64,000 bases of DNA from Actinospica robiniae DSM 44927 (GTDB lineage Bacteria; Actinomycetota; Actinomycetes; Streptomycetales; Catenulisporaceae): contig NZ_KI632511.1 in the NCBI RefSeq assembly GCF_000504285.1, forward strand, positions 8,352,154 through 8,416,153, given 5' to 3'. A program made the position numbers and the translations under genes. This document shows positions 1 through 64,000 of this stretch, piece after piece. The notes below the pieces were generated by a model, which was not told the origin of the DNA, did not search any database, and saw only the letters and a program-made list of their open reading frames with translations. Numbering within the stretch: the first letter of the stretch is position 1; every line of letters begins with the position of its first letter.

Positions 1-790
1 CGAGCCCGACCCGGCGGCGCACCGTGGCGGCCAGCGGGCCCGGCAGGTCGGCCCGCCGGCGCCAGCCCTGGGCCAGCAGGTTCAGCTGCGCGAAGCCGCG
101 CAGCGTGTGGTCGGGCCAGTCGGGGGCGGAGAGCGCGGGCGCGAGGTCGCGCACCCGGGCCGCCGCGCCGGCCGCCTGCGCGTCGACGAGCCGCCGGGCG
201 AGCCCGTCCAGCGGCCGGTAGCCGGAGCCGCGCAGCCCGGCGAGCCCGCCGCGCACCTGGTCGGTGAGCCAGAGTTCGAGCTCGTCGAAGCCGGCGTCGA
301 TCCGGCCGGCCCGCTGGGCGGTGCGCTTCTCCGCGGCCAGCGCGGCCTTGCGCGCCGCCTCCGGGTCGTTGGCCGACTCCGCCGCCTTCTCGGCCACGGC
401 GGCCTTGCGCGCCTCGGCCTTCTGCGCGCGGTCCTTGCGCCCGCCGAGCCACTCCTCGACCCGCGCCGGGAGCGTCGGAGTGTCCGCCACCGTGCCCGCC
501 GACCACAGCAGCAACAGCCCGAGGGCGTGCTTGCAGGGGAACTTGCGCGAGGGGCAGCTGCACGCGAACGCGGGCGCGGACAGCTCGACTGTGACCTGAT
601 ACGGCTTCGAGCCGCTGCCCTTGCAGTCCCCCCATAACAGGTTCGCGCCAGGGCTCGTCCCCGTCTCGCTCCACGGACCCGGCGCCGCGAGCTTGGTGCC
701 CGCCTTCTGCGATGCCGGGTCCGGAGCCAGGGCATGTATCTGCGCCACCGACCACCGCTGAGGTGAGCCGGAACTGGTTTCCGGTGCCAT
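1..790 (-). CDS. SWIM zinc-finger protein (3' end off the left edge)
   Basis: About 263 residues are visible from the ATG at 788-790 and the frame runs off the left edge. A SWIM motif with CxCx6CxH spacing is present: C77, C79, C86, H88. SWIM domains bind zinc and occur in DNA- or protein-binding proteins, for example beside SNF2 helicases; no helicase gene is visible here. After the zinc finger comes an Ala/Arg/Glu-rich stretch (about 115-165), probably coiled coil, then a helical region. The frame keeps strong third-position GC bias throughout. A competing frame in the same strand has an Arg/Pro-rich translation and is a shadow. Partner and substrate cannot be told. Confidence 0.85.
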   Translation of the reverse strand, partial: MAPETSSGSPQRWSVAQIHALAPDPASQKAGTKLAAPGPWSETGTSPGANLLWGDCKGSGSKPYQVTVELSAPAFACSCPSRKFPCKHALGLLLLWSAGTVADTPTLPARVEEWLGGRKDRAQKAEARKAAVAEKAAESANDPEAARKAALAAEKRTAQRAGRIDAGFDELELWLTDQVRGGLAGLRGSGYRPLDGLARRLVDAQAAGAAARVRDLAPALSAPDWPDHTLRGFAQLNLLAQGWRRRADLPGPLAATVRRRVGL

Positions 791-926
791 GGTCCAAACC
801 CTAGACGACCCCTCCGACAGAAACCGGCGGGCATCCGGACCGACCCGATAAGAGGTCGAATCTCAGAGTCGAGGCCATAGACAGCGGGGTCCGCCTGGGC
901 GCCGCGACGGTGGGCGCACCGGCGTG

Positions 927-1556
927 TCAGAACCCGATGGCTTCATCCAGCAACAGGACGGTGCACCGCCCGGGGTGCAGCTCGCCGTTGAGGATCAGCA
1001 CGCGGTTCGCGGCGCTGGGCTGTCCGTAGGCCTGGCGGGTCCGCTCGCTCTCCAGCGGCAGGCAGTGCTCTTCGATGCGGCGCAGCGCCGTCTCGAGGTC
1101 GGGCACGATCTTCTGCGCGCCGACGATCAGGACGACTTGAGCGGACCCGCCGACGTAGCCGGTGAGCTGGCTGCCGGTGGCGGAGACGGCCACCAGGGAG
1201 CCGGCCTCGGTGACCGCGGCGACGCTCCCGACGATGACGTCGGGGCTGGCGATCATCCGCCGGATCTCGTCCATCTGCGTGGCGCGGTCCATAGCCATGC
1301 CGCGCGGCCGGATGGCGTCGTACCGGCCGCTCTCGTTGATGTCCGCGTCGATGCCGGAGAGCCGGAGCGTCTCGCTGGCGCCGGTGAGCACGCTCGCGCC
1401 CGGCGGGATCAGCTCTTCGACCCGGACGCGGGCGGCGGCCGCGCCCTCGAGGACCTCGGCCGCGAAGTTCTTCCCGCGCAAGGCCGCGGCCACTCGTTCG
1501 AGCTGAGCGGTGGACGCCGGGTCGGTGAAAAGCGGGGTCGTGACGGGGGTGGACAT
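927..1556 (-). CDS. LUD-domain protein (LutC/YkgG-like)
   Basis: 209 residues with the alpha/beta pattern of LUD proteins: an early helix, the VLTGASETLRLSG segment, and a C-terminal Gly/Ser-rich strand region (SQLTGYVGGSAQ) before VLIVGAQKIVPD. The length fits stand-alone LutC/YkgG proteins. In lactate utilisation LutC works with the iron-sulfur proteins LutA and LutB, which are not encoded here, so a lactate role is unsupported. The ATG at 1556 has an AGGAG site seven bases upstream. It is divergent from the ECF41 sigma factor across 138 bp holding a mirror-image promoter pair, so it is probably a target of that sigma factor. Confidence 0.85.
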   Translation of the reverse strand: MSTPVTTPLFTDPASTAQLERVAAALRGKNFAAEVLEGAAAARVRVEELIPPGASVLTGASETLRLSGIDADINESGRYDAIRPRGMAMDRATQMDEIRRMIASPDVIVGSVAAVTEAGSLVAVSATGSQLTGYVGGSAQVVLIVGAQKIVPDLETALRRIEEHCLPLESERTRQAYGQPSAANRVLILNGELHPGRCTVLLLDEAIGF

Positions 1557-1596
1557 GTCGGGCTCCTGTCGTTCGTCGCGGGCGTTCGATCAGTAC

Positions 1597-1623
1597 GACA
1601 AGATGGCCGTCGAGAATGTGAGG
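1597..1623 (-). promoter_or_regulatory. Predicted ECF41-type promoter, leftward copy
   Basis: Read on the minus strand: CCTCACA (1623-1617), 16 bases, then TGTC (1600-1597). This resembles the ECF41 pattern as I recall it (TGTCACA, about 16 bases, CGTC). It points at the LUD gene; transcription would begin near 1590, about 35 bases before its start codon. The same element with the same spacing lies on the other strand at 1632-1658. Confidence 0.6.
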
Positions 1624-1631
1624 CGCGCCCG

Positions 1632-1658
1632 CCTCACATTCCGCGGGCCTGTCTTGTC
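1632..1658 (+). promoter_or_regulatory. Predicted ECF41-type promoter, rightward copy
   Basis: CCTCACA (1632-1638), 16 bases, TGTC (1655-1658), the exact mirror of the element at 1597-1623. The two -35 elements form a perfect 11-bp inverted repeat at 1615-1640 with a 4-bp spacer. It points at the sigma-factor gene. The inferred transcription start near 1665 favours the GTG at 1695 over the ATG at 1665 as translation start. Confidence 0.6.
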
Positions 1659-1694
1659 GAACCAATGCGGACGGACGACGGGAGGCGACAAGGC

Positions 1695-2621
1695 GTGGAC
1701 GTGGACAGTGACTTCGAGACCGGCCTCAGCACGGTGATGGGCGAGCGCCGCCAGCTGATCAACCTGACGTACCGCCTGCTCGGCTCGCTCGCCGAGGCCG
1801 AGGACGCCGTGCAGGAGACCTACGCGCGCTGGTATGCGATGTCCCGGGAGCAGCGAGACGCCATCGAGTCACCCGGTGCGTGGCTGACCACCGTCGCCAC
1901 CCGCGTCTGCCTCAACCTGCTCGGCTCGGCCCGCGCGCGGCGGGAGACGTACGTGGGGGAGTGGATCCCCGAGCCGCTGCCCGAACCGGCCGAGTGGCCC
2001 GGCAGCCGTCCGGGCGCCGCCGCCGACCCGGCCGAGCGCGTGACCATGGACGAGTCGGTCAGCATGGCCTTCCTCGTCCTGCTCGACGCGATGACCCCGG
2101 CCGAACGGGTCGCGTTCATCCTGCACGACGTCTTCCGCTACCCCTTCGGCGAGGTGGCCGAGATCACCGGCCGCACTCCCGCGGCGTGCCGCCAGCTGGC
2201 CTCCTCGGCCCGCCGCCGCGTCCAATCCCCGCGCCCCGCCACGAAGACGACCGCCGCCAAACGCCGGCGCGACGTCGTCAGGGCGTTCAAGTCGGCGTGG
2301 GAGGCCAAGGACATCGACGCGATCATCGGCCTGCTCGACCCGGACGCCGTCGCCACCGCGGACGGCGGCGGCCAAGCCGTCACCTTCCTCGAACCGATCG
2401 AGGGCGGCGAGCGGATCGCCCACGCCTGGATGGAGATCGCGAACCGGGCGCTCAGCGCGATGACGCTGCTGGAGCGCAGCGTCAACGGTCAGCCCGGCCT
2501 GGTGGCCCAACAGGACGGCGTCACCCTGACCGTCTTCGCGTTCGACGTCGCCGACGACCGGATCACCCGCATCTGGGCGATCCGCAACCCGGAGAAGTTG
2601 CGCCGCTGGGCCACGGCCTAG
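1695..2621 (+). CDS. ECF41-family sigma factor with SnoaL-like C-terminal domain
   Basis: 308 residues. Sigma region 2 is near the start (the YRLLGSLAEAEDAVQET helix) and region 4 follows (TPAERVAFILHDVFRYPFGE, then the helix-turn-helix AEITGRTPAACRQLASSARR). A roughly 110-residue SnoaL/NTF2-like extension completes the protein. Between regions 2 and 4 is WIPEPLPEP, close to the WLPEP linker signature of ECF41; NPEKL near the C-terminus is also typical. In ECF41 factors the extension controls activity in cis, with no anti-sigma factor. The GTG start at 1695 has a GGGAGGC site. The stop overlaps the convergent neighbour's stop by four bases. Confidence 0.9.
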   Translation: MDVDSDFETGLSTVMGERRQLINLTYRLLGSLAEAEDAVQETYARWYAMSREQRDAIESPGAWLTTVATRVCLNLLGSARARRETYVGEWIPEPLPEPAEWPGSRPGAAADPAERVTMDESVSMAFLVLLDAMTPAERVAFILHDVFRYPFGEVAEITGRTPAACRQLASSARRRVQSPRPATKTTAAKRRRDVVRAFKSAWEAKDIDAIIGLLDPDAVATADGGGQAVTFLEPIEGGERIAHAWMEIANRALSAMTLLERSVNGQPGLVAQQDGVTLTVFAFDVADDRITRIWAIRNPEKLRRWATA

Positions 2622-3526
2622 CGCTCCCGCAGCCGGTCGTGCAGCGAGCGCGCGACGTGGCCCATGAGGGCTTCGGCGGCGGGCTGAGCGGCGGCCGGGA
2701 CGGCCGATTCGGTGAGGGCGACGACGGCGTAGGCCTCACCGTCCTCGTGTTCGACGACGCCGGCGTCGTGGCGCAGGTTGAGCAGGGTGCCGGACTTCGA
2801 GGCCCAGGTGGTCGAGTCGGAGATGAAGTCGGGACCGAGGCGGCGCTGGACCAGGGCGTTGCGGAGCAGGGCCCGAGTACGCGCGGCGACCTCCGGATGG
2901 ATGGCGGAGGGCGTCCACAGCGCGGCGAGCAGGTCCGCGATGGCGCGGGCGGTGCCGGTGTTCGCGCGGGTCAGGTCGAGTTGAGCGACGGGGTGGCCGC
3001 CGCCAGGGGTGCGCGCCCCGACCGCGATGGCGTGCGCGACCTGCACGCCGGCCTGGTTCAGCCCATCGATCGCGACGGCGTAGAGGTCGCGCATCGGGTG
3101 CCGCACCGCGATGCCGCTGATGCCCGCGTCCGCCAGCACGCGGTCCACTTCAGCCGGCGGCACGAGGTCGAACAGCGCGTCCGCGGCGGCGTTGTCGCTG
3201 ATCGCGATCGCCAGGTAGAGCAGGTCGTCGACGGCGATGCGGACGGGGTGGGCGAACTTGGCGATGCCGGGCGAGGACTGTTCGTCACCGCCGCCGGGGA
3301 TGATCTCCAGCGCCGTCGCGCCGTCGAGCCTCCCGACGCGGATGGCTTCGAGCACGGCGATGGCGAGCGGCACCTTCACCACCGACGCGATCGGGTACGC
3401 GCGGTCCGGTTCGATGCCGATCTCTTCGCCGGTGGCGAGATTCCGGACAAGAAAGGACCCTGATAGTCCGGCCGCCGCGAGCCGGTCCCGCAGTCCATCG
3501 ATCAGATCTCTGTCATGCATCGGCAT
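2618..3526 (-). CDS. Signal-less penicillin-interacting serine hydrolase (BlaB-like)
   Basis: 302 residues of class A beta-lactamase fold with the active-site motifs S48-V-V-K51, SDN and KSGT. There is no signal peptide, lipobox or transmembrane segment: the protein begins MPMHDRDLIDGL. A secreted beta-lactamase is therefore unlikely. It overlaps the end of the upstream lysR gene by 14 bases and is co-directional, with the secreted beta-lactamase divergent. This matches blaA-blaB-blaL of Streptomyces cacaoi, where BlaB is a beta-lactamase-like protein needed for induction. By inference this is the inducer-sensing partner of the LysR regulator. The ATG at 3526 has a GGAGGC site; a TTG at 3544 is less likely. 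Confidence 0.75.
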   Translation of the reverse strand: MPMHDRDLIDGLRDRLAAAGLSGSFLVRNLATGEEIGIEPDRAYPIASVVKVPLAIAVLEAIRVGRLDGATALEIIPGGGDEQSSPGIAKFAHPVRIAVDDLLYLAIAISDNAAADALFDLVPPAEVDRVLADAGISGIAVRHPMRDLYAVAIDGLNQAGVQVAHAIAVGARTPGGGHPVAQLDLTRANTGTARAIADLLAALWTPSAIHPEVAARTRALLRNALVQRRLGPDFISDSTTWASKSGTLLNLRHDAGVVEHEDGEAYAVVALTESAVPAAAQPAAEALMGHVARSLHDRLRER

Positions 3527-4481
3527 CGCTCGCCTCCGGCTCAATGCTCTGTTGTACGGGTACTGTGGTGATCGGTGACCCGGCCGGAACGCCCAGGGCG
3601 CGGGCCAACTCCGGGCCCAACAGATCGCGGATCAGCAGCGCGTCGTCGCCGACGTGGGCGGAGACGGCGTAGCCGCGTGCCAAGGAAGCATCCGCGACGG
3701 GCCGCCAGGTCAGGCCGAGATCCCCCGCCTGCCGGGCGGAGCAGAGCACGAAGTCGCCCGCGCGCATCGCCGCGCCCGCCGCCGCGACGAGTGAGGCGGC
3801 CACCGAGATCTGCGCGGGCAGCAACGCCGCACGGTGGCCGGCACGCTGCGCGATGTCGCGCACGTAGGGAACGTCGTCTTCCGGCTGGATCCACACGCGG
3901 CGGTACGTCGGCTCCGCCCGCGAGGGCCGCAGGGACTCGAGCCGGATCGGGTGGGCGGCCGGGGCGGCGCCTTCGGCAGCAGTGCGCCCGTCGCCGCCCG
4001 CGCGCGAGGCCATGCCCAGCGGGACGACCCAGGCCGCGCCGCTCGGCGGCACCGCCTCGACCACCGCCCGCACCTCTTTGTCGCGCAGCCACTCGGCCCG
4101 GCGCACCGGATCGGCGGTGCGGATGTCCAGGACCACCTGCGCGTCGCGGGCCGCCGCGTCGAGCCGGGCCAGGTCCCGGACGTTGCAGGTCTCGGGCACG
4201 GCCAGGGTCAGCGGCCGGAGCCGGGCCTCCTTGGCATGGTGGTCGAGCGCCTCGGCCTGCTGCACGAGCCGCTTGGCCGGCACGATCAGGTCCCGGCCGA
4301 ACACGGTCAGCGCGGCGCGCCGCGTCGTCCGGTCGAACAGCGGCTGGCCGAGATGCCGCTCCAGCGCCGCGATGCGACGGCTCGCCACCGACTGCGGTAT
4401 GCGCTCGGCGGCCGCACCGAGGGTGAAACTGCCGCGCTCCGCCACGCTCACGAAGATGCGGCAGGCGCTGACGAGGTCCAT
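3513..4481 (-). CDS. LysR-family activator of the beta-lactamase locus (BlaA/AmpR-like)
   Basis: 322 residues. The N-terminal winged helix-turn-helix covers about residues 1-60 (MDLVSACRIFVSVAERGSF, then AAAERIPQSVASRRIAALER, LGQPLFDRTTR). A LysR effector-binding domain follows, ending in a Pro/Ser-rich tail. It is divergent from the class A beta-lactamase with 87 bases between start codons, the usual layout for a LysR regulator and its target, and the signal-less beta-lactamase-like gene follows it in the same transcript. The start is the ATG at 4481; its ribosome-binding site is weak. Confidence 0.85.
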   Translation of the reverse strand: MDLVSACRIFVSVAERGSFTLGAAAERIPQSVASRRIAALERHLGQPLFDRTTRRAALTVFGRDLIVPAKRLVQQAEALDHHAKEARLRPLTLAVPETCNVRDLARLDAAARDAQVVLDIRTADPVRRAEWLRDKEVRAVVEAVPPSGAAWVVPLGMASRAGGDGRTAAEGAAPAAHPIRLESLRPSRAEPTYRRVWIQPEDDVPYVRDIAQRAGHRAALLPAQISVAASLVAAAGAAMRAGDFVLCSARQAGDLGLTWRPVADASLARGYAVSAHVGDDALLIRDLLGPELARALGVPAGSPITTVPVQQSIEPEASDADA

Positions 4482-4568
4482 GGAGACCAGATCATATGCC
4501 AGAACAGCATGGAAACGCGCACAAGGGTCTTTGACCGCATGGATGGGCTCGGACCAGGCTGTCGGATC

Positions 4569-5531
4569 ATGAAGATGTTCCCCCAGCGGGTCTCCGGCCG
4601 GATCGCGGCGGCCGCGGCGTCGATCGGGATGGCGGCGGGCGCCCTGACGGCCTGCTCGGCCAAGCCGGCCGCGTCGCCCGCGGCCGCGACCACCACGGCC
4701 ACGGCCGCCGCGACGTCGTCCGCCACGACCGGCACCGCGCCGTCCTCCACCACCGACACCGCGGCCTTCCAGCAGCTCGAGTCCCGCTACGGCGCGCGAC
4801 TCGGCGTGTACGCGATCGACACCGGCACCGGCCGCTCGGTCGCGTTCCAGGCGGACGAGCGGTTCGCCTTCTGCTCGACCATCAAGGCGTTCGCCGCCGG
4901 CGAGCTGCTGCGCCGCGAGACCGACGCGCAGCTCGCGCAGACCATCACCTACAGCGCGTCCGACCTGGTCGACTACTCGCCCGTCACCTCGAAGCACGTG
5001 CAGGGCGGTATGACGCTGACGGCCGTGATGTCCGCCGCGATCGAGGTCAGCGACAACACCGCGCTGAACCTGATGTTCGGGCGGCTCGGCGGGCCGGCCG
5101 GACTGCAGAGCGCACTGCGCTCGCTCGGCGACGCCACCACCGACGTCGACCGCACCGAGCCCACGATCAACACCGCAGTGCCGGGCGCGGTCCAGGACAC
5201 CAGCACGCCGCGCGCGCTGGCCGCGGACCTGCGCGCGTTCGTGCTCGGCGACGTGCTGACGGCCGGCCGCCGTGCCCGACTGACGGCCTGGCTCCAGGCG
5301 AACACCACCGGCGGCCCGTACATCCGCGCCGCCGTCCCGACCGGTTGGAAGGTCGGCGACAAGACCGGCAACGGCGACTACGGCACCCGCAACGACATCG
5401 CCGTGCTCTGGCCGACGCACGGCGCGCCCATCGTGATCGCGGTGCTCTCGCATCGCGGCACCCAGAACGCGAGCTCGGACGACGGCCTGATCGCCGACGC
5501 CACGAAGCTCGCCCTCCAGCAACTCGACTGA
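4569..5531 (+). CDS. Class A beta-lactamase, predicted lipoprotein
   Basis: 320 residues. A signal peptide (basic MKMFPQRVSGR, then an Ala-rich core) ends at the lipobox L26-T-A-C29, so the mature enzyme is probably lipid-anchored on the outer face of the membrane. An Ala/Thr/Ser-rich linker follows (about 30-62). The catalytic set is complete: S103-T-I-K106, S161-D-N163, the omega-loop glutamate in RTEPTIN (E197) and K265-T-G267. It should hydrolyse penicillins and related beta-lactams. The ATG at 4569 gives the best signal peptide; in-frame ATGs at 4539 and 4509 are possible. Regulation is probably through the divergent LysR gene. Confidence 0.92.
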   Translation: MKMFPQRVSGRIAAAAASIGMAAGALTACSAKPAASPAAATTTATAAATSSATTGTAPSSTTDTAAFQQLESRYGARLGVYAIDTGTGRSVAFQADERFAFCSTIKAFAAGELLRRETDAQLAQTITYSASDLVDYSPVTSKHVQGGMTLTAVMSAAIEVSDNTALNLMFGRLGGPAGLQSALRSLGDATTDVDRTEPTINTAVPGAVQDTSTPRALAADLRAFVLGDVLTAGRRARLTAWLQANTTGGPYIRAAVPTGWKVGDKTGNGDYGTRNDIAVLWPTHGAPIVIAVLSHRGTQNASSDDGLIADATKLALQQLD

Positions 5532-5533
5532 GC

Positions 5534-5564
5534 CATCTGCACCGGCAGGGCATCTGCACCGGCA
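5534..5564 (+). repeat. Tandem 14-bp repeat between beta-lactamase and PBP genes
   Basis: CATCTGCACCGGCA occurs at 5534-5547 and again at 5551-5564, period 17, directly after the beta-lactamase stop and before the ribosome-binding site of the penicillin-binding protein. No hairpin terminator is evident in this 54-bp gap, so read-through is likely. Confidence 0.6.
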
Positions 5565-5585
5565 AGAAAGGGGTGGGAAGAACCC

Positions 5586-7292
5586 ATGAACTCGATGAAC
5601 GACGATCCCATGGCCCGCATACGCCATATCCAAGGTCTGATGAGCGAGCCGGAGCCGCCGCGGCGGAACCCGAAGCCGCGTCGGAGAGTGCCGCGACGGG
5701 GCGTGCTCGGAGCCGTCGGCGCGCTCGTCGTCGCGGTGGCGGTGACGCTGGTCGCCACCGGGTTCGCCAGCGCGCACGGGCGCAGCGCCGCGGCCGCGCC
5801 GACCCTCGGCTTCTCGCCCGACCCGCGCAGCGGCGCGTCCGGCGCCCAGCAGACCGGCGAGGCGTTCCTGGCCGCCTGGCAACGCGGAGACCTGCACGCC
5901 GCCGCGAACCTGACCGACGCACCGGCCGCCGCCGGCGCCGCGCTCGCGGCCTACCAGCGAGACCTGCACCTCAGCGGTCTGACGACGCAGCCGAATACGA
6001 CCGGCTCGGCCGGTTGGCTCACCTTCAGCATCGAGGCGCAGGTCGGCTCGCCGGCAAGCCCCTGGTCCTACACCTCGGGGCTCGCCGCGTATCAGGGAAC
6101 TGTGCAGGGGCAGTCGCGCTGGTTCGTGAAGTGGAGCCCGAGTATCGAGTTCACCAGCCTCAAGGCCGGAGAGCACTTGGCCCTGGGCACGACCAAGCCG
6201 ACCGTCTCAGAGGTCGATGACGCCTCGGGCCGGGCGATCACCTCCGTCAACGCGCCGAGCCTGGCCAACCTCGTCCACACCATCGAGCAGAACGCCACCC
6301 CTTCGGGCGGCCGGGCCGGCACGACGGTCGAGATCGAGAAGGCCGACGGCACCGTCGCGGGCCAAGTCGCCACGGTCGCCCGGCCGACCGCCGCCGCTGC
6401 CGTGCGCACCACGATCGACCTGTCCGTCCAGGCAGCCGCCCAGAAGGCCGCCGACCGCGCCCCGAACAGCTCGGTCGCGGTGGTCAAGCCCTCCACCGGC
6501 GCCATCCTCGCCATCGCCAACAACCCGCCCGGCGGCCCGGACACGGCGATGGTCGGCAAGCTGGCGCCCGGTTCCACGTTCAAGGTGGTCTCCTCGGCCA
6601 CGCTGCTCGACCAGAACCTCGTCACCAGCCTCAGCCAGCCCGTGCCCTGCCCGAAGGTGCTCGAGGCGGATGGGCTCGCGCTGCACAACTCCGAGCAGGA
6701 GGCCGCGCCCGGCAACGACTTCCTGCAGGACTTCGCACAGTCCTGCAACAACGCATTCAGTAGTTTCTATAACAAGCTGACGACGTCCGACATCTCGGCG
6801 ACGGCCCGGAAGTACTTCGGCTTCGACGAGCCCTGGGACATCGGCCTGAACCAGCCGACCACGTACGCGCACGTCCCCTACGCGGCCGAGGACTCCGCCG
6901 CCGAGGAGATGGTCGGCCAGGACAAGATCACCGCGTCGCCGCTGGCCATGGCCTCGGTCGCGGCGACCGTGGCGGACGGCCGGTTCCGGCAGCCGATCCT
7001 GATTCCCGGAACCACCCAGATCACGGCGGACCGGATGCCCGCGGACGATCTGAGCAACCTGCGAACCCTGATGCACTCCGTCATCACCCAGGGCACGCTC
7101 GCCGGCGTCGTCACGCCCTCGGCCGACACGTACGGGAAGACGGGCACCGCGGAGGTCGGCGCTTCCAACAACAGCTGGACCATCGCGTACCGGGGTGACT
7201 ACGCGGTCTGCGCGCTGGCGGTCGACGGCGGCTACGGCGCCTCGGTCGCCGGCCCCGAGGCGAACAGCGTGCTGCGGACCGTGGAGCCCTGA
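5586..7292 (+). CDS. Class B penicillin-binding protein with MecA_N/NTF2-like domain
   Basis: 568 residues. A short cytoplasmic segment is followed by one membrane anchor (about 39-60), an NTF2-like MecA_N domain (about 75-190), a dimerisation-type linker and a transpeptidase domain (from about 285). Active-site motifs are S330-T-F-K333, S386-C-N388 and K518-T-G520. The arrangement is that of transpeptidases of the PBP2a/MecA and actinobacterial PbpA-like type, which cross-link peptidoglycan outside the membrane. It lies 54 bp after the beta-lactamase on the same strand, so a second, target-based resistance component may be co-expressed. The start has a GGAAG site; an in-frame ATG lies at 5598. 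Confidence 0.9.
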   Translation: MNSMNDDPMARIRHIQGLMSEPEPPRRNPKPRRRVPRRGVLGAVGALVVAVAVTLVATGFASAHGRSAAAAPTLGFSPDPRSGASGAQQTGEAFLAAWQRGDLHAAANLTDAPAAAGAALAAYQRDLHLSGLTTQPNTTGSAGWLTFSIEAQVGSPASPWSYTSGLAAYQGTVQGQSRWFVKWSPSIEFTSLKAGEHLALGTTKPTVSEVDDASGRAITSVNAPSLANLVHTIEQNATPSGGRAGTTVEIEKADGTVAGQVATVARPTAAAAVRTTIDLSVQAAAQKAADRAPNSSVAVVKPSTGAILAIANNPPGGPDTAMVGKLAPGSTFKVVSSATLLDQNLVTSLSQPVPCPKVLEADGLALHNSEQEAAPGNDFLQDFAQSCNNAFSSFYNKLTTSDISATARKYFGFDEPWDIGLNQPTTYAHVPYAAEDSAAEEMVGQDKITASPLAMASVAATVADGRFRQPILIPGTTQITADRMPADDLSNLRTLMHSVITQGTLAGVVTPSADTYGKTGTAEVGASNNSWTIAYRGDYAVCALAVDGGYGASVAGPEANSVLRTVEP

Positions 7293-7341
7293 CGGGTCTC
7301 GCGGCGCGCACCGGAAGGCGCGCGCCGCGGGCCGGTCGGAC

Positions 7342-7551
7342 TCAGCCGCAGGCGTCGGTGAACGAGTACGTCGTGTGCCCCGAGCCGCCGGTGAACTCCG
7401 GCTGGATCTCGTAGCTGCTGATGTTGTACGTGTAACCGAACTGGTAGCAGGAGTCAGCCGGGCGTGCAGCAGCATGCGCGGAGACCGGGCTGAGCGCCGC
7501 GGATGTGTCCTGAAGCCCATGCGGTTCACCCACGCCGACTTCGATCCTCAC
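7342..7551 (-). CDS. Possible 69-residue protein or remnant of a secreted-protein tail
   Basis: The frame opens with a GTG whose last two bases lie in the stop codon of the upstream acetyltransferase gene (GTGA overlap), the geometry of translational coupling. The C-terminal half is Tyr/Ser/Thr-rich with two cysteines (DSCYQFGYTYNISSYEIQPE and FTDACG) and looks like an extracellular protein, but the N-terminal half is not a convincing signal peptide. It may be a short real gene or a decayed gene that lost its secretion signal. No family is recognised. Confidence 0.3.
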   Translation of the reverse strand: MRIEVGVGEPHGLQDTSAALSPVSAHAAARPADSCYQFGYTYNISSYEIQPEFTGGSGHTTYSFTDACG

Positions 7552-8414
7552 GCCTGACCGTAGGTGTGAGTCCGGCCGAACGGGGTGAAGCCCATCGTCT
7601 CGTAGGTGAGCCTGGCCACGGGGTACGCATCGTCGCCGCGAGGATTGACGGTGGCCATGCGGGCACCGGCCGCGGCGAAGCGGCGGAGCAGTTCCGTGCC
7701 GAGCGCTCGGGAGAGGCCGAGGCGGCGGTGTTGCGGGTGGGTGCCGACGGGCTCGAAGTGGCCGACGCGGCTGATCTCGTCGTACCAGCCCTGGTAGTAG
7801 GCGGCAGGGGTGCCGTCGGGGGCGATCGCCAGCAGATCGAATTGCGGCTTGTACGGCCAGAGTCCGCGCATCGCAGCGTGCTGCTGCTCGCGGTAGGTCG
7901 AACCCCAGGCAGACCAGGCCTCGCGGTGGGCTGCCGCGCGGGTGGCAATGTGTGCGGCATTGCATTGCAGTAGCTCATAACCGCTGGGCAACGTGGACGC
8001 CGGCGGCAGGGATCTGAGATCGATGCCGAGGCAGGAGAAGAATGGGCGGTCCACCGCCGCGCGGTAACCGCGGGCGGTGAGTGCGGCGGCGATGTGGGGC
8101 TCGTTGTCGCTGATCGTGGTGCTGACCGGGACAGAGCTCGAATGCTCTGCCCAGGCGAGGACCTCGTCCACCACGGCCGGATAGGCGGGGTCGGCTTGCA
8201 CGGTCAGCTCGCCGGGGCCCTCCAGCCAGCCCCACGCCACGACGCGATCGTGATCGCGCCACACGGCCGTCGGGCCCTGCTCGGCCTCGCCCGCGCAGGT
8301 GGCGGCCCAGGCCAGGTCACCCGCATGGCGCCAGCTCGCCTCCGGGAACAGGCGGGTCGCCAGGCCCTGCATGGCCCGCAGGTCGATCGGGCCGGCGTGT
8401 TCGTCGCGGTGCAT
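7548..8414 (-). CDS. GNAT-family N-acetyltransferase
   Basis: 288 residues. The C-terminal half carries the GNAT acetyl-CoA motif (VGTHPQHRRLGLSRALGTEL) after beta strands ending in SRVGHFEPV, followed by the final NPRGDDAYPVARLTYETMGF element. The N-terminal half looks like a second, degenerate GNAT repeat (about 30-125), a common tandem layout in actinomycetes. The acceptor is unknown. The ATG at 8414 has no strong ribosome-binding site. Confidence 0.8.
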   Translation of the reverse strand: MHRDEHAGPIDLRAMQGLATRLFPEASWRHAGDLAWAATCAGEAEQGPTAVWRDHDRVVAWGWLEGPGELTVQADPAYPAVVDEVLAWAEHSSSVPVSTTISDNEPHIAAALTARGYRAAVDRPFFSCLGIDLRSLPPASTLPSGYELLQCNAAHIATRAAAHREAWSAWGSTYREQQHAAMRGLWPYKPQFDLLAIAPDGTPAAYYQGWYDEISRVGHFEPVGTHPQHRRLGLSRALGTELLRRFAAAGARMATVNPRGDDAYPVARLTYETMGFTPFGRTHTYGQA

Positions 8415-8511
8415 GATCGCCGATGCTGCCAGCCGGTCCGGGCGGCGGCAAGCGGTTTACTCGAGGCCACGTCACGCTTTGGCGGCTGAAGGTTCCGGTA
8501 CCCGGGCGGGC

Positions 8512-8529
8512 CGGGTACGGTTGTACCCG
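8512..8529. promoter_or_regulatory. Small palindrome upstream of the methyltransferase gene
   Basis: CGGGTAC, GGTT, GTACCCG form a 7-bp inverted repeat ending 24 bases before the ATG at 8554. Another GGTACCC lies just upstream near 8497. This could be an operator or a leader hairpin; no regulator is assigned. Confidence 0.3.
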
Positions 8530-8553
8530 ACCGATCAAGGGAGAGATACGGGA

Positions 8554-9378
8554 ATGGGTTCCTATCGGCCGGCCTGGGCGCCGGATGTCGTCGACCTCGA
8601 GGTTCCGTCGGCGGCCCGGATGTACGACTACTACCTTGGCGGGTCCCACAACTTCGCGGCCGACCGGCAGTTGGCGGAGGCGGCGCTGAAGGCGTGGCCG
8701 GACACGCCCTACATGTGCCGGGCCAACCGGGCGTTCCTGCGCCGGGCCGTGACCTTCCTGGCCGAGTCCGGCGTGGACCAGTTCCTCGACCTCGGCTCGG
8801 GCATCCCGACCGCGGGCAACGTGCACGAGATCGTGCAGGCCGTGCGGCCCGAGGCCCGCACCCTCTACGTGGACTGCGACGCCGTCGCCGCCGCGCACGG
8901 CAAGGCCCTGCTGCGCGACGAGCCGAACGCCGCGTACGTCCAGGCGGACCTGCGCGATCCGGACGCCGTGCTCGCCAGCCCGGAGGTCAAGGACCTGCTC
9001 GACTTCAGCCGCCCGGTCGCCGTCATGATGCTGATGACCCTGCACTTCGTGCCGGACGCCGACGACCCGATCGGCATCGTCACCGCCTACCGCGAAGCCG
9101 TCGCGCCCGGCAGCTACTTCGTCTTCACCCACGGCACCAACGAGTACCGGCCGGCGAACACCGGCGGCATCACCAAGGTCTACGAGAACGCCAGCCACGG
9201 CATCGTCCCGCGCGACCGCGCCCAGATCCAGGCTCTGGCGGCCGGTTGGGACCTGCTCGAGCCCGGCCTGACCGACGTGATCCTGTGGCGCCCGGACCCG
9301 GCCGAGCTCGAAGACGACCCGCTCGGCGGCGACGTCGCCCGCTACTCGACTTTCGCCGGAGTCGGCCGCAGCGGCTGA
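8554..9378 (+). CDS. SAM-dependent methyltransferase, SAV2177 type (Methyltransf_19)
   Basis: 274 residues. The N-terminal signature RMYDYYLGGSHNFAADR (22-38) is typical of this actinobacterial family. Motif I, the S-adenosylmethionine loop, is LDLGSGIPT (78-86). An acidic strand end (LYVDCDAVA) and a motif IV-like segment (VAVMMLMTLHFVPD) follow. These proteins are numerous in Streptomyces and relatives and often sit near regulators; natural substrates are mostly unknown. The ATG has a GGGAGAG site upstream. A hairpin terminator at 9423-9467 ends the unit, so it is probably monocistronic. Confidence 0.9.
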   Translation: MGSYRPAWAPDVVDLEVPSAARMYDYYLGGSHNFAADRQLAEAALKAWPDTPYMCRANRAFLRRAVTFLAESGVDQFLDLGSGIPTAGNVHEIVQAVRPEARTLYVDCDAVAAAHGKALLRDEPNAAYVQADLRDPDAVLASPEVKDLLDFSRPVAVMMLMTLHFVPDADDPIGIVTAYREAVAPGSYFVFTHGTNEYRPANTGGITKVYENASHGIVPRDRAQIQALAAGWDLLEPGLTDVILWRPDPAELEDDPLGGDVARYSTFAGVGRSG

Positions 9379-9422
9379 GCCGTTCCCGCTGGCAGGACGG
9401 CAAGAGTGTACGGCGAACGAAG

Positions 9423-9467
9423 AGGTTCCGGAGCCTGATGCGAAACAGCATCCTGGCTCCGCAACCT
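9423..9467 (+). terminator. Hairpin terminator after the methyltransferase gene
   Basis: A 13-bp stem with one mismatch (9423-9435 with 9455-9467). Its loop contains a further 5-bp stem (GATGC 9437-9441 with GCATC 9448-9452). It lies 45 bases after the stop codon. The rest of 9379-9576 holds nothing recognisable. Confidence 0.6.
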
Positions 9468-9576
9468 TCATCATATGAGGGAATGCCCACCACGGCTTCG
9501 TTGCACTGATCTCGACCACTGATATTCGAAGTCTCATCCGAAACGCCCAAGCACCAGTCGCGGCGGCGGCCCACCC

Positions 9577-10110
9577 CTAATCGCGTGGTAGGGGTGTGTG
9601 AGACGGTGCGGCCGGGGTCACCGCCGAGTCGTCGAAGGTGATCAGGGTGCGCGCGCCGATGCGGGCGGCCTCGGCGAGCACGTCGGCGCCGAAGCGCTCC
9701 CACAGCCCCCGCAGCCGGGAGGTGACGATCACCGCGTCGACCGCCTGGTTCGGCACGTCGAGGCGGATGCCCAGGTTGTGCCGTACCCGGTCGCGTGGAT
9801 GGCGTGAGCGCAGCTGCCCGACCACCTGCTCGTCGAAGTCGGCCAACAGCCGCTCCGACCCGCCGTCCGGCACCCGCGGCCCGCAGCCGAAGACGGCCAC
9901 CCGCGCGCCCGGGTCCAGCCGCGCGAGCGCGTCCGCGATCTCGTCGCCGACGTCGAGGCCGCGCACCTGCTCGGCCTGCGCGTTGATGAACTGGATCAAG
10001 TCTTCCGTGGACCCCTCCGGCGGTGGGCGGCTCGGCGCCACGATCTCAGGCGCTGCGCCGGGGCACCACCCCAGCTTTTCCGCCGCTCCGCGCGGACCGC
10101 GCCATAGCAA
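9577..10110 (-). CDS. Hypothetical protein with Rossmann-like strand pattern
   Basis: Up to 177 residues. The middle shows alternating strands and helices with GARVAVFGCGPRVPDG and AVDAVIVTSRLRGLWE, reminiscent of a nucleotide- or S-adenosylmethionine-binding fold without a clear Gly-rich motif I. The upstream limit is a TTG at 10110. Codon bias is clearest downstream of about 10020, so the true start may be an internal GTG and the protein nearer 140 residues. No family recognised. Confidence 0.5.
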   Translation of the reverse strand: MLWRGPRGAAEKLGWCPGAAPEIVAPSRPPPEGSTEDLIQFINAQAEQVRGLDVGDEIADALARLDPGARVAVFGCGPRVPDGGSERLLADFDEQVVGQLRSRHPRDRVRHNLGIRLDVPNQAVDAVIVTSRLRGLWERFGADVLAEAARIGARTLITFDDSAVTPAAPSHTPLPRD

Positions 10111-10481
10111 GGGTCGGAGACGGGATCGAAGAGAAACGATTGATATCTTTGTCAGTCCCCTGCGCTATGGCGTCGGCTCGGCGCCTCGTTCCGCAATCCG
10201 AAAGTGCATTTGTGTTTCGGTCCGCGCCCTACGGGGCAGGGGCGGTCGCGTTTGACGAGAACGAGAAAAATGACTGCGGGGATTGCCACGGCGCGGCCAC
10301 TTGCCGTTATTCTACTTCTGATTCTGGTGGTCGAGCGCCGGGCGGTTCCCGCCCCGCGCCGGGTGGTCATGCGTTCGTATGCGGCGTCGGTGGGCCCGCT
10401 GCGCTGCGCGTCGGCTGCCCCGGCACCGTGCTGTGCGGTGCTTCGCCACGGCCGTGTCACCACTCGTAGTAGGGGACTGAC
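10111..10481. other. 371-bp intergenic region upstream of the LuxR-type regulator
   Basis: No convincing gene. GTCAGTCCCCT at 10151-10161 recurs as its exact reverse complement AGGGGACTGAC at 10471-10481, the second copy overlapping the ribosome-binding site of the regulator gene. The left part is AT-richer (about 10130-10155). An open plus-strand frame across the region has poor codon bias and was not called. Confidence 0.4.
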
Positions 10482-13265
10482 ATGTCTGCGATGAAGGTGT
10501 GCACCACGCTCGTCGAACGCGAGCGGCAGACGCGCCACCTCGCCGAGGTGTTCGACGCGTGCGTGGCCGGGCACAGCCCGGTCGCCGTGCTGAGCGGCCC
10601 GCCGGGCAGCGGGAAGACCGCGCTGCTCGGCTGGTTCCGGGACCTCGCCGCCCGCGAGGGGGCCAGCGTGCTCGGCGCCGCCGCGTCGCCGCAGGAGCGC
10701 GATCTGCCGCTCGGGGTGGTCGATCAGCTGCTCTACGACGCGCGCTCGCTGGCCCGGGTCGCCGAGCGGATCGGCCCGCTGATGGCCGAGGTCGCAGCCG
10801 ACAGCTGGCACGACGCGATGCTCGGCGCGGAACAGCAGTCCACCGCGCGCGCCCTGCGCCGGCTGTGCTCCGCGTTCGCGGACGTCGCCCAGGTCGCGCC
10901 GCTGGTCATCGCGGTCGACGACACCCAGCACGCGGACCTCGCCTCGCAGCAGTGCCTGGCCTCGCTGATCGCCCGGCTGCGCGGGACCCGCACCATGATC
11001 GTGCTGACCGAGGGCGACGGGCCGGCACCGGTCAGCCCCCTGATCCACGCCGCGCTGCGGCGCAACGGCGAAGCGCGGCCGCTGCGGCTGGCCCCGCTCA
11101 GCGGCCAGGGCGTGGCCACCCTGCTCGACCGGTTCCCGGGGCTGTCCGGGGCCGAGCGGGCCGGCCGGGCGCACGCGGTGACCGGCGGCAATCCGCTGCT
11201 GCTGCGGGCCCTGATCGAGGACGCGCTGGCCATGCCGCCGGACCAGGAGCCGTTCCTGGTGCCGGGTGAGGTCTTCGCCCACGCGTTCCGCGCCTGCCTG
11301 CGCTCGGCCGAGCCGGCCGTGCAGGCCGTCGCGCAGGCTTTCGCCGTGCTCGAACCCGCCTTCGCCCCGGCCCGCGCGGCCCGGCTGCTCGACACCACCC
11401 AGGAGGCGGTGGAGCGCGGCATGGCCGCGCTCACCCGGGCCGGCCTGCTCGACGCCGGCCGCTTCCGCTGCCGGCAGGCGCGCGCCGCGGTGCTCGACAC
11501 GCTGCGGCCGGACGAGCTGGCCGAGATGCACGCGGCGGCCGCCCTGCTGGCGTACCGGGACCGGGAGCCGGTCGAAGCGGTCTCCCGGCACCTGGTAGCG
11601 GTCGACCGGATCGAGCCGGAGTGGGCGGTGCCGGTGCTACTCGAGGCGGCGGAGCAGGCACTCGCCGCGGGCGACGCGGAGCACGCGCTGGCCTGTCTGC
11701 GGCAGGCCGAATCAGCGTGCGACGACTGTGGCCGGCAGGCGCGGATCCTCTCGCTCAAGGCCCGGACGAAGTGGCGCAGTGACCCGTCGGCCGCCGCCCC
11801 CTACCTGCCGGATCTGGTCGCGGCCGTGCGTGACGGACGGCTCGGCACGCGTCAGTGTGCTGCGTTGGTGCATGCGCTGTACTGGCACGACCGTCCGGAC
11901 CTCGGCGCCGAAGTGCTCGACCTGCTGCCCGCATCGGTCGGCGCGGGCGAGCGTGCGGAGGGCCTGGACGAGGCGCTGCTGTGGACGGCCTTCACGTTCC
12001 CGCAGCAGGCCGCGGCCGTGCGGGCGCACCGCACGCGGCTAGGGCTCAGGGGCGCCTCCGCCAACGGCGCCACGCCCGCGGCACTGGTTGCCGCGGCGTT
12101 GGCCACGGCCGGGATCGACGGCCCCGCGGCCGCCGCGGCCGCCGAGGAGGCGCTGCACCGGATGCGCCCGGGCGGCGAGTACCCGACTCAGGCCTATGTC
12201 GCGCTGCAGGTGCTGCTGCGGATCGGGCGCCCGGACGCCGCGGCGTTCTGGTGCGACGCGCTGCTCGGCCCGGCTATCGCGGCGGACGAGACCACGCTCG
12301 AGGCGCTGCTGCTGGCCGTGCGCGCCGAGATCGTCTTGGCCAAGGGGGATCTGGCCGCCTCGGCCGCGGACGCGAACAAGGCGCTCGACCTGATCAGCAT
12401 CCGCGGCTGGGGTCTGGCGGCCGGTGCCGTGCTCGCCACCCTCGTCATGACCGCGACCGAGTCGGGCCGGGACGAGGACGCCGCGCGGTACCTGGGCCTG
12501 CCGGTGCCGGCCGGGATGATGCGCACTGTCTTCGGCCTGCGCTACCTGTTCGCCCGCGGCCTGTACTACCTGGCAGCCGGCCGGGTCGGCGACGCCCTGA
12601 TCGACCTGCGCGAGTGCGGCCAGACCGCCGTGGCGCTCGGCTGCGACATGCCCGGCGTGGTGCCCTGGCGGCTCGGGCTCGCCGCCGCGCACCTGGCCGC
12701 CGAGGAGCGCGAATGCGCCGCCCGGCTCGCCGCCGAACAGCTGAACATGCTCGCACCGGAACACGGCATGCTGCGCGGCCGGGCGCTGCGCGTGCTCGCC
12801 TGCGCGGGCGAGCCGAAGCACCGGATGACGATGCTGCGCGAGGCGATCGAGCTGCTCAAGGGGGCGGAGGACTGGCTCGAAGTGGCCCGCGCCTACGCCG
12901 ATGTCTCAGAGACCTTAGACGCCTCGGGGGAGACCAGCCGGGCCCGGCTGACGCTGCGCACCGCCCGCACCATCGCCCGCCAGTGCCAGGCGATCGGCCT
13001 GCTGCGCCGGATGAGCGCGGGCGTGCCCGCCGTGCCCGCCGTGCCCAGCACCGTCGGCGCGCAGGCGTGTCTGGTGCAGTCCGCCGCGCCGGAGCTGAGC
13101 GACGCCGAGCGCCGAATCGTCGGCCTCGTCGTGCTCGGACATACGAACCGCGAGATAGCCAGCGCGCTGTGGGTCACGATCAGCACGGTGGAACAACACC
13201 TGACCCGGGTCTACCGGAAGCTCGGCATCACCAGACGCGCGGAACTCCCCGAGGCGCTTGCCTAG
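10482..13265 (+). CDS. LuxR-family ATPase transcriptional regulator (LAL type)
   Basis: 927 residues. An N-terminal AAA-type ATPase has Walker A GPPGSGKT (39-46) and a Walker B-like LVIAVDDTQHAD. A long alpha-helical TPR-like middle region follows. The C-terminal LuxR helix-turn-helix occupies roughly the last 56 residues (LSDAERRIVGLVVLGHTNRE, then ISTVEQHLTRVYRKLGITRR). This is the layout of large ATP-binding LuxR regulators, activators of antibiotic clusters or carbohydrate genes in actinomycetes. No biosynthetic cluster lies nearby, so the target is unknown. The ATG has an AGGGGAC site. The large inverted-repeat element begins five bases after the stop. Confidence 0.9.
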   Translation: MSAMKVCTTLVERERQTRHLAEVFDACVAGHSPVAVLSGPPGSGKTALLGWFRDLAAREGASVLGAAASPQERDLPLGVVDQLLYDARSLARVAERIGPLMAEVAADSWHDAMLGAEQQSTARALRRLCSAFADVAQVAPLVIAVDDTQHADLASQQCLASLIARLRGTRTMIVLTEGDGPAPVSPLIHAALRRNGEARPLRLAPLSGQGVATLLDRFPGLSGAERAGRAHAVTGGNPLLLRALIEDALAMPPDQEPFLVPGEVFAHAFRACLRSAEPAVQAVAQAFAVLEPAFAPARAARLLDTTQEAVERGMAALTRAGLLDAGRFRCRQARAAVLDTLRPDELAEMHAAAALLAYRDREPVEAVSRHLVAVDRIEPEWAVPVLLEAAEQALAAGDAEHALACLRQAESACDDCGRQARILSLKARTKWRSDPSAAAPYLPDLVAAVRDGRLGTRQCAALVHALYWHDRPDLGAEVLDLLPASVGAGERAEGLDEALLWTAFTFPQQAAAVRAHRTRLGLRGASANGATPAALVAAALATAGIDGPAAAAAAEEALHRMRPGGEYPTQAYVALQVLLRIGRPDAAAFWCDALLGPAIAADETTLEALLLAVRAEIVLAKGDLAASAADANKALDLISIRGWGLAAGAVLATLVMTATESGRDEDAARYLGLPVPAGMMRTVFGLRYLFARGLYYLAAGRVGDALIDLRECGQTAVALGCDMPGVVPWRLGLAAAHLAAEERECAARLAAEQLNMLAPEHGMLRGRALRVLACAGEPKHRMTMLREAIELLKGAEDWLEVARAYADVSETLDASGETSRARLTLRTARTIARQCQAIGLLRRMSAGVPAVPAVPSTVGAQACLVQSAAPELSDAERRIVGLVVLGHTNREIASALWVTISTVEQHLTRVYRKLGITRRAELPEALA

Positions 13266-13515
13266 GGCGAATTGATGATCAGCTGAGTGCTCCTGGAGTG
13301 TGGTGTCTTGTCGGGTCGGGGTGGTCGTCTCGGTGTGGGCGGCCGCTTCGCGCCGCCCGGTTTGTCTGTCCACCCACCCACCCGTTGCGTTGGTGGGGTG
13401 GGCTGGGGTTTCAAGATCTCGCCTCCGGCGCGGGCCCTTCCCTCGGAGAGTGCCGGGTCCTCGTGGGTGCTGGCGTTGGCGGGGCGGGCTGGGGTTCGGG
13501 GTGGTCGGGTGCCGG

Positions 13516-13676
13516 GTGTGTGCTCTCTCCTCGGCCGGTCCCCGGAGGCAATCAGGAACCTGCCGGGAGCTCAAGCGGCGGTGACTTGGGTCGATGCTCG
13601 ATTCTGCAGGGCGCCGCTTGACCTCCCGGCAGAACCCTGATCGGGCTTCGCCTGCCCGACCGAGGAGAGAGCACAC
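13516..13676. repeat. Internal palindrome of the left arm (two copies of a ~65-bp motif)
   Basis: A copy at 13516-13580 and its imperfect reverse complement at 13612-13676 face each other across 31 bp. Both outer ends read GTGTGCTCTCTCCTCGG and both inner ends AAGCGGCG. Pairing would give a roughly 65-bp imperfect stem in single-stranded DNA or RNA. Confidence 0.7.
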
Positions 13677-13766
13677 CCCCTGAGGGAGTGGTGCGGGCTG
13701 CGCTCGGGCCGGGTTCTGTCCGGTGGCCTGGTCGTGCTCGGTGCGGAAGGATTCTGCATCGCCCTG

Positions 13767-14200
13767 GTGTGATTGTCCCGGTGGTCATGCGAGGCGCGGG
13801 ATCGCGTGGCTCGGTCGTGCGCTGAGGGGAATTCCTGCATCTCGTACGTGCTGGACGGTGACGATTCCGTGCGGCATGCGGCCCGGGATCTTCCGATCCG
13901 GCGTCGTACGCTCCGACGGGCGCGTCCCTTGGTCACCTCCACCACCCCTCCCGCCACAAGTCCCAAGTCCCGACAACCTCCGTACGCTTCCATGCTAGAC
14001 GCCGCCACCGACAAAAGCCGTATATCTGGCTTTTACTGGATAAGGAAGATTCCGGAGATTTAAGGGGAACTCGGGCGTGCTCCCCGGCGTTGAAGGACTA
14101 GAGAAGAAAACAGCGGCTCAGACGGCGATGCCAGATCTCACATCAGGCGTGGCCGGACCACCGGCCCCGCCGCGCGGATCGATGATCGAGATGGTCGGAT
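13767..14200. other. Unpaired centre of the inverted-repeat element
   Basis: 434 bp without a convincing gene. It contains an AT-richer patch with a small hairpin (AAAAGCC 14013-14019, GGCTTTT 14028-14034) and a C-rich stretch near 13935-13960. Short open frames exist on both strands but lack ribosome-binding sites and consistent codon bias. Confidence 0.5.
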
Positions 14201-14291
14201 CAGGGTGATGCAGAATCCTTCCGGATCGAGCGCGGCCCGGCCACAGGGAGGGACCCGGGCCCGAGCGCCGCTCAAACCACTCCCCCAGGGG

Positions 14292-14450
14292 GTGTGCTCT
14301 CTCCTCGGTCGGGCAGGCGAAGCCCGATCAGGGTTCTGCCGGGAGGTCAAGCGGCGCGATGCAGAATCGAGCATCAGCGGAAACCGCCGCCGCTTGAGCT
14401 CCCGGCGGGTTCCTGATTGCCTCCGGGGACCGACCGGGGAGAGAGCACAC
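14292..14450. repeat. Internal palindrome of the right arm (two copies of the ~65-bp motif)
   Basis: The same motif at 14292-14356 and in reverse at 14388-14450, spacer 31 bp. With the left-arm pair the element holds four copies in alternating orientation. Confidence 0.7.
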
Positions 14451-14708
14451 ACCCGCAACCCGGCCACCCCGGACCACAGCCCGCCCCACCAAAGCCAGCA
14501 CCCCACAGACTCCGGCATCCCTCTCCGAGGGAAGGGCCTGCCAGCGGCGCCTTTCGATCTTGAAACCCGAGCCCGCCCCGCCAACGCAACGGGTGGGTGG
14601 GTGGTCAGACGAAACGGGCGACGCGAAGCGGCCGCCCACACCCCGACAACCACCCCGACCCGGCAAGGCACCACGCCCCAGGAACACTCAGCCGATCATC
14701 AATGCGCA

Positions 14709-14795
14709 GTAGGCCGTATCTTCAAACTTTCGCCGGGTCCGCGACGCCTGCCACGCACGCTCGCTGCGTTGCCGGATCGGTTACAGACGGCCTAC
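14709..14795. repeat. 87-bp segment bounded by 9-bp inverted repeats
   Basis: GTAGGCCGT (14709-14717) and ACGGCCTAC (14787-14795) bound a segment immediately outside the large element. It might be a short insertion-sequence relic or a terminator-like structure. No gene lies in 14704-14876. Confidence 0.3.
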
Positions 14796-14876
14796 ACGGT
14801 CGTCGAGACTGGCGAGTGACCTCGTGGCTCGGTGATCGTTAAGGGGACGGCCACTCGCCGACCCCTTGGAGGCAGC

Positions 14877-15191
14877 ATGACGTCGAACCAGCTCGACCCG
14901 ACCGTGGCGAAGTTCATCGACGCGCTCAACGCCGGAGACTCCGCCGCGTTCTTCAGCATGCTCACGCCGGACGCCACCATGAGCGACGACGGCACCGATC
15001 GCGATCTGCGTGACTGGGTCCAGCGCGAGATCTTCGGCAGCAACGGCCGAATGAAGGTCGAGTCGATCTCCGACGGCGGGACCGCTCTGGAAGCCGACTA
15101 CGCGAACGACACCTGGGGCGCCATGCGGACGACGTGGCGCTTCACCGTGTCGGGCGACAAGATCTCCCGCTTCGAGACCGGGCAGGCCTGA
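14877..15191 (+). CDS. SnoaL/NTF2-like small protein
   Basis: 104 residues with the cone-shaped NTF2/SnoaL pattern: an N-terminal helix (VAKFIDALNAGDSAAFFSML), then PDATMSDDGTDRDLRDWVQRE, and antiparallel strands ending WRFTVSGDKISRFETGQA. Such proteins are small cyclases, isomerases or unassigned binding proteins; no catalytic assignment is possible here. The ATG has a TTGGAGGC site. The next gene follows after 43 bp on the same strand. Confidence 0.8.
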   Translation: MTSNQLDPTVAKFIDALNAGDSAAFFSMLTPDATMSDDGTDRDLRDWVQREIFGSNGRMKVESISDGGTALEADYANDTWGAMRTTWRFTVSGDKISRFETGQA

Positions 15192-15234
15192 AAAACCGTT
15201 CGTCAGGGCTCGTGCTCCGCGTTACCGTGCGACG

Positions 15235-15990
15235 ATGGTGTCGCGGAGCTTTGAGGACCTGGTCGACGAGGCGTGGACGCTCGATCGCGGCGGTTGGGAC
15301 TTCTCGTACCTGGCGGGCCGAGTCGAGAGCCCGGAGCTGCCCTGGGATTATCGTCAGCGGGCCGGTGAGCTGGTGCGCAATGCGCAGTCCCTGCTCGATG
15401 TCGACACCGGCGGGGGAGAGTTCGTCTCCGGCCTCGCGCCGCTGCCGGCGCGGAGCGTGGCCGTCGAGAGGTGGGGCCCGAACATCGCGATCGCCCGAAA
15501 GCGCCTGGTCCCGCTCGGTGTGCGCGTCGAGGACCGGCTAGGTGCGGTGGCCGACGGCGAGCCGGGCTTCGACCTGATCCTCAATCGCCACGGACGCTTG
15601 GACGCAGGCGCGCTCGCGGCGCTGCTGGCTCCCGGCGGCCGTCTCCTCACTCAGCAGGTCGGAAGCCGCAATCACCTCGAACTCAACGAGCTCCTGCGGG
15701 TGCCGGCTGCGCAGCCGCCGGACGCGTGGACGTTGAACGTCGCCGTCGAACAGCTCGAGGCGGCCGGGCTTCGTGTGGAGCACGCAGACGAGGTGCTGCT
15801 GCCGTGCACGTTCCGCGACATCGGTGCCGTGGTCTACCAACTGCGGATGGTCGCGTGGCAGGTGCCGGGCTTTGATCCGGCAGCATACGAGGTCGAACTC
15901 CGGGACATGGACCGAAAGATCCTCGCGGAGGGCGGCCTCATCGTGCATGAGCACCGCTTCTTCCTCGAAGCAGTCGCGCCGAAGGATTGA
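15235..15990 (+). CDS. Class I SAM-dependent methyltransferase-like protein
   Basis: 251 residues. Motif I-like LLDVDTGGGEFVSGL lies near residue 55, an acidic strand end follows (VAVERWGPN), and FDLILNRHGRLD occupies the motif IV position. The C-terminal half has LRMVAWQVPGFD and an EHRFFLEA strand, as in the small actinobacterial methyltransferases related to YafE/BioC. The first strand ends LLDVDTGGG where D-x-G-x-G is usual, so the fold is clear and the substrate is not. It may be co-transcribed with the SnoaL-like gene, 43 bp upstream. Confidence 0.8.
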   Translation: MVSRSFEDLVDEAWTLDRGGWDFSYLAGRVESPELPWDYRQRAGELVRNAQSLLDVDTGGGEFVSGLAPLPARSVAVERWGPNIAIARKRLVPLGVRVEDRLGAVADGEPGFDLILNRHGRLDAGALAALLAPGGRLLTQQVGSRNHLELNELLRVPAAQPPDAWTLNVAVEQLEAAGLRVEHADEVLLPCTFRDIGAVVYQLRMVAWQVPGFDPAAYEVELRDMDRKILAEGGLIVHEHRFFLEAVAPKD

Positions 15991-16003
15991 CGAGCCGTCA
16001 GGT

Positions 16004-17245
16004 TCAGGCCACGCCCGGAAGCTCCATGATGACGCTGGTCGGCCCGCCCATCGGGCTGGTGACGGCGAGTACGCCGTCGAAGGCTGCGAGCCGCCGCTCC
16101 ACACCCCGCAGGCCGCCGCCGGCCGGGTCGGCGCCGCCCACGCCGTTGTCACCGACCACGGCGAGCACGCTCGCGTCCGGCTGGCGGTGCACCTGGACCC
16201 ATGCGCGGGTGGCGCTGCTGTGCTTGGCTACGTTGGCCAGGCTCTCCGAGATCGCGAAGTACATCGCGGTCTGCTGCGCCCGCGGCAGGCTGATGTCGGG
16301 GTCGAAGCTCACATCGACCGGCAGCGGGAGCGAGACGACCAGCGCGCGAACCGCGTCCGCCAGGCCGCGCTCGGCGAGGACGGGCGGGTGGATGCCGCGC
16401 AACAGCGAGCGCAGGTCCGCCAGCGCCTGGCCGCTGGTCGAGCGTGCTTCGGCGAGCAGTTCGCCGGCTGCCTCGGGGTTCGTGCGCATCAGCTGCTCGG
16501 CCAGGCCGATGTTCAGGCCCACCGCGGCCAGCCGCGCCTGCGCTCCGTCGTGAAGATCCCGCTCGATGCGGCGCAGTTCGGTCGCCGCGTCGTCGTGCAG
16601 GCGGTTGCGGGTCTCGGCCAGGTGGTCGACGCGGCCGGCCAGGTCGGCACGGGACGGGCCGAGCAGCGCGGCACAGAAGAGCGCGTGAGCCCGCAGGATC
16701 CGCGGGCCGGCGTACGGCTCGACGGCCAGCACGGCCGCACCGGAGACGAACGAGATCACCCACCACACGGGGTGGTCTTCGCCGATACCCAGCGCCCAGG
16801 GCGCGCCCAGGACGCCTTCGAGTCCGTATCCGATCAGGCACAGCGGCAGCAGACCGAGCACCAGGCCGACCGGCACGTTCAGCGCCGTCCACAGCAGGTC
16901 CCGCCAGCTGGCCGGATCGGTCAGCACCCACAGCCTGCGCTGTCCGGCCCCGGCCGCGCCGCCGTGCGCGTCGCGCGGCTCGGGCCGGTAGGGCTCCGGG
17001 ATCTCCACGCCGGACCACCGCGCCGCCCAGCGCCGCTGCAGGCCGGCCAGGTTCCGCACCCCGCGCAGCGAGAGCGGCGCGAGCACGAACCCGACGCCCA
17101 GCGCGATGAAGGCGGTGGAGAGCAGCGTGGCGATGGTCAACGGGATGCACACCGCCTGGGAGAGCACCGCCTGCGCCAGGCCGCGCCCGACGGTCAACCC
17201 GCTGCGCCTGATCCGCGCCCCCAGGTCGTAGCCTCTGATCCGCAT
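16004..17245 (-). CDS. NarL-type sensor histidine kinase, no adjacent response regulator
   Basis: 413 residues. The N-terminal half has about four hydrophobic membrane segments (about 30-55, 105-130, 135-165, with a break at the Pro/Arg-rich stretch). The HisKA_3 dimerisation helix contains the phospho-acceptor in ERDLHDGAQARL (H232). A HATPase domain follows with the N box (SESLANVAKHS) and the G1 box (VGDNGVGGADPAGGG). Kinases of this class phosphorylate LuxR-type response regulators, but none is encoded next to it; both neighbours are unrelated. The ATG at 17245 has an ideal GGAGGAC site. Confidence 0.88.
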   Translation of the reverse strand: MRIRGYDLGARIRRSGLTVGRGLAQAVLSQAVCIPLTIATLLSTAFIALGVGFVLAPLSLRGVRNLAGLQRRWAARWSGVEIPEPYRPEPRDAHGGAAGAGQRRLWVLTDPASWRDLLWTALNVPVGLVLGLLPLCLIGYGLEGVLGAPWALGIGEDHPVWWVISFVSGAAVLAVEPYAGPRILRAHALFCAALLGPSRADLAGRVDHLAETRNRLHDDAATELRRIERDLHDGAQARLAAVGLNIGLAEQLMRTNPEAAGELLAEARSTSGQALADLRSLLRGIHPPVLAERGLADAVRALVVSLPLPVDVSFDPDISLPRAQQTAMYFAISESLANVAKHSSATRAWVQVHRQPDASVLAVVGDNGVGGADPAGGGLRGVERRLAAFDGVLAVTSPMGGPTSVIMELPGVA

Positions 17246-17514
17246 GCGTCCTCCGTGCCCGCGCCTGCCCGGTGTCTCCGGGCGAAATATCGCCGCAAGG
17301 GCAGCGTAGAACCGGGCGACGCCGCTGGTCGGTGGGGTTAAGTCCACCCTTGCCGGCCGCGCGAGCAGGCTCCTGGCGGGTTCCGGACGGGCCCTCGGCG
17401 GGCTCGCGACGTCACCCGTGCGGACCGCCCGGCCGCCCCTTCGGCAGCCGCGGAGAGACAGTGGACTGCGTAGACGCAGTGCAATGGCGCCATCTCAACC
17501 GCCGGAGGACCCAC

Positions 17515-18852
17515 GTGGCGATCACGCCCCCGGCCACGGATCCGCTCGCGCCGCTGCGCACGCGGGGCTACGTGGTGCTGCTGGTCCTCAGCGCGCTGCT
17601 CGGGGTGCCGCTGGCGGCGGGCGCGTTCGGCTTCCTGCAGCTGACCGAGCACATGCAGACCTGGCTCTACACCTCCTGGCCGCAGGCGCTGGGATACCGT
17701 TCGGCCCCGCTGTGGTGGCCGGTCCCGTTCCTGGCCGCGGCCGGCATCGTGGTCGCGCTGATCATCCGTTACCTCCCGGGCAACGGCGGCCACGAGCCGT
17801 CGGAGGGGTTCAAGGTGCAGGGCGTGTCCGGCGGCTGGGACCTGCCCGGCATCCTGCTCGCCGCCGTCGTGTCGATCGGGATCGGTGCGGTGATCGGGCC
17901 CGAGGCGCCGTTGGTCGCGCTGGGCGGGGGAGCGGCCGCACTGGTGCTGCGGGCGCTCAAGCGCGACGCCGACGAGAAGACGGTGGCGGTCGCGGGCGCC
18001 GCGGGCAGCTTCGCCGCGATCAGCACCCTGTTCGGTTCCCCGCTCGCCGGTGCGTTCCTGCTGATGGAGGCGTCCGGGCTGGGAGGGTCGGACCTCCAGA
18101 TCGTGCTGCTGCCGGGCCTGCTCGCGGCCGGCATCGGCGCGCTGATCTTCGTCGGCCTCGGCTCCTGGACCGGACTGGGCACCTTGTCGCTGACGATCCA
18201 GAATCCGCCGCACGCCACCAGCCCGACCGTCGCTGAGTTCGGCTGGGCGCTGGTGCTCGGCGTGGGCTGCGCCCTGCTCGGCTTGCTCATCAAGCGGTGT
18301 GCGCAGCTGCTGCGCCGGCCCGTCGCGGCCTCGACGCGGACGCGGCTGTTGCTGACGCCGGCCATCGGCGTGGCCGTCGCCGGGCTGGCCGCCGCCTACG
18401 CGCAGGGCAGCGGGCACGCCCTGACCGACGTGCTGTTCTCGGGGCAGACCGGGCTGAGCCCGTTGGTCGGCTCCAGCGCGGCCTATTCGGTCGGCGCGCT
18501 CGTGCTCCTGCTGGCCTGCAAGGGGCTGGCCTACTGCCTGTCGATGGCGGCGTTCCGGGGCGGGCCGGTGTTCCCGTCGCTGTATCTCGGGGCGGCCGCC
18601 GGCCTGCTGCTCTCGCACGTGGCGGGCCTGTCGACGGCGGCCGGTGCGGCCATGGGCATCGGTGCCCTGAGCGCCGCGCTGCTCGGGCTGCCGATGACCT
18701 CGGTGCTGCTGGTGACGCTGCTGCTCGGCCGGACCGGGGTGACCGTGATGCCGCTGGTCATCGTGGCGGTGCTGGTCAGCCACGTCCTGTCGGTACGGTT
18801 CGCGGCGCCGCGGACGGCCACTTCCGTGCCGTCCGCGGCGCCGCGAACCTGA
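17515..18852 (+). CDS. ClC-family chloride channel/antiporter
   Basis: 445 residues, ten or more hydrophobic segments. Recognisable ClC elements are the region GNGGHEPSEGF (selectivity-filter position 1), IGPEAPLVALGGG (the GxxGPxxP-type motif, about 128), SFAAISTLFGSPLAGAFLLMEA (helix pair) and a late GGPVFPSLYLGAAAG (the GxFxP-type motif). The family carries Cl- or exchanges Cl-/H+; the gating-glutamate position reads GPEAP, so E130 is a candidate gate. The GTG start at 17515 has a GGAGGAC site; upstream in-frame sequence lacks one. Confidence 0.88.
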   Translation: MAITPPATDPLAPLRTRGYVVLLVLSALLGVPLAAGAFGFLQLTEHMQTWLYTSWPQALGYRSAPLWWPVPFLAAAGIVVALIIRYLPGNGGHEPSEGFKVQGVSGGWDLPGILLAAVVSIGIGAVIGPEAPLVALGGGAAALVLRALKRDADEKTVAVAGAAGSFAAISTLFGSPLAGAFLLMEASGLGGSDLQIVLLPGLLAAGIGALIFVGLGSWTGLGTLSLTIQNPPHATSPTVAEFGWALVLGVGCALLGLLIKRCAQLLRRPVAASTRTRLLLTPAIGVAVAGLAAAYAQGSGHALTDVLFSGQTGLSPLVGSSAAYSVGALVLLLACKGLAYCLSMAAFRGGPVFPSLYLGAAAGLLLSHVAGLSTAAGAAMGIGALSAALLGLPMTSVLLVTLLLGRTGVTVMPLVIVAVLVSHVLSVRFAAPRTATSVPSAAPRT

Positions 18853-18863
18853 GGCCGAGCCCG

Positions 18864-19316
18864 CTATTCGACGGCGGATCGGCGACCCGCCACGGCGAGT
18901 CCGTAGATGGCGACGATGTCGATCGCGATGATCAGCAGCGACCAGAACGGATAAGCCGGGATGAAGAACATCTGGGCCAGTGCGTTCAGCGCCAATATGA
19001 GCACGCCGAACCAGCGCGCCGCCTCGCTGCCGGCCAGCACTCCGAGGCCCGCGAGGAGCTGCAGGATCCCCAGCGCCATGATCGTCCAGCCCCAGGACCT
19101 CAGGTCGCCGACGGCGTAGACGGCGCCGTTGACGAAGACGTGGGAGCGGTTGATCGCGGCGATGCCGTCGAGCAGGTTGAAGAAGCCGAGCAGGAGCAGC
19201 AGGACGCCGCCGAACGGCGCCAGCCCGCCCGTCCCCCGCCGCTCGGAGCCCCGCTCGACCGGGGCTCCCCCGCGCCAACCCGTGTCGGTCGGCCCGCGAT
19301 GTGTAGTCGATGCCAT
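18864..19316 (-). CDS. DUF7144-like small membrane protein
   Basis: 150 residues. A hydrophilic N-terminus (1-35) precedes four membrane segments: APFGGVLLLLLGFFNLLDGI, the stretch around SWGWTIMALGILQLLAGLGV, ARWFGVLILALNALAQMF, and FWSLLIIAIDIVAIYGLAVA. The pattern matches a widespread actinobacterial membrane family of unknown function. The ATG at 19316 is preceded by GGTGGAGG. It is convergent with the ClC gene, 11 bp between stops. Confidence 0.8.
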   Translation of the reverse strand: MASTTHRGPTDTGWRGGAPVERGSERRGTGGLAPFGGVLLLLLGFFNLLDGIAAINRSHVFVNGAVYAVGDLRSWGWTIMALGILQLLAGLGVLAGSEAARWFGVLILALNALAQMFFIPAYPFWSLLIIAIDIVAIYGLAVAGRRSAVE

Positions 19317-19512
19317 CGAATCCTCCACCGTGACGTCCGGGGCGGGACCCGCCCGCCCACGCTCATCGAGGACAGCTCCACGCTAATCCGGCGGACCGGT
19401 TCCGGAGACCCGGCGGCGCCCTGGTGCTGAGCCGTCCGGGTGAGGGCGAACGGCGCAGGTGGGCCCGGCCCGGGCTGGCCCCGGGGCGGTCCGCAGCGCC
19501 CGCGCAGCCCGG

Positions 19513-19549
19513 TCGAAAACGTTTCCGGAGCGGCCGAAAACGTTTCCGG
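19513..19549 (+). promoter_or_regulatory. Two LacI-type operators upstream of the glucanase promoter
   Basis: CGAAAACGTTTCCGG occurs twice, at 19514-19528 and 19535-19549, spaced 21 bp, about two helical turns. The core GAAAACGTTTCC is palindromic with a central CG, as for LacI/GalR-family regulators. Both lie just upstream of the -35 box. Confidence 0.65.
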
Positions 19550-19553
19550 GGTA

Positions 19554-19582
19554 TTGACGGGTCCGCACCGCGGAGTTACACA
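19554..19582 (+). promoter_or_regulatory. Sigma-70-type promoter of the glucanase gene
   Basis: TTGACG (19554-19559), 17 bp, TACACA (19577-19582). Transcription would start near 19589, giving a leader of about 105 bases before the ATG at 19695. Confidence 0.6.
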
Positions 19583-19590
19583 CAACATGC

Positions 19591-19604
19591 GGAGAGCGCT
19601 CCCT
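19591..19604 (+). promoter_or_regulatory. CebR-like box at the glucanase transcription start
   Basis: GGAGAGCGCTCCCT with a GAGCGCTC palindromic core, resembling the CebR/CelR operator TGGGAGCGCTCCCA of cellulose and glucan genes in actinomycetes. Its position at the inferred +1 suits repression relieved by glucan oligosaccharides. Confidence 0.55.
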
Positions 19605-19694
19605 GACCCACCTGCACCGGTGTTCGGATCCTGCGGCGGCACGCCCACGGCGGCCCGCCGCATCCACCTTCTCGAGTGCGAGGAGCGCTTGTCG

Positions 19695-21143
19695 ATGTTC
19701 AAAGCCTTATCCCCATCGGCGCCCGACGGACGGCGCCGCTCGATCAGGGCCGCGGTGGCCATGCTCGCCGCGTCCGCGCTGGCCGGGTTGGGCCTGAGCG
19801 TGCTCAGCAGCACCGCCGCCTCGGCCGCGGTGCCCGCCCCGCCCTCCGGCTGGACCACCATGTTCAGCGACGACTTCGCCGGCGGCTCCGGCACCGGCGT
19901 GAGCACCTCCAACTGGATGTACGACACCGGCGCCGGCTCCACCTTCGGCACCGGCGAGATCGAGACCATGACGAATTCGACCTCGAACGTCCACCTCGAC
20001 GGCAACGGCGACCTGGACATCACCGCGTTGCGCAGCGGCACCGCCTGGACCTCGGGCCGGATCCAGACCAAGACCGCGAACGTCGGCGCCCCGGCCGGCG
20101 GCGAGCTCGAGGTGACCGCCTCGATCCAGCAGCCCACCGGCGGCCTCGGCTACTGGCCGGCGTTCTGGATGCTGGGCCCGGGCCAGTGGCCGGAGAACGG
20201 CGAGATCGACATCATGGAGGATGTCAACGCCCTGTCCGAGCACTCCGGCACGCTGCACTGCGGCACCGATCCGGGCGGCCCGTGCAACGAGACCAACGGC
20301 ATCGGCAGCGGCCTGCTCGGCTGCTCCGGCTGCCAGTCCGGCTACCACACCTACACGGTCATCGTGAACCGCACCAACACCTCGGCCGAATCAGTGACCT
20401 GGTATCTGGACGGCACGCAGTTCTTCAAGATCAACGAGAGTCAGGTGGCCACGGCGACCTGGCAGGCCGCGATCGACCACAACTTCTCGATCATCTTCGA
20501 CCTGGCGATGGGCGGCGGGTATCCGAACGGGGTGTGCGGCTGCACCTCCCCGACCACCGCCACCACCTCGGGCGGCACGATGAGCGTGCAGTACGTGGCC
20601 GCGTATCAGAGCACCGGCAGTGCGCCGCCGCCGAGCTCGCCCCCGCCGACCAGTGCGAGCCCGAGCCCGTCCAGCACCGGCGGGAGCGGCGGCGGCACCA
20701 CGTGCTCGACCACCGCCACCTCGAACATCTCCGCGGACTGCTACAGCTCGCATCAGGGCACGATCACGAAGTCGGCGGCCTCCGGTGACTCCAACCCCTC
20801 CGGCGTCGACGGCAACCAGCTCTCCCAGCTGACCAACGGCGACTGGGTGGAGTATCCGGGCGTCAACTTCGGCTCCGGCGGCTCCACCCAGTTCGACGCC
20901 CGGGTGGCGTCGGGCGCGGCCGGGGGTGTCAGCGGCCTGGTCGAGGTCGCCATCGGCAGTCCGACCAACATCGTCGGCTCCTTCGCGGTGGGCAACACCG
21001 GCGGGTGGAGCACCTGGAAGACGGTTCCGGCGAACATCACCAAGGTCACCGGCACGCAGAACGTCTACCTGGTCTTCTCCTCGGGGGCGTCCGGCAATCC
21101 GCCCTTCGTCAGCCTGCACTACTTCGACTTCCCGACCGGGTAG
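19695..21143 (+). CDS. Secreted GH16 endo-beta-1,3-glucanase with CBM6
   Basis: 482 residues. A long signal peptide (basic DGRRRSIR, hydrophobic core, cleavage near SAAVPAP, about residue 50) is followed by a GH16 catalytic domain (about 55-305) with the active-site run E170-I-D-I-M-E175, where the two glutamates are nucleophile and acid/base. A Pro/Ser linker (about 310-335) leads to a C-terminal CBM6-type beta-sandwich (GDWVEYPGVNF, YLVFSSG, LHYFDFPTG). It is predicted to degrade laminarin-like or fungal-wall beta-1,3-glucan outside the cell. Three operator-like sites and a promoter precede it; a perfect terminator follows. Confidence 0.92.
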   Translation: MFKALSPSAPDGRRRSIRAAVAMLAASALAGLGLSVLSSTAASAAVPAPPSGWTTMFSDDFAGGSGTGVSTSNWMYDTGAGSTFGTGEIETMTNSTSNVHLDGNGDLDITALRSGTAWTSGRIQTKTANVGAPAGGELEVTASIQQPTGGLGYWPAFWMLGPGQWPENGEIDIMEDVNALSEHSGTLHCGTDPGGPCNETNGIGSGLLGCSGCQSGYHTYTVIVNRTNTSAESVTWYLDGTQFFKINESQVATATWQAAIDHNFSIIFDLAMGGGYPNGVCGCTSPTTATTSGGTMSVQYVAAYQSTGSAPPPSSPPPTSASPSPSSTGGSGGGTTCSTTATSNISADCYSSHQGTITKSAASGDSNPSGVDGNQLSQLTNGDWVEYPGVNFGSGGSTQFDARVASGAAGGVSGLVEVAIGSPTNIVGSFAVGNTGGWSTWKTVPANITKVTGTQNVYLVFSSGASGNPPFVSLHYFDFPTG

Positions 21144-21157
21144 GCGAAGCCCGCACG

Positions 21158-21204
21158 GCGGCCGCCCCCGTACCGATGTCGGTCGGTACGGGGGCGGCCG
21201 CTTT
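21158..21204 (+). terminator. Strong terminator after the glucanase gene
   Basis: A perfect 19-bp stem (21158-21176 with 21183-21201), 6-base loop, followed by TTT. It begins 15 bases after the stop codon. Confidence 0.85.
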
Positions 21205-21359
21205 GCGCCGAGCGCCTGAAATCTTAGATGTTTGCGCTGTCTTCGTAAATATATTGCAGAGTAGAGCCAATTTCGTGCAGACTCCTGGGGGAGACGTACC
21301 GTCTGCTGTGGCCCGGTGGCAATGATCGGTCATGGCGCTGCCCCGTTCAGAGGAGACGC

Positions 21360-22277
21360 ATGCGCGCGGAAGTGAATGAACGGGCCTTGGCCGACTGGTG
21401 CGCGCGCCACCTCGGCGTCTCCGTCACGCAGCGCACCTTCCAGGCCGGCCATCTCTCGTCCGTCTACGGCCTCAGACTCGCCGACGGACGTGAAGTCGTG
21501 GTCAAGGTCCGGCCCGCGGATGCGCGGCTGGAAGCCTGCACCCGGGTGCAGCGCGCCCTGTGGCAAGCCGGATTCGCTTGCCCGCAGCCGCTTGCGGGGC
21601 CGTCACCGCTTGACGCATACGCCGCGAACGCCGAGGCGTCGCTGCCCGGCGGCGAGCAGCCGGCGCTGGAAGCCGCGCCGGAGCTGTTCGCGCGGCTGCT
21701 GGCCGACTTCGTCATCTGCGCGCAAGACCTCCCGCCCGAGCCGTCACTGCGGCCCGCGCCCGCCTGGATCTGCTGGTACCACCAGGAGAACGGGGTCTGG
21801 CCGGTCCCGGACGACCGGGACGCGGATCTGAACGCCGAGCACGTTCCGGCCACCGCGTGGTTGGACGAGCTCGGCGCGGCCGTACGCGAGCGACTGGCCG
21901 CGATCCAGGACGCCCCTCGCGTCATCGGGCACGGCGACTGGGACGGACGCAACGTCAAGTTCCACGACGGCCGGCCGCTTGCGGTACACGACTGGGACAG
22001 CGTGATCTACGAACCCGAGGTCGTCATGGCCGGCCAGGCCGCCGCGATGTTCGAGGGCGGGCCGACCGGGTCCGGTGCCACGGTCGAGCGCACCGCAGCC
22101 TTCCTGGAGCACTACCAGGACGCCCGCGGCCGCAGATTCGACCCGGACGAGCTCCAGCTGTGCTGGGCCGCAGGGCTGTGGGTGCGTGCCTTCAACGCCA
22201 AGAAGTTCCATCTCGACAACCTCGACGCGCTCGGGCGCGACGAAGCCGAAGTGAGGATGCGTCATGCCGGGATCTGA
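21360..22277 (+). CDS. APH/choline-kinase-like phosphotransferase
   Basis: 305 residues of protein-kinase-like phosphotransferase fold. Visible elements are the N-lobe lysine in REVVVKVRP, Brenner's motif H191-G-D193-W-D with N198, and the downstream metal-binding VHDWDS. These mark the aminoglycoside phosphotransferase superfamily; the substrate could be an antibiotic or an ordinary metabolite. The gene overlaps the start of the ABC-exporter ATPase gene by 14 bases, so the four genes 21360-24839 form one operon. An AT-rich segment at 21215-21275 probably carries its promoter. Confidence 0.85.
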   Translation: MRAEVNERALADWCARHLGVSVTQRTFQAGHLSSVYGLRLADGREVVVKVRPADARLEACTRVQRALWQAGFACPQPLAGPSPLDAYAANAEASLPGGEQPALEAAPELFARLLADFVICAQDLPPEPSLRPAPAWICWYHQENGVWPVPDDRDADLNAEHVPATAWLDELGAAVRERLAAIQDAPRVIGHGDWDGRNVKFHDGRPLAVHDWDSVIYEPEVVMAGQAAAMFEGGPTGSGATVERTAAFLEHYQDARGRRFDPDELQLCWAAGLWVRAFNAKKFHLDNLDALGRDEAEVRMRHAGI

Positions 22278-23247
22278 CCCAGAAACCCTGGTCCGCGCCG
22301 CCGGCCTGGCGAAGACGTACCCTGCTCGCGGAGAGCAGAGTGCGTTCACGGCCGTCGACGGGATCGACTTCGAGCTGCACCGCGGCGAGTCCATCGGCTT
22401 CCTCGGCCCCAACGGCGCCGGCAAGTCCACCACCATGCGGATGATCGCGGCCACCTCGCCCCGCACCGGCGGCGAGCTGAGCGTGCTGGGCCTGGACCCG
22501 CGCACGCACGGGTCCGAGATCCGCTCGCGCCTCGGGGTGGTCCCGCAGGACGACGCGCTCGACCGCGAGCTGACCGTCCGGGAGAACCTCTATATATACG
22601 GCCGATACTTCCGGATGGGGCGGGCCGCGATCCGGCAGCGCAGCGAGGAACTGCTCGCCTTCGCCCGGCTCGAGGAGAAGGCCGACAGCCCGGTGGAGTC
22701 GCTCTCCGGCGGCATGCGGCGGCGGCTGACCATCGCCCGCTCGCTGATCAACACCCCGGAGATGGTGCTGCTCGACGAGCCGACCACCGGGCTCGATCCG
22801 CAGGCCAGGCACGTGCTGTGGGACCGGCTCTACCGGCTCAAGCAGGACGGCGTGACGCTGCTGCTGACCACGCACTACATGGAGGAGGCCGAGCAGCTGT
22901 GCGACCGGCTGCTCGTCGTGGACCACGGTCGGATCGTCGCGCAGGGCTCGCCACGCGACCTGATCGGCGCGCACGTCACCCGCGAGGTGCTCGAGCTGCG
23001 CTTCCCGCTCGATCTGGCCGAGGCCTCCAGCGCCAAGCTGCGCGGCTCTGCCCTGGCCGGGGACGGCGCGGAGAACGGCCCGCGGGTGGAGCCGCTGCCG
23101 GACCGGGTGCTCGTGTACGCCGACGAGGGCGAGGCCGCGCTGGCCGCCGTACACGGACTCGGCCTGATCCCGCTGACCGCGCTGGTGCGCCGGGCGACGC
23201 TGGAGGACGTGTTCCTCAAGCTGACCGGCCGCTCGCTGATCGACTGA
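22264..23247 (+). CDS. ABC exporter ATPase (DrrA-like)
   Basis: 327 residues. Walker A GPNGAGKST (48-56), signature LSGGMRRRL, Walker B VLLDEPTTGLD and a switch histidine in LLTTHYMEEAE. The C-terminal extension after the core ATPase (about 225-327) is typical of DrrA/NodI-type drug or polysaccharide exporters. It energises the two membrane proteins encoded next to it. Confidence 0.92.
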   Translation: MPGSDPETLVRAAGLAKTYPARGEQSAFTAVDGIDFELHRGESIGFLGPNGAGKSTTMRMIAATSPRTGGELSVLGLDPRTHGSEIRSRLGVVPQDDALDRELTVRENLYIYGRYFRMGRAAIRQRSEELLAFARLEEKADSPVESLSGGMRRRLTIARSLINTPEMVLLDEPTTGLDPQARHVLWDRLYRLKQDGVTLLLTTHYMEEAEQLCDRLLVVDHGRIVAQGSPRDLIGAHVTREVLELRFPLDLAEASSAKLRGSALAGDGAENGPRVEPLPDRVLVYADEGEAALAAVHGLGLIPLTALVRRATLEDVFLKLTGRSLID

Positions 23248-23262
23248 GGGGGCGTCGAAGAG

Positions 23263-24024
23263 ATGCTGCGCGTCTTCGAGTACTGGTTCATGCGCTACCG
23301 CCGCACCTGGCGCGGCACCGCGGTGATCAGCTTCGCCAACCCGCTGCTGTTCCTGATCGGCATCGGCGCGGGCCTGGGCCACCTGGTCGATCTGCACTCC
23401 TCGGCCCGGATGGGCGACGCCTCCTACGCCGCGTTCTTCGCTCCCGGGCTGCTGGCGGCGGCCGCGATGCAGACGGCGTTCCTGGAGTCCTCCTGGGTGG
23501 TGGCGACCGCGGCCATGCCGGACGGGGCGTATCAGAGCACGTTGCCGACCCCGCTGGACCCGGAGGAGGTGATGGCCGGCCACCTGCTGTTCGTCGGCTT
23601 CCGGGTGATCACCTCCAGCGCCGCGTTCGTGATCGTGATGGCCTGCTTCGGGCTCGTCTCCGGCGCGCGCAGCCCGTGGGTGCTGCTCTCCGCGGCCCTC
23701 ACCGGCCTCGCCTTCGCCACGCCCGCCGCGGCCTGGTCCGTCGGCGTGCGGGTGCTGAGAAAGGGGAACACGGTCTTCCGCATGGTGATCATGCCGATGT
23801 ACATGTTCTCCGGGACCTTCTTCGCCCTGTCCCAGCTGCCGAGGCCGCTCAGGGTCCTGATCGAGGCGCTGCCGCTCGCCCAGGGCGTGGAGCTGTGCCG
23901 CTCGCTCTCGCTGGGCACGGCCGCGGCCGGCCCGACCGCGGCCCGGATCGGCTACCTCGGCGCCCTGGCCGTGCTCGGCTTCGTCCTCGCCCGCCTCGCC
24001 TACCGCCGGAGGCTGCACGCATGA
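23263..24024 (+). CDS. ABC-2 type permease, first subunit
   Basis: 253 residues, six hydrophobic segments, ABC-2 membrane fold: an N-terminal amphipathic helix (FEYWFMRYRRTWRG), then FANPLLFLIGIGAGLG and the conserved FRMVIMPMYMFSGTFF. It is paired with the second permease at 24021, with which it shares an ATGA overlap, so a heterodimeric exporter is likely. Confidence 0.9.
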   Translation: MLRVFEYWFMRYRRTWRGTAVISFANPLLFLIGIGAGLGHLVDLHSSARMGDASYAAFFAPGLLAAAAMQTAFLESSWVVATAAMPDGAYQSTLPTPLDPEEVMAGHLLFVGFRVITSSAAFVIVMACFGLVSGARSPWVLLSAALTGLAFATPAAAWSVGVRVLRKGNTVFRMVIMPMYMFSGTFFALSQLPRPLRVLIEALPLAQGVELCRSLSLGTAAAGPTAARIGYLGALAVLGFVLARLAYRRRLHA

Positions 24025-24839
24025 GTGCCACGACCCTGACCGCTCCGTCGGCGCCGTCCGCGCCCAAGCCGGCGAGCTGGACCGTCGGCCGCGCCGCAGC
24101 GCTGGTCGAGCGCAACCTGATGATCTACCGCAGGTCGGTCACCGAGCTCGCCTTCGGCCTGGTCGAGCCGCTGATGTACCTGCTGACGATCGGTTTCGGC
24201 GTCGGGACGCTGGTCGGCTCGGTGCCCGGCGTCCACGTGCGCTACGCCGCGTTCGTCGCGCCGGCGATCCTGGCCACCACGGCCATGAACACGGCGTTCA
24301 ACCAGACCGGCTTCGGAGTCTTCAGCCGGATCCGGGTGGACCGGACCTACGAGGCGATCGTGCCTACGCCGCTGTCCGCCGTCGACATCGCGATCGGCGA
24401 GGTGGCCAGCGCGGTCATCAACGGCCTGCTGACCTCCGTCGGCTTCCTGGCCGCCGCGACACTGCTCGGGCTGGACGTCTCGGTCGCCATCCTGTGGGCC
24501 GTGCCCGCTGCCGTCCTGGTGAGCTTCGCCTTCGCGGCGGGCGGGCTCGCGGTCACGACCTACCTGCGCGACTTCCCGGACTTCCAGCTGGTCCAGCTGG
24601 TCATGCTGCCGATGTACCTGTTCGCCACGACCTTCTACCCCGTCACCACCTACCCGGTCTGGCTCCGGCCGGTGATCGAGGTGCTGCCGCTGTATCAGAG
24701 CATAGAGCTGATTCGCGAGCCGGCCCTCGGCCGCTTTCCGGCGCTGACCCTCGTCATCGCAGGCCTCTACCTCGTCGTCTTCGGCGCCGTGGCCATGCTC
24801 CTCGCCACCCGAAGGCTGGGCCGGAAACTCACGGCCTGA
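24021..24839 (+). CDS. ABC-2 type permease, second subunit (DrrB-like)
   Basis: 272 residues, ABC-2 fold: a Pro/Ala-rich N-terminus, LVERNLMIYRRSVTELAFG, five to six membrane segments, and a QLVMLPMYLFATTFYPVTTY motif like that of DrrB/NodJ proteins. It ends the operon and is followed by a perfect bidirectional hairpin. Confidence 0.9.
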   Translation: MSATTLTAPSAPSAPKPASWTVGRAAALVERNLMIYRRSVTELAFGLVEPLMYLLTIGFGVGTLVGSVPGVHVRYAAFVAPAILATTAMNTAFNQTGFGVFSRIRVDRTYEAIVPTPLSAVDIAIGEVASAVINGLLTSVGFLAAATLLGLDVSVAILWAVPAAVLVSFAFAAGGLAVTTYLRDFPDFQLVQLVMLPMYLFATTFYPVTTYPVWLRPVIEVLPLYQSIELIREPALGRFPALTLVIAGLYLVVFGAVAMLLATRRLGRKLTA

Positions 24840-24846
24840 CGGGTCG

Positions 24847-24876
24847 GGCCCGGGCGGCGTCCGCGCCGCCCGGGCC
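24847..24876. terminator. Bidirectional terminator between converging units
   Basis: A perfect 13-bp GC stem (24847-24859 with 24864-24876) with loop TCCG lies between the convergent ABC operon and acetamidase gene, so it can serve both. Confidence 0.75.
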
Positions 24877-24889
24877 ACCTGGATCCGCG

Positions 24890-25795
24890 TCAGCCCAGCA
24901 CTTCGAACGGCAGGTGCAGCGAGACGACGAAGTTGGGCAGGTCCACGATCTCGCTGATCACCAGGTCGGCGCTGAGCGAGGCCAGGATGTAGGCGTGCAC
25001 GGGGCTGAGCCCGGTGCGCCGGACCGTCTCGTCCACGAGCGAGCGGGCCGCGTCCTTGGCCGCTGCGAGCAGATCGGGGCCGACGCCGGTGGTCACCAGC
25101 GCGGCGCCGGTGCGGCGGGCGGCCGGCGCGGTCTGCAGGATCGGCCCGGAGATCGGCCGGTCCTTGACCAGTTCGATCTCGATCACCGCACGCGCCGAGG
25201 TCTCCACGCCGGTGCCGCAGATCTCGCCGTCGCCCATGGCCGCGTGCGCGTCGCCCAGCGAGAGCAGCGCGCCCGGCACGCCGACCGGCAGCAGCACGCT
25301 CGAGCCCGCGCCGAGCTGGCGGATGTCCATGTTGCCGCCGTGCCGGGACGGCGGCAGCAGCGGGTGCGGCCCGGCCTCGGGCAGCGCGACGCCGAGCGTG
25401 CCGATCATCGGGAGCGCCGGCAGCACCGGCCCGAAGTCGAGCTCGACCTCCTTCTCGCCGATCCGGCTGTGCACGAAGGCGGCCTCCGGGAAGTCCTCGG
25501 CCAGCAGGCCGAAGCCGGGGATGTTGGCCGACCAGCCCCAGGACGCCGGTGCGAGTTCGAGCACCCGCACGAGCACGGCGTCGCCCGGCTCCGCGCCGGG
25601 CACCAGGATCGGCCCGGTGACCGGGTTGACCCGGTCGAAGTCGAGGCTGCCGAGGCTGCCCGCGGTGCTGGTCGCGTCGAACTGGCCGGCGCCGGAGTCG
25701 AGCAGGTCGAGCTCGACCGTGCCCGCGCCGAGCTCGAGGGCCGGGGCCAGGTCGCGGTCCCAGGCGTAGTGGACGGTGTCGGTTCCCAGGTGCAC
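24890..25795 (-). CDS. Acetamidase/formamidase family protein
   Basis: 301 residues of the FmdA_AmdA fold: GDAVLVRVLELAP, the conserved SRHGGNMDIRQL segment (metal and active-site region), LSLGDAHAAMGDGEICGTGVE, and a C-terminal helix with SPVHAYILASLSADLVISE. The family hydrolyses formamide, acetamide or related amides to acid and ammonia, using zinc. It lies downstream of an amino-acid/amide permease gene on the same strand but is separated from it by two strong hairpins, so the two may be independently transcribed. Confidence 0.9.
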   Translation of the reverse strand: MHLGTDTVHYAWDRDLAPALELGAGTVELDLLDSGAGQFDATSTAGSLGSLDFDRVNPVTGPILVPGAEPGDAVLVRVLELAPASWGWSANIPGFGLLAEDFPEAAFVHSRIGEKEVELDFGPVLPALPMIGTLGVALPEAGPHPLLPPSRHGGNMDIRQLGAGSSVLLPVGVPGALLSLGDAHAAMGDGEICGTGVETSARAVIEIELVKDRPISGPILQTAPAARRTGAALVTTGVGPDLLAAAKDAARSLVDETVRRTGLSPVHAYILASLSADLVISEIVDLPNFVVSLHLPFEVLG

Positions 25796-25821
25796 GGAGG
25801 GCTCCTTCGTGTCGTGCGAAA

Positions 25822-25892
25822 GCGGCGGCCGGGGTGGCCGGCCGCCGCGGGGGGCGTGCGCCCGCCGGGCGGCTGGCGCGCCGCCCGGCGGG
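25822..25892 (-). terminator. Two successive hairpins after the permease gene
   Basis: Perfect stems of 11 bp (25822-25832 with 25838-25848) and 13 bp (25861-25873 with 25880-25892) lie between the permease stop and the acetamidase start. They probably terminate the permease transcript. Confidence 0.7.
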
Positions 25893-25924
25893 TGGTGGTG
25901 CCTATAGTGCCCGCTGACGCCGGG

Positions 25925-27550
25925 TCAGCCGGCGACCCGGTCCGCGGGCGCGGCCGCGACCTCGGCCGGGACCCGGCCGAGCTTGCGCTCGATCTCGGCG
26001 AGCTCCTCAGGGGTGCCGAGCGAGCGCGGGCCGACGAACCACTTCTTCGCCGACAGCTGCCACCACAGCGCGGCGCCGCCGATGACCACGACGAACACCG
26101 GCAGGGTGTAGGGGAAGGTGGAGCGGGTGAGCACCGGGTTCGTCGTCGGCAGCACGAACAGGATGTCGGCGAAGACCACCCAGACCACGGCCGTCCAGCC
26201 GACCAGCTTGGAGTACTTGCCGAGGTGCCACGGGCCGCGCTGGAAGTCGTCGCCGAGCCGCAGCCGCAGGAAGACCGGGATGGCGTAGGCGGTGTAGAGG
26301 CCGATGACGTTGATGGTGATGGCCGCGTTGAACGCGACCGCGCTCCACAGGTTCAGCACGCCGAGCAGGCAGGCGCCGAGGACCGCGACCCAGACCGCCA
26401 GGCGCGGGACCCGGCTGCCGGTGTGCACCGAGCTGAGCAGCTTGGACAGCGAGTGCGACCGGCCGTCGTCGACCCGGGCGAAGTCGCGGGAGAACGCGTA
26501 GATCATCCGCGAGTTCGAGGTCAGGTTGCCGTTGACGCAGTAGAGCAGCGCGATGGCGATCGCGGCGACCATGATCTTGCCGAAGCCGACGCCCACCGCG
26601 TCGACCAGGATGTCGCCGACCGGGTTGCCGGTCTTGGTGCCGGCGGCCTCGCTCGCGTAGTCCTGGATGGCGAAGTTGAGCGCGCCGATCATCAGGATGC
26701 CGAGGACGGCCGCGATGGAGATGGCCCGGACCATGCCGCGCGGGGCCGAGATGCCCGGCTGCTTGGTCTCCTCGGTCAGGTGCGCGCACGCGTCGTACCC
26801 GGTGAAGGTCTCCGCGCCGACGAGCAGGCCGAGCAGCGCCGCGTAGAGCGGCCAGTGGAACGTGGTGCCGTTGTGGAACGCGATCAGGCCGTCGTGCACG
26901 GAGGTGTGGTGCGAGGGGACGACGACCAGTGCGACGATCATGGCGAAGGCGAAGCCGGTGTGCCACCAGACGCTGATCGCGCCGATGACGCCGACCAGCT
27001 TGCGGCCGAAGGTGACCACGATGCCGATCACCACCGTGGCGATCACGTAGGCCCCGACGGTGGTGCCGGTGGTGGTACGCCACCAGCCCTCCATCTGGCC
27101 GAAGGCGTTGATGAAGAACGCGGCGCCGAAGGAGGCGCCCGCGGTGCCGGCGATCTGGCCGAGGACGTTGAACCAGCCGGTGAACCAGGCCCAGGCGGCG
27201 CGGTTGCGCTTGGCCAGCTTGGCCGACCAGTAGTACAGGCCGCCTGAGGTCGGGTAGGAGGAGCAGACCTCCGCCATGGCCGAGCCGAGCGCCAGGATCA
27301 GGGCGGCGACCACGATCCAGCCCCAGAACAGGTCGGCCGGGCCGCCGTCGTTCATGCCGGTGCCGTACATCAGCGACACGCCGCCGATGATGCAGATGAT
27401 CGAGAAGGCGACGCCCATGTTGCGGAAGCCGGTCAGGCCTCGGTGCAGCAGCTGGGGATAGCCGAGCCGGTGCAGCTCGTCGGTGTCGGCGGTGTCGCCG
27501 GCCACGGCTGCTTTCGTGGTGTCTATGCGGATGTCGTTGTCGTCGGCCAC
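25925..27550 (-). CDS. APC-superfamily amino-acid/amine permease
   Basis: 541 residues, about twelve membrane segments. The N-terminal signature LHRGLTGFRNMGVAFSIICI and the SSYPTSGGLYYWSAKLA motif (segments 2-3) are typical of the eukaryotic-like GABA/amine permease branch. A conserved FTGYDACAHLTEETK follows in the middle. It is predicted to import an amino acid or amine at the cytoplasmic membrane. The downstream acetamidase suggests use of a nitrogen-containing compound, but the substrate is inferred only loosely. Confidence 0.9.
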   Translation of the reverse strand: MADDNDIRIDTTKAAVAGDTADTDELHRLGYPQLLHRGLTGFRNMGVAFSIICIIGGVSLMYGTGMNDGGPADLFWGWIVVAALILALGSAMAEVCSSYPTSGGLYYWSAKLAKRNRAAWAWFTGWFNVLGQIAGTAGASFGAAFFINAFGQMEGWWRTTTGTTVGAYVIATVVIGIVVTFGRKLVGVIGAISVWWHTGFAFAMIVALVVVPSHHTSVHDGLIAFHNGTTFHWPLYAALLGLLVGAETFTGYDACAHLTEETKQPGISAPRGMVRAISIAAVLGILMIGALNFAIQDYASEAAGTKTGNPVGDILVDAVGVGFGKIMVAAIAIALLYCVNGNLTSNSRMIYAFSRDFARVDDGRSHSLSKLLSSVHTGSRVPRLAVWVAVLGACLLGVLNLWSAVAFNAAITINVIGLYTAYAIPVFLRLRLGDDFQRGPWHLGKYSKLVGWTAVVWVVFADILFVLPTTNPVLTRSTFPYTLPVFVVVIGGAALWWQLSAKKWFVGPRSLGTPEELAEIERKLGRVPAEVAAAPADRVAG

Positions 27551-27713
27551 GGGGGTTCGCTCCGGGGAAGAGAGAGGGAGTGCGCAGGACGGGCGGTGCT
27601 GGTGCGGCGGTGCGGGTGGTGCTGTGCGGGGCGGTGCTGTGCGGGGCGGTGCGGTCGCGCCCGTGGGCGGGTCGGGCGCGGTGGGACGGGCGGGGTCGAG
27701 GGACCGGCTGGCG

Positions 27714-28751
27714 TCAGGGCGGGGGCGGGCCCGACCGGCTGGCGGACTCGGCGGCGGCGCGGGCGGCGAGGAAGGCCTCGGGTCCGTTCGCGGCGCCGCT
27801 CAGGCGGGCCGCCTGGGCCCACGGCGCGGTGGTGGCGGCGGAACCGATGGCGGCGAACACCGGGCCGGCCAGCGCGCGCCGGCCGGTCTCGACGAGCTGG
27901 TAGGCGAGGATGTTCAGGTCGTAGGGCGCGGCCGGGTGCTTGGCCGGGTCCTGGCCGCGGAACCACTGGCGGTAGGCGTCCTCGACGTCCTGCTCGTTGC
28001 GCTGGCCCAGCCATTCCCGCTCGGCCGGGCTGAGCAATCCGGCTACCCCGCCCAAGCGCAGTTCGGTGTGCGCCCACAGCGGCAGCACCCGCAGCGGCGA
28101 GTCGACCGGGGCGTGCGCGGCGGCGGCGGTGGCGAAGTCGAGCAGGCTGACCAGGTCGTGCGCCGGGCCGGTGCGCAGCCGGGCGAGCTGCGCCTCGTGC
28201 ATCCGGTGGTGGGCGTGCCAGGAGTCGGGGTGGCGGGCGACGGCCTCCTGGAACCAGAGCCAGCTGCGCGCCCCGGACTCGAAGGACAGGTCGCTCCAGC
28301 GGGCCACCTCGATGCCCGAGTCGCCCAGCACGCCGGCCAGCGAGAGCAGGCTGATCCAGGGCGTGGGGTCGAGCGGGCTGCGCTCGGCGGCCTCCCGGGC
28401 GCCGGTGACGAAGCTGATCGCGGCCTGGTCGGTGGCGGCGGGGTCGCGGCGGATGATCATGCCGTGCAGGCGGACCGCCTCGGCGTGCACGGCCACGGTG
28501 TGCGCGTCCGGGTTGCCCGGCTCGGCCAGCTGCCAGGCGCGCGGCCACTCCAGCCCCAGCGCCGCGTTGGCGAGCACGGTGATCCGGTGGGTGCGCAGCT
28601 GCCAGTCCTCGCCGGTGGCGGCGAGCAGGTCGCGCACCGCCTCCCAGCCGCCCATCGCGGCCGCGTCCCGGGCACGGCGCAGCTCCCCGTCACCGAACGC
28701 CGGATCGGGGTCCAGGCGCAGGCGTCTAGGGCGCAGACCGAACCCTGGCAT
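27714..28751 (-). CDS. Conserved alpha-helical protein, function unknown
   Basis: 345 residues from the ATG at 28751, chosen for a GGAAGG site and for the hydrophobic strand MPGFGLRPRRLRLDPDP that opens it; an upstream TTG would add 22 residues of poor composition. The rest is helical and resembles a TPR-like solenoid (WEAVRDLLAATGEDW, then SWHAHHRMHEAQ, LDFATAAAAHAPVDSPL, YRQWFRGQDPAKHPAAP). Similar proteins are common in Streptomyces, without assigned function as far as I know. No catalytic motif is evident. The gap from the permease gene is about 160 bp, so an operon is uncertain. Confidence 0.75.
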   Translation of the reverse strand: MPGFGLRPRRLRLDPDPAFGDGELRRARDAAAMGGWEAVRDLLAATGEDWQLRTHRITVLANAALGLEWPRAWQLAEPGNPDAHTVAVHAEAVRLHGMIIRRDPAATDQAAISFVTGAREAAERSPLDPTPWISLLSLAGVLGDSGIEVARWSDLSFESGARSWLWFQEAVARHPDSWHAHHRMHEAQLARLRTGPAHDLVSLLDFATAAAAHAPVDSPLRVLPLWAHTELRLGGVAGLLSPAEREWLGQRNEQDVEDAYRQWFRGQDPAKHPAAPYDLNILAYQLVETGRRALAGPVFAAIGSAATTAPWAQAARLSGAANGPEAFLAARAAAESASRSGPPPP

Positions 28752-29144
28752 ATGCCCCCCGCCTTCCGCGGCGTTGGCGCCGCTCCGTTGTGACCCATGG
28801 GACTGATGATCATTCAAACAGGCCTGAAAATCAGGGAACTGAATATCACGCGCACGCAGTGTGACGCAACAGTGGCCCGGGGACAGGAAGCGTAGAGTGT
28901 CGAATTCAGTGCCCTGTCGTTCGTCGTTCCGGTGAAGTCACCGACGAGGACGGCGGGAGTGCGGTATATGGGCGGGAACTGTGTTCGCCCGATACAGCCG
29001 GATGATCGATTCCATCGCGAAGATCGTCGTGGCCTTCGATCGGTTCTCTGGACTCTGTATAAGAGCAGTCATACTCTCCGGGCGGAGAGGGCGGACACGC
29101 GGGGCCGCCACCCGGCCGGTCCTGCGGGAAGTCGGCCGAGAGGT
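28752..29144. other. 393-bp region between the helical protein and the ECF42 gene
   Basis: No gene seen. It contains a small AT-richer segment (28800-28850) likely to hold the promoter of the leftward gene, and a 7-bp hairpin (CTCTCCG, GG, CGGAGAG, 29074-29089) downstream of the sigma-factor operon that may act as a weak terminator. Confidence 0.4.
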
Positions 29145-30377
29145 TTATTCGAGCTGTGCGATGCGACGGGCCAGGAACTCCCGCTCCGCCTTGTTCTCGG
29201 TGAACAGCAGGGCCTCCTCGTACGCCGCGCGCGCGAGTCCGTCCCGGCCGAGCCGGCGCAGCAGGTCGGCTCTGGCCACGCCGAGGTACGGATAAGAAGC
29301 CAGCGTCGGCTCGGCGGCGAGGTCGGCCAGCGCGGCCAGGCCCGCCTCGGCGCCCTCGGCGAAGCCCAGCGCCACGGCCCGGTTGAGCGCCACGACCGGC
29401 GTCGGCCGACACCGCATCAGCAGGTCGTAGAGCCCGACGATCTCCGCCCAGTCGGTGGCCTCCCAGGACGGCGACTCGGCGTGCACGGCCGCGATCGCGG
29501 CCCGCAGCGCGAACGGGCCCGGCGGCCGGGCGCGCAGCGCGACGCGCACGAGCGCCTCCCCCTCGGCGATCGCCTCCCGGTCCCAGCGGCTCCGATCCTG
29601 GTCGGCGAGCAGCACCAGCCGGCCGGACTCGTCCGTCCGGGCCGCGCGGCGCGCGTCGGTCAGCAGCACCGAGGCGAGCAGCCCGGCCACCTCCGCGTGG
29701 CCCGGCAGCAGGAGCCTGAGCATCCGGGCCAGCATGGTGGCGCGGTCCACCAGCTCGGCCAGCACCAGCTGATCGCCGCTCGGCGCGGTGTGGCCGGTGG
29801 TGAACAGCAGATCCACCACGGCGAGCACGGCGTCCACCCGCTCGGGCAGCTCGTCCGCGTCCGGGATGCGATAGGGGATGCGGGCCGCGGCGATCTTCCG
29901 TTTGGCCCGGGTGATCCGCGCCGCCATGGTGGTCTCGGTGACCAGGAAGGCGCGGGCGATCTGAGCCGTGGTCAGCCCGCACACCAAGCGCAGGGTCAAG
30001 GCGACCTGCGCCTGCAGCGCCAGCGCCGGGTGGCAGCAGGTGAAGATCAGCCGGAGCCGCTCATCCGGAAACTCCTCGTCCTCGTCGGCCGGCCCGGCGA
30101 CGACCTCGTCCTGCGCCAGCAGCGGCAGCTTCCGGCGCTCGAGCGCGGCGCGCCGGATCAGGTCCACCGCTCGGTTGCGGGCCGCGGTCGTCAGCCAGGC
30201 CCCGGGCCGGCCGGGTACGCCGGTAGTCGCCCACGCGACCAGAGCCTTGGCGTAGACGTCCTGCACGCACTCCTCGGCCAGGTCCAGATCCCGCGTGACA
30301 CGCACGGTGGAGGCGAGCACGAACGCCCACTGCTCGCGGTGGGCGCGTGCTACGGCCTCGGCGACGTCCGGCACCAC
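29145..30377 (-). CDS. ECF42-family sigma factor with DUF6596/SnoaL-free long extension
   Basis: 410 residues. Sigma region 2 (DLDLAEECVQDVYAKALVAW), the following segment GAWLTTAARNRAVDLIRRA, and region 4 (LTLRLVCGLTTAQIARAFLV, then ETTMAARITRAKRKI) are followed by a roughly 200-residue TPR-like extension (DLLFTTGHTAPSG, RARPPGPFALRAAIAAVHAE, VVALNRAVALGFAEG). This is the layout of ECF42 factors, which are nearly always paired with a DGPF/YCII-domain gene, as here. The start is GTG at 30377, one base past the DGPF stop, suggesting translational coupling. No anti-sigma gene is adjacent, as usual for the group. Confidence 0.92.
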   Translation of the reverse strand: MVPDVAEAVARAHREQWAFVLASTVRVTRDLDLAEECVQDVYAKALVAWATTGVPGRPGAWLTTAARNRAVDLIRRAALERRKLPLLAQDEVVAGPADEDEEFPDERLRLIFTCCHPALALQAQVALTLRLVCGLTTAQIARAFLVTETTMAARITRAKRKIAAARIPYRIPDADELPERVDAVLAVVDLLFTTGHTAPSGDQLVLAELVDRATMLARMLRLLLPGHAEVAGLLASVLLTDARRAARTDESGRLVLLADQDRSRWDREAIAEGEALVRVALRARPPGPFALRAAIAAVHAESPSWEATDWAEIVGLYDLLMRCRPTPVVALNRAVALGFAEGAEAGLAALADLAAEPTLASYPYLGVARADLLRRLGRDGLARAAYEEALLFTENKAEREFLARRIAQLE

Positions 30378-30378
30378 G

Positions 30379-30738
30379 TCACCCGGCGTGGAACAGCGGC
30401 CGCACCTCGACGATGGCTTCGCCCGCCGGCCCGAAGTAGGGCAGCTTCCGCGCCGCCGCGAGCGCCGCGTCGAGATCGGGCACGTCGATCACGTAGAAGC
30501 CGCCGAGCGCCTCCTTGGTCTCGGCGTAAGGCCCGTCCGTGGTCAGATAGCCGCCGAGCCCGTCTTCGCGCACCGTGGTCGCGGTCGAAGTCGGCTGCAG
30601 ATGCCCGGAGTAGAGCAGAACGTCTCGATGCTCATCCCGCCAGCGGTCGTGCCCTTCGTCCCTGGCCTGGATGACGGCCTCGCCCGCGGTGTCCTCGTAG
30701 GACTCGTTGTCGTGGATCAGCAGTAGGTAATGCGCCAT
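30379..30738 (-). CDS. DGPF/YCII-domain protein partner of ECF42
   Basis: 119 residues, ferredoxin-like YCII fold: MAHYLLLIHDNESYE at the start, the conserved TDGPYAETKEALGGFYVIDV core, and DLDAALAAARKLPYFGPAGE. It is first in a two-gene operon with the ECF42 sigma factor. Such proteins are thought to be part of, or targets of, the ECF42 response; biochemical function is unknown. Confidence 0.9.
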   Translation of the reverse strand: MAHYLLLIHDNESYEDTAGEAVIQARDEGHDRWRDEHRDVLLYSGHLQPTSTATTVREDGLGGYLTTDGPYAETKEALGGFYVIDVPDLDAALAAARKLPYFGPAGEAIVEVRPLFHAG

Positions 30739-30934
30739 GGCGGCTTTCCTCTCAGCGATAGCGGTGCACTCTTACCACACGACGAAGGAGCCGCCCCCGG
30801 AATCGACACCGCGCCGGACGCAGTTGCCCCGGAGCCGATCGAGCCGAGTCCGCCGGGACGGTCGCGCTGGTTCGAGCCGCATTCTCGGCCGAGCCGACTC
30901 AGCCGGGGCTCGGTCGCGCCGGATCGGGCCGGAT

Positions 30935-31195
30935 TCAGGAGTCCAGCGGGTCGGGGGTTCCGGTGACGGCGGACCCGCGGATCAGGTCGGCCGGATCCGG
31001 CGGAAGGCAGGGGGCGAGCATGTCCCGCGCCCCGGCCAGCTCGCAGACGCGGCGCAACGACTCGTCCGCGCCGAGCAGCCGGAACTCGCCGCCCTCCGCC
31101 CGGGTGCGGCGCGCGGCCGCGTTCAGCTCGCGGACTCCGGCGCAGTCGCAGAACCCCACGGCCGCCACGTCGACCACCAGGGTCGGCCGGCGCAC
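30935..31195 (-). pseudogene. STAS-domain protein lacking its N-terminal strands
   Basis: 86 residues with the second half of a STAS/anti-sigma-factor-antagonist domain: LVVDVAAVGFCDCAGVREL (the phosphorylatable serine/threonine region reads DCAG), RRTRAEGGEFRLLGADESL and RRVCELAGARDML. Complete STAS proteins have about 40 more residues before this. Upstream the frame meets a TAG at 31201, two codons beyond the first possible GTG. The gene therefore appears cut at about 31195, exactly where a rightward coding fragment begins. Confidence 0.6.
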
Positions 31196-31480
31196 CCGCT
31201 ACCTCGTCGACTCCTCGGCGCCCTTCCGCCACCCGTCCCAGCTCGGCCACCGCGTCGGCCCGCTCCTGGACGTGCTCACCACCTCGGCCCCGGCCGAGCT
31301 CGCGCCGGTCTCCGAACTGGCGCCCGATCCCGAGCCCGAGCCGGATTCCGGGCTGGCGCCCGAGCTTGGACCGGAGCCGCAGCCGCCCCGACGCCGCTCG
31401 GCGGCACCCGCAACCGCCTCGGCCGGCCCGCCCGCGCGGAGATCGAGCCCAGTACCGGCCGCGCTCTCGCGGGCCGGTGA
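31196..31480 (+). pseudogene. C-terminal fragment of an unidentified gene
   Basis: From about 31196 the plus-strand frame with TRYLVDSSAPFRHPSQLG and HRVGPLLDVLTTSAPAELAP has very strong third-position GC and then a Pro/Glu-rich tail (SELAPDPEPEPDSGLAPELG). It has no start codon or upstream continuation: to its left lies the minus-strand STAS gene. Its end is unclear, as the frame stays open to about 31613. It reads as the surviving C-terminus of a broken gene. Family not recognised. Confidence 0.45.
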
Positions 31481-31594
31481 CCGGCGTCCGGGATTTCATC
31501 AGCTAACCTGGAGCTGTAGATGGAACGCTGATCGCAGCGCGGACTTGCACTTTCAGGCCCGGGGCGAGCGTTTCATGAAGGAGAGTTCTTCAGT

Positions 31595-31798
31595 ATGGCA
31601 ACCGGCACCGTGAAGTGGTTCAACGCCGAAAAGGGCTTCGGGTTCATCGAGCAGGACGGGGGCGGCCCGGACGTGTTCGCGCACTACTCCGCGATCGCCA
31701 GCCAGGGCTACCGTGAGCTGAAGGAAGGCCAGTCCGTCAGCTTCGACGTGGCGCAGGGCCCCAAGGGTCCGCAGGCCGCGAACATCGTGACCATCTGA
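31595..31798 (+). CDS. Cold-shock protein (CspA family)
   Basis: 67 residues, one cold-shock domain: [20 protein letters not shown] contains RNP1 (KGFGFI) and RNP2 is VFAHYSAI. These proteins bind single-stranded RNA and DNA and melt RNA structure. An AAGGAG site lies upstream, and a terminator at 31820 follows. Confidence 0.97.
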
Positions 31799-31819
31799 CT
31801 TTCGTAACGCCGAAGATCG

Positions 31820-31848
31820 GGGCCGCCGGGTGAACCGGCGGCCCTTCG
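31820..31848 (+). terminator. Terminator of the cold-shock gene
   Basis: A perfect 10-bp stem (31820-31829 with 31835-31844) with loop GTGAA, 21 bases after the stop codon, followed by TTCG. Confidence 0.75.
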
Positions 31849-31921
31849 CCGTTTCCCCAGCCGCTCGGGCCCGCCCCCTCAGGCACGGTTGCTCAGGCAC
31901 GCCCCCTCGGATAAAGCCAGG

Positions 31922-32638
31922 TCAGCCCCGGGGTTCGAGCGCCGGGGCGAGGATCTCCTCGACGCGGTCGCGCTGGGCGGACAGGGCCCACAGCCGGTCT
32001 GCCAGGTCCTCGGGCGAGACCGTCGGCATCTGCCGGCCCTCGGTCGCGAAGGCGGCAGCATTGCGGTGCGCGGCGCTGCCCTCGATCAAGGCGCCGACGA
32101 TGAGCGCGCCGGCGTAGACGCCTTCCTCGGCCAGCGTCTGGTGCAGCGTGTGGATGTAGCCGCGCAACCCCGGCAGGACGGCGCTGACCGCGGCGAACTG
32201 GGGTATCGGGTGCACGGCGGCGGCTCCCATGGTGAACAGCAGTGAGCCCTTGCCGCGCTCGCGCATGCCCGGCAGCAGCCGGTTGACCAGCGCGATCGGG
32301 GTGAGCAGGTACAGGTCGACCAGAGCGGAGACGGTGGCCGGCTCCAGCTCGAGCAGCCCCGCGAACAGCCGGCCCGGGGTCGGGCTGTGCTCCAATACGT
32401 CGATCGCGCCGAAGCGGGCCTCGATCTCGTCCGCCGCCCGCAGCGCCGCGGCCGGGTCGGCGATGTCCGCCGGGAAGCCGGCGGCCTCGATGCCCTCGTC
32501 CGCCAGTGCGCGGACCTTCTCCCCGAGCTGCTCCGGGTCGCGCGCCACCAGCGCCACCCGGAAGCCCTCGCGCCCGAAGCGGCGGGCCACGGCCTGGCCG
32601 AGCGACGGCCCGGCACCGTAGATCGCGATGGTCCCCAT
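31922..32638 (-). CDS. SDR-fold protein lacking the catalytic Tyr-Lys pair
   Basis: 238 residues. The NAD(P)-binding loop is IYGAGPSLGQAVARRFG (6-22), VARDPEQL follows strand 2, and DIADPAAAL occupies the acidic position. The usual YxxxK is missing: the region after MGAAAVHPIPQFAAVSAVL has no Tyr and Lys at the expected spacing. It may be a cofactor-binding non-enzyme or use other residues. It is divergent from a TetR gene across 105 bp with two palindromic operators, so it is probably repressed by that regulator. Confidence 0.85.
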   Translation of the reverse strand: MGTIAIYGAGPSLGQAVARRFGREGFRVALVARDPEQLGEKVRALADEGIEAAGFPADIADPAAALRAADEIEARFGAIDVLEHSPTPGRLFAGLLELEPATVSALVDLYLLTPIALVNRLLPGMRERGKGSLLFTMGAAAVHPIPQFAAVSAVLPGLRGYIHTLHQTLAEEGVYAGALIVGALIEGSAAHRNAAAFATEGRQMPTVSPEDLADRLWALSAQRDRVEEILAPALEPRG

Positions 32639-32659
32639 GAGTTCCTCCCTGAAATCGCT

Positions 32660-32681
32660 AAGTTGAGGTGATCCTCAACTT
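32660..32681. promoter_or_regulatory. TetR operator 1 (SDR side)
   Basis: AAGTTGAGG, TGAT, CCTCAACTT: a perfect 9-bp inverted repeat. It shares the GAGG-TGAT-CCTC core with the second site 46 bp away. Confidence 0.75.
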
Positions 32682-32705
32682 TCCGTGCGCTCTCACTGTA
32701 GCCCT

Positions 32706-32727
32706 AAACTGAGGTGATCCTCAAGTT
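32706..32727. promoter_or_regulatory. TetR operator 2 (regulator side)
   Basis: AAACTGAGG, TGAT, CCTCAAGTT, an imperfect copy of operator 1. It ends 16 bases before the TetR start, which suits autoregulation. Confidence 0.7.
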
Positions 32728-32743
32728 CGCTAGAATGGCGTCC

Positions 32744-33391
32744 ATGACCGGCACGAATCCGGGCGCCGGACGCCCGCTGCGCCAGGACGCCGCGCGCAAC
32801 CGGCAGCTGCTGGTGCTCGCCGCCCGGGACGTCTTCCACCGCAAGGGCCTGGAATCGCCGCTGGAGGAGATCGCCAAGCAGGCCGGCGTCTCGATCGGAA
32901 CCCTCTACAACCGCTTCCCCTCGCGCGGGGAGCTGGTCGACGCGGCGCTCGGGCCGGTGGCCGAGCAGTCCGTGCTGCTCGCCGAGCAGGCGCTGCGGGA
33001 GGAGGACCCGTGGGACGGCTTCGTCGGCTACCTGCGCGGCATGTGCGAGCTGATCGCCGCGGAGCGCGGCTACACCGACATCTACCGCACGCGGATCGGC
33101 GACACCCCGGTCATCGACGCCGCGCGGGAGCGGATGGGCGCGCTCAAGACGCGGATCATGGAACGGGCGAAAACGGCCGGCAGCCTGCGGGCCGACGTCG
33201 AGTCGGCCGACGTCATCCTGCTGCTCTGGGGCATCTCAGGGATCATCGACGCCACCCGGGAGGCGGCCCCGCAGGCCTGGCGCCGCCACCTCGCCCTCGC
33301 GCTGGACGCGCTGCGCCCCGCCGCGGCCACCCCGCTGCCGGTGCCCGCCCTCACCGCCGCGCAGATGCTCGCGGCCACGCCGCCCCGATGA
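32744..33391 (+). CDS. TetR-family regulator
   Basis: 215 residues. The helix-turn-helix is in the first 60 (LLVLAARDVFHRKGLESPLE, then EEIAKQAGVSIGTLYNRFPS), followed by a ligand-binding domain with a TetR_C-type helix bundle. The ATG at 32744 is preferred; in-frame ATG 32735 and GTG 32714 are alternatives and none has a clear ribosome-binding site, so a leaderless start is possible. It probably controls itself and the divergent SDR gene. Confidence 0.88.
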   Translation: MTGTNPGAGRPLRQDAARNRQLLVLAARDVFHRKGLESPLEEIAKQAGVSIGTLYNRFPSRGELVDAALGPVAEQSVLLAEQALREEDPWDGFVGYLRGMCELIAAERGYTDIYRTRIGDTPVIDAARERMGALKTRIMERAKTAGSLRADVESADVILLLWGISGIIDATREAAPQAWRRHLALALDALRPAAATPLPVPALTAAQMLAATPPR

Positions 33392-33486
33392 CGGTCCGGC
33401 AGTCCACCCGGCGTTCAGATCGATGCGATAGTACGGAATGTAGAGTGTCAGCCTCGGTCAGAACGAACTTGTAGGGGGAACGGAAC

Positions 33487-34782
33487 ATGCCGCGCAAAAT
33501 CGCCGTTTTCGGTGCCGGGTACATCGGTCTGGTGACCGGGGCCTGTTTCGCTGACCTCGGGCACCAGGTGGTCGTGCGCGACATCGTGCCGGAGAAGGTC
33601 GCGGCGCTGAACGCCGGCGAGGTCCCGATCTACGAGCCCGGCCTGTCCGAGGTCATCGCGCGCAACGCGGAGCGGCTGCGTTTCACCCTCGACGCCGACG
33701 AGGCCGCGGCCGGAGCCGAAGCGGTGTTCGTGTGCGTGGACACGCCGCCCACGGCCTCCGGGGACGCGGACCTGTCCCGGGTCTGGGCCGTCGTCGAGGC
33801 GCTCAAGAACGCGGTCCACCTCAAGGCGCTGGTCGTCAAGTCCACGGTGCCGACCGGGACCGGCGTGAAGATCCGCGCCTACCTCGACGAGGCCGGCCTC
33901 GGCCACGTCGGCTACGCCTCCAACCCGGAGTTCACCGCGGAGGGCCGGGCGGTGGAGGACTTCCTGCGCCCGGACCGGATCGTCATCGGCGCCTTCGACG
34001 ACGCCTCCGCCGCGCTGGTGGCCGAGATCCACGAAGGCATCGACGGCCCGGTCCTGCGGATGGACGTGCCCAGTGCGGAGACGGTGAAGCTCACCGCGAA
34101 CGCCCTGCTGGCCACGAAGATCTCCTTCGCCAACGAGGTCGCCAACCTGTGCGAGGCCACCGGCGCGGACGTGGAGCGGGTGATGGCCGCGGTCGGCGCG
34201 GACCACCGGCTCGGCGCCCACTTCTTGAAGGCGGGACTCGGCTGGGGCGGCTCCTGCTTCCCGAAGGACAGCGTCGCGCTCAAGCAGTTGGCTGCCAACT
34301 CCGGCTACCCGTTCCAGCTGCTCAACGCCGTCATCGAGGTCAACGACCTGCAGCGGCGCCGCGCGGTCAACCGGCTGAAGGAGGAGCTCGGCGGCCTGTC
34401 CGGCAAGACCGTGGCGCTGCTGGGCCTGACCTTCAAGGCCCGCACCGACGACATGCGCGAGGCCCCCTCCACCGTGATCGCGGCCCGCTTGCTCGCCGAG
34501 GGCGCGACGGTCCGCTGCTGGGACCCGATGGCCCGCCTGCCCCGCCAGGAGCCGTGGATGCTGACCACCCGGCACGACACCCCCCTGGACGCCGTCACCG
34601 GCGCCGAAGCCGCGATGATCGTCACCGAGTGGCCCGAGCTGCGCGAGGTCCCGTGGGAGAAGGCCCGAGCCACGATGACCGGCTCGGTGCTGCTCGACGG
34701 CCGCAACGTCCTCGACCCCGAGGCCATGGCCGCGGCCGGATTCACCTACCTGTCCGTGGGCCGGGCCACCACAAGGCCCTGA
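33487..34782 (+). CDS. UDP-glucose 6-dehydrogenase
   Basis: 431 residues. The N-terminal NAD domain has GAGYIGLVTGACFADLGH (9-26) and the loop VDTPPTASGDAD. The central helix has ETVKLTANALLATKISFANE and the catalytic cysteine is in GGSCFPKD. The C-terminal UDP-binding domain follows (LTFKARTDDMREAPS). It oxidises UDP-glucose to UDP-glucuronate with two NAD+, supplying acidic sugars for exopolysaccharide or glycosylation. No glycosyltransferases are nearby. The ATG follows an AGGGGGA site. Confidence 0.93.
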   Translation: MPRKIAVFGAGYIGLVTGACFADLGHQVVVRDIVPEKVAALNAGEVPIYEPGLSEVIARNAERLRFTLDADEAAAGAEAVFVCVDTPPTASGDADLSRVWAVVEALKNAVHLKALVVKSTVPTGTGVKIRAYLDEAGLGHVGYASNPEFTAEGRAVEDFLRPDRIVIGAFDDASAALVAEIHEGIDGPVLRMDVPSAETVKLTANALLATKISFANEVANLCEATGADVERVMAAVGADHRLGAHFLKAGLGWGGSCFPKDSVALKQLAANSGYPFQLLNAVIEVNDLQRRRAVNRLKEELGGLSGKTVALLGLTFKARTDDMREAPSTVIAARLLAEGATVRCWDPMARLPRQEPWMLTTRHDTPLDAVTGAEAAMIVTEWPELREVPWEKARATMTGSVLLDGRNVLDPEAMAAAGFTYLSVGRATTRP

Positions 34783-34788
34783 AACGTG

Positions 34789-34822
34789 GTGCGCGCGGCC
34801 TGCATCCGGGCCACGCGCGCAC
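34789..34822 (+). terminator. Possible terminator after the UDP-glucose dehydrogenase gene
   Basis: GTGCGCGCGGCC (34789-34800) pairs with GGCCACGCGCGCAC (34809-34822), leaving a 2-base bulge. It begins seven bases after the stop codon. Confidence 0.5.
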
Positions 34823-34972
34823 GTTGGGACGGTGCTGCGCAGGGTACTGATGATCTGACAGATACCGTCGATCCCGATCAGGCGGGGTAACACGCCGCGG
34901 CGATGCGATTCCAGTGCGATCGCGGACCGGCTGCGGCGTGCGGATGCAACGCCGTGTGCGGAGGAGCTGCCG

Positions 34973-35236
34973 ATGGCCGGTGAGTTCGGGGTGGGTGTCC
35001 CGTGGCCTGCGGGGCACGGAGCCATGGTCCGGCGCATGGCGGCGATCGCCGAGCAGGCCGTGGCGATCCGCGCTTGCGGCGTCCTCGGCACCCTTTCGAG
35101 TGAACTGGCGGTGCGACTGAGCGTGATGCTGCGCGCCTACTCGCAGTTCCACTACGAGGCCAAGGCGCTGGACCCGGGTCAGGATCCTGATCTAGATCTC
35201 CAGGGGTTGCTCGGGCGACTCGTCTGGGACCGGTAG
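34973..35236 (+). CDS. 87-residue partner of the giant protease-NTPase protein
   Basis: A small, mostly helical protein: MAGEFGVGVPWPAGHGAMVR, then RMAAIAEQAVAIRACGVLGT, LSSELAVRLSVMLRAYSQFH, and an acidic Asp/Gly tail ending GLLGRLVWDR. No signal peptide, metal site or known domain is recognised. The ATG has a GGAGGAG site. Its stop is two bases before the ATG of the 2165-residue gene, so the two are almost certainly co-translated. Such small leading genes often encode adaptor or effector-associated domains in actinobacterial conflict systems; that reading is inference. Confidence 0.75.
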   Translation: MAGEFGVGVPWPAGHGAMVRRMAAIAEQAVAIRACGVLGTLSSELAVRLSVMLRAYSQFHYEAKALDPGQDPDLDLQGLLGRLVWDR

Positions 35237-35238
35237 GT

Positions 35239-38200
35239 ATGACCTCGTTCGACAGCGAGCTGTTCAGCCGCCACGTCGTGCAGATCTTCGACCTCGATGA
35301 CGGCATGCCGCTGGGGACCGGGTTCTTCGTCGGCGCCGGTTGGCTGCTCACGTGCGCGCACGTGGTCGACGCGCGCGAGCATGTGGGGATCGTCGCGCAC
35401 CGATCGCTGGGCGGGGCCGGGGATCTGCGCGCGCATGTCGAGGCGCGCTCGGCGGCGCCGGGATGGCAGCGGAACTGGCCGTTTCCGGATCTCGCGCTGC
35501 TGCAGCTGGACCAGCCGTTCACGCACCCGTGCGTGCTGTTGAGCGACCAGCTGCCGGACGAGCGGCGGCCGGTGTACGCCTGGGGGCATACCCGCGAGGA
35601 GTTCGAGCAGGCCGGCGGGCCTCGGGGTTCTCAGGCCACGTTCACGTTCGAAGGGCTGCAGCAGGGCTTCCTCAAACTGAAGGCCGGGCAGGCGCAGCCG
35701 GGGCTTTCCGGCGCTCCGCTGGTGTGCCCTTCCCGCAAGGCCGTGGTCGGGGTGGTCGGGTGGTCGCGCGATCTCGAGAGCGACCTGGGGGCGCTGGCGA
35801 CGCCGATCTCGGCTCTGCTGAACGAAGAACTGTGCGGCGACGCGCGGCTGGCGCAGTTCGGCGCGCATCTGTTCGCGAACTCCCGCGAGGCCGTGGGGCG
35901 GACGCTCGGCACTTGGCGGCGCCTCTTTCCGATCGACGCGGCCGAGAATCCGTTGCGGCGTATGGATGCGCAGTTCAAGAAGGAGGCCCGCTCCAGCCCG
36001 TCCGACCTGCTGCACACGGACTACGGCGTGGTGCCGTTCCTCTTCCGCGACGACGAGCTGCGGCGGATGCGGGACTGGTGCCGGGCCTCGGCCGCGATGT
36101 CCGTGGCGGTGGTGACCGGCGACGGCGGGGCCGGGAAGACGCGGTTCGCCCGGGAGCTGTGCCGAGAGATGGCGCGGGAGGGCTGGACGAGCGGACTGTG
36201 GCCGGACGAACAGGGGTCTGATGCGCCGCACCGGATCGGTGAGCTGATCCGCCTTCAGCAGCCGCGCTTGATCGTGGTCGACTACGTCGAGCGGATGCCC
36301 CAGGACCGCCTGCGTGCGGATCTCGACGAGATGCACGCGCACGCGACCGAACTCGCGCCGATCCGCGTGCTGCTGCTACACCGCACCAGCGACGCATCCG
36401 GCGACGGGCGCTCCGACCTGTTGATCAGTCTGAACCGCAACGCCTCCGGCCAGGTCCGCAACGTGCTGTCGGGCGCGGAGATCGTGGACGCCGCCACGAC
36501 CGCCCTGACCGGATCGCAGCGGCAGCAGCTGTATCAGAGTGCGATGGAGAGTTTCACGGCAGCCTGGTATCAGGACCAGGAGACCCGTCGGCTACCGGAT
36601 CTCGGCGCCGTGCCGGAGACGCTCGGTCTTGAGGGCGACCAGTTCTCGCTTCCGCTGATGATCCTGTTCGAGGCGATGGACAACGCGCTCCGACCGAGCG
36701 GATCGGACGAGCGGCCGGGAGTCGAGCGCATCCTCGAACATGAGCAGAGCTACTGGAACGCGACCGCGCCCGCTGGGCTCGAACCGGATGCGAGGCTGCG
36801 GTGCGTGGCGCTGGCCACCCTCGTCGGCGCTCGAACCGAGGAGGAAGCGCGCCGGCTGCTCGGCGTCGCGCTTGAACAGCATCCTGATTCCGCCTTCGTC
36901 GGCAGGGCACTGGCTTGGTTGGGTCAGCTCTATCCGAGGCCGCACGTGCTCAATCCGCTGCGCCCGGACCGCCTCGGCGAGTACTTGATCGTCACGGTCC
37001 TGACTTCGGCCTCGTCGACCGCGAGCGCGGAGACGGCGGCGGCCGACCTGCTCTGCGATCTGCTTGCCCTGCCCAGCGATCAGCAGGTGGCCACGTGCCT
37101 GGACACGCTGGTGCGCATCCTCCCCAACGAGCGGCGCTTCACCGCTTCCGTGTGCTCGGCACTCCTGACCAGCCACGCGCGATTGCTGCGCCGCGCCGCC
37201 CTGCAGGCTCAGGAGCCGGCGGCCGAGGCGGCGTCGATCTCGCGCATCTCGCACGGCCTGATCAGGCTGATGGCGGGGGAGCCGGGCGCGCGGCTGGCAC
37301 GGGAGAACGCCCGTGAGCCGGACGACCACGCTCTTCCCGGCACGTTCACGCAGCTCGGTGACGAGGCCGCTGCCCTGGACCTCTACGACGAGGCCGAGCG
37401 CCTGTACCGGTGCGCGCTGCAGTTCCACGCGGTCACGCCCCGGCGGCAGGGCGCGCGCTCGTCGATGGCGGCCTCGGCCACTCAGGTGAAGCTCGCCGAA
37501 CTCGCTCAGCGCAGAGCCCGCCTCGACGTGGCTGAGGTCTGCTATCAGGAGGCTGCCGATGCGGCGATGCGCGCCTTCGAGCGAGATACACAGGACCCTG
37601 CCGCACTCGACGCGCTGATCGAGGTCTACCACGCGCTCGAGTCGGTCCAACGGCAACTCGGGAAGCCACGTCTCGCCCAGGAAACCGTGGAGCGTGCCGT
37701 ATCGGTGCGAGCCGCGTTCGGGATCGGTGCCGTCTCCGATCCCTCGATTCCACCCGTGCTCGAGCCTTGGCGCACGGAGACGCCGCAGCCTCTCACCGGC
37801 CGTCTGTGGACGGGACAGTCGTCTGACACCCAGCAGGGACGCGTCGGGCAGGTCGTCACCTTCCACTCGTTCCAGGGCGGCACCGGCCAGACCATGGCGA
37901 TGGCCAACCTGGCTTGGATCCTCGCCGCGAACGGCAAGCGGGTGCTGATCGTCGACTTCGAGCTGGAGTCGCCCGGGCTGCACCGGTACTTCCCGCCCTC
38001 GCTCCTGGATCCGCAGGCGTTCGCCGCGTTGAGGGGCGTGGTCGACATGGTGCGCGAGTTCGAGGACGTGGCCGCGGAGACCCCGGATGAGAACCGCGGC
38101 CGCAACTGGTATCGCCGTTTCGCCCGGGTGCGGGACTACGCGCTCGCCATCCGCTGGCCCTTCCCGGGCGACGGCGCGCTGCACTACATGTCCTCGGGCC

Positions 38201-41200
38201 TGCAGAACCACAGCTACACCAACGCGGTCGCGACGCTCGACTGGGAGCGTTTCTACGAACGGCTGGGCGGCGGCGAGCTGTTCGACGCCTTCCGCGCGGA
38301 CATGATCCAGAACTACGACTACGCCTTGATCGACAGTCGCAAAGGCCTCAGCGACATCGCCGACATCTGCACCCTGCACCTGCCCGACGTCGTGGTGGAG
38401 AGCTTCACGCTCAATCGCCGCGGTCTCGAAGGCGCGCTGCAGTTCGCCGGGGCGGTCTCCCGGTGGACCAACCATCCGATCCGGCTGTTGGCGGTGCCGA
38501 TGCGGGTGGACGGAGGCGAGAGCGGCCGGGCGGACGCGCTGCGGGCGGCCGCCCGCAGCCGCTTCGCACAGCTCGATCTGGACGAACTGGCCGAGACCCA
38601 GTACTGGAGCCGGGTCGAGATTCCCTATGTGCCTTTCTACAACTATGAGGAGATCCTGGCCCCGTTCGTGGTCGCCGCCGACGACCGGACTTCACTGCTG
38701 AGCTCGTATGTCCGGCTCGCCGAGGTGCTGACGAAGGGTGAGGTGGCCGGCTTTCCGGAGATGCCGGAGGCCCTGCGCAGAGCGATGTTCGCCGAAGCCG
38801 TGCGGCTGCAGCCGAGCCGGCCGGAGCAGCTGGTCATCGCCTATGCGGCCGCGGACCGGCTGTGGGCCGAGTGGCTGGAGGCCCTCTACCTCCAGGCGGA
38901 CTTCAATGCGCAGATATACGCGCTTTTCGGCGATCCTTCCGCGCTTCCGACGATCGAGCGGCACGCCAGGATCGTCGCCCTGATGTCGGAGGCGACCGCG
39001 CGGGATGCCGAGGCGATGGCGCAGCTTCGCGACTGGGCCGGCACCGGCAGGCTCTCCGTCGCGGCTTTGGCCGAGCTGCCGGCCGAGAGCCGGCTCGCCG
39101 TGCCGACCGCGGAGTTGCAAGGCGAGACCGATCCCGTTGCCACCACACGGATCCTGCTGGATCTGGCAGAGGTGTCGGACGCCGGGATCGCCAGGGTCCG
39201 GCCGCCGGCGAGCCGGCGCTTCCCATCCGCCCGACCGGCGATCTGGAACGTGGGCACCCGCAACGCCCTGTTCACCGGACGGGACGCGCTGATGCAGGCG
39301 CTGCGCCACCGGCTCGTCGGAGACTCGATGACGGTGGTCCTGCCGGCGCCGCTGCACGGCCGCGGCGGTGTCGGCACGACGGAGTTGGCCTGTGAGTACG
39401 CGCACCGCTTCAGCGCCGACTACGACCTCATTTGGTGGATCGATGCGGAGACCACGGAGTTCATCGACGAGTCGATGGCCGAGGCCGCCCGCCGGATGCG
39501 GCTGCCGGGCGTCGGCGAGTCCTGCACCGAGGACGCGGCGGCGCTGCGTGACGCGCTGCGGCGCGGCGAGGGCGGGCGCTGGCTGTTGATCTACGACAAC
39601 GCCGTGGATCCGAGCCGGCTCGAGCCGTTCCTCACCGCCGGCACGTCCGGGCATGTGCTGATCATCTCGCGCGACCCGGCCTGGGCGGAGCGAGCCGTTC
39701 CGCTCTACATCGACGCATTCACAGAGCCGGAGAGCCTCGAGTATCTGAGTCGGATCGCGCTGGGCCTTGAGCATCAGGATGCTGTTCGGTCGGCCGACCT
39801 CGCGGGCCACCTGCCACTGGCGCTGGAGAGTGTGGCTGCTGCGCTTGCCCTCAGTGGCCAAACCGCCTCGCAGTACCTTGATCTCTTGGAGGCTGCCGCG
39901 GCGGGGGACGGTCTGGTCTCGCTTGCGGCGACGTGGAGCGCTGTGATGGAGGGCTTGGAACGGCGGCAGCCGTCGGGAGCAAGGCTGCTTGAGCTGTGCG
40001 CCTTCATGAACCCGGACGCCATCTCCCTGTCCGGCCTGATCTGCTCGGCCGCGATGCTCGAGGCCCTGCGCGAGCACGACCCGTCCCTCGTCGACTTGGA
40101 AATGCTCGGCGCGGTGGTCGCGGAACTGGTGCGATTCTCCTTACTGCAGCAGGATCAAGCCACCGGGGACCTGCGCATGCACCGGTTGGTCCAGGCGATC
40201 ATCAGGGATCGTATGTCGTCGGATCGGGTGGAGGAGGCCCGCCACGTCGTGCATCGCATGCTTGCTTCCGCGCGGCCCGAGCCCAGTGACGGTGGTCCGG
40301 ACGACCCGGACAACTGGCCGTACTACGCGCGGCTGTGGCCTCACCTGGCGCCGTCCGACGCGGTTGACTGCGACGAGATCGCCGTGCGGCAGTTGCTCAT
40401 CGAGCGGGTGCATTACCTGTGGATCCGCGGCGATTATCGCAATGCCCTGCAAACCGGCTGCGGCCTCGAAGAGCGTTGGCTGCGGCGGATCGACGAGTTC
40501 GGCGGAAGACGGACGGCTGCGGGAGCGGCGCTCTACCGGCAGTGGCTGGTGCTTCGAAGCCTGCACGCATCTGTGCTGCGATCCGAAGGTTCCTTCCACG
40601 AGGCGTACGAGATCGACCTTGAGGTGATCGCGGAACAGGAGCGGCTGAATACCGAGGAGCACCCCGATGCGTTGGCCGGCCGCCGTTCGCTGGGCAGCGA
40701 TCTTCGAGGGCTCAATCGGTTCAAAGAGGCCCTGGAGAACGACACGGAGAGCTATGCGCGGCACCGCCGCGTCTACTCCGAGGATGACCCGCGGTTACTG
40801 GGCGCAGCGAGTGATCTCGCCGTGGACTACCGGCTGCTCGGCGACTGCTACAAGGCCGCAGACCTAGACCAGAGCACGTGCACGCGGATGGCGTCGGTGC
40901 TCCGTCCGATGCATCCGCGCACCCGCTACGCGGTCCAGAACCTGGCACGCGACCTGCGCGACGCGGGCCAGTACGTACAGTCCGTCGACCTCCTGCGCCG
41001 GAGCCTGGGGCATTACCGGCACGAGCTGGGGGAGTACAGCCCGGAAGCGCTGCGTACGGCGATCAGCCTGGCCGCTTCGCTGCTGAAGGCCGGCGAGCTG
41101 AACGAAGCGCTGACCCTCGCCCGGGACACCTTTACCTGCTACCGCACGAAGATCGTGGCTCCGATCTCTGATCTGCAGTCCGCCGCGCTGGTCTACGCGG

Positions 41201-41736
41201 TGGCGCGGTCGGCGTCGGGGCGTGACGAAGCCGCGCTGCGGTTGAGCGAAGCCGTGCTCGAGGTATACGAGCAGCAGCTCGGGCCACAGCACCCTTACAC
41301 GCTGTGTTGCCTGAACGACATCTCCGCCTATCTGCGCAAGCTCGACTACCTGGACGAGGCGCTACGCACGTCTCGGCGCGCCCATTCGGGATTCCACACC
41401 CTGCTCGGCAGTGAGCACCCGTACACGCTCGTGGCCGCGGCGAACCTCGCCGTCATCCTGGCCGACACGGGAGAACACGCCCGGGCGGCCGAGTTGGGGC
41501 ACGACGCGGCGCGCAAGCTGGCGGAGGTCCTGCGCCCTGAACACCCGGACGTGCTCGCCATCGAGTCGAACCTGTCGATCAGCCTGCAGTCCCTCGGTTC
41601 GGAGGCAGAGGCCTTGCAACTGCGCGCACGGGTCGTCGAGGAGATGGAGACGGTTCTGGGTCCGACGCATCACCGCACGAACGCGGCCCGGGCGGGCGAG
41701 CGGCTGGACTGGAGCCTGGAGCCGCAACCGATCTGA
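35239..41736 (+). CDS. Giant trypsin-like protease / triple P-loop / TPR protein
   Basis: 2165 residues, predicted cytoplasmic. (1) Trypsin-like protease, about 1-200, with H41 (LLTCAHVVD), D84 (PFPDLALLQLD) and S147 (GLSGAPL). (2) NTPase, about 255-560, Walker A GDGGAGKT with K300, Walker B LIVVDY (D348). (3) TPR-like helices, about 710-840. (4) KGG-type P-loop domain from about 868, but the loop reads FQGGTGQT (879-885). (5) NB-ARC-like domain from about 1345; the loop reads GRGGVGTTE (1374-1382) with Thr at the lysine position, LLIYDN as Walker B. (6) TPR tail, about 1700-2150. Parts 4-6 resemble FxsT proteins of FxSxx-COOH peptide systems; parts 1-3 resemble separate actinobacterial protease-NTPase proteins. 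A sensing or immunity role is inference. Confidence 0.85.
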   Translation: MTSFDSELFSRHVVQIFDLDDGMPLGTGFFVGAGWLLTCAHVVDAREHVGIVAHRSLGGAGDLRAHVEARSAAPGWQRNWPFPDLALLQLDQPFTHPCVLLSDQLPDERRPVYAWGHTREEFEQAGGPRGSQATFTFEGLQQGFLKLKAGQAQPGLSGAPLVCPSRKAVVGVVGWSRDLESDLGALATPISALLNEELCGDARLAQFGAHLFANSREAVGRTLGTWRRLFPIDAAENPLRRMDAQFKKEARSSPSDLLHTDYGVVPFLFRDDELRRMRDWCRASAAMSVAVVTGDGGAGKTRFARELCREMAREGWTSGLWPDEQGSDAPHRIGELIRLQQPRLIVVDYVERMPQDRLRADLDEMHAHATELAPIRVLLLHRTSDASGDGRSDLLISLNRNASGQVRNVLSGAEIVDAATTALTGSQRQQLYQSAMESFTAAWYQDQETRRLPDLGAVPETLGLEGDQFSLPLMILFEAMDNALRPSGSDERPGVERILEHEQSYWNATAPAGLEPDARLRCVALATLVGARTEEEARRLLGVALEQHPDSAFVGRALAWLGQLYPRPHVLNPLRPDRLGEYLIVTVLTSASSTASAETAAADLLCDLLALPSDQQVATCLDTLVRILPNERRFTASVCSALLTSHARLLRRAALQAQEPAAEAASISRISHGLIRLMAGEPGARLARENAREPDDHALPGTFTQLGDEAAALDLYDEAERLYRCALQFHAVTPRRQGARSSMAASATQVKLAELAQRRARLDVAEVCYQEAADAAMRAFERDTQDPAALDALIEVYHALESVQRQLGKPRLAQETVERAVSVRAAFGIGAVSDPSIPPVLEPWRTETPQPLTGRLWTGQSSDTQQGRVGQVVTFHSFQGGTGQTMAMANLAWILAANGKRVLIVDFELESPGLHRYFPPSLLDPQAFAALRGVVDMVREFEDVAAETPDENRGRNWYRRFARVRDYALAIRWPFPGDGALHYMSSGLQNHSYTNAVATLDWERFYERLGGGELFDAFRADMIQNYDYALIDSRKGLSDIADICTLHLPDVVVESFTLNRRGLEGALQFAGAVSRWTNHPIRLLAVPMRVDGGESGRADALRAAARSRFAQLDLDELAETQYWSRVEIPYVPFYNYEEILAPFVVAADDRTSLLSSYVRLAEVLTKGEVAGFPEMPEALRRAMFAEAVRLQPSRPEQLVIAYAAADRLWAEWLEALYLQADFNAQIYALFGDPSALPTIERHARIVALMSEATARDAEAMAQLRDWAGTGRLSVAALAELPAESRLAVPTAELQGETDPVATTRILLDLAEVSDAGIARVRPPASRRFPSARPAIWNVGTRNALFTGRDALMQALRHRLVGDSMTVVLPAPLHGRGGVGTTELACEYAHRFSADYDLIWWIDAETTEFIDESMAEAARRMRLPGVGESCTEDAAALRDALRRGEGGRWLLIYDNAVDPSRLEPFLTAGTSGHVLIISRDPAWAERAVPLYIDAFTEPESLEYLSRIALGLEHQDAVRSADLAGHLPLALESVAAALALSGQTASQYLDLLEAAAAGDGLVSLAATWSAVMEGLERRQPSGARLLELCAFMNPDAISLSGLICSAAMLEALREHDPSLVDLEMLGAVVAELVRFSLLQQDQATGDLRMHRLVQAIIRDRMSSDRVEEARHVVHRMLASARPEPSDGGPDDPDNWPYYARLWPHLAPSDAVDCDEIAVRQLLIERVHYLWIRGDYRNALQTGCGLEERWLRRIDEFGGRRTAAGAALYRQWLVLRSLHASVLRSEGSFHEAYEIDLEVIAEQERLNTEEHPDALAGRRSLGSDLRGLNRFKEALENDTESYARHRRVYSEDDPRLLGAASDLAVDYRLLGDCYKAADLDQSTCTRMASVLRPMHPRTRYAVQNLARDLRDAGQYVQSVDLLRRSLGHYRHELGEYSPEALRTAISLAASLLKAGELNEALTLARDTFTCYRTKIVAPISDLQSAALVYAVARSASGRDEAALRLSEAVLEVYEQQLGPQHPYTLCCLNDISAYLRKLDYLDEALRTSRRAHSGFHTLLGSEHPYTLVAAANLAVILADTGEHARAAELGHDAARKLAEVLRPEHPDVLAIESNLSISLQSLGSEAEALQLRARVVEEMETVLGPTHHRTNAARAGERLDWSLEPQPI

Positions 41737-41748
41737 CCCTGCTCGCTC

Positions 41749-42771
41749 TCAGGCTGTGCGGTCGATCTCCGCGTGCAGCAACGGGAAGGCGAACGCCTCG
41801 CCGCGGGCGTAACGGCCGATCTCGGCGACCGCCGAGGCCCCCAGGCGGCGCAGCTCGGTGCCGATCGAGCCCGCGATGTGCGGAGTGAGCACGACGTTGG
41901 GCAGGGTGAACAGTGGCGAGTCGGCGGGCAAGACGTCCGGCTCGGTCACGTCGAGCACGGCGTTGATTCGTCCGGTGCCCAGCTCGTCGAGGAGTGCCGC
42001 CGTGTTCACCAGGGATCCGCGTGCGGTGTTGATCAGGGTCGTGCCATCGCGCATCAGAGCTAGCTGATCCCGGTTGATCAGGTCACGGGTGCTCGGCAGT
42101 TCCGGCGCGTGCACGGTGACGATGTCGCTGCCGGCGCACAGTTCATCGAGGTCAACCCGGGCCACGCCGAGATCGCCGGCGTCCTCAGCTGTGAGATAGG
42201 GGTCATAAACAAGAACTCGTATGTCGTGCGGCGCGAGCAGGCGGATGAGCTCCCGGCCGGTCCGCGAGGCGCCGACTATCCCCACAGTCCGGCCGTAATT
42301 GCCGGCGTCGGGGTACTCCAGCTGCCAGAAGTACGAGCGACGCTCGGTCCGGTAGCGTTCGCGAATCTCCAGCGCCTGCTTGCCGATGAGCAGGATCATC
42401 GCGAGCGTGTACTCGGCCACCGGCCGCGCGTTGGCTGCGGCCGCCGTGGAGACGGCGATGCCGCGCTCCCAGCAAGCGGGAGTGACGATGCCCCGCACCG
42501 ACCCGGCCGCATGCACGACCGCCCGCAGCCGCGGAGCCGCCGCAAGCACCGCCTCGTCGATACACGGAGCGCCCCAACCAGTCAGCAATACCTCGGCCTC
42601 GTTGAGCAGCGTGGCCGCAACAGGCGCGGCGGCGTCGGACACGATGACCGGTGCGACATCGGCCGTTTCGGAGAGCCTTGCGCGCAGCGCCGGATCGAAC
42701 AACTGCGGCTCGAGATCAGGGCGCATGGCGAGCACGACGCGTGGCCGCTCAAGGCGTGCAACGGATGTCAC
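41749..42771 (-). CDS. D-isomer-specific 2-hydroxyacid dehydrogenase
   Basis: 340 residues from the GTG at 42771, which has a TAGGAGT site; a TTG at 42807 would add 12 residues. The NAD motif is VGIVGASRTGRELIRLL, and catalytic residues lie in NTARGSLVNT (Arg), DVTEPD (Glu) and TPHIAGS (His). It reduces a 2-keto acid or oxidises a 2-hydroxy acid with NAD(H). It is divergent from the DeoR/LacI-type regulator and DUF2264 genes, and such dehydrogenases accompany sugar-acid catabolism genes, so a uronate-related substrate is plausible. Confidence 0.9.
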   Translation of the reverse strand: MTSVARLERPRVVLAMRPDLEPQLFDPALRARLSETADVAPVIVSDAAAPVAATLLNEAEVLLTGWGAPCIDEAVLAAAPRLRAVVHAAGSVRGIVTPACWERGIAVSTAAAANARPVAEYTLAMILLIGKQALEIRERYRTERRSYFWQLEYPDAGNYGRTVGIVGASRTGRELIRLLAPHDIRVLVYDPYLTAEDAGDLGVARVDLDELCAGSDIVTVHAPELPSTRDLINRDQLALMRDGTTLINTARGSLVNTAALLDELGTGRINAVLDVTEPDVLPADSPLFTLPNVVLTPHIAGSIGTELRRLGASAVAEIGRYARGEAFAFPLLHAEIDRTA

Positions 42772-43033
42772 AGCAAGAACTCCTAGCGGGTCCGGGCGGC
42801 GGATCAAGCGTCTTCGGCACGCGCGGTGCGGTCAAGGCGAGACAAACAAGCGAAACCATTCCCAGCCGATCGAAAGCAATAAGACACGCGCGCTGCCCAA
42901 TTTGCGACGCTTCGCACTGGAGCGCATGCGACCGTTGCCCGCTGAATCGAGGCAGGCCTTGCGGATCGACCCTCCCAAGACGCACAGTGCTGTTCATTCG
43001 TAAACGGTCCCAAGCCGAATCGAAACCCGAGGG
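42772..43033. promoter_or_regulatory. Divergent control region with repeated CGAAASC
   Basis: 262 bp, AT-richer than its surroundings. CGAAACC at 42851-42857, CGAAAGC at 42871-42877 (20 bp apart) and CGAAACC at 43021-43027 recur in the same orientation, the last right before the regulator start. They may be binding repeats of the DeoR-type helix-turn-helix. No clear -35/-10 pair was identified. Confidence 0.35.
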
Positions 43034-44134
43034 GTGGCCGTGTTCTCTCCGGACCGCCGGGAACTGCTGCTCGCACACCTGCGCGAGCACGGCACGTCCC
43101 GGATCAGCGACTTGGTTTCGGTGCTGGGCGCATCCGACGTGACCGTGCGACGGGACGTGGACAACCTCGAACGCGAGGGTCTGGCCCGGCGCTTCCACGG
43201 CGGCGTCGCCCTGATCGATCCGGACGCCGAGCGACGAGCCGACCGGCAGCGCGAGCTCAAGATCGGCGTCGTGCTGCCCGCCGGGCCCTACTTTCGATCG
43301 GTGCTCGCCGGAGCACGCGAGGCCGCGGACGACGCCGGCGCGCACCTCATGCTCGCCCTCTCCCACTACGACGGTGACGAAGATCTGCGCTCGATCCGCC
43401 GCCACCTGGACAATGGCGCGCACGGACTGCTGCTGGCGCCGGCGCCGGAGGGCTCCTCCCGGCACACCCAGTTGGAGAAAGAGCTGCGCAAGCTGCGAGT
43501 CCCGGTGGTGCTGGTCGAGCGGCAACTCGCCGGCGAGCGACTCGTCGACGTGTTCGACCATGTCGTGACCGACCACGACGCCGGAGCCCGCGGTGCCGTC
43601 GAACACCTCGCCCGACTCGGTCATCGCCGAATAGCGTTGCTGGTCAAGGATCTAGGCCCGACAGCCCCGTTGCTACGAGCCGGCTACGCGCGGGCCGTGA
43701 CGGCACTTAATCTGGCTACTGATATGCCAGTGCTGGTCGTGCCGCACGCACCTGGACCGGACGGGGAACTCGACCGCGCCTTGGCGCAGGCAGCCGATAC
43801 TCTCGCAGCGCACCGGGTGACGGCGGTGCTCGCGCACGGGGACGAGGAAGCTCTCGCGCTGCAGAACCTGTTGCTGCATCGGGGCGTTCGCATTCCAGGC
43901 CAGCTCGCGATGGTCTCGTACGACGACGAGATCGCCTCGGTCGCGAGCATCCCGATGTCCGCGATCGCCCCGCCCAAGCAGGCGCTCGGCCAGATCGGCC
44001 TGGAACGGCTGATCGACCGCATCCGCAACGGCCCGGCCACTCCCGTGCACCACCTCACGCTCCTGCCGACGCTGGTCGTGCGCGAGACGTGCGGGGGAGC
44101 AGCGCGCATCCCCCGCGCCGCGCGAGCCGCGTGA
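43034..44134 (+). CDS. DeoR-type HTH fused to LacI-type sugar-binding domain
   Basis: 366 residues. The N-terminal DeoR helix-turn-helix (SPDRRELLLAHLREHGTSRI, then ASDVTVRRDVDNLEREGLAR, FHGGVAL) is followed not by a DeoR sugar-phosphate domain but by a periplasmic-binding-protein-like domain of LacI type (IGVVLPAGPYFRSVLAGARE, GLLLAPAPEG, HLARLGHRRIALLV, MVSYDDE, PPKQALGQIGLERLIDR). It probably senses a sugar or sugar acid and controls the divergent dehydrogenase and downstream DUF2264 gene. The start is GTG at 43034. Confidence 0.88.
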   Translation: MAVFSPDRRELLLAHLREHGTSRISDLVSVLGASDVTVRRDVDNLEREGLARRFHGGVALIDPDAERRADRQRELKIGVVLPAGPYFRSVLAGAREAADDAGAHLMLALSHYDGDEDLRSIRRHLDNGAHGLLLAPAPEGSSRHTQLEKELRKLRVPVVLVERQLAGERLVDVFDHVVTDHDAGARGAVEHLARLGHRRIALLVKDLGPTAPLLRAGYARAVTALNLATDMPVLVVPHAPGPDGELDRALAQAADTLAAHRVTAVLAHGDEEALALQNLLLHRGVRIPGQLAMVSYDDEIASVASIPMSAIAPPKQALGQIGLERLIDRIRNGPATPVHHLTLLPTLVVRETCGGAARIPRAARAA

Positions 44135-44190
44135 CCGAAAGCCGCACCGCCCGACGAAGCGAAGTTCGATCGCACCCACGGGAGTATCTG

Positions 44191-46107
44191 ATGGACCATT
44201 CCGACCTCGCCCCGTACACCGGCTGGACCCGCGCCGACTGGACCGGTCTCGCCGACCGCCTGCTCGACGCCGTCACCCCGTACGCATCGCCGTCGTTCGC
44301 GCGTTATCAGCTCCCTGGCACCCACACCTCGCACAGCGGCAACGATTCCGACGCGTTGGAGGGATACGCGCGCACCTTCCTGCTCGCCGCGTTCCGCATC
44401 GCCGGAGAGCGCGGCGAGGGGCCCGTCGCCACGAAGCTGCTGGAGCGCTACGCCGCGGGGATCGCAGCAGGCACCGATCCGGCCGGCTCCGAGGCGTGGC
44501 TGCCCATCGTGCCGGGCCGTGCCACGCAACCCATGGTCGAGGCCGCGTCGATCGCCCTCGGCCTGCACGAAACCCGCGCGTGGCTGTGGGAGAAGCTGGC
44601 GCCGGACGTCCAAGAGCGGGTGACACGGTGGCTCGGCGGCTTCATCGGCAACCACACGTGGCCGAACAACTGGATGCTGTTCCAGACGATCTCCGAGGAG
44701 TTCCTCGCCTCGGTCGGCGCCGATCACCGAGACGATGAGATCGTGCGCGGCCTCGACGCGCTCGAAGGCTGGTACGTCGGTGACGGCTGGTACACCGACG
44801 GGCGTACCAGCGAATTCGACTACTACAACGCCTGGGCTCTGCACCTGTATCCGTTGATGTGGACGAGAATCGCTGATGGAGGCGCTCGCGGCGCTCGTGC
44901 TGTCGAAGCACGCGAGGTCTACCGGTCCCGGCTGCGCCGCTTCCTCGAGGACTACCCGAAGTTCATCGGCGGCGATGGAGCTCCGATGCACCAAGGCCGA
45001 TCCCTGACCTACCGCTTCGGCGCGGCGGCCCCGCTGTGGGTCGGCGAGCTGTTCGACTGCACTCCGCTGAGCCCGGGAGAGACACGGCGTGCCGCTAGCG
45101 GAATTGCCAAGCACTTCATCGACCGTGGCGCCGTGAACGCCCAAGGCCTGCTCTCGCTGGGCTGGTACGGCGAGCACCTGCCGACGGTGCAGCCGTATTC
45201 GGGCCCTGCATCGCCTTATTGGGCGAGCAAGGCGTTCCTCGGCCTGCTGTTGCCGTCGGACCACCGGGTCTGGACCGCGGTCGAAGAACCCCTGCCGGTC
45301 GAGCGGGCCGACTTCGTCACCGTGTTGAACGGCCCGAACTGGATCCTCCAGGGCACGCAGAACGACGGCATCGTGCGTCTGCACAACCACGGATCAGACC
45401 ACGTCGATCGAAGCTCGGGACACGAGCAGGACGATCCGTTCTACTCGAAGCTCGCGTACAGCACCGCCACCGCCCCCGACACCGCAGAGGAGTCGTGGGT
45501 GTGCCGGGTCGACAGCCACATCGCCTTGATTTCGCCGGACGATACGCCGTCGCGCCGAGGAGCCTTCACCCGGCTCGGTGCGAGCGCGGACGGCGATGCC
45601 GCATGGGCCGGTTCCGTCCACATCCCGCACGTGACGCGCGCCGATGGCGAGGCGCAGCCGATCGAGGGCGCACAGATCGAGAGCTGGACCATCGCGTGGC
45701 GTTGCTGGGACCTGCGGATCCACGCCGTCGACGCCACGGAGGGCTGGGGCGTGCGCGAAGGCGGCTACGCCGTCGCCGGCCATGAGCCGCTGGCGATACA
45801 CGACGATGCGGTGAGCCGCCCGAGCGACGGCCTGACGTCCTCGCTCACCGGAATCCTCGGCTGGACACGGCAAAGCGTGCACGAGGCGGCCGAAGCCAAC
45901 GCGTACGGTTCGCACTCCGCAGCCCCCGCTCTGCATGCCGCGCACCCCGGTGGCCGCGCCTGGTACGCCTCGCTCGCCTCCCTCACCCGCCCCGCCGAGG
46001 CCGGCGCGACCGACGCCGCTGCCTCCATACAGATCCAAGCCGACGGATCGATCATCGCGACGTTCCCCGACGGCCATCGCGTCGCCCTGCGACCGGCGGG
46101 GGAGTAG
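44191..46107 (+). CDS. DUF2264 protein, probable glycan-processing enzyme
   Basis: 638 residues. The N-terminal alpha-toroid-like half (YARTFLLAAFRIAGERGEG, FIGNHTWPNNWMLFQTISEE, GWYTDGRTSEFDYYNAWALH) is followed by a beta-rich C-terminal half, the DUF2264 pattern. The toroid plus beta-sandwich resembles polysaccharide lyases and unsaturated-glucuronyl hydrolases; I recall relatives linked to glucuronic-acid release but cannot verify that here. There is no signal peptide, so it acts inside the cell on imported oligosaccharides. It lies 56 bp after the DeoR/LacI gene and is probably co-transcribed with it. Confidence 0.85.
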   Translation: MDHSDLAPYTGWTRADWTGLADRLLDAVTPYASPSFARYQLPGTHTSHSGNDSDALEGYARTFLLAAFRIAGERGEGPVATKLLERYAAGIAAGTDPAGSEAWLPIVPGRATQPMVEAASIALGLHETRAWLWEKLAPDVQERVTRWLGGFIGNHTWPNNWMLFQTISEEFLASVGADHRDDEIVRGLDALEGWYVGDGWYTDGRTSEFDYYNAWALHLYPLMWTRIADGGARGARAVEAREVYRSRLRRFLEDYPKFIGGDGAPMHQGRSLTYRFGAAAPLWVGELFDCTPLSPGETRRAASGIAKHFIDRGAVNAQGLLSLGWYGEHLPTVQPYSGPASPYWASKAFLGLLLPSDHRVWTAVEEPLPVERADFVTVLNGPNWILQGTQNDGIVRLHNHGSDHVDRSSGHEQDDPFYSKLAYSTATAPDTAEESWVCRVDSHIALISPDDTPSRRGAFTRLGASADGDAAWAGSVHIPHVTRADGEAQPIEGAQIESWTIAWRCWDLRIHAVDATEGWGVREGGYAVAGHEPLAIHDDAVSRPSDGLTSSLTGILGWTRQSVHEAAEANAYGSHSAAPALHAAHPGGRAWYASLASLTRPAEAGATDAAASIQIQADGSIIATFPDGHRVALRPAGE

Positions 46108-46161
46108 AGTGCCCCAGCCCAAGGCATTTGCCTGGTCACAGCTTGAATCGGGGGTCGGTTG

Positions 46162-47031
<870 letters not shown>

Positions 47032-47137
47032 CCCAGGGCGGCGGGTCCACCGATCGAGACGTGATCGTCCGTTCCCCGAGACGGCTGTTAGGCTCCGAAA
47101 GCGCCTCGGCGAACGAACGGACGATCGGAGACCCGCC

Positions 47138-47494
47138 ATGCCCAAGACCGTCATCCACGTGTTCCACGACGACGATGACTCGCTCGCCACCGGGACGCGG
47201 GTCGCTCAGCGCATCCACGAGGTCGCTGCGGAGAACGGCGTCACCGTCGAGGTCTTCTGCTTCGGCCCTGCGCAGCGCCGCCTGGCCGGCGCGAGCGGCG
47301 GCGAGGCCGTCGCGACCTTCAACCGGCAGATCGACGAGCTCATCGCCCGGGGCGTCGTAGTCGGGGCCTGCGTCAACGCCGCGCGCGCCGACGGCACCGA
47401 GGGCGCGCTTCTTCAGCGTGGCCTCGGTCTGCACGTCGCGCGCGACGAGTTCCTGCGGTTCACCCTCGAGCAGGCCACTGTCATCACGTTCTAG
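47138..47494 (+). CDS. DsrE/DsrF-like small protein
   Basis: 118 residues, DsrE fold: MPKTVIHVFHDDDDSLATGT, VTVEVFCFGPAQRRL (one Cys), RQIDELIARGVVVGACVNAA (second Cys) and a C-terminal VITF strand. Relatives take part in sulfur relay, but the conserved cysteine context here is loose, so the role is open. It sits upstream of the iron-box pseudogene and is separately transcribed. Confidence 0.8.
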   Translation: MPKTVIHVFHDDDDSLATGTRVAQRIHEVAAENGVTVEVFCFGPAQRRLAGASGGEAVATFNRQIDELIARGVVVGACVNAARADGTEGALLQRGLGLHVARDEFLRFTLEQATVITF

Positions 47495-47542
47495 CGGCCG
47501 CGGCACGACGGGTGGCGGCCGGCTTCGCCAGACATGAGACAG

Positions 47543-47561
47543 TTAGGTTAGGCTAACCTAA
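47543..47561 (+). promoter_or_regulatory. Iron box (IdeR/DmdR operator)
   Basis: TTAGGTTAGGCTAACCTAA, a perfect 19-bp palindrome matching the actinomycete iron-regulator consensus. It stands five bases before the remnant of a siderophore-interacting-protein gene. Confidence 0.9.
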
Positions 47562-47566
47562 TCTCC

Positions 47567-47956
47567 ATAGCGCAGACCCCTCGTCTCCTGTCCGCGCAGC
47601 CCGGGACCCTCCACCTCACCGTGCTCCGCGGCGAGCCGGCCTCCCCCTCGATGCGAAGGGTCACCGTGGGCGGCCGCTCGCTCACGGACTTGGCGTACCT
47701 GGGCTACGACCACTGGTTCCGGCTCTTCATGCGCCCGGCCATGTGACCGGCCGAGTGATCCAGGAAGTGCCGACCAAGCCGGACTGCAGTGATCTCGAAG
47801 CACCCGAGGGCGTCTACGTGGACTGGGTGATCCGCGACAACCCGAGACGGTGCCCGGCCGGGCCGCCCTCGCCGAACTACGTGCCCTGACCGGCGTGGAC
47901 CCGCGCGGCTACGCCTTCGCCGCCGGCGAGTCCACCCTGGCCACGGGAAAGGAGTA
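47567..47956 (+). pseudogene. Decayed siderophore-interacting protein (ferric-siderophore reductase)
   Basis: Three blocks of a SIP-family flavoprotein survive in order. Block 1 (47567-47746) reads LSAQPGTLHLTVLRGEP, SPSMRRVTVGGRSLTDL and LGYDHWFRLFMRP, then a stop. Block 2 reads VIQEVPTKPDC and GVYVDWVIRDN, interrupted by frame changes. Block 3 ends GYAFAAGESTLATG. The intact family is about 250-280 residues; here most of the flavin/NAD region is lost. The expected start reads ATA (47567-47569), one base from ATG. The iron box upstream is untouched, which points to recent loss or a regulatory decoy. Confidence 0.8.
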
Positions 47957-47974
47957 GCGGCGCGATCTGCCTGG

Positions 47975-49012
47975 TCAGCCGCCGAGCGCCCGGACCATGT
48001 TCATGATCGCGGTGATCTGCACGCCCGCCTTCGTCGGATAGGCGGCGTCCCCGGCGCCGAGGTAGCCCCACCAGTCCCAACAGCCGAGCGGGTTGATCAA
48101 AGCGGTCGCTTCGGCCTGCGGGTACAGCACGATCATGGAATTCGTGTCGGCGTAGTTGTCCAGGTACGAGTCCTTCACGAAGCTCTGACCGATGCTGCCG
48201 GCGCTCATCTCGCACCCGTGCAGCGCGACCATCAACCGGCAGGTGGCTCCCGACGCGCACGACTGCGGGACGTACGCGTACCCGGTCGGGCCCATGCTGA
48301 TCGCCGCCGCGCTGCCGCCCGGCACGTAAGAGTTCTGGTTGAACGACAGCAGCGTGCCCGTCGTCGTGGCCTGAGGGGCGTTGACGGAACCGAGCAGCTG
48401 CTTGAGGAAAGCGCCCTCGGGGTCGGTCCCGCAGTCGTTCAGGTACGGGGATTGCGACGCCGAGCAGGCGCCCGGGCCCAGAGGGCTGATCCACCCGTGC
48501 CCGGCCGCGGTCGAGTGGTCGTAGGTGACGGATGCGCCGAAGTGCTGGAGGAAGGAGACGTCGTCCTGGTCGAGGGCGCCGGCGACGACGGTGTCGTCGG
48601 TGCCGTGGTAGACCCAGTCGCGCTGTCCGGCGAGATCGGCCGTCGGGTCGATCAGCCCCTCGGCGGCGAAGGTGGCCGCGTTCGCCTCATCCGTGCTGAG
48701 GTAGGCCGGATAAAGCGATTCCGCGCACCCGTAAACTGCTTGATAGGTATTGTCGAGCGCGCAGTCGTACTGCGAGGCGGCGAAGATCGCGGCGCCCTTG
48801 AAAGTCCCGGAGTACGCCACCGCGAGCTGGTTGGCCATGTTGCCGCCGGACGAGACCCCGGAGACGTAGTCGGCGCTGACGGCGTACGACGGCAGCGAGC
48901 CGGCGGCCTGCGCGGGAGAGGCCGCGGCGGCGATGGCGGCGCCCTGGGCGGCGAGGACGACGGACAGCCATGTCAGGGCACGACGTCGTCGGAGCGGGGG
49001 AACACTGGCCAT
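47975..49012 (-). CDS. Secreted PHB-depolymerase-like esterase
   Basis: 345 residues. The signal peptide (basic PPLRRRRALTW, core, AQAAG) has predicted cleavage near residue 37. The lipase box GVSSG lies at 52-56 (S54), with downstream aspartate and histidine candidates in VYHGTDDTVV and AAGHGWISP, and a late YVPQSC, VALHGCEMS region. Cysteines suggest disulfides. It is predicted to hydrolyse polyhydroxybutyrate or a related polyester outside the cell. The lipase box comes unusually early and the VALHGC segment late, a permuted-looking order seen in part of this family. Confidence 0.8.
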   Translation of the reverse strand: MASVPPLRRRRALTWLSVVLAAQGAAIAAAASPAQAAGSLPSYAVSADYVSGVSSGGNMANQLAVAYSGTFKGAAIFAASQYDCALDNTYQAVYGCAESLYPAYLSTDEANAATFAAEGLIDPTADLAGQRDWVYHGTDDTVVAGALDQDDVSFLQHFGASVTYDHSTAAGHGWISPLGPGACSASQSPYLNDCGTDPEGAFLKQLLGSVNAPQATTTGTLLSFNQNSYVPGGSAAAISMGPTGYAYVPQSCASGATCRLMVALHGCEMSAGSIGQSFVKDSYLDNYADTNSMIVLYPQAEATALINPLGCWDWWGYLGAGDAAYPTKAGVQITAIMNMVRALGG

Positions 49013-49176
49013 AAGGGATCACCTTTGATCGCGACCGGTTCGGCCGCGCGACGTGGCGGCCCAAGCGAGCATCCGGCGTGCAAGCGGCCCCGGACACGTC
49101 GGTGGGCCACAACCGGCGTATGCGCCCGCTGTGACCCACCCACATACCGCCGGTCGGCGGCCTCTCAGCGGCTCTC

Positions 49177-52100
49177 TCAGTCGATCTCGACCAACGCCAG
49201 GTTCCACCGGTCGCCGGTGGGCGCGGTGTCGTTGACCGTGACTGCTGTGCCCGCCGATGGAATCGGCGCGGTGACGTACTGGACCCAGTACGTGTCGCCC
49301 TTGCCATCAGTGGACTGGGTCAGCAGCGTCTGGTTCGGCCCGACGATGCGCGGGCTCGAGGCCGTCCAGTCGTTGCCCACCGCGAAGACCCACCCGTCGG
49401 CGCCCGAGGTGGTCAGGCTCGCCGTGGACGCGCCCTTCGCCGCCGAGGCGCCCGCGGTCTGGCCGGTGCCGGTCGCGCTGCCGAACGCGACGACCGTCAG
49501 GGACAGGCCGTAGCCGGTCGTGGTCAGGGTCGCGGCGATCGCAGGGTTCGACAACGTTGAGCTCGCACGGGCCGTCCAGATCTCCGCGGTCCCGTACTGG
49601 CCGTTCGTCCGCTTGGCGAGGGTCCAGGTCAGGCCGCCGCCGGAGACCTTCGCCTTCTGCGACGCGCCGGACGGCCCGTCCCCGGAGACGAAGGCGACGA
49701 TCAGGTCGCCGGAACCGGCGGTCGTCAGATGCGCGGTGGCCGTCGTCGTTCCGGACGCGGTCGCCTGCTGATCGATCGTCGGCCCGCTCGACGCGGCGAC
49801 GGTGATCGTCGTGGACGGGCCGACCGCGGCGTTGCCCCCGCCGTTGTCCGCCTTGACGGTGAACGTCGCGGCACCCGGCGCGGTCGGTGTGCCGGAGAGC
49901 AGCCCGGTGGCCGCGTTGAGCGCGAGACCAGCCGGGAGCGAACCGGACGCGACCGAGAAGGTCGGCGCCGGAACCCCCGTGGCCGCGTAGGTGTAGCTGT
50001 ACGGCTGGCCGACCGTGGCGGTCGCCGGCGGAGTGTCCGCCGTGAACGCCGGGGCGGTCTGTTGGAAGGTGAACTCGTCCGCGGACGTCGTCGGGCTGAC
50101 CCCGGCCGGCGTCATGACCTGGACATCGACAGTGCCCTGGGTCTCTTCCGGCGTGGTCGCCCGGAGCTGCGTGTCGGACACGACGGTGAACGAGGCCGCG
50201 GAGACGGCGCCGAACGAGACCGCGCTCGCGCCGGTGAACCCGCTGCCGTTGATCGTGACCGTGGTGCCGCCGCCGGCCGGTCCGCTGCCGGTGCTCAGCC
50301 CGGAGATCGCGGGCGCGGAGCCGTAGTAGTACTGGTCGGCGCTCGACGTCGCGCTCACGGCCGGGCCGTTGCCGACCGTGACGTCGACCGAGCCGGAACC
50401 GGGCGGGGCGATGGCGGTCAGTTGCTCCGGCGAGAGGAAGGTCACCGAGGTTGCCGCCGCCGAGCCGAAGGACACGGAGCTTTCCGGGGTGAATCCGGTG
50501 CCGATGATCGAGACCGCGGTCCCGCCCGCCGCCGGGCCGCTGGCCGCGCCCAGCTGCGTCACGGTCGGGGTCGGCGCCGGCGCTTCACCGCTGCAGGCGA
50601 GGGTGATGGTCAGGCCGAGCTGCGGCGGCGGCACCGGGTACGGGCCGATCGTGGCCGAGGTCTTACCTGTGTCCTGCGCGTCGGTGCAACCCGGTGCGTC
50701 GGCCTGGACCTCGTACCAGCCCGAGAAGACGTCCCAGTGGAACGTGCCGTCGGCCCCGGTGGTCTCCGGGTCCACGGCCGGCCGGATGCCCAGCGCGCTC
50801 GGGTCCATCGCGGTGAACGGCCCGGAGGCGGTGTCGGCGCGCAGGATGGTGACTGTGGCGCCGTGGACCGGGTTGCCATGGGTGTCCAGCACCGTGCCGG
50901 ACGGGTCGATGTAGGCGTTGTCCGGCTGCGGGGCGTCGGGACAGAAGATGTCGAAGGCGATCGTCGCCGCGGCCGTGACGGCCTGCTTCGCCATCCAGTT
51001 GGCCGCGAAGCTGGTGGCCACGTCGAGCGCGATCTGAGCGGCCGGGGTGGCCAGTGCGGCCTCCATCGCCGGGATCAGCGGCGCGAGTACCAGCGAGTCC
51101 GCCATGAGCGCGGGGATCGCGATGTCGGCACCGGCGGCCAGCGCGGCGCCGAAGGCGCGGATCGGACCTTGCAGCGCGGCGAGCGCAGCGTTGATGGTGG
51201 CCTGCTTCCCGGTCGCGCAACTCGGGTGCAGGAACGCCTGCGCCGCGGCGGAGATCGCCTGCATGTAGCTGACGACGTTGGTCCCGGGGTAGTTGAACGA
51301 GGGGACCTGCTCGAGATACCTGTCGATGAAGTCCATGACCTGGGTGAACGTGATGGCGGTGTCCATCGGCTGCACCGCCTGGCTGTGCCCGCTCGCGCCG
51401 TCGGTGAGGGTCTTCGCCGCGGCCGCCTCCGGCCGTGCGCTCGCCGCCTTGCCGTGCCCGGTGTCCGCGGCGCCACCCGTATAAGAGAACTGGTCCGCCG
51501 CCACCGTGGGCGTGGTCGCACCGTAATAAGTCTGAATGCTGATATCCACGGTGCCGGAACCCGGCGGGCTCACCGCCTCGATCTCGTTGTCCGACACCGT
51601 GGTGAACGGCACGCCGACGTCGCCGAACTCGACCGTGGACGCCGCGGACAACCCGGTTCCGGCAATCAACACCGCGGTGCCACCGGCGTTCGGCCCGGTC
51701 GACGGGCCGACCGAGGAGATGTCCGAGTACGAGTACTGACCCGCGTTGATGGCGTTGCCGCCGGCCGTGACCTCGATCTGCGCGGTTCCGGTTCCGGCCG
51801 GGACGGTGGCCTGGAGGTCACCGTCGTCGAGCACGGTGAACGCGGTGGCCGGCGTGGCGCCGAAGTCGACCGCGGTGGCGCCGGTGAAGCCGCTACCCGT
51901 GATCAGGACGCTGCTACCGACCGCGCCCGAGGCGGGCTGCACTGTGCCGCGCGGCAGGCAGGTCGTGGAGCTGTCGATCTCCGCCGGGCCGTGCACCGGG
52001 GCCAGGGCCGGGATGGTGCCGGCATAGTCGCCGGAGCCGTAAGACGTCTCCGTCAGCGGAGTGAAGCTGGCCTGGTAGTCACCGGTGTCGTTGTTCAGAC

Positions 52101-53991
52101 CGACGACGCTCACCACGCCGAGCCCGCCCTCGCATCCGCTGACCGACGTGTCGGAGGGGTTGCCCCAGTACAGCGTCGGGGTGTCGGTTCCGCCGACGGT
52201 CAGGCCGCCGGAGAGCGAGGCGACACCGGACAGCGCGAGGGTCTCGCCCTGGATTCCCGCCGCCGGCACCGTGATGGCGTTCGTCGAGACCGACCCCTCG
52301 CCGCTCTCAGCGGGCGGATAAGCCGTGAGCACGACCGAGCTGGCGACCACCGCCTTCACGCTGAAGCCGCCGTCCGCGCCGGAGGTCGCCTGCTGGCACT
52401 CGGTCGCGTCGGCCGAACAGGCTTGGACGAGGCTGCCGGGAGCCGGAGTCGCCCCGTCCGGCCCCACGATGCGGCCGGAGACGGTCGTCCCCGGCTTGAT
52501 CGTGACCGTGAACGGCCCCGCGGTCGAGCTGCCGCTGGGGTTGGTCGCCGTGACGCTGTAGGTGAAACTGCTGATGCCGTCCGGGACCGTGCCGGTCACC
52601 CTGCCGGACCCGGCGTCGATGCTCAGCCAGCTCGGCGCGTCGGCGGACAGCGTGAAAGTCGGTGCCGGGACGCCGTTGTCGGTGAAGCCGTACGTGTACT
52701 GCCAGCCCGAGGCGGTGACCGTCGGCGGGTTGGCGATCACGAAGTTCGGCACGTCCTGGGTGACCAGCACGGCGCCGCCCGCGGAGATCGAGGCGGCCTT
52801 GGCGCCGTCGGCCAGCTGAATGGCCACCGGAGAGCTCGAGTCCTGATCCGTCCCGTTGCCGAGCGAGAAGCCGTAGCCGTTGTAACCCCAGTCGTAGACG
52901 ACGCCGTCCTGCCCGATCACGTAGCCGTTCGCTCCGCCGCCGGCGTCGACCGAGGCGGCGAGGACCCCGCCGGGCAGCGTGATCGCCTTCGGGCTCAGCT
53001 GCACCTCGGAGGTCGGGCCGCCGTCGCCGAGCTGCCCGTACTCGTCCGAGCCCCAGGTGTAGACGCGCCCGTCCACGCCGAGCGCCATCGCGAACTCGGT
53101 CCCGGCCGCGGCGGCTGCCGCGTGCACGCCGTCCGGCAGGCTGATCTGCGTCGGCGACAGGTGCGGGTCGGTAGTGCCGTCGCCCAGCTGGCCGTCGTAG
53201 TTGTAGGTGCCCCAGCTGAACAGCTTCCCGTCGGTGCCGACGGCGAGCCCGAGCCCGTCGTCGAGCGAGACCTGCGCGACCGGATCGCCGCCCGGCATGG
53301 TCGCCTGCACCGGGCTGTGGTGCTCGGTGGTGGTGCCGTCGCCGAGCTCGGCGTTCTCGTTCATGCCCCAGGTGAACAGCTTCCCGTCGGTGCCGACGGC
53401 GGCCACGCTGTAGCCGGACGCGTCCACCGACGCGGCCTTGTCGCCGCCGGGCAGCGTCACCTGCACGGGCACGCCGCTGTTCGTCTGCGTGCCGTTGCCC
53501 AGCTCGCCGAACTCGCTGTCGCCCCAGGTCCACACCCGGCCGGCCGAGTCCACTGCGACGGCGCTCTCCGAACCGGCCGCGATCCCGACCGGCACGGCGC
53601 CGTCCGGCAGCGAGATCGGCTCGGGCTGCTCGACCGAATCCGCCTCGATGTAGCCGTTGCCCAGCTCGCCGAACTGGTTGTCACCCCAGCTGTAGATCTG
53701 CTGATCGGAGCCGATCGCGTAGCTCGCCGACCCACCGGCCGCGACCTGGACCGCGCTGACACCGGGAGCCAGCGTGATCTGCTCCGGCGTCTGCGCGTTG
53801 TTCGTGGTGCCGTCGCCGAGTTCGCCGTCGTAGTTGGCGCCCCACACCGTCAGCGGGGTCGTCGCCGTGTCCGCGGCGGCCGTGGTCGCGGCCGCCGCCG
53901 TCAGTCCGCAGGCGCCGAGCGCCAGCGCGGCCAGCACGGCCGGAATACGGGCTCTGCGATGTTTCGGGGCATAGCGAAGGAACGCACTCAT
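49177..53991 (-). CDS. Giant secreted RCC1-repeat / IPT-TIG / Ig-like protein
   Basis: 1604 residues. A signal peptide (basic APKHRRARIPA, core, cleavage near AAADTATT) is followed by seven RCC1-type repeats (about 40-410, WG..N..GELG/QLGDGT motifs), a He_PIG-like domain, a carboxypeptidase-regulatory-like domain, two IPT/TIG domains, a helical segment (about 880-1000), a second carboxypeptidase-regulatory domain, two further IPT/TIG domains, another He_PIG domain and a C-terminal beta-sandwich. No enzyme motif or sortase signal is seen. An adhesive or binding role at the surface is likely. The start at 53991 has a GGGGAG site. Confidence 0.88.
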   Translation of the reverse strand: MSAFLRYAPKHRRARIPAVLAALALGACGLTAAAATTAAADTATTPLTVWGANYDGELGDGTTNNAQTPEQITLAPGVSAVQVAAGGSASYAIGSDQQIYSWGDNQFGELGNGYIEADSVEQPEPISLPDGAVPVGIAAGSESAVAVDSAGRVWTWGDSEFGELGNGTQTNSGVPVQVTLPGGDKAASVDASGYSVAAVGTDGKLFTWGMNENAELGDGTTTEHHSPVQATMPGGDPVAQVSLDDGLGLAVGTDGKLFSWGTYNYDGQLGDGTTDPHLSPTQISLPDGVHAAAAAAGTEFAMALGVDGRVYTWGSDEYGQLGDGGPTSEVQLSPKAITLPGGVLAASVDAGGGANGYVIGQDGVVYDWGYNGYGFSLGNGTDQDSSSPVAIQLADGAKAASISAGGAVLVTQDVPNFVIANPPTVTASGWQYTYGFTDNGVPAPTFTLSADAPSWLSIDAGSGRVTGTVPDGISSFTYSVTATNPSGSSTAGPFTVTIKPGTTVSGRIVGPDGATPAPGSLVQACSADATECQQATSGADGGFSVKAVVASSVVLTAYPPAESGEGSVSTNAITVPAAGIQGETLALSGVASLSGGLTVGGTDTPTLYWGNPSDTSVSGCEGGLGVVSVVGLNNDTGDYQASFTPLTETSYGSGDYAGTIPALAPVHGPAEIDSSTTCLPRGTVQPASGAVGSSVLITGSGFTGATAVDFGATPATAFTVLDDGDLQATVPAGTGTAQIEVTAGGNAINAGQYSYSDISSVGPSTGPNAGGTAVLIAGTGLSAASTVEFGDVGVPFTTVSDNEIEAVSPPGSGTVDISIQTYYGATTPTVAADQFSYTGGAADTGHGKAASARPEAAAAKTLTDGASGHSQAVQPMDTAITFTQVMDFIDRYLEQVPSFNYPGTNVVSYMQAISAAAQAFLHPSCATGKQATINAALAALQGPIRAFGAALAAGADIAIPALMADSLVLAPLIPAMEAALATPAAQIALDVATSFAANWMAKQAVTAAATIAFDIFCPDAPQPDNAYIDPSGTVLDTHGNPVHGATVTILRADTASGPFTAMDPSALGIRPAVDPETTGADGTFHWDVFSGWYEVQADAPGCTDAQDTGKTSATIGPYPVPPPQLGLTITLACSGEAPAPTPTVTQLGAASGPAAGGTAVSIIGTGFTPESSVSFGSAAATSVTFLSPEQLTAIAPPGSGSVDVTVGNGPAVSATSSADQYYYGSAPAISGLSTGSGPAGGGTTVTINGSGFTGASAVSFGAVSAASFTVVSDTQLRATTPEETQGTVDVQVMTPAGVSPTTSADEFTFQQTAPAFTADTPPATATVGQPYSYTYAATGVPAPTFSVASGSLPAGLALNAATGLLSGTPTAPGAATFTVKADNGGGNAAVGPSTTITVAASSGPTIDQQATASGTTTATAHLTTAGSGDLIVAFVSGDGPSGASQKAKVSGGGLTWTLAKRTNGQYGTAEIWTARASSTLSNPAIAATLTTTGYGLSLTVVAFGSATGTGQTAGASAAKGASTASLTTSGADGWVFAVGNDWTASSPRIVGPNQTLLTQSTDGKGDTYWVQYVTAPIPSAGTAVTVNDTAPTGDRWNLALVEID

Positions 53992-54191
53992 ACCAGTCTC
54001 CCCACCAGTAAGCGCACTCATTGGGCCCGGCGGGACACCGACAGCGGGTCACCGGGCCGCCACCGAAAGAGACTGTAACAGTCGTCGTCTACTCCGGATA
54101 GACACCGCTCTTCGGCTGCGTCCGATGTTGTCGGTGGGGCCGCCTAGACTCGCGATCAACTCGATCCGAGCGGGGAGGCCACAGGCTGCTG

Positions 54192-55997
54192 ATGAAGCGG
54201 GTCGGCGACGACCCGGCGAACTACGGCGGAGTCCTGCTGCCCTTCGCCCACACCGAGGTCGCCGGGCTGATGGCCGGTTGGCTCACGCAGCCCAAGAAGG
54301 CTCTCCCGCACGCCCTGGCCTGGCTCACCAGGCACCCCGATCTGGCCGCACGCGCGCTGATTCCCGACGCGCTCGGAAAGTCCGGCCCGGCCAGGCGTTC
54401 CGCGGAACGGGCACTGCGCACGCTGGCCGACGCGGGCTTCGAGGCCGATGTCCGCGCGGCCGCGGCCACCTACGGCCCGCAGGCGGAGAGCGCGGTCGCC
54501 GATCTCGTCGCGGAGGTCGTCGAGCCGGTGATTCCGAAGGTCATGCCGACGCTGCCGCTGTGGACGGATCCGAGCCTGCTGCCGCAGGTGCGGCTCGCCG
54601 GCGGCGCCACCGCGCTGCCCGCCGAAGCGGTGCGGAACCTGTGCCTGATGCTCGCGATCTCCAAGCCGCAGCGGTGGCTGCCTGCCTTCGAGGAGGTACG
54701 CACCGCCCTCGACGCCGCGTCCCTCACCGAGTTCGCCTGGGCTTTGTTCGAAGGCTGGCGGACCGCCGGGATGCCCGCCGCGGACGCCTGGGCGCTCGAC
54801 GCCCTCGGACAGCTCGGAGACGACGCGGTCGCGATGCGGCTGGCTCCGCTGATCCGGCTCTGGCCGGGTGAGAGCGCGCACCATCGGGCCGTGCAGGGCC
54901 TCGACGTCCTCGCCGAGATCGGCGGGAACACGGCGCTGACCCAGCTGTACGGCATATCGCAGAGGGTGAAGTTCAAGGCGCTGAGAGAGCGGGCCGTCGA
55001 GAAGATCCGAGCCGTCGCGGACGCCCTCGGCCTGTCGGCCGAGCAGCTCGCCGACCGCGTCGTCCCCGATCTCGGTCTGGACCGGGAAGGCGTCCTCGAG
55101 CTCGACTTCGGCCAGCGCACCTTCAGCGTCAAGCTCGACGAGCAGCTCAAGCCCGTAGTCACCGACCAGGCCGGCAAGCGGCTCAAAGACCTCCCGACGC
55201 CCGGGGCCGCCGACGATCCGAAGCGGGCCGCCGAAGCCCGAGCGAAGTACACGGAGTTCAAGAAGGCGGCCCGCACGCTGGCCGCTGACCAGATCCGCCG
55301 CCTGGAGCGGTCGATGGTCCTCGGGCGCCGCTGGTCGGTGGAAGAGTTCCAGCAGTACGTCGTGGCCCACCCCGTCGTCTTCCGCGTCGCGCGCACGCTG
55401 CTCTGGGGCACCTACACCGAAGGCGGCGAGCTGCGGACCGCCTTCCGAATAGCCGAGGACCGCACCCTCGCCGACGCCGCCGATGAAACGTACACGCTCG
55501 ACCCGGCCGCGTCGGTCGGCCTGGTGTACCCGCTCGATCTCGGCGACGAGGCGACGGCCTGGCCGGAACTGTTCGCCGACTACATGCTCATCCAGCCGTT
55601 CCAGCAACTCGGACGCGCTGTCTTCCGGCTCACGGAGGAGGAGAAGCAGTCCACGGTCTTGGAGCGCTTCGACGACCTCACCGTCGCCGCGGGCAAGGTC
55701 GTCGGCCTGGAGCGCTTCGGCTGGCGCCGCGGCGACCCCTCCGACCACGGTATACAGACATGGATGTCCCGGCCCGTCCCCGGCGGCGGCTGCGTCGCGC
55801 TCGGCATCGAACCCGGGCTCGTCATGGGCGGGTTGCACCTGCTCGGCCACGAACAGAAAATCACAGAGGTCTGGCTCACCAGCCTGCCCGAAGTCGTGCT
55901 CTGGCAGGTGGAGCGCGACCGCGTGCCGCTCGCGACGCTCGACGCCATCACCGCTTCGGAGGTGCTGCGCGACCTGACCGATCTGACGACGGCGTAG
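54192..55997 (+). CDS. DUF4132-domain protein
   Basis: 601 residues. A HEAT-like helical N-terminal half (PHALAWLTRHPDLAARALIP, AVRNLCLMLAISKPQRWLPA, WALDALGQLGDDAVAMRLAP, HHRAVQGLDVLAEIGGNTAL) leads to a C-terminal DUF4132 domain (about 385-560) with LGRRWSVEEFQQYVVAHPVV, RTAFRIAEDRTLADAADE, RFGWRRGDPSDHG and a final EVVLWQVERDRVPLATLDAI. Function is unknown; relatives are often longer and carry a WGR domain, so this copy is on the short side. The ATG has a GGGGAGG site 14 bases upstream, rather far. Confidence 0.8.
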   Translation: MKRVGDDPANYGGVLLPFAHTEVAGLMAGWLTQPKKALPHALAWLTRHPDLAARALIPDALGKSGPARRSAERALRTLADAGFEADVRAAAATYGPQAESAVADLVAEVVEPVIPKVMPTLPLWTDPSLLPQVRLAGGATALPAEAVRNLCLMLAISKPQRWLPAFEEVRTALDAASLTEFAWALFEGWRTAGMPAADAWALDALGQLGDDAVAMRLAPLIRLWPGESAHHRAVQGLDVLAEIGGNTALTQLYGISQRVKFKALRERAVEKIRAVADALGLSAEQLADRVVPDLGLDREGVLELDFGQRTFSVKLDEQLKPVVTDQAGKRLKDLPTPGAADDPKRAAEARAKYTEFKKAARTLAADQIRRLERSMVLGRRWSVEEFQQYVVAHPVVFRVARTLLWGTYTEGGELRTAFRIAEDRTLADAADETYTLDPAASVGLVYPLDLGDEATAWPELFADYMLIQPFQQLGRAVFRLTEEEKQSTVLERFDDLTVAAGKVVGLERFGWRRGDPSDHGIQTWMSRPVPGGGCVALGIEPGLVMGGLHLLGHEQKITEVWLTSLPEVVLWQVERDRVPLATLDAITASEVLRDLTDLTTA

Positions 55998-56028
55998 AGC
56001 CCTGACTCGCCGCCGGCGGGGAGGGTCG

Positions 56029-56946
56029 TCAGGCGCTGTCGAGGATGAAGGCGGCCAGGGCGGCGGCGACTGCTTCGGGCTGCTCGTCAGGGATGAAGTG
56101 ACCGGCGTCGGGCACGATGACTCCGCTGACGTGCTCGGCCCAGGGGCTCAAGGAGGCCGCCATGTCGGGGATGGAGCCGTGGCTGCTGGAGATCCCGAGC
56201 ACGGGCACGGCCAGCCGCCGTCGCTTGAGCGCCTCGTGGTTCCGGCGTGCCGACTCGGCGGCGTCCCGGTAGTAGGCGAGGCTGGCGCGCAGGCCGCCGT
56301 CGGCCGCGACGGCCGCTGCGTAATGGTCGAGCTCTGCGTCATCGAACGCGTCGGGGGACAGGGCCTTCATTTTCAGGAACCAGCCGACATACTCCCGCTC
56401 GCGGCCGGCCAGGAGCGTCTCGGGCAACTCGGGCACGAGGTGGAACGCGAAATGCCAGGTCTTCCACGCCCGATCCGGGTCGAGGGCAATCGCCTCCGGC
56501 AGGGTGATCCCGGGAATCCCGGCATCGATCAGGGCGACCCCGTGCAGCCGGTCCTCGAAGCCGAGGGCCAGGGAGAAGGCGACCCAGGCGCCGATGTCGT
56601 GCGCGGCCAGCCAGTAGTTCGAGACCCCCAGAGCACGCACGGCGGCCTGGACGGTGCCGGCGACGGTGTGCGTGTCGTAGTCGCGCTCCGGACGCTCCGA
56701 GTGGCCTTGACCGGGCAGGTCGATCGCGATGACGTGGAACCGGTCGGCAAGGCTCTGCATCACCCTCCGCCAGGCCCACCAGGTCTGCGGGAACCCCGCG
56801 AGCAGGACGAGCGCGGGGCCGCTCGTCCGGCCGCCCTCGACGGCGTGCAGGCGCACACCGTCCGCGTCGACCTGGCGGTGGACGAACCCGGCCAGGTCGT
56901 GCAGGGGCAGATCGGGCAACGGATTACCTTCGGCGGAGGCTGACAT
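56029..56946 (-). CDS. Alpha/beta hydrolase, epoxide-hydrolase/dehalogenase type
   Basis: 305 residues. Oxyanion strand LVLLAGFPQTWWAWR (HGFP-like), nucleophile elbow AAHDIGAWVAFS, in which Asp replaces Ser as in epoxide hydrolases and haloalkane dehalogenases, and a late histidine in DAGHFIPDEQPE. Hydrolysis of an epoxide, a C-halogen bond or an ester is possible. It is divergent from a TetR gene; a 22-bp palindrome lies in the gap. Confidence 0.88.
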   Translation of the reverse strand: MSASAEGNPLPDLPLHDLAGFVHRQVDADGVRLHAVEGGRTSGPALVLLAGFPQTWWAWRRVMQSLADRFHVIAIDLPGQGHSERPERDYDTHTVAGTVQAAVRALGVSNYWLAAHDIGAWVAFSLALGFEDRLHGVALIDAGIPGITLPEAIALDPDRAWKTWHFAFHLVPELPETLLAGREREYVGWFLKMKALSPDAFDDAELDHYAAAVAADGGLRASLAYYRDAAESARRNHEALKRRRLAVPVLGISSSHGSIPDMAASLSPWAEHVSGVIVPDAGHFIPDEQPEAVAAALAAFILDSA

Positions 56947-56963
56947 GCCCGAAGGCTAACACA

Positions 56964-56985
56964 TCTTGAACTGATCGGTTCAAGA
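56964..56985. promoter_or_regulatory. TetR operator in the hydrolase/TetR divergon
   Basis: TCTTGAAC, TGATCG, GTTCAAGA: a perfect 8-bp inverted repeat 18 bases upstream of the hydrolase start and 53 before the TetR start. It is the expected site for the adjacent repressor. Confidence 0.75.
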
Positions 56986-57037
56986 TAATAGGGTGCGCGA
57001 ACGCGGCAGGAACGAGCGCCCGGCGAGGAGGTGCCAC

Positions 57038-57643
57038 GTGGCAGGCAAGAAGCAGTTCGACATGGAGACGGCGCTCGACGCCGCGATGATCCAGTTCTGG
57101 CGCGTCGGCTATGCCGAGACGTCGCTGGACGATCTGTCCCGGGCGACCGGCCTGAACCGCAGCTCCATCTACTCCTCGCTCGGCGACAAGGACACGCTCT
57201 TCGTCCGCTGCCTGGACCGGTACGCCGCGCGCTTCGGCGCCAGGTACGACGCCGCTCTCGCCCGCGCGGGATCGGAGCCCGTCGCCGCCGTCCGCGCGTT
57301 CTTCGAGGTCACCCTCGAGCGCATCGCCGACCCCGAGCTCCCGGACGGATGCCTGATGGCCCAGTCGGCCATGGCGATTGCGACACTGAGCCCGGGCGCC
57401 GCGGCGCGGGCGAAGGAGGCGCTGGGCGCCCAGCGCCTGCGCCTGCGCTCGGCGCTCAAAGCCGGCCGGTTGAACGACCAGGACGCCGAGGACTTCGCGC
57501 TGCACATGGCGGCCGTGAACCTATCGCTCGCCATCCTGAGCGGAAGCGGATCGAGCCCGGCACAGCTGCGGGCCGTCGCGGGCGTGAGCATCGACGCGTT
57601 CGCGCAGGCGCTGCGTGGCGGCGGTCGGTCCGGCCGCGCGTGA
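57038..57643 (+). CDS. TetR-family regulator
   Basis: 201 residues from the GTG at 57038, which has a GAGGAGGTG site. The helix-turn-helix is near the start (ALDAAMIQFWRVGYAETSLD, then DLSRATGLNRSSIYSSLGDK); the C-terminal domain with the PDGCLMAQSAMA segment is the TetR_C type found in AcnR/YxaF-like repressors. It is predicted to repress the divergent hydrolase and itself. Confidence 0.9.
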   Translation: MAGKKQFDMETALDAAMIQFWRVGYAETSLDDLSRATGLNRSSIYSSLGDKDTLFVRCLDRYAARFGARYDAALARAGSEPVAAVRAFFEVTLERIADPELPDGCLMAQSAMAIATLSPGAAARAKEALGAQRLRLRSALKAGRLNDQDAEDFALHMAAVNLSLAILSGSGSSPAQLRAVAGVSIDAFAQALRGGGRSGRA

Positions 57644-57732
57644 CTCCCTCGGGGTTCCCGGTTCGGCGAGGTCGAGAACCGAATTATCAGCCATATTCAT
57701 CAGACTGCGGATATTGAATAAGAAAACTGATA

Positions 57733-57761
57733 TTGACAGTGAACAGAGTCGTGCATATCAT
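57733..57761 (+). promoter_or_regulatory. Near-consensus sigma-70 promoter of the cysteine-rich peptide gene
   Basis: TTGACA (57733-57738), 17 bp, TATCAT (57756-57761), in an unusually AT-rich segment (57665-57790). Transcription would begin near 57768, giving a leader of about 100 bases. Confidence 0.75.
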
Positions 57762-57776
57762 AACTCTTGCACCCGA

Positions 57777-57788
57777 GTAAGCGCTTAC
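57777..57788 (+). promoter_or_regulatory. cre-like palindromic operator
   Basis: GTAAGCGCTTAC, a perfect 12-bp palindrome with a central CG, about +10 relative to the inferred start. It is the type of site bound by LacI/GalR-family repressors. Confidence 0.6.
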
Positions 57789-57868
57789 AGCACACGCGTC
57801 CTAGCACACCCGAAGATCGCGCCGAGCCGGCGGGATCTTCGCGTTCCATCGGCAAGGAGGTGAATACC

Positions 57869-58081
57869 ATGGCGAATCCGTTCAAGGTCATCGGGGACTC
57901 CCTGCTTGGCCGCCTCGTTCCGACGTGGCAGGCCAAGGCGGACTCCTGCATCGGCATCAGGGGCGTCAACGAGGGCTACTGCTGGATCGAGTACACCCAG
58001 TGTGAGACCCCCAGCCGCCACATCTACTGCGAGTACACCACGTGCGGCGGACAGCGGGTCACGTACAACGGCATCTGCTGA
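57869..58081 (+). CDS. 70-residue six-cysteine peptide with leader-like N-terminus
   Basis: The first 26 residues (MANPFKVIGDSLLGRLVPTW, then QAKAD) form an amphipathic leader-like segment without a classical signal peptide. The rest has six cysteines, C27, C38, C45, C54, C59 and C70, the last being the C-terminal residue, with many Tyr, Thr and Gly. The gene has an ideal AAGGAGGTGA ribosome-binding site, a strong promoter, an operator and its own terminator, so high regulated expression is likely. It could be a disulfide-rich secreted peptide, a RiPP precursor or a metal-binding peptide. No modifying enzyme is adjacent, and no family is recognised with certainty. Confidence 0.8.
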   Translation: MANPFKVIGDSLLGRLVPTWQAKADSCIGIRGVNEGYCWIEYTQCETPSRHIYCEYTTCGGQRVTYNGIC

Positions 58082-58110
58082 CGTCAGTCGCTGACCTCTG
58101 ATTCACCCCT

Positions 58111-58151
58111 GTCGTCCGTCCGCCACCCATGCGGACGGACGACGGTCGTTT
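58111..58151 (+). terminator. Terminator of the cysteine-rich peptide gene
   Basis: A perfect 13-bp stem (58111-58123 with 58131-58143), loop CACCCAT, followed by GGTCGTTTTC. Confidence 0.85.
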
Positions 58152-58400
58152 TCCCCTCCGGGCGTGATGCGGGGGCCCGGATACCTTCTCCGACGCTGCA
58201 CTCGGTGACCGGGGCGCGGGCCGACGTCACTTCACGGAAGGGGTTTGCAATGGGGGCCGAGTTCCGCGCACCGGCCGACGGCCGGATCGCCTGCGCAGGC
58301 GGCATCCGAAGCAGCCGTCATGCTCAGCACCGTGATACTCGGAAACTGAACAGATTCCTCCGAAGTGCTCGGTAATCGAAGGCGATGACAGAGCTCCGAT
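58152..58400. other. Intergenic region without a supported gene
   Basis: A 41-codon frame at 58250-58375 has an upstream GAAGGGG and ATG, but its Arg/His-rich translation has no recognisable feature. The segment probably holds only the downstream region of the leftward acetyltransferase gene. Confidence 0.3.
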
Positions 58401-59234
58401 TCACACAGCGCGCTGATGCATCCACTTGTGCCAGGCGGTGGCCTGTGCGCTGTGGCCGTTGCGGTGGAATGCCAGCTGCATCGGGGTATTGAGGACGTCG
58501 GTGTCCGAGAGCATGGCCCGGAAGCCCAGCTCGCGCGCGGTCCGGTTGGCCAGCTTGAGCAGTTCGTCGACGTATCCGCGGCCGCGCTGCCCGGGCAGGA
58601 CCGCGATGTAGGTGATGGTGCCGACGCCCGGATCGAACTCACCGACCGAGACGAGGCCGACCGCCGTTCCTTCGGCCTCCTCGGCGAGCAGCCAGGTCGA
58701 GTCCTGCGACGCGTCGAGGAACGCCTGCGCCCAGGCACTTGGTGTCATCGCGGTGATAGCGTCCCGGTCGATCCGATCGAGCGTGTCGGCCGAGCACGCG
58801 GCGAGTGCCGCGGCGAAACGCCCGGCGCCGACCTCGGAGAGCGGGCGCGCCGTGATGCGTTGCGGGACAGGCAGATCCTGGCCTTCGTCGGCCCACCGAA
58901 ATCCCTCTTTCTCCTGCCACAAGGTGAATCCGCCGGACTCGAACACGGCGACACGCTCGGACGGATCCGGATGGATCTCGGCATTCGTTGCGGCGTTGAG
59001 CACGTCTCCGGGCCGCGCTGCGGCAATGGCCGCCTCGACGACGAGCCGTGCCGCCTCGCTGTGGCCGGGCTCCCATCGCACGTCGACCAGACGGCCGGTC
59101 TCGTCTCCCATCCATGAGCGCGCCATGAGATCGCCGTGGGCGACCGGCACGCCCTCGGACTCCGCGACGAACGGGATCCGCGGCCCCAGAGGGCGTCCGT
59201 CTTCGACGGCGTCGAGTCGGATGATCGACGTCAC
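58401..59234 (-). CDS. GNAT-family acetyltransferase
   Basis: 277 residues from the GTG at 59234, which has a TGGAGGAC site six bases upstream; longer frames lack one. The C-terminal GNAT domain has GTITYIAVLPGQRGRGYVDE as the acetyl-CoA motif A (strand, then Q-R-G-R-G) and FRAMLSDTDVLNTPMQLAFH as motif B. The N-terminal half is a second GNAT-like domain (SARLVVEAAIAAARPGDVLN-type helix region). Acceptor unknown. Confidence 0.85.
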   Translation of the reverse strand: MTSIIRLDAVEDGRPLGPRIPFVAESEGVPVAHGDLMARSWMGDETGRLVDVRWEPGHSEAARLVVEAAIAAARPGDVLNAATNAEIHPDPSERVAVFESGGFTLWQEKEGFRWADEGQDLPVPQRITARPLSEVGAGRFAAALAACSADTLDRIDRDAITAMTPSAWAQAFLDASQDSTWLLAEEAEGTAVGLVSVGEFDPGVGTITYIAVLPGQRGRGYVDELLKLANRTARELGFRAMLSDTDVLNTPMQLAFHRNGHSAQATAWHKWMHQRAV

Positions 59235-59317
59235 ATCGTCCTCCAGGCAAAGGATATGAGGGCACTGCTCGCGGATTATAGGGTCGATTGATCTTCCGAG
59301 GACGCGGGTCATCGCGG

Positions 59318-60064
59318 TCACGCTGCTGAGGCTGAGGCTGAGGCTGCGATTGCGGCTTCGTCGACGAGCTTCTCGATGGTCTTCGATGCGTGGCCGCTGA
59401 GTGCGATCGCGAGGAGGATGGCGCCGACCAGGATCACGGTACCCAGCCAGGTCATCGTGGCGACCGGCAGGGTGAACGCGCCGATGAAGCGGACCACGCA
59501 GTCGGTGAGGAGGCACGTTCCCCAGATCAGGGTGAAGGCGCGTTCGTTGCGTCGGAAGCGCGCAGAGCCGGCGGTGAGCTGGTCCCAGGCGGCGTCTTTC
59601 GCGGGGTCGCCCTTGGTCAGCATCGGTTTGAGGGCTGCGGACATCAGCGGCTTGCGGCCGAACACCGAGGCGAGCATGCCGATGCCGATCACGCTGCTGA
59701 TGGCCGAGTCCTTGGCCAGCATCAGCCGGGCGTCACCGGTGGCGAAAGTCAGCGCGATGCCGACCAGGTTGACCACGAGCATGAGCGTGGCCAGGGCGTT
59801 GCGCTCGTGCTTGCCGAACAGTCCGGCGAGGGTGCGCGCGGCTGGAATCAGGCTGCTGACGATGAGGGCGGCGGCGGTGCTCAGCCCGAGCGCGGAGTGC
59901 GCCACGTAGTAGGTGCCGAGTGGTACGGCGACGTCTACGAGCAGCGGCGCGAAGGCCGAGCGCGGGTCCGTCGCTGCCGGGCGCCGCGCGGTCGCGCCGC
60001 CGGTGGTCTGCTCGGCCGTGGCTTCGGTTGCGGTGGGCCGGCGCGTGGCGGTGACGGTGTGCAC
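59318..60064 (-). CDS. VC0807-like multi-pass membrane protein
   Basis: 248 residues. A Thr/Ala-rich N-terminus is followed by about six membrane segments (LLVDVAVPLGTYYVAHSAL, STAAALIVSSLIPAARTLAG, ALATLMLVVNLVGIALTFAT, SVIGIGMLASVF, IWGTCLLTDCVVRFIGAFTL, WLGTVILVGAILLAIAL) and an Ala/Ser C-terminus encoded by a short GCTGAG hexamer repeat. It matches the VC0807 family, function unknown. The GTG start has an AGGAG site. It is divergent from a TetR gene across 121 bp with two palindromes, so it is likely repressed by it. Confidence 0.8.
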   Translation of the reverse strand: MHTVTATRRPTATEATAEQTTGGATARRPAATDPRSAFAPLLVDVAVPLGTYYVAHSALGLSTAAALIVSSLIPAARTLAGLFGKHERNALATLMLVVNLVGIALTFATGDARLMLAKDSAISSVIGIGMLASVFGRKPLMSAALKPMLTKGDPAKDAAWDQLTAGSARFRRNERAFTLIWGTCLLTDCVVRFIGAFTLPVATMTWLGTVILVGAILLAIALSGHASKTIEKLVDEAAIAASASASAA

Positions 60065-60121
60065 GGGTTCTCTCCTGGGTCGGCGGGCGGCCCTTGGCTG
60101 GGCTCAGCACAAGATTATGTC

Positions 60122-60140
60122 TGACCTAATGACTAGGTCA
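60122..60140. promoter_or_regulatory. Palindromic operator 1 in the membrane-protein/TetR divergon
   Basis: TGACCTA, ATGAC, TAGGTCA: a perfect 7-bp inverted repeat centred in the gap between the two divergent genes. Confidence 0.7.
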
Positions 60141-60158
60141 AGCCTAAGATTGTACCGA

Positions 60159-60172
60159 ACCTAAACTTAGGT
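60159..60172. promoter_or_regulatory. Palindromic operator 2 near the TetR start
   Basis: ACCTAA, AC, TTAGGT: a 6-bp inverted repeat 14 bases before the ATG. ACCTAA and GACCTAA motifs recur across 60122-60172. Confidence 0.55.
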
Positions 60173-60185
60173 CTATCCTGGGCTC

Positions 60186-60860
60186 ATGACCGAAGCCCTC
60201 AGCCCGGCGCCCGGCGGCGCCGGCTTGCGCGAACGCAAGAAGCAGCAGACCCGGGACGAGATCGCGGCGGTGGCCACGCGGCTGTTCGTCGAGCGCGGGT
60301 TCGAGAAGGTCACCATCGCGCAGGTCGCCGAGGCCGCAGGCGTCGCGAAAATGACCGTGACCAACCACTTCCCGGTCAAAGAGGACCTGGTCTTCGACCG
60401 GCGCGAGGCGATCATCGCCGGACTGACCGACGCGGTGGCCGCCCGTGCGCCCGCGCAGTCCGCGCTCGAAGCGGCCCGCCGCTTCTACCTCGACGCGCTC
60501 GCTGCCGGCGACCCCACGCTGGCCCACCGCGGCCCGGATTTCGCCCGGCTCGTCGAATCCAGCCCCGCACTCGTCGCCCGGGAGCGGCAGATGCACGACC
60601 AGCGCGAACTCGCCCTGGCCGAACAGCTCACGCACGACATGGGCGCCGAACCCGACGATCTCAGGCCACGGCTGGCAGCCGCCCACATCATCGGTGTCAT
60701 CAGGGTGCTGTACTACGAAGCCCGACGCCGTCTCCTCGCCGCCGAACCCGCCGCACCCTTGGCCGAGGCCCTGACGCGCGCCGCGAACGCGGCCTTCGAC
60801 CAGTTCCACGGCTCGCTCGGCGACTACGGCGTCAAGACTGAGGGCGCTGATTCGGCATAA
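60186..60860 (+). CDS. TetR-family regulator
   Basis: 224 residues. The helix-turn-helix occupies about 20-66 (RKKQQTRDEIAAVATRLFVE, then IAQVAEAAGVAKMTVTNHFP). The C-terminal ligand domain has a helical bundle with ARRFYLDALAAGDPTLAHRG and AAHIIGVIRVLYYEARRRLL. It probably represses itself and the divergent membrane protein through the palindromes at 60122 and 60159. Confidence 0.9.
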   Translation: MTEALSPAPGGAGLRERKKQQTRDEIAAVATRLFVERGFEKVTIAQVAEAAGVAKMTVTNHFPVKEDLVFDRREAIIAGLTDAVAARAPAQSALEAARRFYLDALAAGDPTLAHRGPDFARLVESSPALVARERQMHDQRELALAEQLTHDMGAEPDDLRPRLAAAHIIGVIRVLYYEARRRLLAAEPAAPLAEALTRAANAAFDQFHGSLGDYGVKTEGADSA

Positions 60861-60914
60861 GGGCCTTCACGCCATCGCCACGACCTCCGGCGCGGCGAAT
60901 ATTCGTCCTCTGAT

Positions 60915-61670
60915 TCAGTCCAGCACGAGCAGGTCCATCCAGCTCACCGCGGGCTCCTCGGGGCGCTCCCGTGCGGCGGCGTGCAACCGATCGAGTCCCG
61001 CCGCGTACTGCTCGTCCGACAGGGCGCGCAGCTTTCCGTCCGCCGCGCGGCGCAATCCGGCCGCATAGGCGGCCAAGCTCGGCGCGCTGACCTGAGGCAG
61101 GGATATCAGGGCTCGGCGGTCGAAGCCGTGCGCGGCGAACGCGTCGCCGACCTCGTCGACACTCGGATAGCCGGCGACGGCCTCGGCGGTCTCCGGGAAG
61201 AACCGGATGCGCAGGTCTTCGCCGGCGCGGCCCGGGAACGTGTTGCGGATGAGCACGGGCGCCCCCGGGACGAGTGCGCGGCGCAGTTCGGCGGCCGCAG
61301 CGTTCAGATCGGGCAGGTGGTGGATGACCGAACCTAGCCACGCCCCCTGTGCACCGCCGTCGGTGACCGGCAGGTCGTGGGCGTATCCGGGTACGGCGAC
61401 GACTCCGTCATCGGTTGGAATGAGAGCCCGCATAGCGGGATCGGGCTCCACGGCGACGACGTCCACCCCGAACCACGCCCGCAGGGCTCGGGCGAATCCC
61501 CCCGTTCCCGCACCGACGTCGAGCACGGTCATGCCCGGACCCCAGCCGGTGTGTTCCGCGATCGCCTCGCGCCACGCCGCCAAGCCCTCGAGCGGGATCT
61601 CGCGTGAAGCGCGGTAATCCCGCGCCGCCTCGTCCGATGCAGACCGCCCGGAAACCTCGTTCGTACTCAC
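60915..61670 (-). CDS. Class I SAM-dependent methyltransferase
   Basis: 251 residues. Motif I is VLDVGAGTGGFAR (49-61), VVAVEPDPAMRAL holds the acidic residue after strand 2, and GAWLGSVIHHLPDLNAAAAE is the motif IV-like segment. It resembles small-molecule methyltransferases of the UbiE/BioC type. The substrate is unknown. It is divergent from the ABC operon across 267 bp containing a strong rightward promoter. Confidence 0.88.
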   Translation of the reverse strand: MSTNEVSGRSASDEAARDYRASREIPLEGLAAWREAIAEHTGWGPGMTVLDVGAGTGGFARALRAWFGVDVVAVEPDPAMRALIPTDDGVVAVPGYAHDLPVTDGGAQGAWLGSVIHHLPDLNAAAAELRRALVPGAPVLIRNTFPGRAGEDLRIRFFPETAEAVAGYPSVDEVGDAFAAHGFDRRALISLPQVSAPSLAAYAAGLRRAADGKLRALSDEQYAAGLDRLHAAARERPEEPAVSWMDLLVLD

Positions 61671-61758
61671 CTGTTCCTCCCGTCACATCTGACGTCGAGG
61701 ACACTACCGCGCCGCCGAACCCGAGACCGCGCCACCAGTGCGTCTCGGTGAAAAGCGT

Positions 61759-61788
61759 TTGACAGTCTACGAAGTTGCTTCCTATGAT
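61759..61788 (+). promoter_or_regulatory. Near-consensus promoter of the ABC-2 exporter operon
   Basis: TTGACA (61759-61764), 18 bp, TATGAT (61783-61788). Transcription would begin near 61795, with about 140 bases of leader before the ATG at 61938. Confidence 0.75.
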
Positions 61789-61798
61789 CCGGAGCAGA

Positions 61799-61816
61799 TT
61801 GGAGAGCGCTCTCCAA
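61799..61816 (+). promoter_or_regulatory. 18-bp perfect palindromic operator
   Basis: TTGGAGAGCGCTCTCCAA, centred about 13 bp downstream of the inferred transcription start. It shares the GGAGAGCGCTC core with the site at 19591 before the glucanase gene and resembles LacI-family CebR-type boxes. Confidence 0.7.
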
Positions 61817-61937
61817 GGCGGTCCCGGCCTTCCGGCCAGCTCGGATCGCCCTGCTCGCCGGGCGCTCATAGCAGGACACGCATAGTGCCGGATTCATCTG
61901 AGATCTGCATACGACGACCGAGTTTCGGGGGACTGGC

Positions 61938-62978
61938 ATGGCGGTGATCGATGCGCGGGGACTGACGAAGGTCTTCCGCCAGCCCGACAAGAAGCCCGGC
62001 TGGGCCGGCTCGTTCAAGCACGTGGTCAGCCGGACCTATCAGGAGAAGGTGGCGGTCGACGGGATCGACCTGCGCGTCGAGCCCGGCGAGGCGGTCGCCT
62101 ACGTAGGCCCGAACGGGGCGGGCAAGTCCACCACGGTGAAGCTGCTGTGCGGGATCCTGGTCCCCACCGCTGGTCAGGTGCGCATCGACGGGATGGTGCC
62201 GCACGAGCAGCGCGCCGCCGTCGCCCGGCGAATAGGCGTCCTGTTCGGCCAGCGCACGCAGCTGTGGTGGGACCTGAGCGTGGCCGACTCGCTCGCCACG
62301 CTCCGCGAGATCTACAGCGTGCCGGAGTCGGTCTACCGCACCCGGTTGGCACGGTTCGACGAAGTGCTCGGGCTCGAAGACATCCTGCCGGTCACCGGCC
62401 GCAAGCTCTCGCTCGGCCAGCGCGTGCGCGCCGATCTGGCCGCGGCGCTGCTGCACGATCCCGGGGTGCTCTACCTCGACGAGCCGACGATCGGCCTCGA
62501 CGTGGCCGTCAAGGAACGGGTGCGCGCCTTCCTGCGCTCGCTCGGCGACGAGGGCGTCACGGTGATGCTCACCAGCCATGACCTGCAGGACATCGAAGAC
62601 GTCTGCCGTCGCCTGGTCATCATCGACGCCGGCCGGATCATCTTCGACGGCGACCTGGTCGCGCTCAAGGACCAGTTCGCCAAGGAGCGGGTGCTGCGTC
62701 TGGAGATGGCCGACGCGATCGACGTGGCGGCGCTGGGCGCCCTGCTTCCGGCCTGCGAGGTCGGCGCCGGGGAGCACGCCCGGGCGGTGACGGTCCGCTT
62801 CGACCGGTTCACCACGACCGCGGGCCAGATCGTCTCAGCCGTCGGCACCCTGGCCGAGATCACCGACTTCCAGGTGGAGGAGCCCTCGATCGAGGACGTG
62901 ATCCGCCGGGTCTACGCCGGGGAGTTGCTGGCCCGGGCCGAGCCGAACGAGCCCGTCGCCGCCGGAGACCTCGGGTGA
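61938..62978 (+). CDS. ABC-2 exporter ATPase
   Basis: 346 residues. Walker A GPNGAGKST (57-65), signature LSLGQRVRADLAAALLHDPG, Walker B VLYLDEPTIGLD and the switch histidine in MLTSHDLQDIE. The insertion before Walker A (RQPDKKPGWAGSFKHVVSRT) and a roughly 90-residue C-terminal extension mark the ABC-2 subgroup that is nearly always followed by two permease genes, as here. It acts at the inner face of the membrane. The cargo is unknown. Confidence 0.92.
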   Translation: MAVIDARGLTKVFRQPDKKPGWAGSFKHVVSRTYQEKVAVDGIDLRVEPGEAVAYVGPNGAGKSTTVKLLCGILVPTAGQVRIDGMVPHEQRAAVARRIGVLFGQRTQLWWDLSVADSLATLREIYSVPESVYRTRLARFDEVLGLEDILPVTGRKLSLGQRVRADLAAALLHDPGVLYLDEPTIGLDVAVKERVRAFLRSLGDEGVTVMLTSHDLQDIEDVCRRLVIIDAGRIIFDGDLVALKDQFAKERVLRLEMADAIDVAALGALLPACEVGAGEHARAVTVRFDRFTTTAGQIVSAVGTLAEITDFQVEEPSIEDVIRRVYAGELLARAEPNEPVAAGDLG

Positions 62979-63823
62979 GCGCGCTGGTCCCGACTCGGCA
63001 CACCGGGGCGATCGCGCCGGTCGGCTTCGCTGCGCGAGCCCGCCCCTACCGGGCGATGGCGGCGGCCACACTGCGCTCGGTACTCGCCTTCCGCCTGCAG
63101 TTCGCGCTGAGCCTGCTCGGCGTGCTGTTCCAGCTGGTGGCCATGCTCACGGTCTGGCACGCGCTGCTCGCCTCGCGCTCCATCCCCGGGTTCACCTGGC
63201 CGCAGATGCAGGTGTACCTGCTCGTCGGCTTCAGCTCCGGCACCCTCGTCTCCACCCTGTCCGACTTCCGCATCTCCCGCCGGATCCGCACCGGCCAGGT
63301 CGCGCTGGATCTGGTGAAGCCGATCGACTATCAGGGCGCGCGGCTCGCGGAAACGGCCGGCAGCCTGGTGACCGAACTGGCCGGCATCTGCTTCGTCTGG
63401 GCTGTGATGCTCGCGTTCGGACTGCGCATCACGCTGCCGTCGGCGGCCTACCTGGTGTTGTTCCTCGGGAGTTTCGCGCTGATCGCGCTGCTGAAGTTCA
63501 GCGTGATCTACCTGACCGGCCTGCTGTGCTTCTGGACCAAGAACTACGTCGGCCTGCAATGGGCGCGGCTCGCCGTGACCAGCGTGCTCTCCGGTGCCGT
63601 CGTGCCCCTCAGCCTCCTGCCGCACTGGCTCGGCGCCGCCGCGCAGTGGCTGCCCTTCGCCGGGATGTCCTCGACCCCCGGCCTCATCCTCATCGGCGAC
63701 GCGACCGGCTGGTACGCGGTGCGGCTCGTCGCGGTGCAGCTAGCCTGGGCCATCGCGCTCTGGCTCGTCGGCCGGCTGGCCTGGCGCGGAGCGCTGCGAC
63801 AACTGACCATTCACGGAGGCTGA
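62975..63823 (+). CDS. ABC-2 type permease, first subunit
   Basis: 282 residues, six membrane segments, ABC-2_membrane_6-like: YRAMAAATLRSVLAFRLQF at the start, then LLVGFSSGTLVSTLSDFRIS and a cytoplasmic RRIRTGQVALDLVKPIDYQG motif between segments 2 and 3. It starts at a GTG overlapping the ATPase stop (GTGA) and is translationally coupled. Confidence 0.9.
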   Translation: MSALVPTRHTGAIAPVGFAARARPYRAMAAATLRSVLAFRLQFALSLLGVLFQLVAMLTVWHALLASRSIPGFTWPQMQVYLLVGFSSGTLVSTLSDFRISRRIRTGQVALDLVKPIDYQGARLAETAGSLVTELAGICFVWAVMLAFGLRITLPSAAYLVLFLGSFALIALLKFSVIYLTGLLCFWTKNYVGLQWARLAVTSVLSGAVVPLSLLPHWLGAAAQWLPFAGMSSTPGLILIGDATGWYAVRLVAVQLAWAIALWLVGRLAWRGALRQLTIHGG

Positions 63824-63826
63824 CGC

Positions 63827-64000
63827 GTGGGAACCGGAAGCACGACACCGACCAGGGCCGGCGCAACCTCAGAGCTCGACGACAGTCCCGGCACGGCAGA
63901 AGACCACCGAACCCGCGACCGGGGCCACTCGCCGCTGCGGATCGTGCGCCTGTACTTCAGACTGCTCGGCACCCACCTGCGCGGCGCGATGGAGTACCGG
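63827..64000 (+). CDS. ABC-2 type permease, second subunit (cut by the right edge)
   Basis: The first 58 residues are visible from the GTG at 63827, which has a CGGAGG site. A hydrophilic N-terminal tail of about 38 residues (rich in Thr, Arg, Asp) precedes IVRLYFRLLGTHLRGAMEYR, the amphipathic entry helix of the family. It is only three bases after the first permease gene and completes the exporter. Confidence 0.8.
   Translation, partial: MGTGSTTPTRAGATSELDDSPGTAEDHRTRDRGHSPLRIVRLYFRLLGTHLRGAMEYR

What the first reader, a model, noticed from the sequence alone, without database searches (positions are those of the whole stretch)
57665..58151. Strongly expressed, operator-controlled six-cysteine peptide
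A 70-residue peptide with a leader-like N-terminus and six cysteines has near-consensus -35/-10 boxes, a cre-like palindrome at +10, an ideal ribosome-binding site and its own terminator. The upstream DNA is far more AT-rich than the rest of the window, which hints at acquisition. Such an equipped orphan peptide could be a bacteriocin, RiPP precursor, signalling peptide or aerial-structure component.
Basis: partly seen in the sequence, partly recalled or inferred. Interest (0 to 1): 0.65.

Follow-up and report, generated by a model that had tools for sequence, protein, structure and literature searches.

The report
Exported six-cysteine peptide, stray family copy
The window holds a stand-alone gene for a small cysteine-rich peptide; its relatives in this bacterium and in many Streptomyces sit in gene clusters that look built to export such peptides, join their cysteines in pairs and cut off a shared leader, so it is probably one of a varied set of secreted, disulfide-locked peptides whose targets are unknown.

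Summary
In detail: a 70-residue, six-cysteine ORF (57869-58081) with the only near-consensus sigma-70 promoter in the 3 kb scanned, a palindrome at about +10, a perfect Shine-Dalgarno and a terminator stem. It is a real gene: two 75-77% identical promoter-to-terminator copies stand in tandem 3.9 Mb away, and the exact palindrome GTAAGCGCTTAC occurs three times in the genome, once at each copy. The genome encodes nine precursors with a common leader (GDxxLxRLVPxxxAxA) and varied Cys-rich cores. Eight of nine lie within 6 kb of a MauE gene, in clusters with a MauD-like thioredoxin, an ABC exporter and an S26 peptidase; only the window copy stands alone. The full module recurs at 12 of 12 first-round and 18 of 20 second-round loci of other genomes, against 0 of 20 control regions. 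Cysteine numbers are even in 24 of 24 and 22 of 22 precursors. Best reading: an exported disulfide-bonded peptide, leader cut by an S26 peptidase, matured in trans. decRiPPter (2020) predicted MauE/Cys-rich candidate families; my searches showed no experiment. Target unknown.

The parts
57680..57776 (+). AT-rich promoter region; similar in both paralogues (homology by blastn from 57726)
   Evidence: only stretch of the window under 50% GC in 137-base windows; 75-77% identity from 57726 on
57733..57761 (+). sigma-70-type promoter TTGACA-17-TATCAT
   Evidence: 11 of 12, only site in the 3 kb scanned; conserved with a 17 or 18 bp spacer in the paralogues
57777..57788 (.). perfect 12-bp palindrome GTAAGCGCTTAC, operator candidate at about +10 (LacI/GalR-type shape, label from memory)
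   Evidence: 3 exact copies in 9.92 Mb, all at the three paralogous promoters; about 0.2 expected
57854..57863 (+). Shine-Dalgarno AAGGAGGTGA
   Evidence: AAGGAGGTGAATACC before ATG identical in the paralogues
57869..58081 (+). six-cysteine precursor peptide gene, 70 aa plus stop
   Evidence: E 7.9e-31 and 8.4e-30 to the two paralogues; profile hit 4.2e-16
57869..57940 (+). leader, residues 1-24, MANPFKVIGDSLLGRLVPTWQAKA, ending in AxA (predicted S26 cleavage after A24)
   Evidence: alignment of 22 leaders: both A of AxA invariant, D10 and P18 in at least 90%; dN 0 among paralogues; cleavage inferred
57941..58078 (+). core, residues 25-70, six Cys, predicted four beta strands
   Evidence: dN 0.37-0.45 among paralogues; AlphaFold2 pLDDT 83-87 in the blocks from residue 31 on (best of five models)
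58109..58145 (+). intrinsic terminator stem-loop
   Evidence: 15 pairs; stem conserved in the paralogues

Best explanation
The gene encodes the precursor of a small exported peptide held by three disulfide bonds. Shown: it belongs to a family with a common leader of about 24 residues (GDxxLxRLVPxxxAxA) and varied cores with even cysteine numbers, encoded beside MauE, a MauD-like thioredoxin, an ABC exporter and an S26 peptidase; the window copy is a stray cassette (promoter to terminator) related to the pair at 4.49 Mb. Inferred: the leader docks the reduced peptide to the ABC exporter; the membrane protein MauE and the CxxC protein MauD pair the cysteines outside the membrane; the S26 peptidase cuts after AxA; the window peptide is served in trans by the cluster at 4.49 Mb, whose two precursors have an identical leader; a regulator binding GTAAGCGCTTAC controls the three copies together. 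Most likely use: a secreted weapon or effector against other microbes, with the three copies varying the active face (inferred, about 50%).
For: Paralogues and identical leader. Nine precursors in the genome, eight within 6 kb of a MauE. Full module at six own loci, at 12 of 12 first-round loci, at 18 of 20 second-round loci with at least three parts at 20 of 20, controls 0 of 20 (ABC matches under 400 residues dropped on both sides); also at 9 of 11 named contigs with all four parts (S26 not seen in L171, which ends at its contig end, nor in L174) and at 2 of 2 Streptomyces plasmid loci. MauE CxCFG in 18 of 18 boxes, MauD CxxC in 18 of 19 by script (the 19th box was out of frame; CKAC is readable in the DNA). 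Even cysteine count 24 of 24 and 22 of 22 against 85 of 133 small control ORFs; no Cys before the AxA in any of 24. Leader without a hydrophobic core. No C39 domain matched in the L008 exporter. Leader dN 0, core dN 0.37-0.45.
Against: No experiment. The window copy has no maturation gene nearby (nearest MauE 452 kb), so maturation in trans is untested. Core dN exceeds dS but not significantly (Fisher p 0.48-0.66), so diversifying selection is not shown. No regulator found. No immunity gene recurs widely (an FtsX-like permease at 5 of 38 loci), which weakens an antibacterial reading. MauE genes without module exist in this genome (7539757, 2954984). Precursors counted for cysteine parity are partly related to each other. 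AxA ends the leader, but cleavage there is a prediction. L127 lacked a full-length ABC match and L138 a MauE.
Confidence: 0.72

Rival explanations
1. The peptide is a RiPP precursor whose Ser/Thr/Cys are enzymatically modified (lanthionine, azole, thioether or glycan), with disulfides secondary.
For: Leader-core layout; decRiPPter listed MauE clusters as candidate RiPP families and suggested a role in modification.
Against: Among 38 precursor loci, the seven families found at five or more loci are ABC, MauE, S26, MauD, AfsR-like, an FtsX-like permease and a protein that reads by eye as helix-turn-helix plus membrane segment; no lanthionine synthetase, YcaO, radical SAM or glycosyltransferase recurs at that level. 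The gene calls were crude, and rarer enzymes were not looked for one by one. Even Cys counts fit disulfides.
Confidence: 0.12
2. The window copy is a decaying or silent duplicate with no function of its own.
For: No maturation genes nearby; absent beside the hydrolase-TetR pair in 4 relatives.
Against: Promoter, palindrome, Shine-Dalgarno, leader (dN 0 at dS 0.26-0.34 to the paralogues), all six Cys and the terminator stem are kept while synonymous sites have changed.
Confidence: 0.12
3. The cysteines bind a metal or cofactor and the Mau genes serve that; the peptide is a structural or redox part, as in methylamine dehydrogenase maturation.
For: MauE and MauD are described as part of methylamine dehydrogenase maturation (in PMC7794033, passages read).
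Against: Core sequences and Cys spacing vary widely between loci, unlike a cofactor site; an exporter and a leader peptidase stand beside the precursors.
Confidence: 0.05
4. The peptide is a signal between cells rather than a weapon.
For: Small, secreted by inference, its own operator-like palindrome; AfsR-like regulators at 11 of 38 loci and helix-turn-helix membrane-type proteins at 5 of 38, the latter by eye.
Against: Nine precursors, no two with the same core, in one genome and strong divergence among strains; no sensor kinase family recurs at five or more of 38 loci.
Confidence: 0.15

Closest known systems
decRiPPter MauE/MauD candidate RiPP families in Streptomyces (PMC7794033, 2020; passages read)
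   Same: Cys-rich precursors in clusters with mauE, in one family also mauD, in Streptomyces; the authors suggest a role in precursor modification.
   Different: Their precursors have at least 8 Cys, ours mostly 6; the passages read do not describe a common leader, the S26 peptidase, even Cys counts, or stray copies outside clusters. Their precursor table is a supplement that could not be read, so identity is likely but untested.
Methylamine dehydrogenase maturation genes mauE/mauD (Paracoccus; named in PMC7794033)
   Same: MauE Pfam family over the cut-off and a MauD-like CxxC thioredoxin protein.
   Different: The partner here is a peptide with exporter and leader peptidase. Of the two MauD-like proteins scanned one matched TIGR02661 MauD, far under its cut-off (18.8 against 188.6 bits), the other did not match it. 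Methylamine dehydrogenase itself was not searched for.
Double-glycine bacteriocins with C39-ABC exporters; sublancin/glycocins with BdbB-type oxidases (recalled)
   Same: Dedicated ABC exporter plus disulfide oxidation for a small secreted peptide.
   Different: Leader ends in AxA, not GG; no C39 domain matched; a separate S26 peptidase.
Conotoxin precursors (recalled, analogy only)
   Same: Constant leader, changeable core on a kept Cys pattern among close copies.
   Different: Bacterial; leader without Sec-type hydrophobic core; no homology.

Membership tests
MauE-associated Cys-rich candidate RiPP family (decRiPPter) | Small Cys-rich precursor encoded beside mauE | tested here: inconclusive
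   Met for the family: 8 of 9 own precursors within 6 kb of a MauE. Not met for the window copy itself: nearest MauE 452 kb
MauE-associated Cys-rich candidate RiPP family (decRiPPter) | At least 8 cysteines in the precursor | tested here: not met
   Six in the window peptide; 4-10 in the precursors counted
MauE-associated Cys-rich candidate RiPP family (decRiPPter) | Sequence relation to the published precursors (S2 Table) | not testable with these tools
   Supplement look-ups are capped at 0
MauE-module peptide family defined here | Leader GDxxLxRLVPxxxAxA and an even number of Cys, only after it | tested here: met
MauE-module peptide family defined here | MauE, MauD-like, ABC and S26 genes in the same genome, beside a precursor with the same leader | tested here: met
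   L008 cluster at 4.49 Mb, 25 N-terminal residues identical
Double-glycine (class II) bacteriocin | GG-type leader end and C39 peptidase domain in the exporter | tested here: not met
   Leader ends AxA; no C39 match in the L008 exporter in Pfam at E up to 1; other exporters were not scanned with Pfam
Sec-secreted protein | Hydrophobic signal-peptide core | tested here: not met
   Highest 15-residue Kyte-Doolittle mean 0.75 in the window leader, 1.66 at most in 24 leaders; no signal-peptide predictor was run
Lanthipeptide or other enzyme-modified RiPP | Modification enzyme beside the precursor | tested here: not met
   No such family recurs at five or more of 38 loci (crude gene calls); the window neighbours scanned are TetR, alpha/beta hydrolase, GNAT and DUF4132. 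Rare enzymes are not excluded
Knottin/defensin folds | Known disulfide fold | tested here: inconclusive
   Foldseek best E 0.35, VIA-align best Z 4.4, rmsd 1.6 over 44 residues; phmmer lists plant-type Defensin-1 at E 0.38, not significant

The most novel reading that the evidence does not exclude
A bacterial, venom-like peptide system: one constant leader hands changeable disulfide-locked cores to a dedicated Mau-type oxidation, export and S26 cutting line, and promoter-to-terminator cassettes such as the window copy can lie far from the clusters and be matured in trans, so that a strain can widen its arsenal by copying a 420-bp cassette alone.
Probability: 0.4. Interest if true: 0.75.

Novelty: new variant of a known kind. 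Interest (0 to 1): 0.6.

Why it matters
It turns a lone small ORF into a member of a large uncharacterised peptide family: a leader match at E up to 1e-4 in 38 of 391 genomes of the order, own genome included, by my count of the table. Disulfide-locked peptides made with their own folding, export and leader-cutting genes would be a new source of stable bioactive peptides, would give Mau-type proteins a function outside methylamine use, and would offer a folding line that could be borrowed for production. The clusters, the leader rule and the stray cassette make direct deletion and mass-spectrometry tests possible.

Tried and rejected
Searches that led nowhere: viral contigs with the peptide (none), genome contigs with A1 (none), plasmids with the window peptide (1777 records but the rows shown have E 2-8, chance), Rfam (none), PDB by sequence (nothing significant), PDB by fold (no significant match; families not listed are not excluded). 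Phylum survey with A3: only the own genome of 396; with A4: own plus two partial hits in frames of 352 and 498 aa, judged chance and not followed. These surveys are samples and score few candidates per genome (15 or 21 in the listed rows), so absence is weak evidence; the family looks concentrated in the order.

Considered and rejected or left open: AT-richness as proof of acquisition (similar in the paralogues); larger protein containing the peptide (none seen); positive selection on the core (not significant); the LacI-family gene at L009:3315-4346 as the regulator: not supported, since of the 17 sites with at most one mismatch only the pair's own two, 8-9 kb away, are near it, but not excluded. 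FtsX-like permease as immunity: 5 of 38 loci, 0 of 20 controls, left open. Crude gene calling undercounts (MauE 30, S26 19, MauD 16 of 38, against the tblastn counts) and lumps all ABC ATPases, found at 2 of 20 controls. On re-checking, a frame that I had taken for antisense reads as a helix-turn-helix protein.

Selections: 12 of the 16 other genomes were fetched in round one; G136, G187, G212, G234 were left out. The 20 loci of round two (19 genomes) were picked at E up to 2.8e-5 among loci that were not rows of A4; hits of the same strength left out lie in G009, G010, G079 (C2:428886), G136, G187, G212 (two), G234 and G351 (second). At least L120, L121, L123, L125, L129, L132-L135 and L137 resemble A4 rows, so independence is partial. 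Weaker hits (E above 2.8e-5) were not checked and many lie in long frames. Controls were 20 arbitrary regions, 11 from genomes of round two and 9 of round one. In one search ABC matches under 400 residues were dropped in both groups. The 23 hits include four read from inside the leader, and one duplicate was dropped to give 22. The 24 are hand-collected; for some a filter had asked for at least three Cys, which does not touch parity. The control ORFs are mechanical frames with at least four Cys.

Full report
The feature. Window 57869-58081 (+) encodes MANPFKVIGDSLLGRLVPTWQAKA-DSCIGIRGVNEGYCWIEYTQCETPSRHIYCEYTTCGGQRVTYNGIC. 57629-57831 is the only place in the window where 137-base windows fall under 50% GC.

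It is a gene. The window is G000:C1:8352154-8416153 of a 9.92 Mb single-contig genome. Two paralogues stand in tandem at 4490144-4490922 on the other strand, 69% and 63% identical as proteins. DNA homology runs from window 57726 to 58143-58145, that is from the promoter to the end of the terminator stem, at 77% and 75%. The exact palindrome occurs three times in the genome, only at these three promoters; about 0.2 copies are expected from base composition. With one mismatch allowed there are 17 sites, against 6 for the reversed control pattern. Among the three copies the 25 N-terminal residues have no amino-acid change at dS 0.19-0.34, while the cores have dN 0.37-0.45 and dS 0.29-0.35; leader and core differ in this (Fisher p 0.0007-0.008), but dN above dS in the core is not significant (p 0.48-0.66).

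The family. A profile of 20 precursors finds eight in this genome at E up to 0.0028, the next hit being at 5.5; a ninth, at 3270781, was seen beside a MauE and scored 1.1e-6 with the leader profile, of which it was by then a row. Leaders share GDxxLxRLVPxxxAxA. No precursor scanned passes a Pfam, NCBIfam or PHROGs cut-off (best weak match E 0.0089). In the order 58 of 391 genomes match the leader at E up to 0.01, 38 at E up to 1e-4 by my count; the weaker of these were not checked. In a phylum sample of 396 only this genome does convincingly. Of 13 other genomes of the family, five have a leader hit at E up to 0.01; with the window peptide itself as query the 13 gave one match at 0.087.

The machinery. 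The genome has eight MauE genes over the Pfam cut-off. Eight of the nine precursors lie 0.4-6.0 kb from one of them; the window peptide is 452 kb away. Those clusters hold a MauE, a MauD-like CxxC protein, an ABC exporter and an S26 peptidase; two further MauE genes have no module. The same four genes stand at 12 of 12 first-round loci of other genomes. In a second round of 20 loci chosen by leader alone, all four are found at 18 and at least three at 20 (L127 lacks a full-length ABC match, L138 a MauE), against none at 20 control regions; at least ten second-round loci resemble rows of the profile. A public record shows the order hypothetical protein, MauE/DoxX, hypothetical, ABC, S26 on a plasmid of Streptomyces sp. 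NBC_00053. Relatives (74-97% identical) of one ten-cysteine member lie in S. netropsis, S. cinnamoneus, S. eurocidicus and eight other named contigs; 9 of the 11 hold all four genes. AfsR-like regulators occur at 11 of 38 loci by crude gene calls.

Chemistry. Cysteine counts are even in 24 of 24 first-set precursors (19 of them six) and in 22 of 22 second-set ones, against 85 of 133 small control ORFs with at least four Cys; none of 24 has a Cys before its AxA. This fits complete pairing, with the caution that members are partly related. MauE boxes keep CxCFG in 18 of 18. The L008 S26 peptidase keeps the serine (GDSMRPT) and lysine (IKR) motifs (catalytic roles recalled); the simple patterns missed the serine motif in 2 of 19 boxes and the lysine motif in 6 of 19, some of these boxes being partial. 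The leader has no hydrophobic core and the L008 exporter no C39 match, so cutting by the S26 peptidase after AxA is the natural inference. AlphaFold2 gives the core four strands at pLDDT 83-87 in the blocks from residue 31 on and the leader a low-confidence helix; the other four models had mean pLDDT 46-58 against 72, and no solved fold matches significantly.

The stray copy. No MauE, MauD or S26 match lies in the window. Upstream genes are an alpha/beta hydrolase and a TetR regulator, downstream a GNAT acetyltransferase. The hydrolase-TetR pair is conserved in four relatives without the cassette in the flank held, about 0.2-1.5 kb. So a promoter-to-terminator cassette was probably copied or moved here; since its leader is identical to those of the pair at 4.49 Mb, maturation in trans is likely but untested.

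Known or new. decRiPPter (PMC7794033; passages read) reported three Streptomyces candidate RiPP families with mauE, one also with mauD, with precursors of at least 8 Cys, and suggested modification of the precursors. Searches of the paper library (listings only; one search returned mostly unrelated words) showed no later work on them; the library lacks most subscription papers. What is added here is the common leader, the S26 and exporter constancy, the even cysteine rule, the spread, and a stray cassette with a private operator-like palindrome. I file it as a new variant of a known kind: a predicted but unproved class.

Noticed in passing
window 56963-56986: A 24-bp near-palindrome ATCTTGAACTGATCGGTTCAAGAT between the hydrolase and TetR genes is kept in four relatives (96-100% over 24-25 bp, matched in reverse orientation); probably the TetR operator.
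   Followed up: partly
L062:12203-12214 (G000:C1:7957203): A one-mismatch copy of the palindrome lies between the MauE and ABC exporter genes of another precursor cluster; may be chance.
   Followed up: partly
L063, L065 (G000:C1:7539757 and 2954984): Two MauE genes over the Pfam cut-off with no precursor or module found nearby.
   Followed up: no
L060:11265-14177, L061:12866-15634, L064:3115-6054, L075:6107-9031, L127:8462-11323: Large FtsX/MacB-like permeases (label by eye) near precursor clusters, 5 of 38 loci and 0 of 20 controls; possible self-protection or second export step.
   Followed up: partly
L124:4899-5966, L121:6646-7965, L072:8351-9835, L135:8193-9308: A recurring protein that reads by eye as helix-turn-helix plus membrane segment plus a lectin-like end, beside precursor clusters (5 of 38 loci).
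   Followed up: partly
L008:681-2066 and L003 about 2750-3210: The tandem-pair cluster is flanked by what read as an IS110-like transposase and a remnant of a mutator-type transposase (labels from memory).
   Followed up: no
L120:7449-7921, L137:7124-7573 (leader hits): Streptomyces loci with three and two tandem precursors of similar leader and differing core.
   Followed up: no
L167-L177: A ten-cysteine precursor is strongly conserved (74-97%) in eleven named contigs, mostly Streptomyces species, unlike the variable others.
   Followed up: partly
window 49177-54021 (-): A 1614-aa ORF that reads like RCC1-type repeats followed by IPT/TIG-like repeats, probably secreted (by eye).
   Followed up: no
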